From Methanolobus sp. (GTDB taxonomy: Archaea; Halobacteriota; Methanosarcinia; Methanosarcinales; Methanosarcinaceae): a DNA stretch of 47,912 nucleotides. How positions within the stretch are numbered: the first letter of the stretch is position 1; every line of letters begins with the position of its first letter. This document shows positions 1 through 47,912 of the stretch, in pieces. The translations under genes and the position numbers were made by a program. The notes beneath the pieces were generated by a model, which saw only the letters and a list, made by a program, of their open reading frames with translations, did no database searches and was not told the DNA's origin. The DNA lies in contig NZ_JADQBZ010000009.1 in assembly GCF_016278365.1 (NCBI RefSeq), positions 1-47,912 of the forward strand. Direction: 5' to 3'.

Positions 1-95
1 AAAGCCGGGTGTATGTTTATGAACAAAATAATGCCAATACCCGATAGAAGCAAAATGCAGAATATATATGCCGCAGATTTTTTAATTTTGTTCAT
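1..95 (-). CDS. Truncated membrane or secreted protein (N-terminus only)
   Basis: The first 31 codons of a leftward gene run off the left edge of the window. The ATG lies 5 nt downstream of a good Shine-Dalgarno (AGAGGTGG on the minus strand). The peptide begins MNKIKKSAAYIFC and continues as one hydrophobic stretch (ILLLSGIGIILFI), so it is a signal peptide or a first membrane helix. Nothing more can be said about function because the rest lies outside the window. The clear ribosome-binding site and the typical charged N-terminus make a real gene likely. Confidence 0.6.
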   Translation of the reverse strand, partial: MNKIKKSAAYIFCILLLSGIGIILFINIHPA

Positions 96-654
96 TCCCC
101 ACCTCTATAAACTCGTTAATCTCTGATCATTTTCATTATTATTCCTGCTTACATAAAAGCACTAACATATTTCAAATAACAAAAATTGGTTCAATACCCA
201 GAAATCTGCAATAATCTATTATGAGCGCACAGTTTTCTAGTGAGGTTGCAGAGTCTTTCAATTGGGTTCATATTCGGGCTGTGCGGTAGAATAAATAGAA
301 ATCTTCATCGATGGATCTCTATTCGAATATGCTCAATTGCTTTGGAGAAATCGCCAATAGTTAAACGTTTCAGATTGCTGATTATGTGTGCTCTTATTAG
401 GGAGTATTGATGTCGGATTCGTAGCAATAAATGTCTGGTTAGTGACATAGCTGATTGTGCAAACGAAACCTTGGTATAACCACAGGGAACACAGGAATCG
501 GGCCAAGGGGGCCGCTTATTTCTCTTGGCATTTTTTCCTTCTCTGTTATTATGTATTCCCTGCGGTCCCGGCTAGATAGCTGCCTGAAAAACCCAAGTAT
601 GAGAATGCGAAACAGGCATTTGAAAAAGGAGTAAACAGTTTCCTTTAGAGAAAT
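96..654. other. Intergenic stretch, no gene seen
   Basis: This AT-rich stretch separates the truncated leftward gene from the 3' end of the RDD gene. I find no convincing reading frame on either strand. Its only structure is a degenerate inverted repeat at 479-566, listed separately. Confidence 0.6.
479..566. repeat. Degenerate inverted repeat in intergenic DNA
   Basis: Arms at 479-491 (accacagggaaca) and 554-566 (tattccctgcggt) are reverse complements at 11 of 13 positions, with about 60 nt between them. The 12-mer aacacaggaatc inside this element (488-499) recurs in inverted orientation near 1315-1326, in the intergenic region on the other side of the RDD gene. That suggests the worn remains of a dispersed intergenic repeat. 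No transposase is nearby. Confidence 0.35.
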
Positions 655-1161
655 TCACCTGTACACTACAACAGTTTTGGCTGCCATGTCATAGATTCCC
701 TGCTTCTTCTCGGTGAAAATGATAGTCAGGTAACCAATCAAGAACACGCCGGTTATAAGTTTCAGGAAATATCTCAGGAACGATCTTGCAAAAGATATTC
801 TATTGCCTTCAATATCTGTCACTTTTATCCCGACTATTTGTTTTCCTGGAGTTCCCTGATAGGCTGAACTCTCAAACCAGATGTAGTAAAAAGCGGAAAT
901 AGCCACGGCAATCAGATCTAATGTGAGATCTGAGATTGGCAAAGTAATAAAAAGTGAGAGTATGCCTGTAGATATGCCATAAATAAAAGAAAAAACGAAC
1001 ACTATTAGTGTATCAAATCCCAAGGCAGTAAATCGTTTCCAAAAGGTTGCGTAAGGTGATGAATCCGAGTTCATCTCAGAAGCAAACCTCATATTCTTAC
1101 CACAATTGATACATGAAGTCGCAACATCTGCATTTTTTGCACCACAGTTTTGACAATACAT
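655..1161 (-). CDS. RDD-family membrane protein with N-terminal zinc ribbon
   Basis: This 168-residue protein starts with a CxxC-x12-CxxC zinc ribbon (MYCQNCGAK...CINCGKNM, residues 1-24). An RDD domain of about 130 residues follows, with hydrophobic segments near residues 45-75, 80-95 and 130-155. The RDD hallmark is visible as an Arg in the first helix region (FWKRFTALGFD) and a later GTPGKQIVGIKV. RDD proteins are poorly understood small membrane proteins; some relatives act in ion transport. The start has an upstream GGAG and a TATA-like box (1193-1202). It seems to stand alone. The family call is firm; the substrate is unknown. Confidence 0.8.
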   Translation of the reverse strand: MYCQNCGAKNADVATSCINCGKNMRFASEMNSDSSPYATFWKRFTALGFDTLIVFVFSFIYGISTGILSLFITLPISDLTLDLIAVAISAFYYIWFESSAYQGTPGKQIVGIKVTDIEGNRISFARSFLRYFLKLITGVFLIGYLTIIFTEKKQGIYDMAAKTVVVYR

Positions 1162-1192
1162 TCGAAAAACTCCTGCAAAGGAGTAGAAATAA

Positions 1193-1202
1193 TCTTATAT
1201 AA
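1193..1202 (-). promoter_or_regulatory. TATA box of the RDD gene
   Basis: The minus strand reads tttatataag here, about 37 nt upstream of the RDD start codon. This is the right distance for a short leader carrying the GGAG ribosome-binding site. Confidence 0.5.
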
Positions 1203-1487
1203 ACTTTATCATTTTATTCTATGCTTCAAAATAGAATCTCATGTAACCTGTGAGAAATATTCATGTGATATAATAATATTGATTGTCTTGTGTTCCCAAA
1301 ACATCCCATACCCTGATTCCTGTGTTAAGGGGGCGGTTTTGTGGGGAAGAGAGGAAAGGATTATGGATTTCAGGAGGTTCCTGACACAATGTCAGTTCTG
1401 ATGTAAATAGCAAATGCAAAACATTATATTTTATTAAATAAATATTAATTGAAGATATTTCTAATCTGTTATCTGAAAGGCGATATT
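1203..1487. other. Intergenic stretch, no gene seen
   Basis: This is divergent spacer between the RDD gene and the small membrane protein gene. An inverted copy of a 12-mer from the 479-566 element lies near 1315-1326. An imperfect stem pairs cccaaaac (about 1295) with gttttgtggg (about 1335). I see no reading frame with a ribosome-binding site. Confidence 0.45.
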
Positions 1488-1844
1488 ATGTCAAAATACG
1501 CAATAATCTTTGCAGCAGTCTTTGTCGGGGCTGTGTATCTGCTTACACAAGAACCACTCGCTGCCCTGGGAGCCGCAATTGCATTATCCATCGGGGTCCT
1601 GCTCTATTACAAGAACCTCAACGACAGCTGGAAAGGCACCATTACGGAACTGAAAGAGGAAAAATACCTGCAGAAGGAATATGATTCCAATAACAATGCC
1701 ACAACTTACGAAGCATACAAGACCTATGCATATATCAGGCAGGACAACGGCAAGGTCAAAAAAATGGAACTCGGCCCGGAATGGAAAGCAGGCGACATTA
1801 TAGAGAAAAGAAAAGGGGAATACAATTTCAGGAAGCTGAACTGA
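1488..1844 (+). CDS. Small membrane-anchored protein of unknown function
   Basis: This 118-residue protein starts at ATG 1488, preceded by GAAAGG; an in-frame ATG at 1449 has no such site. Two hydrophobic helices (about residues 4-15 and 20-38) form a hairpin. A soluble, charged, beta-rich tail of about 75 residues follows, ending in YNFRKLN. The tail (WKGTITELKEEKY...TTYEAYKTYAYIRQDNGK) resembles a small beta-barrel exposed to one side of the membrane. I do not recognise the family. A pyrimidine-rich tract, tcttttttccc (about 1870), just after the stop may terminate transcription. Confidence 0.7.
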   Translation: MSKYAIIFAAVFVGAVYLLTQEPLAALGAAIALSIGVLLYYKNLNDSWKGTITELKEEKYLQKEYDSNNNATTYEAYKTYAYIRQDNGKVKKMELGPEWKAGDIIEKRKGEYNFRKLN

Positions 1845-2029
1845 ACTACTCTTTCTGTATTCATGCATATCTTTTTTCCCTAAAGCACATCCCTGCTTCT
1901 CTTATTCTCGGCCTCAGGCATATCAGACAGAATCCGGGTAAAACAAAGATTATTACGGAAAGTCTGTAAATAATCATTTAATAACCAAGAGTTACTAAGT
2001 CTCAGTAAATAATGAACGGGAACAAGAAT

Positions 2030-3229
2030 ATGTTATACAGGACAATGCCAAAGAACGGAGACAAGTTATCAGTGCTGGGTTTTGGCGCCATGCGTCTGCC
2101 AATGAACAAGGACGGGAGCATCGATGAGGAAAAGGCCATGGCACAGGTGCGTTATGCAATAGATCATGGTGTGAATTATATTGACACTGCGTGGCCATAT
2201 CACATGGGGGAAAGTGAGCCTTTCCTTGCACGTGCACTTGCGGATGGTTACAGGGAAAAAGTGAGACTTGCAACAAAACTGCCCCAGTGGATGGTTCAGA
2301 AGCATGAGGACATGGACCGCTTCCTTAATGCCCAGCTTGAGAAACTCAATACCGATCATATAGATTATTATCTAATCCACAGCCTGGTGGGCAGCAGCTG
2401 GAAAACTATCCGGGATCTGGGTGTTACCGAATTCCTTGACCGGGCAAAAGCCGACGGACGCATCATCAATGCAGGTTTTTCCTACCATGGCGCTGCTGAG
2501 GATTTCAGGGAGGTTGTGGATGGCTACGATTGGGATTGCTGCCAGATACAATATAATATCCTGGACGAGAACATCCAGGCAGGAAAAAAAGGACTTGAGT
2601 ATGCTGCTTCCAGGGGTCTGGGTGTCATCATCATGGAGCCTCTGCGTGGCGGCAGTCTGGCAGGAGATGTACCGTCTGCAGTGGAAGAGATATGGAATGA
2701 GGCGGATATCAGGCGCAGTCCTGCGGAATGGGCGCTGCTCTGGGTATGGGATCATCCGGAGGTCACGGTCGTGCTTTCAGGTATGAATGAGCAGTCACAG
2801 GTAGTGGAGAACCTGAAGGTTGCTGATATGGCTTATCCGAACACTCTTACCGGGAAAGAGCTTGAGCTCATAGAGAGGGTGGCTAAAAAGTACAAGGAGC
2901 TCATGCAGATCGATTGCACCGGGTGTGGATATTGTATGCCGTGCCCTGAGGGAGTGGATATCCCCGGCTGCTTTGAAACCTATAACAAACTCTACATGTT
3001 CGGTGATGAGGACAGGCTGAAAATGATGTATGTAGCCAAATTTGGCGGCATCTTCAGGGGCAATGATACTAATTTTGCTTCACAGTGCGTGCAATGCGGA
3101 AAATGCCTGGACATCTGTCCGCAACATCTGGATATACCCGCTCTGCTTGGGAAGGTCGCGGAGGAGTTCGAAGGGCCGGGACTGGGAGAGAGGATGGAGC
3201 TTGCAAGGCAGCTGTTCATGAAAGAATAA
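2030..3229 (+). CDS. Aldo/keto reductase with C-terminal 4Fe-4S ferredoxin domain
   Basis: The protein is 399 residues from ATG 2030; an in-frame ATG at 2012 is also possible and suits a TATA-like box near 1978. Residues 1-280 form an aldo/keto reductase barrel: LGFGAMRLP, the catalytic Asp and Tyr in NYIDTAWPYHMGES, Lys in ATKLPQW and His in YYLIHSLV. The last 100 residues hold two cysteine clusters, CTGCGYCMPCPEGVDIP and CVQCGKCLDICPQHLDIP, each followed by the Pro expected of ferredoxin-type sites. Such fusions are common in anaerobes and probably pass electrons from ferredoxin or NAD(P)H to a carbonyl or quinone-like substrate; the true substrate is unknown. The GNAT gene starts 11 nt after the stop, so the two are probably cotranscribed. 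Confidence 0.88.
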   Translation: MLYRTMPKNGDKLSVLGFGAMRLPMNKDGSIDEEKAMAQVRYAIDHGVNYIDTAWPYHMGESEPFLARALADGYREKVRLATKLPQWMVQKHEDMDRFLNAQLEKLNTDHIDYYLIHSLVGSSWKTIRDLGVTEFLDRAKADGRIINAGFSYHGAAEDFREVVDGYDWDCCQIQYNILDENIQAGKKGLEYAASRGLGVIIMEPLRGGSLAGDVPSAVEEIWNEADIRRSPAEWALLWVWDHPEVTVVLSGMNEQSQVVENLKVADMAYPNTLTGKELELIERVAKKYKELMQIDCTGCGYCMPCPEGVDIPGCFETYNKLYMFGDEDRLKMMYVAKFGGIFRGNDTNFASQCVQCGKCLDICPQHLDIPALLGKVAEEFEGPGLGERMELARQLFMKE

Positions 3230-3240
3230 AGGATGGATTT

Positions 3241-3651
3241 ATGAACTACACCATCGAGGAAAAGCTCCCGTCAGTTGAAGAGTACATCCACCTGCGGCAA
3301 TCGGTAGGCTGGCCCTGCCCCGGCAACAGGTCAATAGAGAAGAGTCTCAGTAATTCCATATATTGCGTTTGCGCTGTTGAGAATGACAGGGTCATAGGTA
3401 TGTCCCGTCTGGTAGGAGACCACAGTTTTATCTATTTCGTTGCAGATGTCATCGTATTGCCTGAGTATCAGAACCAGGGAATCGGCACCTCTCTGATGGA
3501 GCGGATAATGTCCTACCTGAAAGGGAACGTGCAGGAATATTCTTACATCACCCTGATGTCAGCAAAAGGAAAAGAGGCCTTTTACGAGAAGTTCGGATTT
3601 TTCAAAAGGCCGACTGGTGATTATGGTTACGGAATGATGGTGGAGCTTTAA
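3241..3651 (+). CDS. GNAT-family N-acetyltransferase
   Basis: This 136-residue protein starts at ATG 3241 behind an AAGGATGG ribosome-binding site. The acetyl-CoA pyrophosphate-binding loop is visible as [10 protein letters not shown] (about residues 80-89), preceded by the beta strand [11 protein letters not shown]-terminal strand and helix, [16 protein letters not shown], are typical of the fold. The acceptor is unknown; the length matches stand-alone small-molecule acetyltransferases. It lies directly downstream of the aldo/keto reductase and overlaps the end of the convergent QueG-like pseudogene by 4 nt. Confidence 0.85.
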
Positions 3652-4394
3652 GAGGCTAGAGTCCTGTTCCTAGGACCTTGACCTGATTCTTCTTTTCTCC
3701 CATAAGGGCAGACATACAAACACAACCCGCACACAGGTATCTTTCCTTTGTCCTTCATCCAGTTGAAGTAGTCTTCACACTTCCTTGCATCATACCTGTA
3801 CTCCCTGCTCTCACTTTCGACAAAGTCCCTTCCGGTGAAAGCCTTAACAGGACAGATCTTCACGCATTCATTGCAGGTGCCGCACTTGCTCTCTATTCTG
3901 CTGCCGGTGGGCGTGAGGGGAGCATCCGTCAGTATCGTTACCCATCTGACTCTTGGCCCGTTCTCCGGGGTTATCAGGAGGCAGCTTTTGCCTATCCAGC
4001 CCAGACCGGCCAGGTGAGCACCCAGCTTGTGGGAGAACTGAGCGCAAATCCTTTAGTCATCGATCCTTTCAGATGCCGGAAGAGGCAATGCCCTGTGACC
4101 TCTTTCCTGGATATGGCTGCTCAGGACCGAAGCTATCAGGTCGAGCCTTGAATTGATCACGTTATAGGCGTGATGCCTGTAATTAAGGGCCACAGACCTC
4201 TCTTTCCTGTGCGGGAGCCTGTCGACTATCGGATCTATCAGTTTTATTCCAAGCGAAACTGCATAAGGGTATGCGCGTAACTCCTTTCCTCCCTGCTCTA
4301 CGATAAATTCTTCTGCATCTGACAGGTCCGATACACCAAAATAGTAGACGCCATTTTCTTGGGCAATTTTGTTTAGCTCTTCCTGGAGATTCAC
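3648..4394 (-). pseudogene. QueG-like 4Fe-4S protein interrupted by an in-frame TAA
   Basis: Reading starts at GTG 4394 behind GGAGGT (6-nt spacing). After 113 codons the frame meets TAA at 4053-4055, then continues open in the same frame for 134 more codons to 3648. The downstream part carries the family core [18 protein letters not shown], then [12 protein letters not shown] and CGLCLYVCP, the two 4Fe-4S motifs of epoxyqueuosine-reductase-like proteins (COG1600). The local reading is DD-stop-RICA. From memory, intact relatives carry an acidic residue at this point, so a single GAA-to-TAA change would explain it. The cobalamin-type QueG identity is not certain; archaeal members may have other roles. 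The stop is TAA, not TAG, so pyrrolysine readthrough does not apply. A sequencing error is also possible. Confidence 0.85.
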
Positions 4395-4484
4395 AAATCT
4401 ACCTCCAATATGGATGACATTTATTTCTTAATGTTTATATCATTAATACCTACAGCCTTTACAAAGTTTTCTATAAGCAGTTCC

Positions 4485-4531
4485 CCAAAAAAATAGAGAG
4501 GCCTTTTTGAAATGAACTCTTTCAAAGGCCT
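4485..4531 (-). terminator. Terminator of the SulP transporter gene
   Basis: A GC-capped inverted repeat pairs aggccttt...gaaa (4499-4512) with tttcaaaggcct (4520-4531), with a two-base bulge. On the minus strand it is followed by a run of seven T (plus-strand A run, about 4487-4493). It sits about 80 nt beyond the SulP stop codon and is a factor-independent-type terminator. Confidence 0.65.
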
Positions 4532-4609
4532 GTGGATGGAAATTTATCTGGTAATTGTTGAGTTGTGAGCTGAAACAGCATCTGCTGGTTTCAAATCGGA
4601 GCCACTTTT

Positions 4610-6262
4610 TCAGTCCCCGTTCTCTTTCTTCAGATAGGTGAGCGCTTCCTGCGTGCTATCAAAGATAAGGACCTCTTTATTCTTTATCAGTTTCCTGAAC
4701 TCCTTGTCAATATCCAGCTTGCTCATGACCTTGGGTTGTACCGACGTGATGTAAACCTTCTGTTTCATCTTCCTGCTGGAGTGGATGAAACTTCTCAGCC
4801 GCTCAAGACCGGTGGTATCTATGAACGGGACGTAACGCATGCGCAGGATAATGTGGGGTTTGCTGATGCTGATGTGCTCGTTGATCTTGCTCTCAAACAC
4901 GTTCATGGCACCGAAGAAGAAGGGGCCATTAATTGTATAGACCGAGACGTTCTTCTCAAGATACGGATCTGCAAAGATGGTTGCATTGATTCCTTTTGTC
5001 CTGTCGTAGTTCTCCATGCTGTGGATGTCGATGATATTCGTCATTCTGATGAAGAGCAGGATTATTGACAGGAACATACCCATCTGCACGGCAAATACCA
5101 GGTCAGTGAACACGGTGAGGAGGAAGGTGGCAAGCAGTACGGCTGTGTCCATCTTACTGATATTCATAATGGTCTTGAACTCGGTCAGGTTGATCATCCT
5201 GACAGATACCAGTATCAACACACCTGCAAGATACGCCTTTGGTATGAAAGCAGCTATCGGCCCGAGGAAAAGCAACACTGCCAGCAGGATCAATGCGTGT
5301 ATGATACCTGACATCTGGGTTTTTGCACCTTCCCTTATGTTGACAGCGCTCCTTGCGATGGCGGCCGTACATGGGATACCTGAGAAAAAGGGCAGTATTA
5401 TGTTCGCTATTCCCTGTCCCAGTAGTTCCCTGTTGCTGTCATGCCTGGTATTCGTCATACCGTCACAGACAACCGCACAAAGAAGAGCCTCTATGGCACC
5501 AAGCAGTGCAATAGTAAGAGCTGCGGGCAGTACGGCCATGACAAGGTCAACATTCAGAGCTATCATATTTATGCTGGGAAGCTCTGTGGGTATCGTTCCG
5601 ACAAGGGGCACTTCCAGGTTAAGATTGTATGTCAGTACCACTGCCAGGAACAGGGCTATTATGGAAGCAGGCAGACTGCTCAAGTATCTCAATTTTGACA
5701 GGAGCCCTGGCAGACGAATCAGGAGCAGGATAGTTCCGATGCATACCAGCACCGCTGTCATGTCTATTATATCAAGCCTTGTGTATATCTCATAGGCAGT
5801 TTCCCAGACACGCTCTCTTGCCGGAATGACCATGCCAAGAGCATTGGGTATCTGTCCTATGAGTATTATCGCACCGATACCGCTGGTGAATCCCGAAATA
5901 ACGGGCAGTGGTATGTACTTGACGACCTTCCCAAGTCTGAGAAGTCCGAAGAGTATCTGGAAAATGCCTGCCAGGAACCCTGCAAGCAGCAGCCCTTCAA
6001 GTCCGAAGCTGTGTACTGTTGAAAGGATGATGACTGTCATGGCACCGGTAGGCCCGGTGATGGAGTATCTCGAACCGCCTACGGAAGATGCGAGCATTCC
6101 CGCTATCACGGCTGTGTATAGGCCGAGAACAGGTTCGACACCTGAAGCCATAGCAAAGGCAATGGCAAGAGGAAGCGCTACGATGGCGGTAATGAAACCG
6201 GCCTTGAGATCGCTGGAGAACGACTCTTTGAAATATCGGGTAATTGTTTTTGTTGTTTGCAT
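4610..6262 (-). CDS. SulP (SLC26-type) inorganic anion transporter with STAS domain
   Basis: This 550-residue protein has about 400 residues of hydrophobic helices followed by a cytoplasmic STAS domain (about residues 435-545, containing FIDTTGLERLRSF). The SulP signature near the N-terminus is ALPLAIAFAMASGVEPVLGLYTAVI, seen here as ALPLAIAFAMASGVEP, plus GPTGAMTVII in the third helix region. The family moves sulfate, bicarbonate or other anions across the membrane, usually with H+ or Na+. The substrate cannot be told from sequence; sulfate and bicarbonate are both plausible in a methanogen. It is monocistronic, with its own TATA box and terminator. Confidence 0.92.
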   Translation of the reverse strand: MQTTKTITRYFKESFSSDLKAGFITAIVALPLAIAFAMASGVEPVLGLYTAVIAGMLASSVGGSRYSITGPTGAMTVIILSTVHSFGLEGLLLAGFLAGIFQILFGLLRLGKVVKYIPLPVISGFTSGIGAIILIGQIPNALGMVIPARERVWETAYEIYTRLDIIDMTAVLVCIGTILLLIRLPGLLSKLRYLSSLPASIIALFLAVVLTYNLNLEVPLVGTIPTELPSINMIALNVDLVMAVLPAALTIALLGAIEALLCAVVCDGMTNTRHDSNRELLGQGIANIILPFFSGIPCTAAIARSAVNIREGAKTQMSGIIHALILLAVLLFLGPIAAFIPKAYLAGVLILVSVRMINLTEFKTIMNISKMDTAVLLATFLLTVFTDLVFAVQMGMFLSIILLFIRMTNIIDIHSMENYDRTKGINATIFADPYLEKNVSVYTINGPFFFGAMNVFESKINEHISISKPHIILRMRYVPFIDTTGLERLRSFIHSSRKMKQKVYITSVQPKVMSKLDIDKEFRKLIKNKEVLIFDSTQEALTYLKKENGD

Positions 6263-6326
6263 TATATCAAGCCAGCTGACCTGAAGTCAAAATTCGACTG
6301 ATAGAACGCATTAGAGACAAGACCCT

Positions 6327-6336
6327 GTATATATAC
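6327..6336 (-). promoter_or_regulatory. TATA box of the SulP gene
   Basis: gtatatatac on the minus strand lies about 69 nt upstream of the SulP start, giving a predicted leader of about 40 nt. It is a near-consensus archaeal TATA element. Confidence 0.55.
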
Positions 6337-6418
6337 TTTGTTACATATGAAAATTTATGATAAACTGCCGTGTCATTATTGGATGGCTGAGCTAGGTCAA
6401 ACAGCTTTGAACACAGAT

Positions 6419-7078
6419 TTAAACCCTGCTCGAAGGACACAACCTGTTGACCACACATACCTCGCACTTTGGCTTGCGCGCCACACAAACACTGCGCCCA
6501 TGCAGTATCAGTGTCATGGAGAGCGCCTCCAGTTCTTCTCTTTTTGCGATGGCCATCAGGTCCTTCTCGATTTTCCCCGGGTCCTCGTGCCGGGTGAAGC
6601 CCAGGCGGCGGGACAGGCGTTTGACATGGGTGTCCACTGCAATGCCCTCTATCTTGCCAAAGGCCCTTGAGAGCACTATATTAGCGGTCTTGCGGCCCAC
6701 CCCGGGAAGCTTCAGCAGGCTTTCCATGGTATCTGGCACTTGGCCGTTGAAGTCTGAAAGCATCAGCTGTGCGCTGGCGATGATGTGCTTTGCTTTCTGG
6801 TGGTAGAAACCTGTTGAGTAGATTTCCTTTCCGAACTCCCGGATATCTGCGGCGGCATAATCTTCTACGGTGTGGTAATTCCTGAAAAGGGATTGTGTGA
6901 CGACATTCACCTGGCGGTCTGTACACTGGGCCGAGAGGATGGTAGCCACAAGCAATTCAAGCGGGTTGCTGAAATGCAGAGCTGGAGCCGCGCTGGGATA
7001 TTCCTTTTTCAGCAGCTCAAAGATACGGTCAAAGTTGTCAGTATTGTCAGGCACATTCGTCGGGAGCTCAGAAGTCAT
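6419..7078 (-). CDS. nth: Endonuclease III (DNA glycosylase/AP lyase)
   Basis: This 219-residue protein has the full set of Nth features. The helix-hairpin-helix reads LPGVGRKTANIVLS and contains the catalytic Lys. The catalytic Asp is in GIAVDTHVKRLSRRLG. The C-terminal iron-sulfur loop has the canonical C-x6-C-x2-C-x5-C spacing (CVARKPKCEVCVVNRLC). It removes oxidised pyrimidines and cleaves the abasic site in base-excision repair. Length and start are normal. It is leftward like its neighbours but well separated from the por operon, so probably transcribed alone. Confidence 0.95.
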   Translation of the reverse strand: MTSELPTNVPDNTDNFDRIFELLKKEYPSAAPALHFSNPLELLVATILSAQCTDRQVNVVTQSLFRNYHTVEDYAAADIREFGKEIYSTGFYHQKAKHIIASAQLMLSDFNGQVPDTMESLLKLPGVGRKTANIVLSRAFGKIEGIAVDTHVKRLSRRLGFTRHEDPGKIEKDLMAIAKREELEALSMTLILHGRSVCVARKPKCEVCVVNRLCPSSRV

Positions 7079-7229
7079 GCATCCATATAGGAAACAATAG
7101 TTCTTATGATTTTTTCAGAACCCTCTTACTTCCACTCGAAAATAAAATAATAATGTATTAATAGAAATTCTCTGAATGGCATGTAGAATAAAGTTGATCT
7201 AAAAAAAGTAGTAAAGAAGAGCGGGTCGA

Positions 7230-8104
<875 letters not shown>

Positions 8105-8108
<4 letters not shown>

Positions 8109-9319
8109 ATCAGTTCCTCCTTCAGGTCAGTGAATTGGCTTTCTATCTTGATACCCGATCTCATTACTTCTTCTGCATCAGATACGATCTTTTCAATAGT
8201 GCTCATGGGTATGTCACGTCCGCCCTGGCCTATCATGTAGCCGATAACAGGAACATCGATATCGGTGTTGTAAAGGACCGATTTAGTTTCAATGAACAGG
8301 GCGCCTGCATTCATACCAAGCGAGATGTTCTTGTCAAGCACAACAACTACCTTAGCATCCTTAATGACATTCATTATGTCCTGGGCCGGGAAAGGTCGGA
8401 AAGCCCTGACCTTGAGCAGTCCTATCTTAACGTTCTTCTCCCTGAGGCGGTCAATGACATCCTTGATAGTTCCGATAATGGAGCCCATAGCCATTATTAT
8501 GATGTCTGCGTCCTCGGTCTGGTATTCATCGATAAGCCCTCCGAAGTACCTGCCGTACATGTCGTAGAATTCGTTTGCGACATCCTCTATTTTCTTGAGT
8601 GAGTTCTGCATGGCACGCTCCTGCTGGTATCTGAACTCAGTGTAGAAGTGCGGGTCTGCGAATGCACCGAATGTCATGGGATTCTTCGGGTCAAGGATAC
8701 GCTCCGGCCTGAAAGGTGGCAGGAACTCGTCAGTGATATCCTGTTCAAGGAGCACCAGAGGCTCATAGACATGTGAAAGGATGAAACCATCCATACAGGT
8801 CATTGAAGGCATCATTATATCCCTGTCTTCGGAAATCTTGAAAGCCTGTGCGGTCATATCGGAAATTTCCTGAATGTTTTCGGCGTAGAGCTGGATCCAT
8901 CCCGTGTCCCTCTGGGATATGGAGTCCTGGTGATCATTCCATATGTTGATCGGAGCACTGACTGCCCTGTTTGCAACTGTCATAATTATCGGAAGTCTCA
9001 TACCGGCCACGTTGAACAGAACCTCGTGCATGAGTTCAAGTCCCTGGGACGTTGTGGCTGAGTAGGACCTTGCTCCGACTGCTGATGAGCCCACCAGTGC
9101 TGAAAGTGCTGAGAACTCAGACTCCACGTTGATGTACTCGCAGTTTGGTATCTCTCCATCTGCCATGAACTTGGAAAGATCTTCCACAATATGTGTCTGT
9201 GGGGTGATAGGATATGCGGAGATTACATTTGGCCTGCAGGTCTTGACTGCATGTGCAACAGCATAGGAACCTTCGACAACGACCATGTTTTTCTTATCCG
9301 TCTTCATTTCATGAGTCAT
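8105..9319 (-). CDS. porA: Pyruvate:ferredoxin oxidoreductase, alpha subunit
   Basis: The start is the ATG at 9319, giving 404 residues. It shares one base with the porD stop (TAATG) and follows a GGAGG site. Longer in-frame extensions run back into porD and are unlikely. The N-terminal [19 protein letters not shown] and [15 protein letters not shown] are diagnostic of the alpha-subunit pyrimidine-binding domain of 2-oxoacid oxidoreductases. A C-terminal transketolase-like domain has [17 protein letters not shown]. It binds the ThDP pyrimidine ring and CoA together with PorB. Confidence 0.95.
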
Positions 9320-9579
9320 TATTTTTCCTCCAGGACCATTGTGATAGCGCTCTTGGGACACTCGTTGGCACATATACCGCATCCTTTGCAGTAATCATAA
9401 TCAAATTCGAAGTAGCCGTCTTCTCTTGGTTTCACTGAACTGTCAGGGCAAAGCAATTCGCATAACTTGCATTTTATGCATTTGTCGTAATCGTAGACAG
9501 GCTTGAAGGTCCTCCATCCACCGGTCTTATTGACCCTGCTGGTACCTGCCTCACAAACGGCTCCGGGAACTATTTTCAC
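9319..9579 (-). CDS. porD: Pyruvate:ferredoxin oxidoreductase, delta (ferredoxin) subunit
   Basis: This 86-residue 2[4Fe-4S] ferredoxin subunit carries [12 protein letters not shown] and [12 protein letters not shown], each with the standard CxxCxxCxxxCP spacing. The preceding [15 protein letters not shown] is typical of PorD. It moves electrons between the catalytic PorAB and external ferredoxin. It overlaps porG by 4 nt and porA by 1 nt. Confidence 0.95.
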
Positions 9580-10121
9580 TTCTGACCCTCCATCATCTTG
9601 TACGCTTCCATAATCGCCTGTGCGTTCCTATCTCCGACTTTGCCCGGGAATCTTTCCCTGACCGCTTCCATAATTGACTCGGGTCTTATCTCACCCGTGG
9701 CACCGGCAAAAGCGCCAAGCAGCACTGTGTTAACGATTGGCATTCCAATGATATCGAGTGCTATCTTTGTAGCATTCACTGTCATTATCTTTGCCTTTGT
9801 ATCAAGCTTGAATGTTTCCGGATCAAAGTCACTGTTAATAATAAGGATCCCATCAGCCTTCAGGCCACTGGCCACATCGACAGATTCCAGTAATGTGGGG
9901 TCCTGTACGATTACGTAATCAGGCTCGTAGATCTGGCTTCTAAGTCTTATTGGAGTATCATTTATCCTGGTAAAAGCCTGGACAGGTGCTCCCCTTCTTT
10001 CCACTCCGAAAGCTGGGAAAGCCTGGCTGAACTTATTGTCCGCAAAAGCAGCAACAGCTAAAAGCTCAGCAGCTGTGACCGAACCCTGACCTCCCCGGCC
10101 GTGTATTCTTATTTCTTTCAT
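9576..10121 (-). CDS. porG: Pyruvate:ferredoxin oxidoreductase, gamma subunit
   Basis: This 181-residue protein starts at ATG 10121, 8 nt after GGAGAG; an upstream in-frame ATG at 10136 lacks a good site. The gamma-subunit signature [17 protein letters not shown] is at the N-terminus, followed by [16 protein letters not shown]. It is the first gene of porGDAB. A TATA box near 10359 implies a leader of about 210 nt, which is unusual among the short leaders of this window. Confidence 0.94.
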
Positions 10122-10353
10122 TGTAGAACTCTCCATACTGGTATGATGACAAATCAGTGATATGGCAAGGCAATTTTTTGGAAGTTGCTCTCTTCAAGCT
10201 TCCGCACAATGACAGTTTTTAGGCAATGTGACTTCCTGCACATCTTTTTTTCGCCATCTGTCGCCAAATGCCATGTTTAATTGTGTACAATCGATTAATG
10301 ACTATTTAGTCTTTCGGTAATTTACAGCGTGAATTTAATTAAAATCATTTTTA

Positions 10354-10364
10354 TTTATATAAGG
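10354..10364 (-). promoter_or_regulatory. Probable promoter of the porGDAB operon with long leader
   Basis: The minus strand reads ccttatataaa, a strong archaeal TATA box. No better box is visible closer to porG (start at 10121), so transcription would begin near 10330 and leave about 210 nt untranslated. No reading frame of note lies in that leader. Confidence 0.5.
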
Positions 10365-10389
10365 TTAAAAAGACAATAATAAATTTTCA

Positions 10390-11343
10390 TTATGCATCGG
10401 CACACATTTCTCTCACACTTTCTATGATTCCTTCAATATCCTTTGCATCTGCAATCCTGTTCCTGATGTTCTTACCCCCGCGAATTCCCTTTGTGAACCA
10501 TTGGGCATGAGACCTCAGATTGACCGTATCTGTCAGATCATATTCCTCAAGAAGTTTCAGGTATTTCTCAAGGTCCGCAGTCCTCTGACTGCACTCATTA
10601 TATTCCAGTATTTCCCCTGTCTTCAGGTAGTGAGAGATCCTCCTGAAGAGAAAAGGATTCCCCATTGCCGCCCTTCCTATCATAATTCCGTCACAGCCGG
10701 TGTACTCAAGAGTTTCTCTTGCAGATGTCTCATCAATGATATCACCATTGACGATAACAGGTATGGCTACTTCGCACTTGATTCTCTTAGCATATTCATG
10801 GTTGGCTTTTCCGGCGTACTGTTGCTGTTGTGTCCTGCCATGGACAGTTATTGCACATGCACCTGCTTTCTCGATAAGGCCTGCTATCTGTACCGTTCTC
10901 TCTATATCTTCCAGCACGCGTATCTTTGCTGTTACGGGCGTGGAGACTGTTTCGCAGAGCTCCTTCACGATACTGTATATAAGTTCAGGTGATTGTAACA
11001 GGGCTGCCCCGGATCCGTCTTTTACGAGCAAATGGGCAGGACAGCCGAAATTGACATCTATTATATCGGGCTGGTATGTTTCCTCTATCTTCAGGGCTGC
11101 CCTGGATATGATGTCAGGAGAATTGCCGAATATCTGTATCCCGAAAGGCTTCTCGTCCTTACAGCTTAAACCCCGGCTGAAGGCTTTTGAGCTTTCATGG
11201 ATAACAGCATCAGAACTTATCATTTCTGAATAGGTCATTGATGCGCCGTAGTTCCTGCACATCAGGCGAAAAGGAATGTTTGTAACATTTGCCATGGGGG
11301 CAAGAAAGATATTTCCGGGAAAATGCACTTTTTCTATCTTCAT
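10390..11343 (-). CDS. tRNA-dihydrouridine synthase
   Basis: This 317-residue Dus-family flavoprotein has the expected motifs in order: LAPMANVTNIPFRLM (FMN phosphate barrel start), QIFGNSPD, NFGCPAHLLVKDGSGAALL with the catalytic Cys, ITVHGRTQQQQYAGKA and IVNGDI...GIMIGRAAMGNPFLF. It reduces selected uridines in the tRNA D-loop using FMN and NAD(P)H. The length is usual. Which uridines are targeted cannot be told. It stands between the por promoter and the rightward UPF0200 operon. Confidence 0.92.
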   Translation of the reverse strand: MKIEKVHFPGNIFLAPMANVTNIPFRLMCRNYGASMTYSEMISSDAVIHESSKAFSRGLSCKDEKPFGIQIFGNSPDIISRAALKIEETYQPDIIDVNFGCPAHLLVKDGSGAALLQSPELIYSIVKELCETVSTPVTAKIRVLEDIERTVQIAGLIEKAGACAITVHGRTQQQQYAGKANHEYAKRIKCEVAIPVIVNGDIIDETSARETLEYTGCDGIMIGRAAMGNPFLFRRISHYLKTGEILEYNECSQRTADLEKYLKLLEEYDLTDTVNLRSHAQWFTKGIRGGKNIRNRIADAKDIEGIIESVREMCADA

Positions 11344-11444
11344 GCGGTCCTTCTTGGTCCTTTATTTTTTCATAGTAATGTCATTTGTAACAGTTTCATG
11401 ACAAGATCGCAGAGTATCTGTGAATGTTGTATCGATGGGGATAC

Positions 11445-11455
11445 TAATATATAAG
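11445..11455 (+). promoter_or_regulatory. TATA box of the UPF0200-UPF0201-isomerase operon
   Basis: taatatataag lies about 97 nt before the first start codon. Transcription would begin near 11475, leaving a leader of about 65 nt that ends in the ribosome-binding site CAGGT. Confidence 0.45.
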
Positions 11456-11541
11456 TAGAATGTATGGGAAAAGACCTATACAACAGGATATCGAAAAATT
11501 CTTTTACAAATTACTATCTACAAATTATGACAGGTTATTAA

Positions 11542-12087
11542 ATGACGAAGATTTTAGCTTTTGTAGGTATGCCGGCTTCAGGAAAGTCAGAGGCATCTTC
11601 TGTATTGCGCAATAAAGGTATCACCGTGATAAATATGGGTGATGTCATTCGGGAGGAAGTAGTGCGCAGGGGCCTTGAACCGACGGATATGAACACAGGA
11701 GGTATTGGCACCGAGATGCGTGAAAAGGAAGGCCGTGCAGTGGTAGCCAGACGCTGTGTCCCGAAGATCAGGGCTACAGGCGAGGATCTCATTGCTATAG
11801 ACGGTGTAAGGAGTGTTCCTGAGGTCGAATGCTTCAAAGAGGCCTTCGGAAATGATTTCACACTGGTTTCCATTGATTCCGACCTTGATACGCGCTTCAT
11901 GCGGGTGAAAGCACGTGGCAGGAGCGACGATATGCAGGATATCAGTGCCCTGAAAGTGAGAGATGAGCGCGAACTTGGCTGGGGTATGGGAGAAGCTATG
12001 AAAATAGCTGATGTGGTGATCACCAATAATGATACCTTGGAAGAATTCAGGGAAAAGATCGCAGCACTGGTGGGACGGGCACAATGA
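11542..12087 (+). CDS. UPF0200 family P-loop nucleotide kinase-like protein
   Basis: This 181-residue protein begins with a Walker A loop, FVGMPASGKSEAS, followed by the adenylate-kinase-like NMGDVIREEV. It matches the archaeal UPF0200 family, related to nucleoside-monophosphate and dephospho-CoA kinases, with a lid region RVKARGRSDD. The substrate is not established to my knowledge. It overlaps the next gene by 4 nt (ATGA), so it is translationally coupled to the UPF0201 gene; this pairing hints at a shared role in nucleotide or RNA metabolism. Confidence 0.85.
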   Translation: MTKILAFVGMPASGKSEASSVLRNKGITVINMGDVIREEVVRRGLEPTDMNTGGIGTEMREKEGRAVVARRCVPKIRATGEDLIAIDGVRSVPEVECFKEAFGNDFTLVSIDSDLDTRFMRVKARGRSDDMQDISALKVRDERELGWGMGEAMKIADVVITNNDTLEEFREKIAALVGRAQ

Positions 12088-12527
12088 TAAAAACCACAGT
12101 TACGGCAAAGGCCAATCCAACTGAAGACAGGGAAGTGGTGTATGAAGCTATAAAGAAGATGTTCCCGGAAAATGAGCCCATCTATGAGGAACTGTCCGAG
12201 CACAGCGGCACCTTCTCACTGGTAGGCGATATTCATTCTCTTGTGAATATCCATTATCAGATAAGACAGGAACAGATCATCGACACGGCACGCACCCAGT
12301 TGTCCAAGAGCGTTTCAAGAGATGGGAAATCGACCTTTTTTATCCTCAGCAAGCAGGTGGCTACCGTAGGGCGCCTGAATTTTCCTGCACAGAAGGAACC
12401 ACTGGGTTCAATAGAAATAAGCATCGAGGCAGACTCACCTGAAGAGCTTGTGAGGTTCTTTGACTGGCTGACGCCTCCCACGGAGAACGGCATACCCGAT
12501 TTTGAGTTAGATATAACAAGTGTTTGA
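12084..12527 (+). CDS. UPF0201 family protein, predicted RNA-binding
   Basis: This 147-residue archaeal protein matches the UPF0201 (COG1325) family: an N-terminal strand TTVTAKANPTEDREVV, a central helical part IRQEQIIDTARTQLSKS, and the C-terminal GSIEISIEADSPEELVRFFDWLTPPT. The fold is described as resembling an RNA-binding ribosomal-protein-like domain, but the function is unknown. It starts inside the UPF0200 stop (ATGA) and is followed by the isomerase 12 nt later. Confidence 0.85.
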   Translation: MIKTTVTAKANPTEDREVVYEAIKKMFPENEPIYEELSEHSGTFSLVGDIHSLVNIHYQIRQEQIIDTARTQLSKSVSRDGKSTFFILSKQVATVGRLNFPAQKEPLGSIEISIEADSPEELVRFFDWLTPPTENGIPDFELDITSV

Positions 12528-12539
12528 GGCTTACTGATC

Positions 12540-13316
12540 ATGAGGATAAGGAACCTGAGCTTCTCAACCCGTTCGATTGTGGGCCCGTCCTTTGAATGGG
12601 TAGCTGAGCTTGAGGATATGGGTTATTCCGGCTGGGAGATGGTCCAGGAAGGCTCCCAATGCCTGACTCCCGGGAATCTCGGACACGTCCGGAATATCCT
12701 GGAAACCACAGGCCTGCAGCTGAGTATCCACCTGCCTTTTTCCGATATGAACCTTGCAAGTCTCAATCCCGGCATCCTGGCTGAGATCATGCGCCAGATG
12801 CAAGGTCACCTGGAACTTGCTTCCGGCCTTGCCGGGATTGCCGTACTGCACCCCGGCTACCTTTCCCCATACGGTGCAAGACTGCCTGAGAGATGCTGGC
12901 AGACAAGCATATCCTCCATGCAGGCCCTGTGTGATTTTTCAGCGGATCTGGATATTGTTATTGCTATTGAGAATATGCCAAACCTCCCCAAGATATTTGG
13001 CAAATATCCCGACGAGATGGTGGATATGATCGACCAGGTGGACAGGAAGAATGCAGGCATGACCCTTGACCTTGGACATGCCAATACCATGGGTCTGGTA
13101 GACGAGTTCCTTGAGAAGTGCCTGGATAAGATAAGCCACGTGCATATCCATGACAACCATGGCAGCCATGATGAGCACCTTCCTCTGGGACAGGGCAGCA
13201 TCGACTGGAAAATGGTCATGGAAAAACTTTCCGACTATAAGGGACTCATGGTCACTGAGATGAGCAGCCTTGAGGAAGGTGCACAGTGCATAGAATATCT
13301 CAGTAACATCAGTTAA
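12540..13316 (+). CDS. Sugar phosphate isomerase/epimerase-like TIM-barrel protein
   Basis: This 258-residue AP-endonuclease-2/xylose-isomerase-like barrel has visible metal ligands: His in IAVLHPGYLS, Glu in VIAIENMPN, Asp/His in MTLDLGHANTMG and the His cluster HVHIHDNHGSHDEHLPLGQG. The final Glu is in VTEMSS. These fit either a sugar isomerase/epimerase or an endonuclease IV relative; the absence of the longer Nfo motifs favours the former. The substrate is unknown. It is the third gene of the UPF0200-UPF0201 operon. Confidence 0.82.
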   Translation: MRIRNLSFSTRSIVGPSFEWVAELEDMGYSGWEMVQEGSQCLTPGNLGHVRNILETTGLQLSIHLPFSDMNLASLNPGILAEIMRQMQGHLELASGLAGIAVLHPGYLSPYGARLPERCWQTSISSMQALCDFSADLDIVIAIENMPNLPKIFGKYPDEMVDMIDQVDRKNAGMTLDLGHANTMGLVDEFLEKCLDKISHVHIHDNHGSHDEHLPLGQGSIDWKMVMEKLSDYKGLMVTEMSSLEEGAQCIEYLSNIS

Positions 13317-13337
13317 TAAAAAAATTCACCTGTTAGC

Positions 13338-13517
13338 TTATTTGTTCTCCTCTTCCAGCCTGCCGTGCCTTCTGTCTATCTCATCCATCATATCCAGCAT
13401 CTTACGTACGGCTGTCCTTATGGCATCTGCCTGGGATACGAATTTCTTATCATTGCCGACATGACGGTTGAGGTCGTCAAGGAGTTCCTGAGGAATATCA
13501 AGACTTACTTTTGGCAT
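13338..13517 (-). CDS. Ribbon-helix-helix (CopG/MetJ-type) transcriptional regulator
   Basis: This 59-residue protein starts at ATG 13517, just after AAGGTGAG. The N-terminal strand MPKVSLDIPQELLDDLNRHV and the helix pair FVSQADAIRTAVRKMLD are a textbook ribbon-helix-helix DNA-binding dimer fold. The C-terminal tail is charged and helical. There is no adjacent toxin gene, so a toxin-antitoxin role is not indicated. The target is unknown. It is convergent with the isomerase gene. Confidence 0.85.
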   Translation of the reverse strand: MPKVSLDIPQELLDDLNRHVGNDKKFVSQADAIRTAVRKMLDMMDEIDRRHGRLEEENK

Positions 13518-13682
13518 GTTCTCACCTTTTTCAAGAAAATAAACCACATTGAACTGATTGGATTTAATGCTTTAGCAACCACGTTCAGAGATCATAGTAG
13601 GAATATCACTAAAGAAGAAAACAAAGAATGGAATAAACAAAAATCTAATACAAATCTGATACTGTGTATTATAATTTTAATG

Positions 13683-13756
13683 CGAGCCGGAAGGGAGTTG
13701 AACCCTTGGCCTACGGATTAAGAGTCCGTCGCTCTGCCTGGCTAAGCTACCGGCCC
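13683..13756 (-). tRNA. tRNA-Lys (anticodon CTT)
   Basis: The 74-nt gene folds as a class I tRNA. The acceptor arms GGGCCGG and CCGGCTC pair with one G-T wobble. The D-arm is GCTTAGCCAGGCAGAGC, the anticodon arm ACGGA-CTCTTAA-TCCGT gives anticodon CTT, and the T-arm is AAGGG-TTCAACT-CCCTT. The discriminator base is G, the terminal CCA is not encoded, and there is no intron. Confidence 0.96.
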
Positions 13757-13800
13757 GCGTTGAATAACTAACTGAGCGAGACTTCCATACGTACTTTCCT

Positions 13801-13810
13801 CATATATACG
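13801..13810 (-). promoter_or_regulatory. TATA box/BRE for tRNA-Lys
   Basis: On the minus strand cgtatatatg is directly preceded by an A-rich ccgaaa stretch that looks like a BRE. The predicted start is about 23 nt before the mature tRNA, leaving a short 5' leader for RNase P. Confidence 0.6.
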
Positions 13811-13839
13811 TTTCGGTGAAGATGAATGAGGCATGAATT

Positions 13840-15696
13840 TCAAACATGCCTCACCACACACTTTGACAGTCCGATGATCTCCACCATGTCACTGTTGTCG
13901 GGGCTCTGCACTATCATCTGCCCTTTCTTCAGGTATGGGATGCGCTTCTCAAACTCTTTTTTGACCTTCATTGTACCGATGGCTGCGTCATTGCTGAGAT
14001 TAAGGATGATACGCGTGTTAATTTGCTTGAAGACGGTATCATCGATGTCCTGTGGATCCTGGGTAATAAGGAAAAGTCCTAAACCTTCCTTTCTGCCCTG
14101 GCGGGCAGCATCGGCAAACTTGGAGATGAGTTTCCTTGAATGCTCACCGGATGCGCCGGCAAGGTAGCGGTGGGCCTCGTCAAGGCCCAGGATTATGGGC
14201 GTTTCCTTGACCGCAGCATCTCCGGATGTGCTCAGTTTGTTATCCACTATCGTGCTCATCAGGGTGAGTGTGATCAGGTCGCGTATCCGGGAGCTTGTAA
14301 TGTATTCTGTTGGGAAGACGCTTACCTGGCCCGGCTTGAATATCTGGCCCAGTATCTCGCTGATAGGTCTTGCCGGCTGGTCGAACACCCTTGCAAGGGT
14401 GCGGTTCTTCACCCTGCGGACAATGCCGTCAAAGGAGGATTCGTGTATCTTACCGCTTTCCACGTAATGGTCCCTGGTTCTGTCGTCCCCGATAAAGTCT
14501 GTGAAGCCGTTGTAAGTGTGCTGACCAGTCTTCTTGAAGTAATCGTCCAGCAGCAGGTCAACACCAACGTACTGGAGCTCGGTCATGCCCACCGGTGCAA
14601 TAAGCCATGAATTGTAGCGTACCATCTCAAAAGGTATAGTGAACTCTACCTGCTCCGCTCTAGACCTGCCTTTATAAGCCTCTCCATCCACCTTTGCAAC
14701 AAAGGTCCGCGTGTTTTTGCAGGCCCCGAAATTAACCTTCTCTGCCCTGAAAATGAAATTATCATCTGTGGCCAGCTCGGGATTGTCTTCGAACATCTGG
14801 GAATATTCATCCTGAGGGTCCATGATAACAAGACAGGGATTCTTCCTTTCCTCTGAGCCCCGCAGTTTGTACCTGTTATCATCGTTCATGAACTGGCGCA
14901 GGATGTTCTTCGTAAGGAAGGTCTTTCCGGTACCGGTACTGCCACAGACCAGCATGTGCCTGAATATCAGGGGATCGCCCATGGAATAATCGTTCCTGAG
15001 ATAATAAGGGACAGTGGGCGGTACTGCATGGGTTTTGACAAGCTCCCCGCCCACGCTCAGGTGTCCAAGGAATATTCCTTCCCCGGGAATGTTAAGCCCG
15101 GTCTGTATCTTGGCCTTCTCGGTAACGGGCATTATGGGTGTGTTAGGACGCGGTATCCTGTCCCCCATCCTTCTTGCAAGGAAACTGCCATTCTTTGTTT
15201 TCTGCTCGTAGAGTATGCATATAGGATCAAGACAGGCCAGGAATTTGTAGTCGACTTCGTCCGTATCGTTGAACTGAAGCATTCTCCGTGAGTGGATCTC
15301 AGTGGCATCATCCACTGAATATTCCTGGACGTATTGCAGTTTCCATATCCTGGCAAAAAGATCCTCGTCTCCGTAAGGTACTATGACATAGGTCCCAAGG
15401 CGCACGTTCCTGCGACAGGAAGTTGTGATATATCCTGTTATCTTTGCCCCGGTGTCTGTTATTTCCAGAGGCTCAAAACCGGTTGTGATAATCCCAAGAG
15501 CGCTTTCGGATCCATTGCCTGATGCACTTTCTGTGACACTGTCGCAGGGCTCATAATCCTCAAAAGGGTGCTGTTTATCCTCAACGGGAAGATTTTTTTC
15601 CCCGGAATTGTTTTCATTGGTCCTTATAACCACTTTTGTTGTTCCGGTGCCGCTGCTGACCCTGGAAACAAAAGAAAGTATATCCTCATCTCTCAT
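13840..15696 (-). CDS. HerA-like FtsK/DUF87 ATPase (DNA translocase)
   Basis: This 618-residue protein has a HerA-like N-terminal beta-barrel (about residues 75-160) and a RecA-like motor with Walker A GSTGTGKT (252-259), Walker B region CLVIMDPQDEYS and a second acidic motif PIILGLDEAHRYLAG. The end of the motor reads GLGLFLITQDPQDID. HerA-type hexamers work with NurA nuclease in DNA end resection. The protein is longer than canonical HerA (about 500) because of an acidic, low-complexity N-terminal tail. It starts inside the end of the NurA-like gene (11-nt overlap). Confidence 0.85.
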   Translation of the reverse strand: MRDEDILSFVSRVSSGTGTTKVVIRTNENNSGEKNLPVEDKQHPFEDYEPCDSVTESASGNGSESALGIITTGFEPLEITDTGAKITGYITTSCRRNVRLGTYVIVPYGDEDLFARIWKLQYVQEYSVDDATEIHSRRMLQFNDTDEVDYKFLACLDPICILYEQKTKNGSFLARRMGDRIPRPNTPIMPVTEKAKIQTGLNIPGEGIFLGHLSVGGELVKTHAVPPTVPYYLRNDYSMGDPLIFRHMLVCGSTGTGKTFLTKNILRQFMNDDNRYKLRGSEERKNPCLVIMDPQDEYSQMFEDNPELATDDNFIFRAEKVNFGACKNTRTFVAKVDGEAYKGRSRAEQVEFTIPFEMVRYNSWLIAPVGMTELQYVGVDLLLDDYFKKTGQHTYNGFTDFIGDDRTRDHYVESGKIHESSFDGIVRRVKNRTLARVFDQPARPISEILGQIFKPGQVSVFPTEYITSSRIRDLITLTLMSTIVDNKLSTSGDAAVKETPIILGLDEAHRYLAGASGEHSRKLISKFADAARQGRKEGLGLFLITQDPQDIDDTVFKQINTRIILNLSNDAAIGTMKVKKEFEKRIPYLKKGQMIVQSPDNSDMVEIIGLSKCVVRHV

Positions 15697-16969
15697 CCGT
15701 TTTGCCCCATCTTATATCGTTATAGGTTGTGTCTATCCTTGAATTCCTGAATCTGTCTATTATCAGGCGTTTCTCAGATATCTGTATCTTTGCCAGGGAA
15801 TCAGCCTTTGCCAGGGTCCTTGGTATGCCGTTCAGTGCTATGTCATAGAGTACTTTTCTTGTGATAAGGTTCCTCATTTCCTCGTCCTTCACAAGGCCGT
15901 AGGGAGACTCTATCTTGAATATCGTGTTCATGGAAGGCACCAGGACCATAAAGAACGCAAGTGCATAGTCCTCTGCAGGGAACTTGTGGTTAAGCTTATC
16001 CCTGACAAGAGGTGATGTGGCATTCAACATTTTCTCATAGAACTGGTTTGGCTGCATGAACCAGTTAGTATACATTATATATTTTCTTGCATCAGAGCCC
16101 CTCATGCCTGCTCTCTCCGGGGACAGCGCATTCTTGAAGAATTGCGCATCCAGCAGCCAGGGCAGATCAAGTTCCTTTTCCTGTTTTTTCAGGGCCTGCA
16201 TCACCTGCATGTCCTCGGGGTTCTTGACAAAACCCACCAGAGGCCTGCGCTTTTCCATGTGGTGATCCATGATGTCAATGTAGTTCTGCATGATCTTCGT
16301 GCAATGGGGATCGGTGCGTACCTGAATATCTTCCGATGGCACAACCATCCAGTACATCAGTCTCTTGGGATATATGGGGCCGTCCATTATGAAGAAACTG
16401 CCATCCTCCATCCGCTCACGCATCCATAATATATGCTCGGATTCGCAGAGATACAAAGCGATATCATGCAGCATATCGTTGACTTTCTTATTCAGTGTAC
16501 CCGGCTGGATGCGTATTATCTTCTTGCGTCCCGCCCCGGAATCGAAATATTCCCATCCCGGGATAGTACTGATCGCGACCTTCTGGCTGGCAGTGTATGT
16601 AGCTGCCACTATGGTGCGCATATTATGTGTATCCAGGTTTGTAGGTGTCGATGTCATGGCGCAGTGACAAAAATCAACGTACAGTCCGTTATCGAATGTT
16701 TTTGCGGTCGTACTTCCACTGTCACAGGCATAACAGATATTAAAAGGGTCTTTGGAGCCTGTCATCCTTTCGATACTTGCTCTCCCTCTTTTCACTTTTC
16801 CGATGGCCTTAAGGATGATCTTGCCGTCGTACCTTAGTTCCTTAAGCAGTCCCAGGATATCGGATACAGAATCATTGTCATCACTCTCAGGATCCTCCTT
16901 TTTAAGACAGGAGTCTATACGTGACACAAGATCATGCATCTCTTTTATATGAACCGGCTCAAGGGTCAT
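15686..16969 (-). CDS. NurA-like nuclease domain protein, partner of the HerA-like ATPase
   Basis: This 427-residue protein has an N-terminal helical segment (residues 1-70) and then a NurA-type RNase-H-like core starting with YACDSGSTTAKTF, where the Asp of the DxS motif would bind metal. Later blocks include DGSFFIMDGPIY and YALAFFMVLVP. NurA is a 5'-3' exonuclease and single-strand endonuclease stimulated by HerA. The overlap with the ATPase gene supports a functional pair. There is no mre11-rad50 nearby, unlike the classic cluster, so this may be a separate paralogous set. The nuclease call rests mainly on context and the DxS motif. Confidence 0.7.
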   Translation of the reverse strand: MTLEPVHIKEMHDLVSRIDSCLKKEDPESDDNDSVSDILGLLKELRYDGKIILKAIGKVKRGRASIERMTGSKDPFNICYACDSGSTTAKTFDNGLYVDFCHCAMTSTPTNLDTHNMRTIVAATYTASQKVAISTIPGWEYFDSGAGRKKIIRIQPGTLNKKVNDMLHDIALYLCESEHILWMRERMEDGSFFIMDGPIYPKRLMYWMVVPSEDIQVRTDPHCTKIMQNYIDIMDHHMEKRRPLVGFVKNPEDMQVMQALKKQEKELDLPWLLDAQFFKNALSPERAGMRGSDARKYIMYTNWFMQPNQFYEKMLNATSPLVRDKLNHKFPAEDYALAFFMVLVPSMNTIFKIESPYGLVKDEEMRNLITRKVLYDIALNGIPRTLAKADSLAKIQISEKRLIIDRFRNSRIDTTYNDIRWGKTDER

Positions 16970-17172
16970 GGAATAGGATAGTTTCCGCGTAGTATAATAT
17001 CATTGTGGCCCGGCAGGTGGATATTCCTTTCAGGGAGGTGTCCGGGTGAGATTGTAAACTTAATTTAATATTTTTCATCATTCCATAGTTTTAATTTAGC
17101 TCCATTAAGTGCTCTTCTCTAAAAACAAATCAAGTTAACTTACTTGCTGATAAAGTCCATTTTTTAAAAACT

Positions 17173-17180
17173 CTTATATA
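17173..17180 (+). promoter_or_regulatory. TATA box of the sodium:solute symporter gene
   Basis: cttatata lies about 93 nt before the start codon; the predicted leader is about 65 nt and contains a perfect 7-bp hairpin. Confidence 0.5.
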
Positions 17181-17213
17181 GGAACCTTGATAAGATATAT
17201 CAGTTATAAACAC

Positions 17214-17241
17214 GGCTTCTATATGTCATTCTACAGAAGCC
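17214..17241 (+). promoter_or_regulatory. Hairpin in the symporter 5' leader
   Basis: ggcttct (17214-17220) and agaagcc (17235-17241) pair perfectly around a 14-nt loop. The hairpin ends 11 nt before the gaggt ribosome-binding site (about 17253-17257), so it could affect ribosome access or message stability. No matching riboswitch family is recognised. Confidence 0.4.
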
Positions 17242-17265
17242 TCATAGATAAAAGAGGTTGTAGTT

Positions 17266-19203
17266 ATGCAGAATTATCAGATATTCCTTTTATTGATGGT
17301 GATTTACCTTCTTGGTCTTATCTCCATCGGATTGTACTTCTCAAAAAAACAAAAGTCTGTGACTGACTTCTGGCTTGCAGGGCGCAGGATAGGCTCGATA
17401 GCTATAGGTTTCTCAGCGGCATCCTCGTGGATGACAGCAGGTGGGATACTTGCTGTCATTGGCCTTTACATGGTGCTGGGTATGGGCTCCATCTGGAGTT
17501 TTGTAGCCCCCAACATCCTGGCACTACTGCTGATAGCCCTTCTTGTAGGTAAGATTAAGCATCTGCCTGCCATCACACAGCCGGAACTCCTCGAACAGAG
17601 ATATAGTGGTGCACTACGTGGTCCTGTAGCTCTCATTATTGCAATCGTGATGATTCTCTTTGCTGTTGCAGATATCAGAGGTCTTTCACTGGTTCTGGAA
17701 ATATTCTTCGGTATGCCACCTATCTATGCTGCTGCAATCGTGGCTGTTGCTATCTCCCTGTATGTGACCCTGGGAGGCTTTTCAGCTGTGGTATGGACAG
17801 ATATGGTCCAGTTCGTCTTGCTCTCTACCTTTGCGCTTATAATGGCTCTTGTTGTGGTGAATGCGGCTACCGCCGGCACTGCCGAAGCTCCGGCGATCAG
17901 TGCATCCGAGCTCTTTGGAACTGTTTCTTCCGATTGGTGGAATCCGCTCATTATCGGTATACCTGCTGTGATGATCTTTATCTTTGCCATTATTCCGGGA
18001 TGGGTAACAGAACAGGACCCATGGCAGAGGATCTGGGCTTCCAGGGATGAGAAAGCAGCACGTAACGGTATGATACTGGGTTCGTTCCTGATATTCCTGG
18101 TCTTTGGTGTGGCATGTACGATCATAGCTATCGGACTTAGCTATCTTTATCCTGAGATCCCTGCATCGTTTGCAGATATCGGCATGGGTGCCATGGCGCA
18201 GGCTGAGCCGGCACTGCTGTTCTTTATAGTTGAGAACCTGTCTCCTCTTGCACTTGGCCTGGCAGGTGTGGGTCTTGCTGCAGCAGCAATGTCTTCCGCA
18301 GATACCTTTGCAACATCCGGCGGCTCATGTCTTTCCCGTGACATCTACCAGCGGTTCATAAAGCAGGATGCAACAATGAAAGAGATGATGGCTGTCAACA
18401 GGGTCAGTGTACTGATAATTGTGCTAGCGGCAACATTCTTCTCATTCTACATCACGGGCATCATAGAAGCCATCCACATTGCGACCTTCATTGCCAGTGC
18501 TTCCTACTTCTTCCCGCTCATGGGTGGCCTTTACTGGAAGCGTGCAACAACGGAAGGTGCTATGGCAGGACTTATAGTAGGAGCAGTCGCACAGATATCC
18601 TTTACTATAATCGACTACACAAGCACTCCTTTACAGTCCATAGCTTTCCTTGCACCTATCAGCCCGTTGCTATCAAACCATGGTGTCATTCTTGGTATGC
18701 TTCTCAGCGGAGTAGCATTCTTTGGTGTCTCGCTTGCAACCAAGCCTTCAAGCCTTGTGAACCTGGCTCCCTTCTTTGCTGATGAGGCAGAGAAGCTTAT
18801 CAAAGAAGAGATCACTGTCCCGGACTCCGACACCCAGTACAAAAAGCTTCTTGGCAGCCTTGAAAAGGAGATCACCGGTGACCGTGCCAGCCTCAAGCTC
18901 AACCTCGAGGCATCTGCAACCGTCAACTGGGAAAGGTTTGTGAACGAGCTCAAATCCGTGCACCCCTCCTGGGTCACACCCACAGGTGTCAATGCTGTAT
19001 ACTGGCTGACAAAAGGCGATATGCTTGCATGTGTCTCCCTTAGCCGCGGGCACACGGAAAAAGAGATATGGTTCTCTTCAGAACCAAAGACAAAAGATGT
19101 GGAAGATGCCTCAAAGGAATTCTTCACAGCTTTCAAGCAGGTTGCCGAGGCTCTTGACAATATCGGCATTATGCTGACACTGCCAAAGCCCCAGGAAGCC
19201 TGA
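17266..19203 (+). CDS. Sodium:solute symporter (SSS family) with C-terminal soluble domain
   Basis: This 645-residue protein has about 13 hydrophobic helices over residues 5-500. The first helix is followed by the SSS hallmark VTDFWLAGRRIG. FSAASSWMTAGG, DPWQRIWASRD and AAAMSSADTFATSGG (sodium-site Ser-rich motif) are further family landmarks. The last 130 residues (about 515-645) form a soluble alpha/beta extension with SLEKEITGDRASLK; its function is unknown. Proline, pantothenate, acetate and osmolyte transporters all belong here, and the solute cannot be told. The gene has its own promoter, leader hairpin and terminator. Confidence 0.9.
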   Translation: MQNYQIFLLLMVIYLLGLISIGLYFSKKQKSVTDFWLAGRRIGSIAIGFSAASSWMTAGGILAVIGLYMVLGMGSIWSFVAPNILALLLIALLVGKIKHLPAITQPELLEQRYSGALRGPVALIIAIVMILFAVADIRGLSLVLEIFFGMPPIYAAAIVAVAISLYVTLGGFSAVVWTDMVQFVLLSTFALIMALVVVNAATAGTAEAPAISASELFGTVSSDWWNPLIIGIPAVMIFIFAIIPGWVTEQDPWQRIWASRDEKAARNGMILGSFLIFLVFGVACTIIAIGLSYLYPEIPASFADIGMGAMAQAEPALLFFIVENLSPLALGLAGVGLAAAAMSSADTFATSGGSCLSRDIYQRFIKQDATMKEMMAVNRVSVLIIVLAATFFSFYITGIIEAIHIATFIASASYFFPLMGGLYWKRATTEGAMAGLIVGAVAQISFTIIDYTSTPLQSIAFLAPISPLLSNHGVILGMLLSGVAFFGVSLATKPSSLVNLAPFFADEAEKLIKEEITVPDSDTQYKKLLGSLEKEITGDRASLKLNLEASATVNWERFVNELKSVHPSWVTPTGVNAVYWLTKGDMLACVSLSRGHTEKEIWFSSEPKTKDVEDASKEFFTAFKQVAEALDNIGIMLTLPKPQEA

Positions 19204-19230
19204 ATTAAGCACAGGAATGAGTTATGCTGC

Positions 19231-19267
19231 TTTGGAGGCCAGTCCTCCAAAGCTCTTATCTGTTTTT
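19231..19267 (+). terminator. Terminator after the symporter gene
   Basis: A perfect 8-bp stem (tttggagg 19231-19238, cctccaaa 19244-19251) with a 5-nt loop lies 28 nt after the symporter stop and is followed by a T-rich tract ending in ttttt. Confidence 0.6.
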
Positions 19268-19369
19268 AGCCTGCCAGTTTTAATTCCCCAGATATCCTTC
19301 CTTTTTCCAAAATATCTTACATCGGTAAGTACTTCTATTGTTGACCACATAATATTTTCAGGTGGTATA

Positions 19370-19675
19370 GTGGAAGTACAAAATATTTTTTCTGATAGTG
19401 AAATGACTGGTGAGCACAGCAAGAACATCCGGTCCATGGAGGAAGAGTTCGACAGGCTGTCCGGTAAAGAGAAACTGGATGTGCTGGAACTGCAGGGCAT
19501 TATGTTGCAGACGGTTTCCAGACATACGGATATATGTTCCCTGAAGCACAGGCCTGTAAAACCTTTAAGGACAGCAAACGAGATCATCTCAGGAATGTCC
19601 CCGAGATCCCTGGATTATTCCCAGCAGTGCATCAATTATTTTGTAGCAAGGATAGCTGAAAAGGCCAAGCGGTAA
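19370..19675 (+). CDS. Small hypothetical protein
   Basis: This is a putative 101-residue, hydrophilic, mostly helical protein. The start chosen is GTG 19370, 4 nt after AGGTGG; an in-frame ATG at 19403 has no ribosome-binding site, and the frame is open further upstream through the symporter terminator. Segments such as SMEEEFDRLSGKEKLDVLELQG look like a real amphipathic helix. I do not recognise a family. No cofactor or membrane motif is visible. It lies between the symporter and the VOC gene on the same strand. Confidence 0.5.
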   Translation: MEVQNIFSDSEMTGEHSKNIRSMEEEFDRLSGKEKLDVLELQGIMLQTVSRHTDICSLKHRPVKPLRTANEIISGMSPRSLDYSQQCINYFVARIAEKAKR

Positions 19676-19738
19676 AGTCCTGCTGCTCCCAGGGATTTGA
19701 TGATTTTGTAATGATGCGAAGCAAAAAGAGGTAATGTC

Positions 19739-20125
19739 ATGGAAGCAAGGATTAATTTGATCACGATATGGACAGACAGTATGGAGGCAATGAAAGGGTT
19801 TTATGCCAATTCGTTGGGATTTGAAATCGCAAACGACCTCGGGAATTACGTTGAATTCAAGAATGAAGGTGTCAGGTTTGCTCTGTGTATGAGAGAATCC
19901 ATGTACGAGTATAGTGTGGAATATAAGAAACAAAGTGTCGGTCAGTCTTTTGAGCTGGCTTTTCCGTGTAAGGGTCCTGATGATGTGGACAGATCGTATA
20001 AAGATCTAATTGCAAAAGGCGGAAATCCTGTACAGGGGCCACAAAATATGCCATGGGGCCAAAGAGCGGCATTGTTTTCGGATCCTGACGGAAACATACA
20101 TGAGATCTTTGCAGATATGGAATAA
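19739..20125 (+). CDS. VOC-superfamily (glyoxalase/bleomycin-resistance-like) protein
   Basis: This 128-residue protein has the paired beta-alpha-beta-beta-beta modules of the VOC fold: MKGFYANSLGFEIAND near the N-terminus and the C-terminal FSDPDGNIHEIF, which supplies the usual metal-binding Glu. A GAGGT site precedes the start. Members range from glyoxalase I to dioxygenases and antibiotic-binding proteins; nothing here singles one out. It is probably transcribed alone or with the small gene upstream. Confidence 0.85.
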   Translation: MEARINLITIWTDSMEAMKGFYANSLGFEIANDLGNYVEFKNEGVRFALCMRESMYEYSVEYKKQSVGQSFELAFPCKGPDDVDRSYKDLIAKGGNPVQGPQNMPWGQRAALFSDPDGNIHEIFADME

Positions 20126-20161
20126 CTGTAATCTTCAGGCGCCGTAATTTCATCAGTCAAA

Positions 20162-20170
20162 ACTTATAAG
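20162..20170 (+). promoter_or_regulatory. TATA box for a nearly leaderless methyltransferase mRNA
   Basis: acttataag is centred about 30 nt before the ATG at 20196, so transcription should begin within a few bases of the start codon. There is no ribosome-binding site, as expected for a leaderless message. Confidence 0.5.
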
Positions 20171-20195
20171 TGAAATACAGGACAATCAACCTTTC

Positions 20196-21230
20196 ATGAC
20201 AGGGATACTTTTTGACGACATCGGCAGTTTTCCCCTGCCTCAGGGCAGATCCAAAGAATGGATAAAGGAGAGCTTCTCCGGGGGAAAGAATAATGAGGAA
20301 TTGTTTGCGGTCATCAGTGATGCCTTCAGGCAGAAAGTGGAAGCAGGTGTGGATGTGCCCACTTATCCACAGTATCAGGATATGAACGAACAGTTCTTCT
20401 CTGTCATAAGGAATCCGGAGAAGTCAGAAGAGCCTTTCAAAGTAAAGCAGTCTGCTGCCCGCATAATGGAGCTTGAGGCCATTGAGGCGGTCGCCAAAGA
20501 GTACAGGGAGGAGCACGGCAAAAAGCCGGATGTGCGTGTCTGTGTCACTGGTCCCCTGGAACTCTATCTCAAGGAATTCGGCGGCACCGAGTATACGGAT
20601 ATCCTCGATCTGTTGGCAGAGAGCGTGGACCGTTTTGTCAGTAATTCCATCTCTAATGCCCGCAACTTCAACATAAGGACAGTCTCAATAGATGAGCCCA
20701 GCATAGGCATCAACCCGCAGGTCATGTTCGATAACAATGAACTTATAAAGGCAATGGATATCGCCTGCAGGTCCGCGAAGAAGGGGGGGTGTGATGTGGA
20801 AGTGCATCTGCACTCGCCCCTTCACTACACCCTCGCATGCCAATCTGATAACATAGGGGTCGTAGGCGTGGAATCCGCGGCAACACCATCTTATCTTGAT
20901 CTTATAGACCGCAAGGAGCTTGAGGACAGTGACACATTCCTGCGCGTGGGCATTGCCCGCACTGATGTTTTCAACCTTGTTGCCACCCTCAACGAAAAAT
21001 ATGACACCAATGTCTGGAAGGACCAGGCCCACATGACGGATATCGTGACACAGATGGAAACCCCTGCAGTGATCACAAAGAGACTGGAGAAAGCGTATTC
21101 CATGTTCGGTGAATGCATCAGGTACGCAGGTCCGGACTGTGGTCTTGGTTCATGGCCAGGCCAGGGGATAGCTGCACAATTGCTGAAAAATGTGGCAACA
21201 TCGATGGCCGGTTTTAACAAAGGGCTGTAA
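20196..21230 (+). CDS. Core MetE-like methionine synthase / corrinoid-dependent methyltransferase
   Basis: This 344-residue barrel belongs to the UROD/MetE-C superfamily. Landmarks are DDIGSFPLP at the N-terminus, VTGPLELY (118-124), VSIDEPSIG (163-171) and PDCGLGSWP (313-321). There is no MetE N-terminal domain, so it resembles the short 'core' methionine synthases (Mes-type) of methanogens, which take methyl groups from a corrinoid protein or methylcobamide rather than folate. Of the MetE zinc ligands, Glu226 and Cys315 are present, but the usual His-x-Cys reads His204-Leu-His206. The methyl donor and the acceptor (homocysteine or coenzyme M) cannot be decided. It is monocistronic. Confidence 0.78.
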   Translation: MTGILFDDIGSFPLPQGRSKEWIKESFSGGKNNEELFAVISDAFRQKVEAGVDVPTYPQYQDMNEQFFSVIRNPEKSEEPFKVKQSAARIMELEAIEAVAKEYREEHGKKPDVRVCVTGPLELYLKEFGGTEYTDILDLLAESVDRFVSNSISNARNFNIRTVSIDEPSIGINPQVMFDNNELIKAMDIACRSAKKGGCDVEVHLHSPLHYTLACQSDNIGVVGVESAATPSYLDLIDRKELEDSDTFLRVGIARTDVFNLVATLNEKYDTNVWKDQAHMTDIVTQMETPAVITKRLEKAYSMFGECIRYAGPDCGLGSWPGQGIAAQLLKNVATSMAGFNKGL

Positions 21231-21273
21231 TTCTTGGCTAACAGGCCAGTTCACAGTAAATCCTACTGTTGTT

Positions 21274-22284
21274 CTAAACCGGGAGGTTTTCGACGATCGC
21301 GTCAAGTTCCTTCATTACTATGTCCACGATACCTGATGTCAGATGAGCCTCGATGTATGCAGCAGCCAGCAGTATCATAATAATAAATGCAGAAATCTTC
21401 CACAGGTATCGGGAAGTGAGATACAGTTTGGCAGTTGCAAGGACCTCGGATACATCTCTCTTTAAACTTTCAGGACTGTCCCCGAGAAATAATCCTTTGC
21501 CTGTCACTTCAAGGGACTGGACCCGGGCAAATCTGTAACCAAGTGCTGCAGCCAGTAATATTGCAGGTATCTCAATGATGCCGTGAGGCACTATAGATAT
21601 GAAGAAATAGATTAGATTGTAGTTTATCCCGATAAATATTCCTTTGACCCCGAACAGTTCATAGCCTGTTAGAAACCCGTTGAAAAAGAAGAAGGCCAGC
21701 AGTATCCCTATGAGCAGACCGTTAACTATCATTATCATAAAGGGTATCGTGTATGGGAGCATATAGGCGAACATCCGGTAGTCTTCCCGGGTATATCCAC
21801 AGTATTTCCAGACACCTTCTTTTGCAGGGTCACTTATTTCGGGATAAGGGAAATCATCATCCAGACGATGTGCAAGTTTCTGGAGCAGTCTGTTAGCAGG
21901 CATCAACACCCTTTCAAAAGCAATTGAAAAAGATGCGTATATACGGTTATTCGGCCTGAGCCGGATATCTGATGCCATCAGGAGGTGAATAACTAGGAAC
22001 AGACCTGTACCTACGGATGCACTCAGGGCAGCTATAGTATTGAATATAAAAATGGCCCACATCGGACTGATGTACTCGGCGGTTACAACAACCTTGGCTG
22101 TTGCGACAGTGGCTGTGGAAGCTATAGCCTCGCTCACCGGGGCAGGCTCTGCTACGATAAACATGAAGGTGTAAAGAAGCATACTGCAGATGAATGCAGT
22201 CACCACTGACAGAGAGAAGGTCTTTACCGACCACAGGAGGTCTTTATACCTGATGGAGAAACAATGGCTGGTGTTGTCTGTCAT
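21274..22284 (-). CDS. SpoIIM/DUF95-family integral membrane protein
   Basis: From ATG 22284 the protein has 336 residues; an ATG at 22317 would add 11. I prefer 22284 because a TATA-like ttaaataaatatg lies just upstream of 22317, placing the transcript start nearer 22290. There are about six hydrophobic segments. The DUF95 signature is visible as VPHGIIEIPAILLAAALGYR (about residues 240-260) with GYELFGVKGIF before it. Archaeal members are poorly characterised; bacterial SpoIIM acts in peptidoglycan remodelling, which cannot apply here. It is divergent from the RAD55-like gene. Confidence 0.78.
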   Translation of the reverse strand: MTDNTSHCFSIRYKDLLWSVKTFSLSVVTAFICSMLLYTFMFIVAEPAPVSEAIASTATVATAKVVVTAEYISPMWAIFIFNTIAALSASVGTGLFLVIHLLMASDIRLRPNNRIYASFSIAFERVLMPANRLLQKLAHRLDDDFPYPEISDPAKEGVWKYCGYTREDYRMFAYMLPYTIPFMIMIVNGLLIGILLAFFFFNGFLTGYELFGVKGIFIGINYNLIYFFISIVPHGIIEIPAILLAAALGYRFARVQSLEVTGKGLFLGDSPESLKRDVSEVLATAKLYLTSRYLWKISAFIIMILLAAAYIEAHLTSGIVDIVMKELDAIVENLPV

Positions 22285-22426
22285 GTTTATGCAATTAATA
22301 GGAGTATTTACGGGCATATTTATTTAAGTACGTTTTTATAAAATCCAATCGATGCATTAAAATATATTGCAGTTTTATAATACTCATAAAAGTATATTAT
22401 CCTACTTATATACAGAGGTAGTATCT

Positions 22427-23170
22427 ATGAGAATACCTACAGGAATAGAAGGATTTGATGATCTGGTACAGGGCGGTTTCCTGTCAGAAAGGGTCTATGT
22501 ACTGAGCGGCCCGCCCGGCAGCGGGAAAACCACATTTGGTGTACAGTTCCTTGCACATGGTGCTTCCAGGGGTGAGGTCGGGTTATACGCGACACTGCTT
22601 GAATGTCCGCAGAACATCATCAATGACATGTCCAATTATGCAATAAGCATTGCTCCTCTCATCAAAATGCAGAAACTTCTCTTTGCAGATCTTGGTCCAA
22701 GGATGGAGTACGGATACATGGACGAGATGAACGAATTTGTGACAACGGACTATAACATAGGCCGGGCATCCATTGAAAGTGAGGCTCCGTCTCCTTCCAT
22801 GGTCTTTAAGGAAATAGCTGCATACGTTTCAGAATATGACGTCAAGCGCCTTGTCATTGATTCAGTATCAGCCATAAGGTTCACTACAAACGATTTCTCC
22901 CTTCAGGAGAAGGAGATGAGCAGGTTCATACGCAACCTCAAGAAACTTGGCTGTACTACCGTACTGCTGTCTGAGATGACAGATCCGACTGCGTATTCCA
23001 CAGAGCAGTTTGCCGCGCATGGTGTCATTTTCATGCACAATTTCCTGTATGACAAGACAATGACACGTGCCATCCAGGTAATCAAGATGCGTGGTACAAG
23101 GCATGATTGCAACATGCGCTCTGTAAGTTTTACGGAAAAAGGCCTGAAGATCGAAGGTTATCTGGAATGA
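22427..23170 (+). CDS. RAD55/KaiC-like RecA-superfamily ATPase
   Basis: This 247-residue protein starts at ATG 22427 behind GAGGT. The Walker A is SGPPGSGKTTFGVQFL (about residues 27-42), Walker B RLVIDSVSAIRF, and the motif TTVLLSEMTD follows in the sensor position. It is a single-domain archaeal KaiC-like (KaiC/GvpD/RAD55) ATPase. Such proteins often pair with signalling or motility partners; the specific role is unknown. It is 9 nt upstream of an unrecognised coding region on the same strand, with which it is probably cotranscribed. Confidence 0.87.
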   Translation: MRIPTGIEGFDDLVQGGFLSERVYVLSGPPGSGKTTFGVQFLAHGASRGEVGLYATLLECPQNIINDMSNYAISIAPLIKMQKLLFADLGPRMEYGYMDEMNEFVTTDYNIGRASIESEAPSPSMVFKEIAAYVSEYDVKRLVIDSVSAIRFTTNDFSLQEKEMSRFIRNLKKLGCTTVLLSEMTDPTAYSTEQFAAHGVIFMHNFLYDKTMTRAIQVIKMRGTRHDCNMRSVSFTEKGLKIEGYLE

Positions 23171-23179
23171 TGGTGTCCT

Positions 23180-23695
23180 ATGGTCGCACTATTCAAAAAA
23201 GAAAAGCATAGTAAGGTAATATCCGAGGCCGACAGGGCTCATCTTGCTGAGGTTTCCCGGAAACTTGGGTTTGAAGTGGGTTACCACAGGCACTCGGAGA
23301 TAGGTTGGGTCCAGGAGCAGCTCACAAGGCTTTATGGATTTGCCGATGAATATGATCTCCGGGATTTTGCACGTGAGAATTATCTACGTGGGAAAGAAGA
23401 AGGATCAAAGGCAAAAGAAAGAGACACTAAATCAGGATTAGCGGGTTCTAGTGTGGACAGCAGGACCGAAGATACGCCCGTGGCCTTTTCGACGGATCGC
23501 CCGGCTACAAATGCACCTGCATCCTTTTCAAGAAGTGACTCCGGCTATAAGGTCCAGAGAACGACTATAGAAGCGTCCCCTGCTGCAATACAACAGCCCA
23601 CTATGGTGGACCTGCCGGAAAACGTGAAGCTCACAAAAGCAGTTGAAATGCCTTCTATGCTGGAAGGCTCCAAACACCTTCTGCCCAAAAAGTAG
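23180..23695 (+). CDS. Unrecognised protein cotranscribed with the RAD55-like ATPase
   Basis: This 171-residue protein has an N-terminal ordered part (about residues 12-75, ADRAHLAEVSRKLGFEVGYH and YDLRDFARENYLRGKEEG) that is helical and could be a small protein-binding domain. A Ser/Thr/Pro/Ala-rich disordered tail ends in HLLPKK. I do not recognise a family. The 9-nt spacing from the ATPase suggests a dedicated partner. Its stop lies one base from the stop of the convergent SelB-like gene, so there is no room for a terminator between them. Confidence 0.65.
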   Translation: MVALFKKEKHSKVISEADRAHLAEVSRKLGFEVGYHRHSEIGWVQEQLTRLYGFADEYDLRDFARENYLRGKEEGSKAKERDTKSGLAGSSVDSRTEDTPVAFSTDRPATNAPASFSRSDSGYKVQRTTIEASPAAIQQPTMVDLPENVKLTKAVEMPSMLEGSKHLLPKK

Positions 23696-23696
23696 T

Positions 23697-24734
23697 TTAC
23701 TGGCTATATCCGAAGGCAACGAATCTCTGCTTGCCATCAAGATTTGCCAGGACGAACCTGTCATTTTTGCTATATGCTAGTTCCTTTGTACCTGCCAGTT
23801 CCAACAGGTACTTTTTCCCGGGCTTTGCTTTTTCCACATTTTGTCCTTCGTATTTTATACTCTTCACTTTTAGCGGTGCCGATTGCAGGCCAACGTAGGC
23901 GTGAAGCATATCCCCTACTGCAAATTCCTTTGATAATTGTGAAAGGGTACACTCAATAATGAGGTCCTCCGAAACATTTTCCCCTGCGGACAGGATAAAA
24001 CCTCTGTCTATATCTTTTGACTGTACGTTCTTGAGGGCAAGACCGACCCTTGCACCAGCCGGAGCTGTCTTAACGTCAACATCATGCATCTGGATGGAGC
24101 GGATCTCCAGGTCCTTTTTGGCCGGATATGCAACCATCTTATCCTTGGCATGTATGGTTCCCTGGGAAACGACTCCCAGCACTACGCATCCTATTCCGGT
24201 GACATTGAAGGACTGGTCGATGACAACCCTTGCCGGAAGACTGTCCAGGTTCCTTTGCTCGGAGTCCACCATGTCTCCCATGGAGAAGATCAATTCCTTG
24301 AGCTCTTCCATGCCCTCAAAGCTGGTTGTGGAAACGGTATGGTATTGCCAGTTCTCAAGCGTTGTTCCTTTTGTTATTTTTTTGAGTTTTTCTTTCATTT
24401 CCTCAAGCGCCAGAGGATATGACAGATCTGCCTTGGTCTGGACAACAATGCCATGCTTATACCCTAAAAGGTCAAGGGAAATGATGCATTCGGCTGCAAG
24501 AGGGTCAAGTCCCTGCGGTGGTATACAAAGCAGAGCTATGTCTGAAAGGTTAAGTGCTGTCAGAAGGGATTTCACGGATGCCGGATACCCGGTAGCATCA
24601 ATGGTTGTGAGCACCCGGTCGTTCTTGGCATAGTCATACATCGTGATGTCAGTAACACTGCCCTTTTTGCCCAGTTTCCCGGCAAGAGTGGTCTTCCCGC
24701 TCTTCTCACTTCCAATGATGGCAATTTTAGTCAT
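23697..24734 (-). CDS. Archaeal SelB-like translation factor (aSelBL), EF-Tu superfamily
   Basis: This 345-residue protein has a GTPase-type domain (residues 1-170) and two beta-barrels (about 175-345: SFNVTGIGCVVLGVVSQG, KTAPAGARVGLALKN, LELAGTKELAYSKNDRFVL). The P-loop is GSEKSGKT (8-15) and the base-recognition motif TKAD (100-103). Switch II reads DATGY (46-50) instead of the DxPGH of active factors, so the catalytic His is missing. It lacks the SelB C-terminal domain that binds the selenocysteine element. This matches the archaeal SelB-like family, described as having an eroded GTPase site and once proposed to deliver pyrrolysyl-tRNA. It starts behind GGAGG, 55 nt after the RNA ligase. 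Confidence 0.82.
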   Translation of the reverse strand: MTKIAIIGSEKSGKTTLAGKLGKKGSVTDITMYDYAKNDRVLTTIDATGYPASVKSLLTALNLSDIALLCIPPQGLDPLAAECIISLDLLGYKHGIVVQTKADLSYPLALEEMKEKLKKITKGTTLENWQYHTVSTTSFEGMEELKELIFSMGDMVDSEQRNLDSLPARVVIDQSFNVTGIGCVVLGVVSQGTIHAKDKMVAYPAKKDLEIRSIQMHDVDVKTAPAGARVGLALKNVQSKDIDRGFILSAGENVSEDLIIECTLSQLSKEFAVGDMLHAYVGLQSAPLKVKSIKYEGQNVEKAKPGKKYLLELAGTKELAYSKNDRFVLANLDGKQRFVAFGYSQ

Positions 24735-24789
24735 GTGATAATCCTCCAGTATGGTCTTACGAATAAATGTTTATGCATATATTTCTTTT

Positions 24790-25947
24790 TCACGACCAGA
24801 GCTGGCCTTCGATTATACCAAGAGTCTTATCTGTCGTGCTCTTGTTCATCTTCCTGATCTTGACCACGTATTCATCCCCGATAGGCTCTGGTGAGCCGAA
24901 GATGACATCAAGACCAAGCCTTTCAAGATACATTCTGAATTTGCCGATAGTGCTCACTTCTCTCACTCTTATTTGCACATCCTCCCATAGGCGCTCGCCT
25001 TCCTGCACATGCATAATCGATTCTCTCATGGGCATGAGTATGCTTTCACCGAGCATGAGGCATCTTCTTTCAAGATCTTTCTTGCTATCGTTCCATTCCA
25101 CTGATTGGAAACCTTCTCTTACAACTCTTGCAAAGAGGTAATCCTTACCAGATTCGTTATAATACCTGAACCCATGGCGCAGATCCGCGCAATTAGTTTC
25201 TGAGGTTGTGTATTTCAATGGTTGCAATACCATTGCAGGATCTTTGATTATTACGCCTTCACGTTCCTTTTTACCCAGTTCCGGAATTATATCCCGTATC
25301 CCTTTAGCAGCTTCAGATACTGCGAACTCGCCAAGAAGTTCGACTTGGGTCAAACCATAATCCGCAGCAAGAGACCTTCTCTCATGAACTGGCAGGGGAA
25401 TCCCTTCCTTGGACCGGATGTCAAAAGCAAAGAACTCGAGCGAATCAACTTCATAAATATGCTTTGGTACATAGGGATTATCAGGTCCCACCATCTCACC
25501 GTAGACCACGTATTCAGGATGGTCTTTAAAAATATCATGTTCAAGCAGGTGGTTGGCACGCTCGCTGGAGTATGGGCAGACGTGGCCACTGCGAGTAAAA
25601 GCAATCAGTTCTCCTTTATGTTCGATGACACGGACATTGTAGCCATTCATCTTCTCTTCAACAACAACAGTATCAATACTCGCAAAATGGCTCTTGATGG
25701 CAGGAGCAAGCATAATGGCCCTTTTAATCTTCGGGAAGCCCTGCACGAACTCAAAGCCATTCCCTTTTTTTACCAGTACACTGCCTTCATCAATTTTTCC
25801 CACACTGCTGCTGAACCGGAAAAAATCCTCATATTCTCCCCACTCCTGCAGTAGCACCTTCTTTTCAAGAAGTTCTGAACATCTGGAAGGCGACAGGTCT
25901 AAAGCCTCTGCCGCCTCTTTTATATCCATTTCAGTCCCATTGTCCAT
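24790..25947 (-). CDS. ATP-dependent RNA ligase, archaeal Rnl3 type
   Basis: This 385-residue protein carries the nucleotidyltransferase lysine in EEKMNGYNVRV (Lys99, motif I) and further motifs EYVVYGEMVGPDNPY, EFFAFDI, EREGVIIKDP and the lysine-poor C-terminal helical part. The Lys-Met-Asn-Gly variant of KxDG fits the archaeal homodimeric RNA ligase family (Pab1020-like), which circularises or joins RNA with 5'-phosphate and 3'-OH ends. A 60-residue helical N-terminal region precedes the catalytic core. An alternative start is Met7. It is 20 nt downstream of a CBS gene and 55 nt upstream of the SelB-like gene. Confidence 0.88.
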   Translation of the reverse strand: MDNGTEMDIKEAAEALDLSPSRCSELLEKKVLLQEWGEYEDFFRFSSSVGKIDEGSVLVKKGNGFEFVQGFPKIKRAIMLAPAIKSHFASIDTVVVEEKMNGYNVRVIEHKGELIAFTRSGHVCPYSSERANHLLEHDIFKDHPEYVVYGEMVGPDNPYVPKHIYEVDSLEFFAFDIRSKEGIPLPVHERRSLAADYGLTQVELLGEFAVSEAAKGIRDIIPELGKKEREGVIIKDPAMVLQPLKYTTSETNCADLRHGFRYYNESGKDYLFARVVREGFQSVEWNDSKKDLERRCLMLGESILMPMRESIMHVQEGERLWEDVQIRVREVSTIGKFRMYLERLGLDVIFGSPEPIGDEYVVKIRKMNKSTTDKTLGIIEGQLWS

Positions 25948-25967
25948 ATATTTTCTTCAGGCACTGC

Positions 25968-26744
25968 TTACTGCGCAAGCCCGTTGACAATGTTTCTCCT
26001 TGTAACAAGCCCTACCATCTGCTCCTCAAGGTTTACGACTGGCACGCCGCCTATATTCTCATCAAGCATGAGTTTTGCGACATCCTTTACGGGAGTATTG
26101 GTATAGACGGTCTTTACACCCATTTTCATTATGTCTTCGACAATGAGGTTCTTGATACGTGCATCCTGCTTGTTTCCATCTACAATGTCACGGAAGGACC
26201 TCATTGCTTTAGCAATGTCCTTCTCTGTGACGATACCTACCAGTTTGTCATCATCTATCACAGGCACTCTTCCAATATCATTGTCAAGCATGAGACGCCT
26301 TATATGGCTCACACGGTCAGCAGGGTTTGCGACAATAGGGTTCTTTTGCATCACTTCAGCCACATACCCCTTCAGGTCGTTATTCCTGAGAAGTTCTGTC
26401 GGAGTAACCCAGCCAAGTACTTTTTCGTTCTCTACTACGATCATCACTCCGCCGTTGCGTGCCATGAGAGTGACGGCATCCGTTACCTTTGTATCGGCTA
26501 GCACTTTTACATAATTATCAGAGACTGCTGTTGCAACATGCAGGGCAGAGGCAGGCATGCTTCCCTTCTTGCGGGTCCCGAGCTCCTTTGTAATGTTCCT
26601 CATGGTGAGCACGCCCATGATCTTGTTATCATGTGTTACAAGAAGACGTCTTGTTCCTTTCTTCTCCATGATGTCAAGTGCATGAGAGATGGTGGCTGAC
26701 TTATCAATATTCACAGGTTCTGTCATTATGTCTTTTACTTCCAT
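25968..26744 (-). CDS. Four-motif CBS-domain protein
   Basis: This 258-residue protein consists of two Bateman modules: CBS repeats beginning [19 protein letters not shown], then a second near [18 protein letters not shown], a third in [17 protein letters not shown] and a fourth at [21 protein letters not shown] pairs bind adenine nucleotides (AMP, ATP, S-adenosylmethionine) and act as energy sensors. No enzyme domain is attached. It starts behind GAGGGAAG and is followed 20 nt later by the RNA ligase. The C-terminal NENIGG-like motif reads [12 protein letters not shown] and is echoed in the decayed copy at 27.8 kb. Confidence 0.9.
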
Positions 26745-26814
26745 AATTCTTCCCTCTATGTATCAGATTCTTTATGCTCTTACATTTTTAGCTTGTACAC
26801 TTCTGTTCCGGCGT

Positions 26815-27657
26815 CTATTGAGCGGCCCGAAGTATGTCTTTTCTGCCTATCATGCTCACGATCTCATCCCGATTAACAACAGGAAGGCTGATAACATGCT
26901 CATCCAGCATGACCTTTGCAGCATCTACCAACAGGTCATCGACAGCTACGCCGGATGGCAGCTCCATCATAATGTCTTCGGCTACAAGGGGAACATCTTT
27001 GATGTACCTGTATGTCTTCTGGCCGGCGGGAGTAGATCTGCGTGCCATTTTTATGCTCTTTGATTGCATATTCCCTTCATTATCTACCATGATGTTCAGT
27101 GCCACGCTGCTTGTAGTGATTATCCCGACTGCCTCGTTGGAATCATCAGTGACGATCACCCTGTTGACTTCGTACTTTTCCATTTCCTGGACAACATGGT
27201 TTATCGTGTGGTGCCTGTGCACAAAGATAATGTCATCGCCCATCACATCCGATACCCGCATTTTAATATCCGGTTGTTGGGATACATATTTCATGATGTC
27301 TGTACCCGTAACTATCCCCACAATATTATCCTTCACAACCACAAGTGAGTTGATGCCGTTCTCAAGCATCAGGTTGCTTGCCTGGGATACCGAAGCATCC
27401 GGGTAGATGGATATGGGAGCATCATTCATTACCATATTAACCGGGATCTTGTCTATCGGTCTTCTGCGCCACATAGGTTCTGCCTGTGCAAGCTTTCTGC
27501 TCAGATCGGTCTTGGTGACTATGCCAACCATCCTTCCGTCTTTGGCCACCACAAGGGTGCTTATCTTATGCTTCAGCATTAGGTTTCTTGCATGTGCCAC
27601 GTTCTCTTCCGGTGCTATAGTGAATACCGGTGAACTCATAATGTCTTCAACATTCAT
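26815..27657 (-). CDS. Four-motif CBS-domain protein
   Basis: This 280-residue protein starts at ATG 27657, 6 nt after GGAGG; in-frame upstream codons lack such a site. It has four CBS repeats: MNVEDIMSSPVFTIAPEENV, then NMVMNDAPISIYPDASV, VSDVMGDDIIFVHRHHTI and VAEDIMMELPSGVAVDDLL. A basic linker, SIKMARRSTPAGQKTYRYIK, lies before the last repeat. It is a likely adenine-nucleotide sensor, the first gene of a leftward run with the second CBS protein, the RNA ligase and the SelB-like factor. Confidence 0.9.
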   Translation of the reverse strand: MNVEDIMSSPVFTIAPEENVAHARNLMLKHKISTLVVAKDGRMVGIVTKTDLSRKLAQAEPMWRRRPIDKIPVNMVMNDAPISIYPDASVSQASNLMLENGINSLVVVKDNIVGIVTGTDIMKYVSQQPDIKMRVSDVMGDDIIFVHRHHTINHVVQEMEKYEVNRVIVTDDSNEAVGIITTSSVALNIMVDNEGNMQSKSIKMARRSTPAGQKTYRYIKDVPLVAEDIMMELPSGVAVDDLLVDAAKVMLDEHVISLPVVNRDEIVSMIGRKDILRAAQ

Positions 27658-27744
27658 GGTGTTCCTCCATCTAAATGTTTTGAATTCCTTATTCTTTCTC
27701 ATATCGCGCGCAGAAAACACCGACATTGGTTTTGAAGGTGCTTC

Positions 27745-27950
27745 TTATATCATTTTGTTCATGCACTGACAGGCAGATCCTTTCTCATCGATCCTGTTAA
27801 GGGCCATGACAGATCCTTCCCAGACAGTTTGATCCTGGGATTGTTTTTGATTTACAACAGTACGACCTCCAATATTCTCATTAAGTATGATCACACGAGA
27901 TTAGATAGCCACAACAGATTCAGTGCATCAGCAGTTGCCGGCATGCTTCT
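27745..27950 (-). pseudogene. Decayed CBS-domain gene fragment
   Basis: Within the gap between CBS genes the minus strand encodes VIILNENIGGRTVVN (about 27846-27890), close to [14 protein letters not shown] in the intact CBS protein at 25968-26744. In another frame just upstream, ATADALNLL resembles the start of a CBS repeat. Stops and a frame change separate the two pieces and no start is present. I read this as the remains of a third tandem CBS gene. The evidence is a short motif, so alignment would be needed to be sure. Confidence 0.5.
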
Positions 27951-28376
27951 CATCTTTGGGAATATAGTTAACTCTCCGGAGTTTCTTTATCTATTGCTTA
28001 AACCAGCATTATCAGGCAGTTTGGTATCTCATGTGCTTTCAAATGGCTAATTCCTTGAGCAGACTATCGGAAATTAATCAGATATCTGGCGTATAATATT
28101 GCACTGTCTTGTCAACGGCAATCCAGACATCAGATAGTTCCTGTGGTCCCGGGCCAGCGGCCTTTGCTAAAGAACACTTTTAGCATGCATTTGAATAACA
28201 ATGCCTGTCTAAGCATGTGCTTTTTGTAAGCATGAATAATACTGCTTTTCCTGTAAGGTCCGCAAAGCTACTTTCCATTGCTTTAAAAATCGATACATAT
28301 CTTTTTCCATCATATATCGGGACAGACATTCATTTCACCAGCTTTCTTGTGTCCTTATTTTCTGACCAGTATCAAA
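27951..28376. other. Intergenic stretch with possible gene debris
   Basis: No intact gene is visible. On the minus strand a 30-codon open piece around 28079-28170 encodes PQELSDVWIAVDKTV and ends in a stop without any start, which looks like another C-terminal gene fragment, though too short to identify. Together with the CBS remnant this suggests a decayed locus of about 600 bp. Confidence 0.35.
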
Positions 28377-28979
28377 CTAGTCATAGTAACCTTCTTCCTC
28401 ACTGCAGTCCTCGCACAAGTTGAGCCCGTTAACCTCTGTCAGGTTGTCAGCCATGGCCCCGCAACGCTGACAGATGCCACGTTCTACATCGGTCTCCCTC
28501 AGGAAATCTCCTTCACGGTGCAATTCGATCAGGTTCTGGAGGATAGTATTCAATCCCGGTGAGATTGCCATGATATCCCGGTATGTGATCATTCCCAGTA
28601 CTACGTTACCATCCATCACTGCGAGCCTGCGTATGTCTGATTTGACCATGAGCTCAGCTGCTTCGATTATTCCAGTAGAGGGTCTGATGGATATTATCGG
28701 GGACGACATTATGCTCCTGGCATCCATCTCTCCGGGCAGCCTGTTCCTTGCAACAGTCTTGGAAACAACATCCTTCTCTGTGATTATACCGATAATGTCT
28801 CCCTTATCCACCACAATAACACTGTCCGTATTACGGTCAGTCATCTCCCGGGCTACTTCAAGTACAGTAGTGTCAGCATCTATGACAAAAATATCCTTTG
28901 CCATCAATTCTTTGACAGACATCTCGTTTTGTATCTCTTTTATCGAGACGTCGGTTTCCAAATCCCTCTGCGTGTTCAA
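28377..28979 (-). CDS. CBS-pair protein with C-terminal zinc ribbon
   Basis: This 200-residue protein has two CBS repeats (about residues 20-75 and 85-145: MSVKELMAKDIFVIDAD and RSIMSSPIISIRPSTG) and then a zinc ribbon, CQRCG...CEDC (about 169-190). Zinc-ribbon CBS proteins are common in archaea and probably link nucleotide sensing to nucleic-acid or protein binding. The start I use is TTG 28979 behind a GGAAGG/GGTAAGGG site; an ATG at 28922 (MSVKEL) is an alternative that trims 19 residues but has only a weak site. A TATA-like box lies near 29060. Confidence 0.85.
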   Translation of the reverse strand: MNTQRDLETDVSIKEIQNEMSVKELMAKDIFVIDADTTVLEVAREMTDRNTDSVIVVDKGDIIGIITEKDVVSKTVARNRLPGEMDARSIMSSPIISIRPSTGIIEAAELMVKSDIRRLAVMDGNVVLGMITYRDIMAISPGLNTILQNLIELHREGDFLRETDVERGICQRCGAMADNLTEVNGLNLCEDCSEEEGYYD

Positions 28980-28980
28980 G

Positions 28981-29095
28981 ACCCTTACCTTCCTTTAAAG
29001 CCAGGAGTAAAGAATTGGTCACTAATAGTCCACAGTTAAAATGTCGAGTTAATTGTATTTATAGATGTTCATGCACTTCTTTACATGGTAAGGGT
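28981..29095. repeat. Inverted repeat spanning the promoter of the CBS/zinc-ribbon gene
   Basis: acccttacc (28981-28989) and ggtaagggt (29087-29095) are perfect 9-bp reverse complements. The inner arm covers the ribosome-binding site of the gene starting at 28979, and the TATA-like tataaatac (minus strand, about 29055-29065) lies between the arms. It could be an operator pair or, if transcription starts farther upstream, a stem that hides the ribosome-binding site. Confidence 0.35.
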
Positions 29096-29205
29096 GTTGA
29101 GAAGGAAATAATAACTATTCCGCCGGTGCAAAATAAGGAGGCAGGAGGCATAGGAACAAGGTTCAGGCAGATATTATCAATCAGGAATGCTCTCCATAAA
29201 TATTT

Positions 29206-29236
29206 ATGGAACACCCAGTCCTGGCCGGTGTTCCAT
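29206..29236 (-). terminator. Terminator after the RPA gene
   Basis: A perfect 10-bp stem (atggaacacc 29206-29215, ggtgttccat 29227-29236) with an 11-nt loop lies 24 nt past the RPA stop on the minus strand and is followed by the AT-rich aaatattta. Confidence 0.55.
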
Positions 29237-29259
29237 CAGGCAACCGCCGAGTCTCTTGA

Positions 29260-30405
29260 TCAAAGGACTATTATCCTTGTCCGGTTTCCTGCGCTGAGCT
29301 CGATCTCATCATTGAAACCTGATTTTGAGAAGGCATCGATTATCTCGATTTCTGTGTCAATATCAACCTCATCTATAAGGCCGGCATGCTCGCCCCAGAG
29401 TGCTATCCTTATCCTGCCGGTATCATCGGATACATAGATGTTTGAGACGCTGTTCTCGGTACCGTCATCGCGTGTGAAATCCCGGCGATCCCCTATCCCG
29501 GAGACAGATCCCTTGACAGAGTATGATTCTCCTGGTATTATGTCGGATATGGGTGTGAAGTTCTCTGAGTAGTCGACCTCCTTGTCTGTCTTCTTCAGAA
29601 TAGTACGGTTACCTACCTGCACTTCGACCTGCTGGCTGAAGTTATTCTCCCGGGCGTAAGCATTGATTATCTCAATGGAGTCGTTGATGTTTAATTCGGG
29701 GAGCAGGTCTGTTTTCTCGTCCCATAGGGTGACTCTGATCTTCCCGGTGTCGTCTCCTACAGTTATATTCGAGACCCTGCCTGTTGAGCCATCCTTGCGG
29801 TTAAAGGTCTTTATATCGGCTATATCAAGTACCCTGGCTTTGAGGTTAATGTCACCCATGCCATTCTTTATATCTGTGATCTTAGTAGAGGCAACAGAGG
29901 CTTCAATCTTTTCATCTGTCTCGCACAACACTCCATTGTTACCTATATTCACTTCCACACCGGAATATCCTTCTTTCACATAACCGCTTATCTGGAATGT
30001 CTGTCCGACCGTGATATCCCCTGTCTTCACAAGATCCGCCTTATCGTCCCATAGTGTCAGGCGTATGGAACCTGTTTCATCAGCAACGAGAAGATTTGCA
30101 ACTCTCCCGATGGTGCCGTCATTACGGTTGAACTCCTTGGCCGGGAATACGGACATGACCTTGGCAATGAGCCTGACATTTCCTGTGCCGGGAGTGATAT
30201 CTGCTACTTTTTGTACCTCATTTCCGGCGCCTTCTCCACGTGTGTCACCGGCTCCAAGGTCATGTGCGACAAGCATTGCTGCCGTTTTCGTATCACATAG
30301 TCCGCCCATCTGGTTCACTTTTTCCCCTACCCTTTCCAGGAAGTCCTCCTGGCTGATGGTCCCGCTAAGCTCTTGCTTTTTGTAAATTTCTATAATTTCA
30401 TCCAT
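29260..30405 (-). CDS. Replication protein A with three OB folds
   Basis: This 381-residue protein starts at ATG 30405 after CAGGT. A helical N-terminal segment (residues 1-55) precedes three tandem OB folds. Each contains the same block in variant form: GRVANLLVADETGSIRLTLW, GRVSNITVGDDTGKIRVTLW and SVSNIYVSDDTGRIRIALW. These are RPA-type single-stranded-DNA-binding domains. Unlike the two-OB, zinc-finger RPAs of methanosarcinas it has no cysteine finger, and unlike the four-OB RPA1 it has one fold fewer. It coats single-stranded DNA in replication and repair. A strong terminator follows. Confidence 0.88.
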   Translation of the reverse strand: MDEIIEIYKKQELSGTISQEDFLERVGEKVNQMGGLCDTKTAAMLVAHDLGAGDTRGEGAGNEVQKVADITPGTGNVRLIAKVMSVFPAKEFNRNDGTIGRVANLLVADETGSIRLTLWDDKADLVKTGDITVGQTFQISGYVKEGYSGVEVNIGNNGVLCETDEKIEASVASTKITDIKNGMGDINLKARVLDIADIKTFNRKDGSTGRVSNITVGDDTGKIRVTLWDEKTDLLPELNINDSIEIINAYARENNFSQQVEVQVGNRTILKKTDKEVDYSENFTPISDIIPGESYSVKGSVSGIGDRRDFTRDDGTENSVSNIYVSDDTGRIRIALWGEHAGLIDEVDIDTEIEIIDAFSKSGFNDEIELSAGNRTRIIVL

Positions 30406-30546
30406 GTTAATACCTGAAAGACTTAGATACACAATACATCTTAAATCATTTGTTCTACATTGAGGTTAACTGCTGGTTTAAGTGAACTGTGCATAGAAGT
30501 CATTTTAACAACTTATATTAATTATAAGATATATCTGACAGATATC

Positions 30547-31182
30547 ATGATCCGTAAATGTATACAGCATGGGTACTTCAGAGGTGATGTCTGCCCGGAA
30601 TGCGGCGAAGAAGGACGTTATGTGCTGGATGATGACCGGGAAGAGAGACTCGGAAGATTTATTTCCGGTGCATTGAGGCATTTCCCGGAAGACATTGGCC
30701 TGGAAATGGACCAGCAGGGCTGGGTTGATATGGATGTGCTTTGTGACATTATGATGAAGCGCTACAAATGGGGCACCATGGAGCGCCTTGTGTCTCTGGT
30801 AGAGTCCGACGTGAAAGGCCGCTATGAGATAGACGGGTCTTTTATCAGGGCGCGCTATGGCCATTCAGTAGAGATCGATCTTATATCGGATTATCCTGAG
30901 AATGAACTTCCGTACCTCTACTATGGTGTAAGCCAGGAAGAAGCGGACATGCTTCTTGAGAACGGGATCACTCCTATAAGGCAGTGTTATGTACATCTGA
31001 GCAGGTCACTGGAAAAAGCAATGCAGGCTGCTTCTATTCATACTGACAACCCTGTGATATTTGAAATTGATGCTACATCGGCACAGGATGACGGAATCGA
31101 TATTGTGGTTGTTAATGAGGATATTGTGCTTGCAAAGAACATCCCTTCAGAGTACATAAGCATCGCTGATGCTCAGGAATGA
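30547..31182 (+). CDS. kptA: RNA 2'-phosphotransferase (Tpt1/KptA)
   Basis: This 211-residue protein starts at ATG 30547. The N-terminus is a zinc-binding knuckle (Cys5, His8, Cys16, Cys19). The Tpt1 catalytic set is visible: Arg44-His45 in ALRHFP, Arg101/103 in IRARYGHS, and Arg145 in PIRQCYVHLS. The usual LYHGT reads LYYGVS (Tyr126 in place of His), a variant I believe occurs in archaeal homologues. The enzyme moves a 2'-phosphate from RNA to NAD+, as in tRNA splicing or RNA repair. It is convergent with rtcA, stop to stop with no spacer. Confidence 0.9.
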   Translation: MIRKCIQHGYFRGDVCPECGEEGRYVLDDDREERLGRFISGALRHFPEDIGLEMDQQGWVDMDVLCDIMMKRYKWGTMERLVSLVESDVKGRYEIDGSFIRARYGHSVEIDLISDYPENELPYLYYGVSQEEADMLLENGITPIRQCYVHLSRSLEKAMQAASIHTDNPVIFEIDATSAQDDGIDIVVVNEDIVLAKNIPSEYISIADAQE

Positions 31183-32178
31183 TCATTGTACGTAAATTTC
31201 GAAGATCTTATCCCTTCTTTTTATGCCGAACCTGACATCAAGGAATTGCTCAGTGACCCATATATTGGTTGTTGTGTGATCTGACAGGGCAACAGTTGTG
31301 AAAGAGCCGCTGCCTGCAAGTCCCATGTAAGGTATTAGCTGGTCTGCAAGATGCTGGTCAACAGCCGCATCTGACTCCAGGCATGTTATCATTTCCTCTG
31401 CAGCCCTGGCTCCTACCTTCTCTGCAGGCAACCCTTTTTTTCCAATGGAGACTGCACCCTTGAAGCCGGACCACAGGGTTATCCCGCTTCCAGTGGAAAC
31501 ATATTGAGAAACTTCTGTCCGGATATCACACCCATATCCCTTTTTATCCATAATCTCTTTTGCAGATGCAGCCTGTCTCTGCGCTACATGTTCGGGCAGC
31601 CTGGAGCTATGGGAGATGCCTGAAACATCCATGTCCTCTCTGACGAAATCATATCCCCTAAGCCTTGATGGCTCGATTGTCAGCTCTATAAGCCCTCCTC
31701 CCCTGGGGTAGTATCCCCTGCTGATAGTTTTCAGTTGTGAGATATAGCCCATTCTTGACAGGGCCTTGAAAGTCACATTCTCAAGATAGTCTATAGTAGG
31801 GGACCATATGACATCAGTCCCTCCCTTAATCCGGAGCCTGACGGTACCGCTTGAATAAGCGGCAGCAGGCATGATACTCTGGATAAGCAATGGAATGCTC
31901 CCGGCTGTACCAATGTCTATTTCGGTACTTAACCCCTTTATTTCCAGTGGAGTGAATGTGATCTCAGTTGAACCAGGGAAGAGGCCTCCTACCTTTGCAT
32001 CACATAAGAGGGCGGCCGCTTCTATCGAAGTGAGATGCTGCATCTTAAGCCCGGGCTGGGGCCTTGCTTTGCGGATATTGGTAACAGTTACTTCTTCCCC
32101 TATCACTGCCGAGAGGGATACAGCAGTCCGCAGTATCTGTCCTCCTCCCTCTCCGTATGAGCCGTCGATGATTATCAT
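31183..32178 (-). CDS. rtcA: RNA 3'-terminal phosphate cyclase
   Basis: This 331-residue protein starts at ATG 32178, which overlaps the stop of the upstream flavoprotein gene (ATGA). The N-terminal IIIDGSYGEGGGQILRTAV is diagnostic of RtcA, and the catalytic His lies in DQHLADQLIPYM. It converts RNA 3'-phosphates to 2',3'-cyclic phosphates using ATP. Its direct neighbour kptA and the nearby RNA ligase also work on RNA ends. The coupling to a CoA-disulfide-reductase-like gene is unusual. Confidence 0.94.
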   Translation of the reverse strand: MIIIDGSYGEGGGQILRTAVSLSAVIGEEVTVTNIRKARPQPGLKMQHLTSIEAAALLCDAKVGGLFPGSTEITFTPLEIKGLSTEIDIGTAGSIPLLIQSIMPAAAYSSGTVRLRIKGGTDVIWSPTIDYLENVTFKALSRMGYISQLKTISRGYYPRGGGLIELTIEPSRLRGYDFVREDMDVSGISHSSRLPEHVAQRQAASAKEIMDKKGYGCDIRTEVSQYVSTGSGITLWSGFKGAVSIGKKGLPAEKVGARAAEEMITCLESDAAVDQHLADQLIPYMGLAGSGSFTTVALSDHTTTNIWVTEQFLDVRFGIKRRDKIFEIYVQ

Positions 32179-33551
32179 TTCCGGACCTTTGACATTTTCC
32201 GGAGTGCACCTTTTGCTGCATAGGTGAGCGGATCTACAAGTGTTCCAAGTGGTGGTGTGTAGCAAGTTTCCATGTTAAGTATTTCGTCCACTGTAGTTCT
32301 TTTGCTGATAGCAAGGGAGAATCCGTCAATCCTCTCTTTGACACCCTTGCCGCCGATAGCCTGTGCTCCTACGAGAATCCTGTTCCTGAAAAGAAGTTTG
32401 ATGTACAGTTGGGTTGAGCCGGGATAGTATCCTGCACGAGTGGTGCCCGTAGCAAGGCCACTTACTACGTCTATTCCATTAAGGCGAGCTATCCGGGTGG
32501 TAATTCCCACTGTACCTACTTCCAGTTCACCGATGAGAGCCACCCATGGGCTGATCACCGGACCGAAGCTGCTCTGCTCATCTATCAGGTTATCCCGTAT
32601 CACTCCTGCCATTCTTCTTGCTGTGCTTGCAAGCTGGCTTAACATAGGTCTGCCTGTTATGAGATCCTGAAGTTGTACGCACTCTCCCCCACAGTAGATA
32701 TCATGATCAAAAGTTCCGTTAGTTAGCTTTACCTGCAGGTCGTCGTTGACAATAATCCCTCCTGTGGGGCCTATTGCTATCCCAGCATCAGCGGCAAGCT
32801 TTGTTTCAGGATTTACCCCTGCGGATATTATGACCACGTCAGCCGGAAATTCCTTTTCTCCAATGGTCACGGATCTGACGCTACCTTCCCCATTGAGAGC
32901 TTGCGGGGTATAGTCGGTAAGTATCTGCACTCCCAGAGACTCAAGGTGTTCCCTGACTATATCCGCCATATCCGGATCGATATTGTGTGACAGCAGGGAA
33001 CTGCTCCGGTTGATGAGGAGTGTATTCAATCCTCTTTTAGAACATGCCACAGCAAGTTCAGCTCCTATTGCCCCTCCTCCTATTATTGCTACACTGGATG
33101 CTCTCTGAAGGGCTTTCTCAAGCCTCATGCCGTCTTCAAGGGTACGTACAGTGAATACATTTTCCAGTAAAGCTCCACTTTTGAGCTTTTCAGGGATGGA
33201 CGGAGTGCTGCCTGTGGCAATCACAAGCTTGTCAAATCGATATTCTTTTCCTTCAGCAAGGACCGTGCGGGATGCAAGATCAATAGATTCGACCACGGTG
33301 CCTATCCGGAGGTCTATTCCTGCTTCCTCGAAGAACTCTTTGTTCCTTTGAAGAAGGGAATTGAAACCGCTGATCTCCTTTGCTATTACAAATGGTATGC
33401 CGCACTGGCTATAGGATGCATGGGAGTCCGAAGAGAATACGAGGACATCATGGTCACTATGGCGTTTTACACTTGTTGCCACAGCCAGTCCCACTGCCCC
33501 TCCACCTATAATTATAAGTTTTTTCCTGTCAGCTGGATCTCTGTCATTCAT
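32175..33551 (-). CDS. CoA-disulfide reductase / NADH oxidase-like flavoprotein
   Basis: This 458-residue pyridine-nucleotide-disulfide oxidoreductase has an FAD Rossmann motif IIGGGAVGLAVA, the single redox-active Cys50 in SYSQCGIPF, LVIATGSTPSIP, the NAD-binding AIIGGGAIGAELAVA and the FAD-binding DIYCGGECVQL. A single Cys in place of CxxxxC identifies the CoADR/Nox/persulfide-reductase group. The substrate could be CoA disulfide, polysulfide, persulfide or O2. The ATG lies about 25 nt after a TATA box, so the message is probably leaderless. It is translationally coupled to rtcA. Confidence 0.88.
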   Translation of the reverse strand: MNDRDPADRKKLIIIGGGAVGLAVATSVKRHSDHDVLVFSSDSHASYSQCGIPFVIAKEISGFNSLLQRNKEFFEEAGIDLRIGTVVESIDLASRTVLAEGKEYRFDKLVIATGSTPSIPEKLKSGALLENVFTVRTLEDGMRLEKALQRASSVAIIGGGAIGAELAVACSKRGLNTLLINRSSSLLSHNIDPDMADIVREHLESLGVQILTDYTPQALNGEGSVRSVTIGEKEFPADVVIISAGVNPETKLAADAGIAIGPTGGIIVNDDLQVKLTNGTFDHDIYCGGECVQLQDLITGRPMLSQLASTARRMAGVIRDNLIDEQSSFGPVISPWVALIGELEVGTVGITTRIARLNGIDVVSGLATGTTRAGYYPGSTQLYIKLLFRNRILVGAQAIGGKGVKERIDGFSLAISKRTTVDEILNMETCYTPPLGTLVDPLTYAAKGALRKMSKVRK

Positions 33552-33570
33552 ATTGTTACAAAGGCAGTTA

Positions 33571-33579
33571 ATTTATATG
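33571..33579 (-). promoter_or_regulatory. TATA box of the flavoprotein-rtcA operon
   Basis: catataaat on the minus strand is centred about 24 nt before the ATG at 33551, implying a leaderless or nearly leaderless transcript. Confidence 0.5.
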
Positions 33580-34267
33580 ATAGTTCCTTGCATGAGAATC
33601 TTTCTGTCCGATCTCTCACTGCACCTCGCTCAAAGAATGTGAAAGTATTCTGGCCGGAAGACTAAATCAAGTTCACTTGCTTTATTAGTTTCAAAGGCTT
33701 CCCTGCCCGTGTTACCCATAAGTTTATAAGAGTTTGAATGATATTACTTTATGTAACCGTCATGTTATGGTTGCAATCCATGCTTGAAATTCGATCAAGA
33801 TCACAGAAATGCTCTTATGCAAGAGTATTTCCACTAATGCAAATATAGTTTAATCATAATCCTTATTCATTACATGTAAAACCTATCTCACAGATAAAGG
33901 AGTAGCGAAAAATAAAGGTACAAGGCATAGTAAAGATTGATTGAGAATCAGATAAGGGGTTTGGAAAACTGCTAATCATGTCTGCCAGAAGATGTTTGAG
34001 TGGTCAGAGCAACGGGCTGGTGCCCGCGGGAAATTGCTTGCTACATATCGGCACACCTATTAGAGGATGTAGTCTTACGGTCATACCTAACACTGCATTT
34101 TATAACACCTGATTTATATTTTAAATCACGGATTCCCTTCCTGATGTCATTACTGCCTGTCCCCAGTACATGTAGTGTAGCGGGTAGTATTCTATTTTTG
34201 CATTGGGCTGAAGGCTTGAGAGGCTTTCGACGATACGCATATCATCATAAACTTTAGGAGAATCCAA
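33580..34267. other. Long intergenic region before dnaG, possible non-coding RNA
   Basis: Nearly 700 bp separate the leftward flavoprotein operon from dnaG with no convincing reading frame. The part from about 33930 to 34130 is less AT-rich and holds several short stems: cgggc-tggt-gcccg, ctacat...atgtag and tgattta-tattt-taaatca. A segment gagtggtcagagc followed by a GC-rich stem resembles a tRNA D-arm and anticodon arm, but no T-arm or acceptor stem follows. It may hold an RNA gene or a long dnaG leader; I cannot name it. Confidence 0.35.
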
Positions 34268-35785
34268 ATGCAAAATGCAGACACTACTAAATATATCATT
34301 CATTCAAAGATCAGCGCTGAAGGAATAATCGAACGTCCCGATATTGTAGGTGCGATATTCGGCCAGACGGAAGGGCTGCTTGGTTCTGACCTTGACCTGC
34401 GCGACCTTCAGAAGACAGGAAGGATCGGAAGGATCGAGGTTGTCGTAAGTGCCAAGGCCGGGAAGACCAAGGGTACTATCCTTATCCCTTCAAGTCTTGA
34501 CAAGGTCGAAACTTCCATTCTGGCAGCTTCCCTTGAAACCATTGACAGGGTCGGTCCCTGCAGTGCAAAGATAGAGATAACCCAGATGGAGGATGTCAGG
34601 GCCACAAAGAGGCACCAGATAATCGAGAGGGCAAAGTTCATCCTTACAGGCATGTTCGATGAGAACCTGCCGGAGTCCCAGGAGATTGCAGACCAGGTGC
34701 GCCAGTCTGTAAGGGTCGAAGAGATGGAATACTTCGGAAAGAACAAGATTCCTTGCGGTCCTGCAGTATTTGATTCTGACGCCATTATAGTTGTGGAGGG
34801 CCGTGCTGATGTACTCAACCTCCTTCGTTACGGTATCAAGAACACAATCTGTGTGGGAGGCACTAATGTACCTCCTGAAGTTGCGGAGCTTACCAAGAAG
34901 AAAGAGACAGTCACAGTCTTCACTGACGGTGACCGCGGTGGCGAGCTCATTGTCAAGGAATTGGTCCAGGTCGCCAATGTAGATTACATTGCACGTGCTC
35001 CTGATGGGAAGAGTGTTGAAGACCTTGTGCAAAAAGAAGTCATAAGAGCGCTCAGGCAAAAAGTTCCTGTTGAACAGGTGCTCGATAAGTATAGTATAAG
35101 GGATTCTGAATCAGATAACGCATCCCACATGGCACGGCTGCCAAAACGCAAGGAAAGAAGGACCTCTGATATAAAAAGGATAGTTCCGGCGGAAGTTCCA
35201 AGGGTGAGTCCCACTGAAGTAAAAAGGATAAGCCCCGTAAAAGTGCAAAAAGCAGATGAGAAAGAGTCTCAGCCTATTGCAGAGAGTGAGAGGTCACCAC
35301 AGTCCCGTGAGAGACCCTCTGCCGAGAGGTCACAATCACGTGAGAGAGCACCTGCCCGTGAAAGGCCGCAATCCCGTGAAAGAGCACCGTCCCGTGCAAC
35401 TCAGGGTGAGAGGCCACAGTCCCGTGAGAGGTCACAGCCCAGGGACGATTCGGAACCATCTGCCGTAAGGCCTGAGATTGCAAATAGATCATCTCCTATA
35501 GGCAGTAAGTTCAAGCCTCATGCAAACGACCTCATAGGCACTTTCAGTGCCCGCTTCCTGGACGGGAAGGATAAGGTTGTCAATGAGACTGCGGTCAGAG
35601 ACCTTGTGAACACTCTCAAGGATTACCAGAATGAGGTAAAAACAGTTGTCTTCGATGGAGTTGTCACGCAGAGAATACTTGACATAGCAGCTGACAAGGG
35701 GATAGAGAACCTTGTGGGTGCAAAAGTTGGAAGCGTTACCAAGAGGCCTGCATCAGTAAGAATATTCACAGCAGATGCATTATAA
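34268..35785 (+). CDS. dnaG: Archaeal DnaG-type primase (exosome-associated)
   Basis: This 505-residue protein starts behind AGGAG. The N-terminal region (1-165) is archaeal DnaG-specific. The Toprim domain has [14 protein letters not shown] (catalytic Glu177) and VFTDGDRGG (Asp220, Asp222). Residues 300-400 are a low-complexity linker: three octapeptide-like copies around RIVPAEV/RVSPTEV/RISPVKV, then Arg/Ser/Glu repeats (SRER units, 340-393). A conserved C-terminal domain ([14 protein letters not shown]) follows. In archaea DnaG is a core-exosome cap subunit that helps poly(A)-rich RNA degradation and may also prime DNA synthesis. The linker is the odd feature. Confidence 0.93.
35285..35446 (+). 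repeat. In-frame degenerate repeats encoding the DnaG Arg/Ser/Glu linker
   Basis: cagtcccgtgag-type units recur several times in phase within dnaG (for example near 35300, 35331, 35368 and 35416). They encode repeated SRER, and near-identical third bases suggest recent tandem expansion. Confidence 0.7.
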
Positions 35786-36053
35786 TTCTATCTTGCGGTG
35801 CCAGTACATGGCACCATAATCTTTATTTATTCTTAATGTTATTATTTCTACAGTATTCGTATTAATAACCATATATAATCATTAATCATTTACTTTTTTC
35901 ACATATGTTTATCTAATATATACTCGGCAGTCTCCTGCCGGGAAAATGTCTTTATTTCGCATATCGCAAATATAGTCCGGTTGAGATTTTATACTGTGAC
36001 GGATGCACAACAGAGTGCTCCTGAAGGTTGGTACTATAAGTTGGTTGGTTGAT

Positions 36054-36338
36054 ATGCACAAGGATGAGTTGATACAATTACACACATTAATGGCTCAAAT
36101 CAAAAGGCATTTTGAGTACATGGGTATAGATTACAAGTTCAGCCACTATGATTCGCTGTCTATAAGCCCCTTACATGTTCACAGGAGCAAAGCAGAGCAT
36201 AAGCACGCGATATTTGTGCTGGGAAATGATCTGGCTTCTGTCCTTTCAAAGGATGATCTTTCAGGGATGGGGCGCACTTCTACGAGGATGCAGGAGCTTG
36301 CCCAGCGGGCTGGTATTCATCTTATGAAGAGCACCTGA
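36054..36338 (+). CDS. UPF0058 family protein
   Basis: This 94-residue archaeal protein starts at ATG 36054 (MHKDELIQLHTLMAQIKRHFE). Histidine-rich segments DYKFSHYDSLSISPLHVHRS and AEHKHAIFVLG and the C-terminal LAQRAGIHL match the UPF0058 family, sometimes annotated as metal-binding. The function is unknown. It is convergent with the RimI-like gene, with only 5 nt between the ends. Confidence 0.85.
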   Translation: MHKDELIQLHTLMAQIKRHFEYMGIDYKFSHYDSLSISPLHVHRSKAEHKHAIFVLGNDLASVLSKDDLSGMGRTSTRMQELAQRAGIHLMKST

Positions 36339-36343
36339 AGTAT

Positions 36344-36862
36344 CTATATGATATCTAGCCTGTAAACAGACTTAACTGTCCGGAATGGGACTGTATGTAA
36401 AAAGCTACCTGTTGCACTTCTTGTAACAGGGGTCAGTCTTTTTTTCATAACAATTCCGTCCTCGCCATCTGAGTAGTAGTTATGCTGGATCCAGCAGGGG
36501 ATAAAGCCTATCTTTTGATAGAGCCTCTGTGCCTCATAGTTGCTCAGTCTGACTTCCAGGCTGGCAAAGGACAGCATTTTTTCCCGGAAGATGTGTGTAA
36601 CGGTATCCAGTAAACGCGTGCCGATGCCATAACCCCTGTAATGCTCTCTTACTGCAAGTGAGAATATCCTTCCCTCTTCGCCGGATATCTGATAGCCGAC
36701 CACAAAACCTGTTATATGTTCCCTCTCCTCAGCAACCAGGAAACATTCACTGTTCATTTCATAGAAGCTCATATAGATGAAAGGGTTATGCTCGGCAAAT
36801 GCCTCTGATTCGATTTCAAGTACTTCTGAAAAATCATTGGGCTCAAAGTTCCTGACGATCAT
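36344..36862 (-). CDS. RimI-like GNAT N-acetyltransferase
   Basis: This 172-residue GNAT has FSLAVREHYRGYGIGTRLL, where the acetyl-CoA loop is RGYGIG, followed by LEVRLSNYEAQRLYQKIGF, the NxxAxxLYxxxGF motif of RimI/Ard1-type N-alpha acetyltransferases. Those act on protein N-termini. An extra 30-residue C-terminal tail is present. It is 33 nt downstream of arcS on the same strand and may be cotranscribed with it. Confidence 0.85.
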   Translation of the reverse strand: MIVRNFEPNDFSEVLEIESEAFAEHNPFIYMSFYEMNSECFLVAEEREHITGFVVGYQISGEEGRIFSLAVREHYRGYGIGTRLLDTVTHIFREKMLSFASLEVRLSNYEAQRLYQKIGFIPCWIQHNYYSDGEDGIVMKKRLTPVTRSATGSFLHTVPFRTVKSVYRLDII

Positions 36863-36895
36863 TTACCTGTATAATCTCCCCTTACTTATCTGTTC

Positions 36896-38734
36896 TTACA
36901 GTTTTTTAACATGGCGCAGATCCACTGCAACTCCTCTGCCGGATCTCTGCATTTCCATACCGCTCATCACAGCTCTGCCCACACACAGGGCTTTTTCGCC
37001 GCATATGAACACTTCATCGCCAGGTCTTATACGCGGGTCCGCTTCGAGAACTCCCGGAGCCAGCAGGGAACCTTTCGGTACAAAGTCATCTATCTTTACC
37101 TGATAATTTCCAAAGGGCACCATAAGTTCCGTTCCTTCGACAGTGACAGCAAGCGTGCCGTATTGGGGTATGAGAGTAACAAGCTGTTTCTTTCCGACGA
37201 ATATCTGATACTTGGGATAAGGACCTTTTACTACCGAGTCCGCAGGTACGAGAACACTGCCTGCTCCCTTTCCGAACTGGTAATCGGCTATAGAGCGTAT
37301 CATGTCCTTCTTTCTTTCCTCTACGTTGCGGGACCTTCCGTCGCTGTGCTTCTCTACTTCTTCTTTCAGTCTTCTGAGAGCCTCATGGGAGCTGACGTTG
37401 CCGGAACCTGTGAATATCATCTCGATGCCCAGTCTCCGGGAAACTGTTTCGCATATCTCCCTGTAAGCATCTTCCACATGGGCGATGATAGTTCTGTACT
37501 GATTCTTTGTAAGGTACTTTTCAAGGCAGCCTGCCACCCATTCCTTTTCCTGTGCATCCCAGTGTCCAGTGACTGCTGTATCGTAATGTGCGGCGGGGTA
37601 TGTCAGTTCCAGTTCCCTGGGGACTATGCCGATAGGTGATGTGATAATAACTTCATGGACATACCTGCGATTACTTCCGATAGCATTGATGAACCTCCAA
37701 TGGGAGTTTGAGATTGAATAGGGCTTCTTAGCCGAGCAGGGCAGCAATACCAGTATGTCAGCCTCAGGAGGAGTGTATCTTTCAAGGACACGTGTGGCAA
37801 AACGCACGATTTCCACTCTTGATAGTGACTCTGTGCTGTTTGCCAGCATCTCATTGGACCTTGCAATAGGATTGTTCTCCTCTGCGTAATTATATTCGCT
37901 GTCAGCCAGTCGAAGTAAGGCAGTAAGCCAGGGGCGTGTCCTGCACTGTCCTTCAACATATTCCCTCAATGTGCCGGCACGAATCTTTTCCCTGACAAGG
38001 GCAAGTTCACTTTCCTGTGCATTGAGGTTGTGCATCTCAAGGATCTTTGCACGCTGCCTCCTATCCTGGGATTTCAGTTCATCGGCAGTGGTGCCAGTAC
38101 ATGCCACGCATCTGCAGGGCAGTTCAGCAAGGGCGTCAAGGTGGAACCTGCCTGCAGATGTAAGATAGATGTCGCTGTGTGCCGCAATTATAGCTTTAGT
38201 GTTGTCCAGGATATCTATACCCAGGTAAACAAGCAGTGCAACATTCTCCGGAAGGCAGATATTGGGCGTGTAAATGGCGGTATCGGGTGCAACATCTCTT
38301 TTCATCTCAAGCAGCATGTTGAAGAACCGTCTTGCATTGTTCTCAAAACATCCTGCTCCCTCCATTACGTAGAGGTCGCTCTTTCTGATACCCTGAGAAT
38401 GTCGATAGGTGGTCCCGGTGGGACCTGTTATGTCAAAATCAAGGCCCTTGACAGCAGAGTTTGCTATATCGTCAGGGACCTCAGGAGGGAACGATTGGTG
38501 AGGGAGGATGATGAGCGCGTTCTCTCCCGCAGCATTGCGTATTTTGTTAAGTTCTTCCCGGGCTGCTTCTGTTGAGCCGAGTTTCCAGAGGGAGCCAGCA
38601 TCAACTATGGGGCTTTCCGGGGAGCCCAGGGTCCGGCTGTCCACTATAAATGGTGTCTGGATGGTCTTGCCCAGCAGCAGTTTCCCAATCCTTGCAGCTC
38701 CATCGCGTTGCTGTACCTCAAAATATCGTGTCAT
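36896..38734 (-). CDS. arcS: Archaeosine synthase (TGT-like with PUA domain)
   Basis: This 612-residue protein has an N-terminal degenerate tRNA-guanine transglycosylase-like barrel (1-260), a central domain with PCSAKKPYSISNSH (332-345), the ArcS-specific signature, and a C-terminal PUA RNA-binding domain (about 535-612, PRIRPGDEVFICGEKALCVG). It converts preQ0 at position 15 of tRNA into archaeosine or a precursor. A Cys pair in LPCRCVACTG suggests a zinc site kept from TGT. The presence of this domain order rather than plain TgtA supports ArcS. It is divergent from the glcD-like gene, with 84 bp of shared upstream DNA. Confidence 0.9.
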   Translation of the reverse strand: MTRYFEVQQRDGAARIGKLLLGKTIQTPFIVDSRTLGSPESPIVDAGSLWKLGSTEAAREELNKIRNAAGENALIILPHQSFPPEVPDDIANSAVKGLDFDITGPTGTTYRHSQGIRKSDLYVMEGAGCFENNARRFFNMLLEMKRDVAPDTAIYTPNICLPENVALLVYLGIDILDNTKAIIAAHSDIYLTSAGRFHLDALAELPCRCVACTGTTADELKSQDRRQRAKILEMHNLNAQESELALVREKIRAGTLREYVEGQCRTRPWLTALLRLADSEYNYAEENNPIARSNEMLANSTESLSRVEIVRFATRVLERYTPPEADILVLLPCSAKKPYSISNSHWRFINAIGSNRRYVHEVIITSPIGIVPRELELTYPAAHYDTAVTGHWDAQEKEWVAGCLEKYLTKNQYRTIIAHVEDAYREICETVSRRLGIEMIFTGSGNVSSHEALRRLKEEVEKHSDGRSRNVEERKKDMIRSIADYQFGKGAGSVLVPADSVVKGPYPKYQIFVGKKQLVTLIPQYGTLAVTVEGTELMVPFGNYQVKIDDFVPKGSLLAPGVLEADPRIRPGDEVFICGEKALCVGRAVMSGMEMQRSGRGVAVDLRHVKKL

Positions 38735-38818
38735 TGCTGCCTAATGGGTGTAGATAGATGTAAAGTTTTGCATTCACCAACAAGTTTAAATCCTTCATAC
38801 TTAGTAAAAACTGATTCC

Positions 38819-40201
38819 ATGCAAAAGACCGATCTACTGGACAAACTGCAGGAGATTGTGGGGAAAGAAAGAGTTTCCGCATCTGCTGCCGAACTTTATT
38901 GCTATTCGTTCGATGCTTCCCAGGTAAGGGGAATGCCTGAATTCGTTATCAGGCCAACTACTACTGTACAGGTATCGGATGTAGTGAGGCTCGCCTGGGA
39001 AAAAGGGATATCGGTGACTGCACGTGGTGCTGGCACGGGTCTTGCGGGCGGCTCTGTTCCGGTAGAGGGTGGCATTGTACTTGACATGTCTTCAATGAAT
39101 AAGATACTTGAAATGGATTTTGACAATCTTCAGGTGATAGTGGAGCCTGGCATCGTCCAGGAGAAACTGAACCTGGCCCTTGAGCCATATGGTTTCTTTT
39201 TCCCTCCTGATCCGGGCAGTTCTGCAATGTGTACCCTTGGCGGGCTTATAGCCAACAACGGAAGTGGCATGCGTTCTGTCAAGTATGGTACGACCCGCAA
39301 CTACGTGCTTGGGCTTGAAGTGGTTCTTGCGGACGGCACTGTTATCAACACAGGTTCAAAGACAATAAAATCAGTGGCAGGATATTCCCTGACCGATCTC
39401 TTCGTCGGCTCTGAGGGAACACTTGGCATTATCACAAAGGCAATACTGAAGGTACGTGCCCTGCCAAAAGAGCGTTCAGTGCTGCTTGCTTCCTTTGAGA
39501 ACCCCGAGCTTGCGGGTAAGGCAGTGGTAAAAGTGCTGTCCTCAGGAATAGTACCTTCTGCATGTGAGATCCTTGACAGTAATATAATAGATGCAATTAA
39601 CACCTATGACCCGAAGGTAGGGCTTCCCCAGGCAGGAGCTATCCTGATGTTTGAGATGGACGGGACAGAGAGTGCAGTGCGCGAAGGCATTGCCATGATA
39701 GAGGATGCCTGCAGTTCACTGGCTACAGGCATCAGGGCCGCGACCAACAAAAAGGAAAGGGAAGAGATATGGGCGGCAAGAAGGCTTGTCGGTGCGGCGG
39801 TATCAAGGCTTGATCCCATGCGTACCCGCGTATATCTGGGTGAGGACATTGGCGTTCCTATAAAGGAGATTCCCAAGATGCTTCATAAGGTCCGGGAGAT
39901 ATCCGAAGAGTTTGACCTTCCTATCATGACCTACGGGCATATCGGCGACGGAAACCTGCACACAGGAATGTGCATTGACATGCTTGACAATAAAGACTGG
40001 GACAAGCTGAACAAAGCGGCCGATAAGATACATCGCACTGCTATCTCCATAGGAGGCACTGTAACAGCAGAACATGGCGTTGGCGGTGCAAGGGCGGAAT
40101 ACCTCGAACTGGAACTTGGAAAAGCCTTTGATGTGATGGTACTTATCAAGAAAGCCCTTGATCCCAAGGGGATACTCAATCCCGGCAAGATGGGGGTCTG
40201 A
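38819..40201 (+). CDS. FAD-linked 2-hydroxyacid oxidoreductase (GlcD / D-lactate dehydrogenase-like)
   Basis: This 460-residue flavoprotein starts at ATG 38819, about 30 nt after a TATA-like tttaaa, so is probably leaderless. The FAD-binding PCMH domain shows ARGAGTGLAGGSVPVEGG, PPDPGSSAMCTLGGLIANNGSG and GSEGTLGIITKA. The C-terminal FAD-oxidase domain contains GHIGDGNLHTGM and EHGVG, including metal/substrate His residues. The family oxidises glycolate or D-lactate. With the iron-sulfur partner 2 nt downstream it probably reduces a menaquinone-like or methanophenazine-linked acceptor. Confidence 0.9.
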   Translation: MQKTDLLDKLQEIVGKERVSASAAELYCYSFDASQVRGMPEFVIRPTTTVQVSDVVRLAWEKGISVTARGAGTGLAGGSVPVEGGIVLDMSSMNKILEMDFDNLQVIVEPGIVQEKLNLALEPYGFFFPPDPGSSAMCTLGGLIANNGSGMRSVKYGTTRNYVLGLEVVLADGTVINTGSKTIKSVAGYSLTDLFVGSEGTLGIITKAILKVRALPKERSVLLASFENPELAGKAVVKVLSSGIVPSACEILDSNIIDAINTYDPKVGLPQAGAILMFEMDGTESAVREGIAMIEDACSSLATGIRAATNKKEREEIWAARRLVGAAVSRLDPMRTRVYLGEDIGVPIKEIPKMLHKVREISEEFDLPIMTYGHIGDGNLHTGMCIDMLDNKDWDKLNKAADKIHRTAISIGGTVTAEHGVGGARAEYLELELGKAFDVMVLIKKALDPKGILNPGKMGV

Positions 40202-40203
40202 AA

Positions 40204-41262
40204 ATGACAGAATCTGATATGCGTTCTATATTGAAGTGTGTCCGTTGCGGAACCTGTCGATCCGTATGTCCCATATTTGATGTGGTCGGCTGGGAATCGT
40301 CAAGCTCCCGGGGGCGCATGCTTATAGCCCATGGCGTCTCTCAGGGCCTGGAAGTGGACGAGGGTGTGCTCAATAGCCTGAACATGTGTACCACCTGTGG
40401 TATCTGCGAGCAGTTGTGCCCGTCAGGTGCAGCTCCTCCTAAAGTAGTGGAACATACAAGGCACCAGCTGGTACTGCAGGGCAAAATGACCCAGGCTCAG
40501 AGGGATATCGCATCCCAGGCCAATGAACTTGGCAATACTCTTGGTGAGACCGGGGAGCGCATGGCATGGCTTGGTGAGTCCCGGGCGGATGTGAAGGAAA
40601 AGGCCGACTATGTTTATTTCGCAGGCTGCCTGGGCTCCTACAGGTACCCGGAACTTGCCAGACGCACATTCGATATTCTCAAGAAATTCGGTGTGACAGT
40701 CCTGAAGGATGAAGTATGCTGTGGCTCTCCTCTCCTGAGAACCGGCTCTGGCCCCCTGGAGCTTGTCTCAAAGAACCTGGAGCAGATCAAGGCAACAGGC
40801 GCCCACACCATAATCACAGGATGTGCCGGCTGCTATACGACTTTGAGAAATGATTATCCGGATAACCTCGAGGTTGTCCATGTTTCCGAATTCCTTGCAG
40901 AGCACCTGGCTGAGATGGATCTGAAAAAGCTCGACCTGAAAGTGTCCTATCACGACCCCTGCCATCTGGGAAGGTGTAACGGCGTATTCGATGCGCCAAG
41001 GAATATCATAACCAGTATCTGCGACCTTAAGGAAATGAAGAACATCCGTGAGAAGTCCAGGTGCTGCGGTGCAGGCGGAGGCGTGCTAAAAGGCTATCCT
41101 GAGCTGTCCCAGGAGCTATCAAAGAAACGCGTGGAGGATATCCCTGAGGGAGTCGACTATCTTGTCACTTCATGCCCACTCTGCAGGACAAATCTCAAGC
41201 GTGGCGGCCCGAAGGTAGAAGTACTGGATATAATCGACCTGCTGGAAATGGCAATGAAGTAA
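40204..41262 (+). CDS. GlcF/HdrD-like iron-sulfur (CCG-domain) protein
   Basis: This 352-residue protein has two N-terminal 4Fe-4S motifs, CVRCGTCRSVCP and CTTCGICEQLCP, followed by two CCG domains: CCGSPLLRTG and SRCCGAGGG, with GCAGCY and YHDPCHLGR between them. This architecture is shared by GlcF, HdrD and other electron-transfer partners of FAD-linked oxidases. It should carry electrons from the adjacent flavoprotein to a membrane acceptor or heterodisulfide. It starts 3 nt after the flavoprotein stop, a tight operon. Confidence 0.9.
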   Translation: MTESDMRSILKCVRCGTCRSVCPIFDVVGWESSSSRGRMLIAHGVSQGLEVDEGVLNSLNMCTTCGICEQLCPSGAAPPKVVEHTRHQLVLQGKMTQAQRDIASQANELGNTLGETGERMAWLGESRADVKEKADYVYFAGCLGSYRYPELARRTFDILKKFGVTVLKDEVCCGSPLLRTGSGPLELVSKNLEQIKATGAHTIITGCAGCYTTLRNDYPDNLEVVHVSEFLAEHLAEMDLKKLDLKVSYHDPCHLGRCNGVFDAPRNIITSICDLKEMKNIREKSRCCGAGGGVLKGYPELSQELSKKRVEDIPEGVDYLVTSCPLCRTNLKRGGPKVEVLDIIDLLEMAMK

Positions 41263-41516
41263 TTGCCCTCCTCTTTTTCCGGTTTTCAATGTCAAGCTGG
41301 CCAAGTATCGTTCAGTATCATTTTTATCAGTTTAAGTTTTACTCTCCTTGGCATATGGGAAGGCTTTTTGGTCTGCCCATGTTCATCCTCCAACAATTAA
41401 GATGATGGATAACCAACTCTTTTCTGCCCCAGTACTCAATTAATATATTTAGTGCTGTATACTGTTGGTTTTAGGTTATTCCATCAGCCACATGTCAAAA
41501 AGGGTCTTACGTCGAT

Positions 41517-42464
41517 TTATGGGATGTCCTTTTTCCACTTCGTGCCAATAATTAAAGCAGCAGCAGCGATCAATATTCCAAATCCCGGCAGTGATGCTAC
41601 CGGCTGGGCGTCTTCCGTATCCGTGCTCTCATTAGCCTGCTCATTTTGCGGAGCATTCATTATCTGTTCTCCACTCTCCTCATTTCCTTTTCTATAAGAC
41701 TCCATAAGATCATCATAACCTGAAAATTCAGCATTCTCCTCCCTGGAATCTTCATACCCGTTCATTTCCCGCAGCCCGGTGTAATTGACATTGAGCCTGT
41801 TAGTCACAAGCGTGGTCGGGTATAGCCCGCCGTCAATATCAGCTCCCAGAACATCGTATACTATGGAAGAACCGTCTTCTGACCAGTAGACCCCATACAT
41901 CTCTGCGCGGTTCCATTCCATAGGTGTATGTTTCGTATTTTCCTTATAGAAAGGAAGAAGCTCCCTGTGGATGAGTTCATTTGAATCCACCGACATGATA
42001 TCAAGGGCATACTGAGCGTTCCTGCCGTCTCCCAGATGAACTAGTTTTGGTGCTGCATACATCCTGCTGTCAGGGGAAAAAGCAACAGCATAGCAGCCCA
42101 TAGTGCTGATGTCCTTTATTCTGACCTCTCTGGGCCTTTCAGGTTTGCTCAGGGCATAGTCCTCGATACCCATATCAGAATTGACATAATATATCTTGTA
42201 AAATACGGAGCAATTGCCGTCGGGACTGACAGTAGTCCTTGGAGTTAACTCGTCGTTCAGTTTAACCGATGAATGTTTTCCATCCTCACTCTGCCTGGCC
42301 ATCTCATGCATTTCAATGCTTTCAGGGTTTGTATATGACATCGAATAGAATTCATCTTCCCCTATATTCTCATCTATACTGGTCACAGGGCTCCCCATCG
42401 CAGAAGCAACCTGAAGAATAATAAAAACTAAGCTGATTATCCCCACTACCAAATTCAAATGCAT
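41517..42464 (-). CDS. Secreted surface protein with PGF-type C-terminal anchor
   Basis: From the ATG at 42464 the protein has 315 residues. An N-terminal signal peptide (LVVGIISLVFIILQVASAMG) and a C-terminal tripartite tail (LPGFGILIAAAALIIG then basic residues) fit a PGF-CTERM protein cleaved and lipid-anchored by archaeosortase A. The extracellular part has beta-propeller-like segments (AVAFSPDSRMYAAP, YWSEDGSSIVYDV) and an acidic, Gln/Asn/Glu-rich stalk. A GGGAGGT ribosome-binding site abuts this ATG with no spacer, so a TTG 6 nt downstream may be the true start. The function is unknown. Confidence 0.8.
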   Translation of the reverse strand: MHLNLVVGIISLVFIILQVASAMGSPVTSIDENIGEDEFYSMSYTNPESIEMHEMARQSEDGKHSSVKLNDELTPRTTVSPDGNCSVFYKIYYVNSDMGIEDYALSKPERPREVRIKDISTMGCYAVAFSPDSRMYAAPKLVHLGDGRNAQYALDIMSVDSNELIHRELLPFYKENTKHTPMEWNRAEMYGVYWSEDGSSIVYDVLGADIDGGLYPTTLVTNRLNVNYTGLREMNGYEDSREENAEFSGYDDLMESYRKGNEESGEQIMNAPQNEQANESTDTEDAQPVASLPGFGILIAAAALIIGTKWKKDIP

Positions 42465-42631
42465 ACCTCCCACTTATCGTACAGTTCTGAATGTACAATG
42501 ATAATGTGCGCGAATGTATTAAAAAAGTAACGTTTTTATTCCTTCTTATTTAAAGGCAATTGCATTTTTATTTTGTACAGGAAGATATCGTGCCATATCA
42601 GCCGGCTGCACTGCAATGGCACTTCGTATCG

Positions 42632-44494
42632 TTACCATCCGCTCCTGGGTCCTTTTTCCGAGCTTCTCGGGATCAGGCAGTTCCATGTGTTACCCACAAG
42701 GTCCAGCCTTCCTGTGCGCTTTAAGCCTTCATAGACAAGAGTATGGTTCCCCGGTTCCCTGTAATGCAGCATGGCGCGCTGAATGCTCTTTTCTTTCTGG
42801 GAGGTTGCGACGTAGACCTTCTTGCCTGTGAAAGGATCCAGGCCTGTATGGAACATGCATGTAGCGACTGTCATGGGGGTCGGGGTGAAGTCCTGTACCT
42901 GTCTGGTATACCTGCCGGTGTCGCGGATGTATTCGGCGGTGGCGATCATATCCTCAAGGGTACAACCGGGATGCCCTGAAATCAGGAAGGCAACAAGGTA
43001 CTGGTCCTTGCCAAGCTTCCTGTTTATCTCCTTGTATTTCTGCTCGAATCTCTCAAAGGTCTTCCTGTCAGGTTTTTTCATGACAGCTGTGACCCTGTCG
43101 GAATAGTGCTCGGGTGCCACCTTGAGCTGGCCGCTGACGTGATGGGCGCATAGTTCTTCCATATACTGCTCGTCAAGCAATGCCAGGTCGTAACGCACAC
43201 CATAGCCCACGAATACCTTGGATATGCCGGGCAGTTCCCTGAGCCTTTGCATCAGCTCTATCAGTTTACTGTGGCTGGTGTTCATGGACGGACAGACCTG
43301 CGGGTAAAGGCACAGCTTGTTCTTGCACGCTCCGGAGCTCTCCCATTTCTTGCAGTCCATGCCGTACATGTTTGCTGAGGGACCGCCAAGCCCGTTAATA
43401 GTGCCGTTGAATCCCCTGATATCCCTGAAGCTTTCAGCTTCCCTGAGTATCGACTCGATGCTGCGGCTGCGTATCATGCGTCCCTGGTGCATGACTATCG
43501 CGCAGAATGAGCATGAACCAAAGCAGCCTCTGTGGGTGGTGATAGAGAATTTAACCATATCCAGGGCAGGTATCTTTTCCTGGTATGAGGGGTGAGCCTC
43601 CCTGGTAAACGGCAGTTCGTAAACATGGTCGAGCTCTTCCTGGCTTAATGGCCTCATAGGCTTGTTCTGCACGACCACGGTCTTTGGGTGCACCTGGATT
43701 ATTCCGTGCCCGCAGACTGGATCCTGTTCCTCGAAGGCCGTTTTGAAGGCTTTTGCGTAGATTGCCTTGTCCTTTGAAACTTCCACGTAGGGAGGTATCT
43801 CCATATATTCGCTGAGAAACTCCTCTTTCTTTTCCTTCCAGCTTTTGATGTCCATCTTCCAGACAGTACCGTCAACGTCAGTGATCTGGCTGGCAGGTGT
43901 GCCATTTTTTAACCTGTCGGCAATGGCAAGCATCTGCAGTTCGCCCATACCATATACCAGCAGGTCCGCGGGCGCATCGGCGAGGATGGACTGGCGCACC
44001 TTTTCAGACCAGTAGTCATACTGGGCAAAGCGGCGCAGTGATGCTTCTATGCCTCCGATGATAACGGGAACATCGGGATACGCTTCCTTGAGCCGGTTGG
44101 TGTAGACAATACATGTCCTGTTTGGCCTCAGCCCGGCTTTGTTGCCAGGTGAGTAAGCATCATCATGGCGTAGCCGTTTTGATGGAGTATAATTGCTTAC
44201 CATTGAGTCGGTGTTCCCCGCGCTTACGGCAAAGCAAAGGCGCGGTTTTCCAAGTTTAGTGAAGTCTGCAATATTTTCCCACCCTGGCTGTGCAATAACA
44301 CCAACCTTGTACCCGGCATCTTCAAGCACCCTGCCTATGATGCTGGTACCAAACCCGGGGTGGTCTACATATGCATCGCCTGTGACAATGATAATATCAA
44401 GCTCTTCCCAGCCTTTCCTCCGTACCTCATCAGGGCTCATAGGGAGGAATCGGGGAATATAGTTTTGTCCAGTGGTCCTTTCTTTTCTTGCCAT
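42632..44494 (-). CDS. YgiQ-family radical SAM protein
   Basis: This 620-residue protein has the N-terminal B12-binding-like region (ELDIIIVTGDAYVDHPGFG) and a radical-SAM core with Cys324-x3-Cys328-x2-Cys331 in HRGCFGSCSFCAIV. The family features SGPxANM (LGGPSANMYG), KxxxCLYPQVCP and SGHPGCTLEDMI are present. YgiQ proteins are widespread, of unknown reaction. The length is normal. It is 20 nt after the MBL gene on the same strand. Confidence 0.92.
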   Translation of the reverse strand: MARKERTTGQNYIPRFLPMSPDEVRRKGWEELDIIIVTGDAYVDHPGFGTSIIGRVLEDAGYKVGVIAQPGWENIADFTKLGKPRLCFAVSAGNTDSMVSNYTPSKRLRHDDAYSPGNKAGLRPNRTCIVYTNRLKEAYPDVPVIIGGIEASLRRFAQYDYWSEKVRQSILADAPADLLVYGMGELQMLAIADRLKNGTPASQITDVDGTVWKMDIKSWKEKKEEFLSEYMEIPPYVEVSKDKAIYAKAFKTAFEEQDPVCGHGIIQVHPKTVVVQNKPMRPLSQEELDHVYELPFTREAHPSYQEKIPALDMVKFSITTHRGCFGSCSFCAIVMHQGRMIRSRSIESILREAESFRDIRGFNGTINGLGGPSANMYGMDCKKWESSGACKNKLCLYPQVCPSMNTSHSKLIELMQRLRELPGISKVFVGYGVRYDLALLDEQYMEELCAHHVSGQLKVAPEHYSDRVTAVMKKPDRKTFERFEQKYKEINRKLGKDQYLVAFLISGHPGCTLEDMIATAEYIRDTGRYTRQVQDFTPTPMTVATCMFHTGLDPFTGKKVYVATSQKEKSIQRAMLHYREPGNHTLVYEGLKRTGRLDLVGNTWNCLIPRSSEKGPRSGW

Positions 44495-44514
44495 AGTGTA
44501 TCTTAAAATCCTAA

Positions 44515-45156
44515 TTAGAATCTTAAAAAGCCCCTGGACATCTTCAGTGACATCCCGATCTGGCCGTTCACATCGTCAGAGGTGCTGATGCCATGTCCGG
44601 GGTAAAGTGTCTTTACATCAAGCTCTGTGAGCTTGCTTATGGATGCAGTCAGTGCGGAGGGATTACCTCCCTCAAAATCAGTGCGTCCGATGCTGCCGTC
44701 GGGAAACACAGTATCTCCGGAGAACAGGCTCTTTGATGCGGGCTCATAGAGGCAGATACCTCCGGGTGTGTGGCCGGGCGTGTGTATAACTTCCAGCTCC
44801 TCGCCTTCTCCTATTTTTATTTTCTGGCCGTTCTCAAGCAGTATGTCCGGCTCAATATGAGGTGACCTGCGGCCAAAGAGGGATGCTGCATTAACATCAT
44901 CATTTTTGAGCAGGGGCGCATCATCAGTGTGAATGGCTACTTTTGCACCGCTCTTTTTTGCTATCTCCTCTGCAGCAGCTGTATGGTCGAAATGGCAATG
45001 GGTAAGTATGATAAGCTCAATTTCTTTGATATCTATTTCCTTCTCAATGGCAGCTATGAGTGCAGATGTGTTAATTCCGGTGTCTACCAGTACCTTTGCA
45101 TTAATGAGGTACGAATTGGCATCGTAAAGTCCGGCGTTGAAATGTTTGACTTGCAT
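44515..45156 (-). CDS. Metallo-beta-lactamase-fold hydrolase
   Basis: This 213-residue protein has the zinc motif THCHFDHTAAA, later HTPGHTPGG and LFSGDTVFPDGSIGR, and the final His in LYPGHG. This pattern is that of the glyoxalase II-like MBL group acting on thioesters or similar bonds; the substrate is unknown. It lies between tatD-like and ygiQ-like genes, all leftward, with short gaps. Confidence 0.9.
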   Translation of the reverse strand: MQVKHFNAGLYDANSYLINAKVLVDTGINTSALIAAIEKEIDIKEIELIILTHCHFDHTAAAEEIAKKSGAKVAIHTDDAPLLKNDDVNAASLFGRRSPHIEPDILLENGQKIKIGEGEELEVIHTPGHTPGGICLYEPASKSLFSGDTVFPDGSIGRTDFEGGNPSALTASISKLTELDVKTLYPGHGISTSDDVNGQIGMSLKMSRGFLRF

Positions 45157-45224
45157 GTTAGCTTAAACTCCTGAATATGAATGATATTAATGATATGGTG
45201 TCAATGGGGTAATAATAGCGAGAT

Positions 45225-45983
45225 TCAGATGCCAAATACCCTGCGTGTATTTCGAACTGTCGATATGGCCACTTCGGATGCATCTATTCCTTTCAGGGCA
45301 GCTATCTGCGGAACTGAGTCCGCTACGAATGCAGGCTCGTTCCTGCCCTTCCGGGGTGACAGGTAGGGACTGTCCGTTTCTATGAGCATGTTATCAAGGG
45401 GCAGATGCTTTGCTATTGAGCGATGATGTTCGGAGAAGCAGACTAGTGTTGGAACAGATACAAAATGACCTGCGTCCACGATCTCCCTCATAGTTTCCAG
45501 GGAGCCTCCGTAGCAGTGGAATACTACGGTATCAAGGTCATGGCTAAGTTTGAGGGCGATATCTTCGGCCTCCCTGCCGTGGATAACAAGTGTCTTGTTG
45601 TACTTGCGGGCAATGTCTATGACCTGCCGGAATACTTCTATCTGCCGCTGACGGCCGCTCTCTGTTTCACAGTAATGGAAATCAAGTCCTGCCTCGCCGA
45701 CTCCCACAGCCCTGTCAATGTTCCTTTCTATCTGAGAGAGTATCTGGCTGATCTTCTCATCACTGGCATCCGGGACCATCTGGGGATTGAGCCCTAAGGT
45801 AGCGTGGATGAAGTCGTATTTTTTTGCAAGCTCAAGTGAGGCTATATTGGTACTGTAATCCACTCCGGAATTTATCATTGCGATGATGCCTTCCTGCCTG
45901 GCTCTTTCAATTGTTTCTCCGCGGTCACGGCTGAACTTGGGAAAATCGAGGTGGCAATGGGAATCAATTATTTCATATTGCAT
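45225..45983 (-). CDS. TatD-family metal-dependent DNase/hydrolase
   Basis: This 252-residue TIM-barrel has all expected metal ligands: SHCHLDFPKF, GEAGLDFHYC, VIHGREAED, VFHCYGG and LIETDSPYLSP. The family includes DNases and D-aminoacyl-tRNA-deacylase-like activities. The start ATG follows GAAGG and a TATA box in the upstream terminator region. It is the first gene of a probable tatD-MBL-ygiQ transcript. Confidence 0.9.
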   Translation of the reverse strand: MQYEIIDSHCHLDFPKFSRDRGETIERARQEGIIAMINSGVDYSTNIASLELAKKYDFIHATLGLNPQMVPDASDEKISQILSQIERNIDRAVGVGEAGLDFHYCETESGRQRQIEVFRQVIDIARKYNKTLVIHGREAEDIALKLSHDLDTVVFHCYGGSLETMREIVDAGHFVSVPTLVCFSEHHRSIAKHLPLDNMLIETDSPYLSPRKGRNEPAFVADSVPQIAALKGIDASEVAISTVRNTRRVFGI

Positions 45984-46042
45984 ATATGGGCCTTCAGTTT
46001 CTGGTAAGTTATTGACAGGATATCTGCCATTAAACCATATAT

Positions 46043-46090
46043 AAAAAAGTACAATTACTCTTATCCTTAAGGCTTTTCCGGGATAAGAGT
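46043..46090 (-). terminator. Terminator of leuA, overlapping the tatD promoter
   Basis: A perfect 10-bp stem (actcttatcc 46057-46066, ggataagagt 46081-46090) with a 14-nt loop is followed on the minus strand by ttttttatatatgg. The T-run would end leuA transcripts, and the same tttatatatgg is a TATA box about 55 nt before the tatD start, so one element may serve both roles. Confidence 0.6.
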
Positions 46091-46116
46091 ATAACTCTTA
46101 AATCATTGCTGCCAGT

Positions 46117-47680
46117 TTACTGCATGCTCCATAGCTTTTTCTTTTCAAGCAGAAGATTGATTGCTGTTACGAGTGCGTCCACTGAAGCTGTCACGATGTC
46201 AGCACTTGCAGAGTGCGCAGTAACCACACGCCCTTCTTCATCCTCTACACCAATAGTGACCTCTGCAAGAGCATCTCCGCCACCGGTGATAGCCTCTATC
46301 CTGAAATCGCGGATCTTTATTTTGGTGTAACCATCAAGCATGCTTGCGACTGCCTTGAGTGAGGCATCGATGGGTCCCACACCAAAGTTTGAGGCAGTGA
46401 CTTCACGGTCGCCTACGATAGCTCTCACTACTGCTGTTGGCGTTGTGAGGTTGCTTGTCATGACTGAGAACTCTTTGAGCTTGATGGTCTCATGCCCGAG
46501 GTTCTTGCCAAGGACTGCCGAGGCTACGGCGTGAAGATCGGCGTCGCATATACGCTTGCCGCGGTTTGCAATTATCTTTATCCTGCTGAGTATTTCGTCC
46601 AGCTGTTCTTCGGTAGGCTGGATGCCGATATCGCTCAGGGTCTGTTTGACCGCATGCTTGCCTGCATGTTTCCCGAGTACTATGCGGCGTTTGTGGCCAA
46701 CCATTTCGGGTGTCATAATGCCCGGTTCGAAGGTGTCGGATTTTTCAAGTACTCCATGGGTATGTATACCGGACTCATGAGCGAATGCATTATCCCCTAC
46801 GATGGGGGTGTTGGGAGGCATGTGTATACCTGTGAAATTCTCGACCATCTTCGAGGTTTCGAGGAGGTATTCCGTGTTGATATTGGTCTTCGCACCGTAT
46901 ATAGATTGAAGGCACATGGCTACCTGTGCAAGATTCGCATTGCCTGCACGTTCGCCAATACCGTTGATAGTTACCTGGACCTGGCTCGCGCCGGCTTCTA
47001 CTGCCATGAGGCTGTTGGCGACTGCAATGCCAAAGTCGTTGTGACAGTGGACGTCAATGGGAATGGTGACTTCTTTGTATATGTTCTTGATAAGCTCATA
47101 CATTCCGGATGGTGACATTATTCCTACCGTATCGGGAACGTTAATTATGTCGCATCCTGCTCCTTCAACGGCTTTGTACACTTCTATAAGATAGTCAAGA
47201 TCTGTTCTGGTGGCATCCATTGCAGAGAACATGCATTTTACACCGTGGTCTTTGATGTATTCCACGGCATTCACAGCCATGGTAACAACCTCTTCACGGG
47301 TCTTTTTTATGGTGTGGATTCTCTGTATGTCGGATGTTGAGACAAAAGTGTGTACTACGTCTACACCACAGTCGATACATGCGTCAAGGTCTTTTTGCAA
47401 TACGCGGGCAAGACCACAGACATCAAGACTAAGTCCTTCGCTGGCAATAGCTCTTACATTCTGCTTTTCCCCTTCTGATGAGATGGGGAATCCGGCCTCG
47501 AGAACGTCTACTCCGAGTTTGTCGAGTTGCCGTGCAATCCTGAGTTTTTGCTCATTGGTAAGGGATACGCCAGGTGTTTGTTCACCGTCGCGCAGTGTCG
47601 TATCAAAAATAGTCTTATGTTTGCCTATAATCGGTTCATCGCTGTAAAAAGCGATCCCTCAGTTGTACGGTTGAATTCAT
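46117..47680 (-). CDS. leuA: 2-Isopropylmalate synthase with apparent frameshift near the start
   Basis: The main frame encodes [29 protein letters not shown], the metal site [25 protein letters not shown] and a C-terminal LeuA-dimer domain ([12 protein letters not shown]). FPISS and CGLAR favour 2-isopropylmalate synthase over citramalate synthase. In this frame a TGA (47659-47661) lies upstream and no start codon precedes the catalytic LRDGE. The only good start, ATG 47680, is just after a TATA box and enters another frame. Dropping one T from five (47646-47650) joins them into a 520-residue protein reading [14 protein letters not shown] homopolymer sequencing error, real mutation or slippage are all possible. 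Confidence 0.85.
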
Positions 47681-47707
47681 GGTAATCATTCCGGCTTGTA
47701 ATTGATT

Positions 47708-47717
47708 CTATATAAAG
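47708..47717 (-). promoter_or_regulatory. TATA box of leuA
   Basis: ctttatatag on the minus strand is centred 32 nt before ATG 47680 and 23 nt before ATG 47689, so the message should begin almost at the start codon. This supports the ATG as the true start and hence the need for a frame correction. Confidence 0.6.
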
Positions 47718-47912
47718 TCTCTGTTAATGTATTTAGGTTTCTATAATATAAGGTGACAATTCGTGCCACTAGCTTTTTTACTCACTGTCTGCCATATTAT
47801 TGGCTACTTTTGCATTCATGGGGAAGCCTTTTATATGAACGTGCGCTTGTAGTGCTGCTCTCAATCACGAGATGGATGTGGCTTTGTGCCATTATCAGTC
47901 TTTGAGAGACTT

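Follow-up and report, generated by a model that had tools for sequence, protein, structure and literature searches.

An Rnl3-type RNA ligase gene follows an array of putative ribosome-hibernation CBS genes in Methanolobus and related archaea

A four-gene run on the minus strand of a Methanolobus contig (47,912 nt analyzed, referred to here as the window) encodes, in order, two CBS-domain proteins, an ATP-dependent RNA ligase of the Rnl3 family, and a SelB-like translational GTPase homologue (aSelBL). We read this locus, with a probability slightly above one half (~0.55), as an energy-responsive hibernation operon having a dedicated RNA ligase for sealing RNA breaks while cells are dormant or recovering. 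This reading suggests that the sealing of broken RNA is part of keeping idle ribosomes usable in these methanogens. The ligase is linked to the hibernation locus with moderate confidence, and aSelBL weakly. The spacings of 70, 20, and 55 nt (5' to 3' along the run) in the original prediction are exact, and its naming of the four products agrees with the profile matches described below. The run extends further than these four genes and is preceded by a third CBS gene and a gene for a replication factor A (RPA)-type protein.

The two CBS genes (25968–26744 and 26815–27657, both on the minus strand) each have four CBS stretches (PF00571; 163 and 151 bits, respectively). The product of 26815–27657 matches 9zni_6 with an E-value of 9.4e-99 (next-best different protein, 7e-17), and that of 25968–26744 matches 9zni_7/9zng_7 with an E-value of about 3e-104 (next-best different protein, 8e-26). 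A predicted model of the latter superimposes on 9zng_7 with a Z-score of 35.3 (62% identity, 257 residues, rmsd 1.4). The 2026 PDB entries 9zng and 9zni are titled "M. acetivorans 70S ribosome in complex with SriD" and "70S ribosome in complex with SriC and SriD", respectively. Clade and array position agree as well, with 25968–26744 falling in n1 and 26815–27657 in n2. These matches argue strongly that the two proteins, rather than being generic adenine-nucleotide sensors as originally proposed, are orthologues of SriD and SriC, which are ribosome-bound in Methanosarcina acetivorans. By structure comparison the CBS module here has the fold of AMPK-γ adenylate sensors, and AMP/ATP binding by the four-CBS SriC and SriD is expected. 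The SriC reading frame is readable from 27726; a start at 27657 is favored by a GGAGG sequence immediately upstream, and GGAGG also immediately precedes the aSelBL start.

SriC and SriD belong to a class of CBS-module proteins implicated in ribosome hibernation. Dormant ribosomes of M. acetivorans were found to contain the CBS-module proteins CM-1 and CM-4, and the CBS module of HibA binds AMP, ADP, and ATP (PMC13324472). By analogy to the orthologues in the titled PDB entries, the window's SriC and SriD are putative 70S-binding and translation-silencing proteins. The closest described counterparts of the array are SriA–SriD of M. acetivorans (PDB 9znf, 9zng, and 9zni) and families CM-1 to CM-6, as defined with HibA, which are four-CBS orthologues having a matching gene order; the word "ligase" is absent from the HibA paper. 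CBS modules are likewise found on idle archaeal ribosomes in Dri from Pyrobaculum calidifontis and HibA from Pyrococcus abyssi, but in Dri two CBS modules are fused and HibA has an HPF/RaiA domain, neither of which features occurs here. Our literature search found no paper using the name SriD in the ribosome-protein sense.

The third CBS gene (28377–28979, minus strand) occupies position n5, the first of the array. Its product has two CBS domains (Pfam CBS, 93.6 bits in two stretches) followed by a C-terminal cysteine-rich tail, and the n5 clade is present in eight other families. In a Pfam search, the three array proteins of the window matched CBS domains alone, with no HPF/RaiA domain.

The gene neighborhood was surveyed across the phylum of the window. 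Each of the five array positions forms a single clade, and one common order is found across families. The ancestral array is n5-SriA-SriB-SriC-SriD, followed by Rnl3, and the window retains part of it. Unlike in the M. acetivorans Sri system, SriA and SriB lie together at another locus in the window's genome (G000:C4), while SriC and SriD remain with the ligase and aSelBL; this split matches the pairs seen on the ribosome. Remnants of SriA and SriB in the gap between SriC and n5 (27658–28376) were sought by tblastn and rejected, with only short matches found, the better of which were at the edge and reached into SriC.

Outside Methanosarcinaceae, 40 Rnl3 loci were sampled; in 33 of these, from eight families, the ligase gene comes directly after the array and shares its strand. 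The array and ligase genes have a median overlap of 4 nt in these loci, are within 20 nt of each other in 29 of the 33, and overlap in 18. Within Methanosarcinaceae, the array, ligase, and aSelBL are on one strand in all 35 intact ligase-bearing loci examined, the window included. Conservation thus reaches well beyond a single genome, and because the order recurs in 35 Methanosarcinaceae loci and its CBS-ligase part in eight further families, the arrangement is not due to chance. Taking families as units, with 2% assumed for each, the probability of finding it in 9 out of 13 is about 3e-13, a value that ignores common descent and argues against pure chance only. Candidate CBS-ligase gene fusions were also considered and rejected, as the long open frames (e.g., 640 aa in G268) overlap the neighboring Sri gene, and the CBS match lies in a different frame from theirs.

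The same conservation might reflect shared regulation or an inherited neighborhood only, with Rnl3 being merely co-transcribed and serving RNA metabolism at large (box C/D or circular RNA). Rnl3 is absent from 50 of 100 genomes having a SriD-type gene, with Sri arrays lacking it in many lineages, and it was lost from two reduced genomes of one genus in which an array remnant persists, although the retention there of SriC-SriD near aSelBL favors the hibernation reading. Also counting against the hibernation reading, in Methanosarcina-like genera an opposite-strand gene parts the array from the ligase by more than 1 kb, and the divergent Rnl3 of four families has no Sri genes beside it. Nevertheless, we consider this explanation unlikely, since order and near-zero spacing persisted in the eight families outside Methanosarcinaceae while flanking genes turned over, and since the ligase remained with SriC and SriD when SriA and SriB moved. 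We find it decidedly improbable that adenylate binding by SriC and SriD switches Rnl3 on or off directly, with ribosome binding being a separate activity. Such a switch would suit proteins with an AMPK-γ-like fold and a ligase gene immediately 3' of the last CBS gene, often with start and stop overlapping; however, no fixed CBS-ligase pair is kept, the gene next to the ligase being n1 in most families but n3 in family f6, and these CBS proteins have a known partner in the ribosome.

The ligase gene (24790–25947, minus strand) encodes a protein of 385 amino acids that scores 374 bits against TIGR01209 (cut-off 136.9), 102 bits against RNA_ligase, and 125 bits against Lig_C, the Pab1020 C-terminal domain. 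MthRnl (PDB 5d1o) matches it with an E-value of 3.7e-80 and can be aligned through the motifs, such that Lys99 of motif I (EEKMNG) corresponds to MthRnl K97 and Lys245 of motif V (LKYTTS) to MthRnl K246. Motif IV is E230-G231. Residues E97, E98, K99, G102, E230, G231, and K245 are unchanged in 34 homologues. The window's ligase thus has active-site motifs and a C-terminal domain in common with MthRnl and Pab1020, for which no link to hibernation is described in the Rnl3 literature examined. Likewise, no paper tying Rnl3 to hibernation was found in a search that did not take in the Dri and Sri papers. ATP at about 50 µM and above inhibits step 3 of the MthRnl reaction (PMC3514331), which fits a ligase working at low energy.

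Several other roles and partners for the ligase were considered. RtcB, which serves as the tRNA and rRNA splicing ligase, joins 2',3'-cyclic phosphate and 5'-hydroxyl ends, and Rnl3 joins 5'-phosphate and 3'-hydroxyl ends. The window's Rnl3 has no RtcB (PF01139) match in a Pfam search, and RtcB is encoded elsewhere in the genome (G000:C3:132600-133904). A role of Rnl3 in tRNA splicing or rRNA circularization was rejected, as RtcB is present and these steps are assigned to EndA and RtcB (PMC12918454). For a polynucleotide kinase partner, the genome offered nothing but a sub-threshold CLP1_P match. In Methanococcoides, the Rnl3 gene has a conserved in-frame TAG, at residue 63/64, that probably encodes pyrrolysine.

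Under the hibernation reading, low energy would lead SriC and SriD to occupy idle 70S ribosomes. Rnl3 would be made together with the Sri proteins, its start overlapping or nearly touching the last Sri stop in most lineages. Through its predicted ligation activity, it would seal 5'-phosphate/3'-hydroxyl breaks during dormancy or on recovery, either in the rRNA that stored ribosomes contain or in fragments of tRNA and mRNA as candidate substrates, and it may contact Sri proteins or the ribosome. The 23S rRNA is circular in Methanosarcina ribosomes. A more specific form of this model is tentative and less likely than not: hibernating archaeal ribosomes, parked by the Sri proteins, might carry or recruit Rnl3, active at low ATP, for sealing breaks and so preserving rRNA or bound tRNA, with aSelBL possibly an extra ribosome-bound factor in Methanosarcinaceae. 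A PDB sequence search found no Rnl3 or aSelBL orthologues among solved ribosome complexes. The original prediction of a joint task on RNA or tRNA ends under energy control comes close, with support for a joint, widely conserved module of adenylate-type sensors, an RNA ligase, and a translation factor; its focus on tRNA ends is unsupported, and the ribosome is the best-supported center, as the CBS proteins are orthologous to ribosome-bound Sri proteins. Ribosome hibernation is understood as shielding, in which factors block active sites and nucleases are kept out. A conserved RNA ligase in a hibernation operon would add repair to shielding. To our knowledge, the archaeal Rnl3 family serves as a laboratory reagent and has no settled cellular role; it would gain a concrete, testable job.

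The last gene of the run (23697–24734, minus strand) encodes aSelBL, a protein of 345 amino acids of the EF-Pyl type. Profile matches cover EF-Tu domain 2 and part of the G domain. By phmmer, the protein aligns end to end (345 aa, E 1.9e-121) with PDB 3wnb, EF-Pyl bound to GMPPNP, which is also the closest crystal structure (Z 45.3, 55% identity). It comprises SelB-like domains I–III and lacks the SelB C-terminal domain. The P-loop (GSEKSGKT) is intact in the window, with K replaced by R in many relatives; D46-ATG retains DxxG, the catalytic His of DxPGH is replaced by Tyr50, and G4 is TKAD. The description of this protein as "GTPase-defective" is unsupported, loss of GTPase function being putative. 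With an orthologue binding a GTP analogue and ribosome- and tRNA-binding surfaces kept, aSelBL may have a part on the idle ribosomes that SriC and SriD would occupy.

Adjacency of the ligase and aSelBL is confined to Methanosarcinaceae (35 loci). Only eleven genomes outside this family have both genes, and in every case where the two positions allowed a comparison they are unlinked. Among 247 genomes, 44 have both genes, 55 the ligase only, and 55 aSelBL only, so that neither gene depends on the other, and we set co-occurrence aside as evidence. Within the run, aSelBL is a late, family-specific neighbor of the array, added in Methanosarcinaceae. An AT-rich, TATA-like stretch occurs in the 55-nt gap before it. 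That the downstream pair is a pyrrolysine-related unit, with aSelBL as the Pyl-tRNA elongation factor and the ligase as a Pyl-dependent enzyme, is very improbable: the deposition of the M. mazei orthologue under the name EF-Pyl and the Methanococcoides TAG would fit, but aSelBL has a wider distribution than the use of Pyl (PMC3037878), an in-frame TAG is absent from Rnl3 of the window, and pylS is on another contig of the window's genome. The novelty originally claimed for this gene set needs qualification, as a ligase upstream of aSelBL, often after a CBS-domain gene, was noted for Methanosarcinales in 2011 (Atkinson 2011, PMC3037878). That report, which predates the evidence for ribosome binding by these CBS proteins, called the enzyme a DNA ligase and gave no function or explanation. 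The hibernation reading would also make aSelBL, a relative of translation factors that has had no assigned function since 2011, accessible to experiment.

The RPA-type single-strand-binding protein (29260–30432, minus strand; NF011288, 656 bits) precedes the array in most Methanosarcinaceae loci and is the first gene of the row conserved at the family level. Divergent from it is KptA/Tpt1 RNA 2'-phosphotransferase (30550–31182, plus strand; PF01885, 104 bits), followed by RtcA RNA 3'-terminal phosphate cyclase (31183–32265, minus strand; PF01137, 255 bits). KptA is in the matching place in most non-Methanosarcina genera of Methanosarcinaceae and RtcA in Methanolobus, Methanococcoides, and Methanomethylovorans, so that several genera have these RNA-end-processing genes next to the array. 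A search for known structured RNAs in the window found tRNA-Lys alone. After n5 is a conserved noncoding stretch (28278–28370, minus strand), uncertain as a member of the locus. By blastn and alignment it is about 80% identical over 94 nt, most of the gap being unconserved in more distant species, and a pattern survey of 14 Methanolobus genomes finds a single copy in each of 13.

The matches of the two CBS gene products to solved structures are the decisive result for the identity of these genes. The product of the gene at 25968–26744 (minus strand) hits chains 9zni_7 and 9zng_7 at E about 3e-104; for the gene at 26815–27657 (minus strand), the matching chain is 9zni_6 (E 9e-99). The predicted model of the former (mean pLDDT 86.7) superimposes on 9zng_7 with a Z of 35.3 and an rmsd of 1.4 over 257 residues (62% identity). 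Entry 9zng is titled 'Methanosarcina acetivorans 70S ribosome in complex with SriD', while the titles of 9zni and 9znf name the 70S ribosome with SriC and SriD and with SriA and SriB, respectively. From these matches, the gene nearest the ligase (array position n1) is identified as SriD and the next (n2) as SriC. In related arrays, the remaining two genes with four CBS domains match 9znf_5 and 9znf_4; for these (n3 and n4, SriB and SriA) we infer the assignment within the pair from gene order. Dormant M. acetivorans ribosomes contain standalone CBS-module proteins, and the best ligand of the CBS module of HibA, a protein of idle archaeal ribosomes, is AMP (PMC13324472).

The original prediction of a leftward CBS-CBS-RNA ligase-SelB-like run with gaps of 70, 20 and 55 nt matched exactly on re-check in genes, strand and gaps, and Pfam and NCBIfam bore out its domain content. 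The source is a Methanolobus genome, as compared with named relatives. In its family we sampled the window and 40 fetched loci (14 genera). In all 35 loci with an intact ligase, array CBS genes precede the ligase, and the first conserved gene after it, co-directional with it, is aSelBL, the SelB-like gene; a few of these loci have extra DNA inserted in between. Eighty named loci bear this out for Methanolobus, Methanococcoides, Methanomethylovorans, Methanohalophilus, Methanohalobium, Methanosalsum, Methanosarcina and ANME-type Methanosarcinaceae, as far as the contigs extend; in ANME-2, Argoarchaeum, Ethanoperedens and Methanoperedens, aSelBL is present with no ligase adjoining it. At loci L036, L046–L048, L057, L064 and others, from Methanosarcina and near genera, an opposite-strand AIM24-like gene is inserted between SriD and the ligase.

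Outside the family, the ligase lies directly behind the Sri array in 33 of 40 fetched loci (eight families); the other seven (four families) have divergent, low-scoring Rnl3 ligases and no array ahead. A tree of 81 CBS proteins resolves into five clades with good support, each corresponding to a single array position, and the order n5-n4-n3-n2-n1-ligase is therefore probably ancestral to the sampled families; one family (f6) retains n5 and n3.

We propose that Sri proteins would park ribosomes during energy stress, that the co-encoded ligase would mend RNA breaks while ribosomes are parked or on recovery, and that aSelBL would be a family-specific addition. Gene identity, gene order and ligase motifs are established here, and the ligase substrate, contacts and timing are inferred; we give the whole proposal a probability of about 0.55. 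Merely shared regulation of ligase and Sri genes is an unlikely alternative, and the idea that the CBS proteins control the ligase directly appears quite improbable. The last Sri gene and the ligase are separated by a median of -4 nt, and in the one phylum surveyed, that of the window, a SriD-type gene occurs in 100 of 247 genomes, 50 with the ligase and 50 without. The array is thus also found without ligase, and Rnl3 ligases nearly always adjoin it.

SriC and SriD, common to one ribosome structure, remained with the ligase and aSelBL in the window's genome, and the SriA and SriB orthologues are paired at a separate, ligase-free locus (contig C4, 276600–278481). A reduced genus of the family includes two genomes in which the ligase has been lost and SriC-SriD persist near aSelBL.

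The Rnl3 ligase (24790–25947, minus strand) has intact motifs I (EEKMNG, K99), IV (EGVIIK) and V (LKYTTS, K245), and E97, E98, K99, E230, G231 and K245 are invariant across 34 homologues. The sealing step of MthRnl, a characterised relative, is inhibited by 50 uM ATP, and the enzyme comes off purification mostly self-adenylated (PMC3514331); this is in keeping with a low-energy role without proving one. RtcB is encoded separately in the window's genome. One complete genome of another genus (locus L045) has a single mid-gene Rnl3 frameshift, either sequencing error or decay.

In Methanococcoides, codon 63/64 of the Rnl3 gene is an in-frame TAG (loci L038, L039, L040, L003, L005, L006, L014, L092 and L094–L096). 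Of ten genomes studied closely, nine have it; they span two clades with near-saturated synonymous sites (dS about 2), and there is constraint on both sides of the codon. M. alaskense (L097) has CAG, and pylS occurs in all six Methanococcoides genomes tested. This TAG probably encodes pyrrolysine. It lies upstream of motif I at a site where relatives have Tyr or Val, so a neutral origin is possible. A pyrrolysine-related unit is a very improbable account of the run.

The closest structure to aSelBL (23697–24734, minus strand) is that of an M. mazei protein with 55% identity, whose entry title gives it as EF-Pyl with bound GMPPNP; nucleotide binding is therefore likely retained despite replacement of the catalytic His by Tyr. 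Atkinson and co-workers (PMC3037878) observed that in Methanosarcinales aSelBL is preceded by a ligase and a CBS gene, a pattern whose significance they described as uncertain. We give the link of aSelBL to the Sri-ligase module less weight because it is limited to one family. Convergent to aSelBL, with stop codons 1 nt apart, lie a gene for a KaiC-like ATPase and a small one of no known family (22418–23695, plus strand), an arrangement retained in many non-Methanosarcina genera.

After the first CBS gene lies a 94-nt non-coding stretch (28278–28370, minus strand). Of 14 Methanolobus genomes, 13 carry it once each, at about 80% identity, and no copy turned up in the family's other genera. Its candidate 8-bp stem is invariant and so has no covariation support; the stretch is possibly a small RNA or leader element. 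RPA, KptA (RNA 2'-phosphotransferase) and RtcA (RNA 3'-phosphate cyclase) lie closely upstream in most non-Methanosarcina genera. The RNA-end enzymes KptA and RtcA (30550–32265 in the window) adjoin the hibernation array in several genera, and in another family (f4) RtcA lies beside SriD, convergently.
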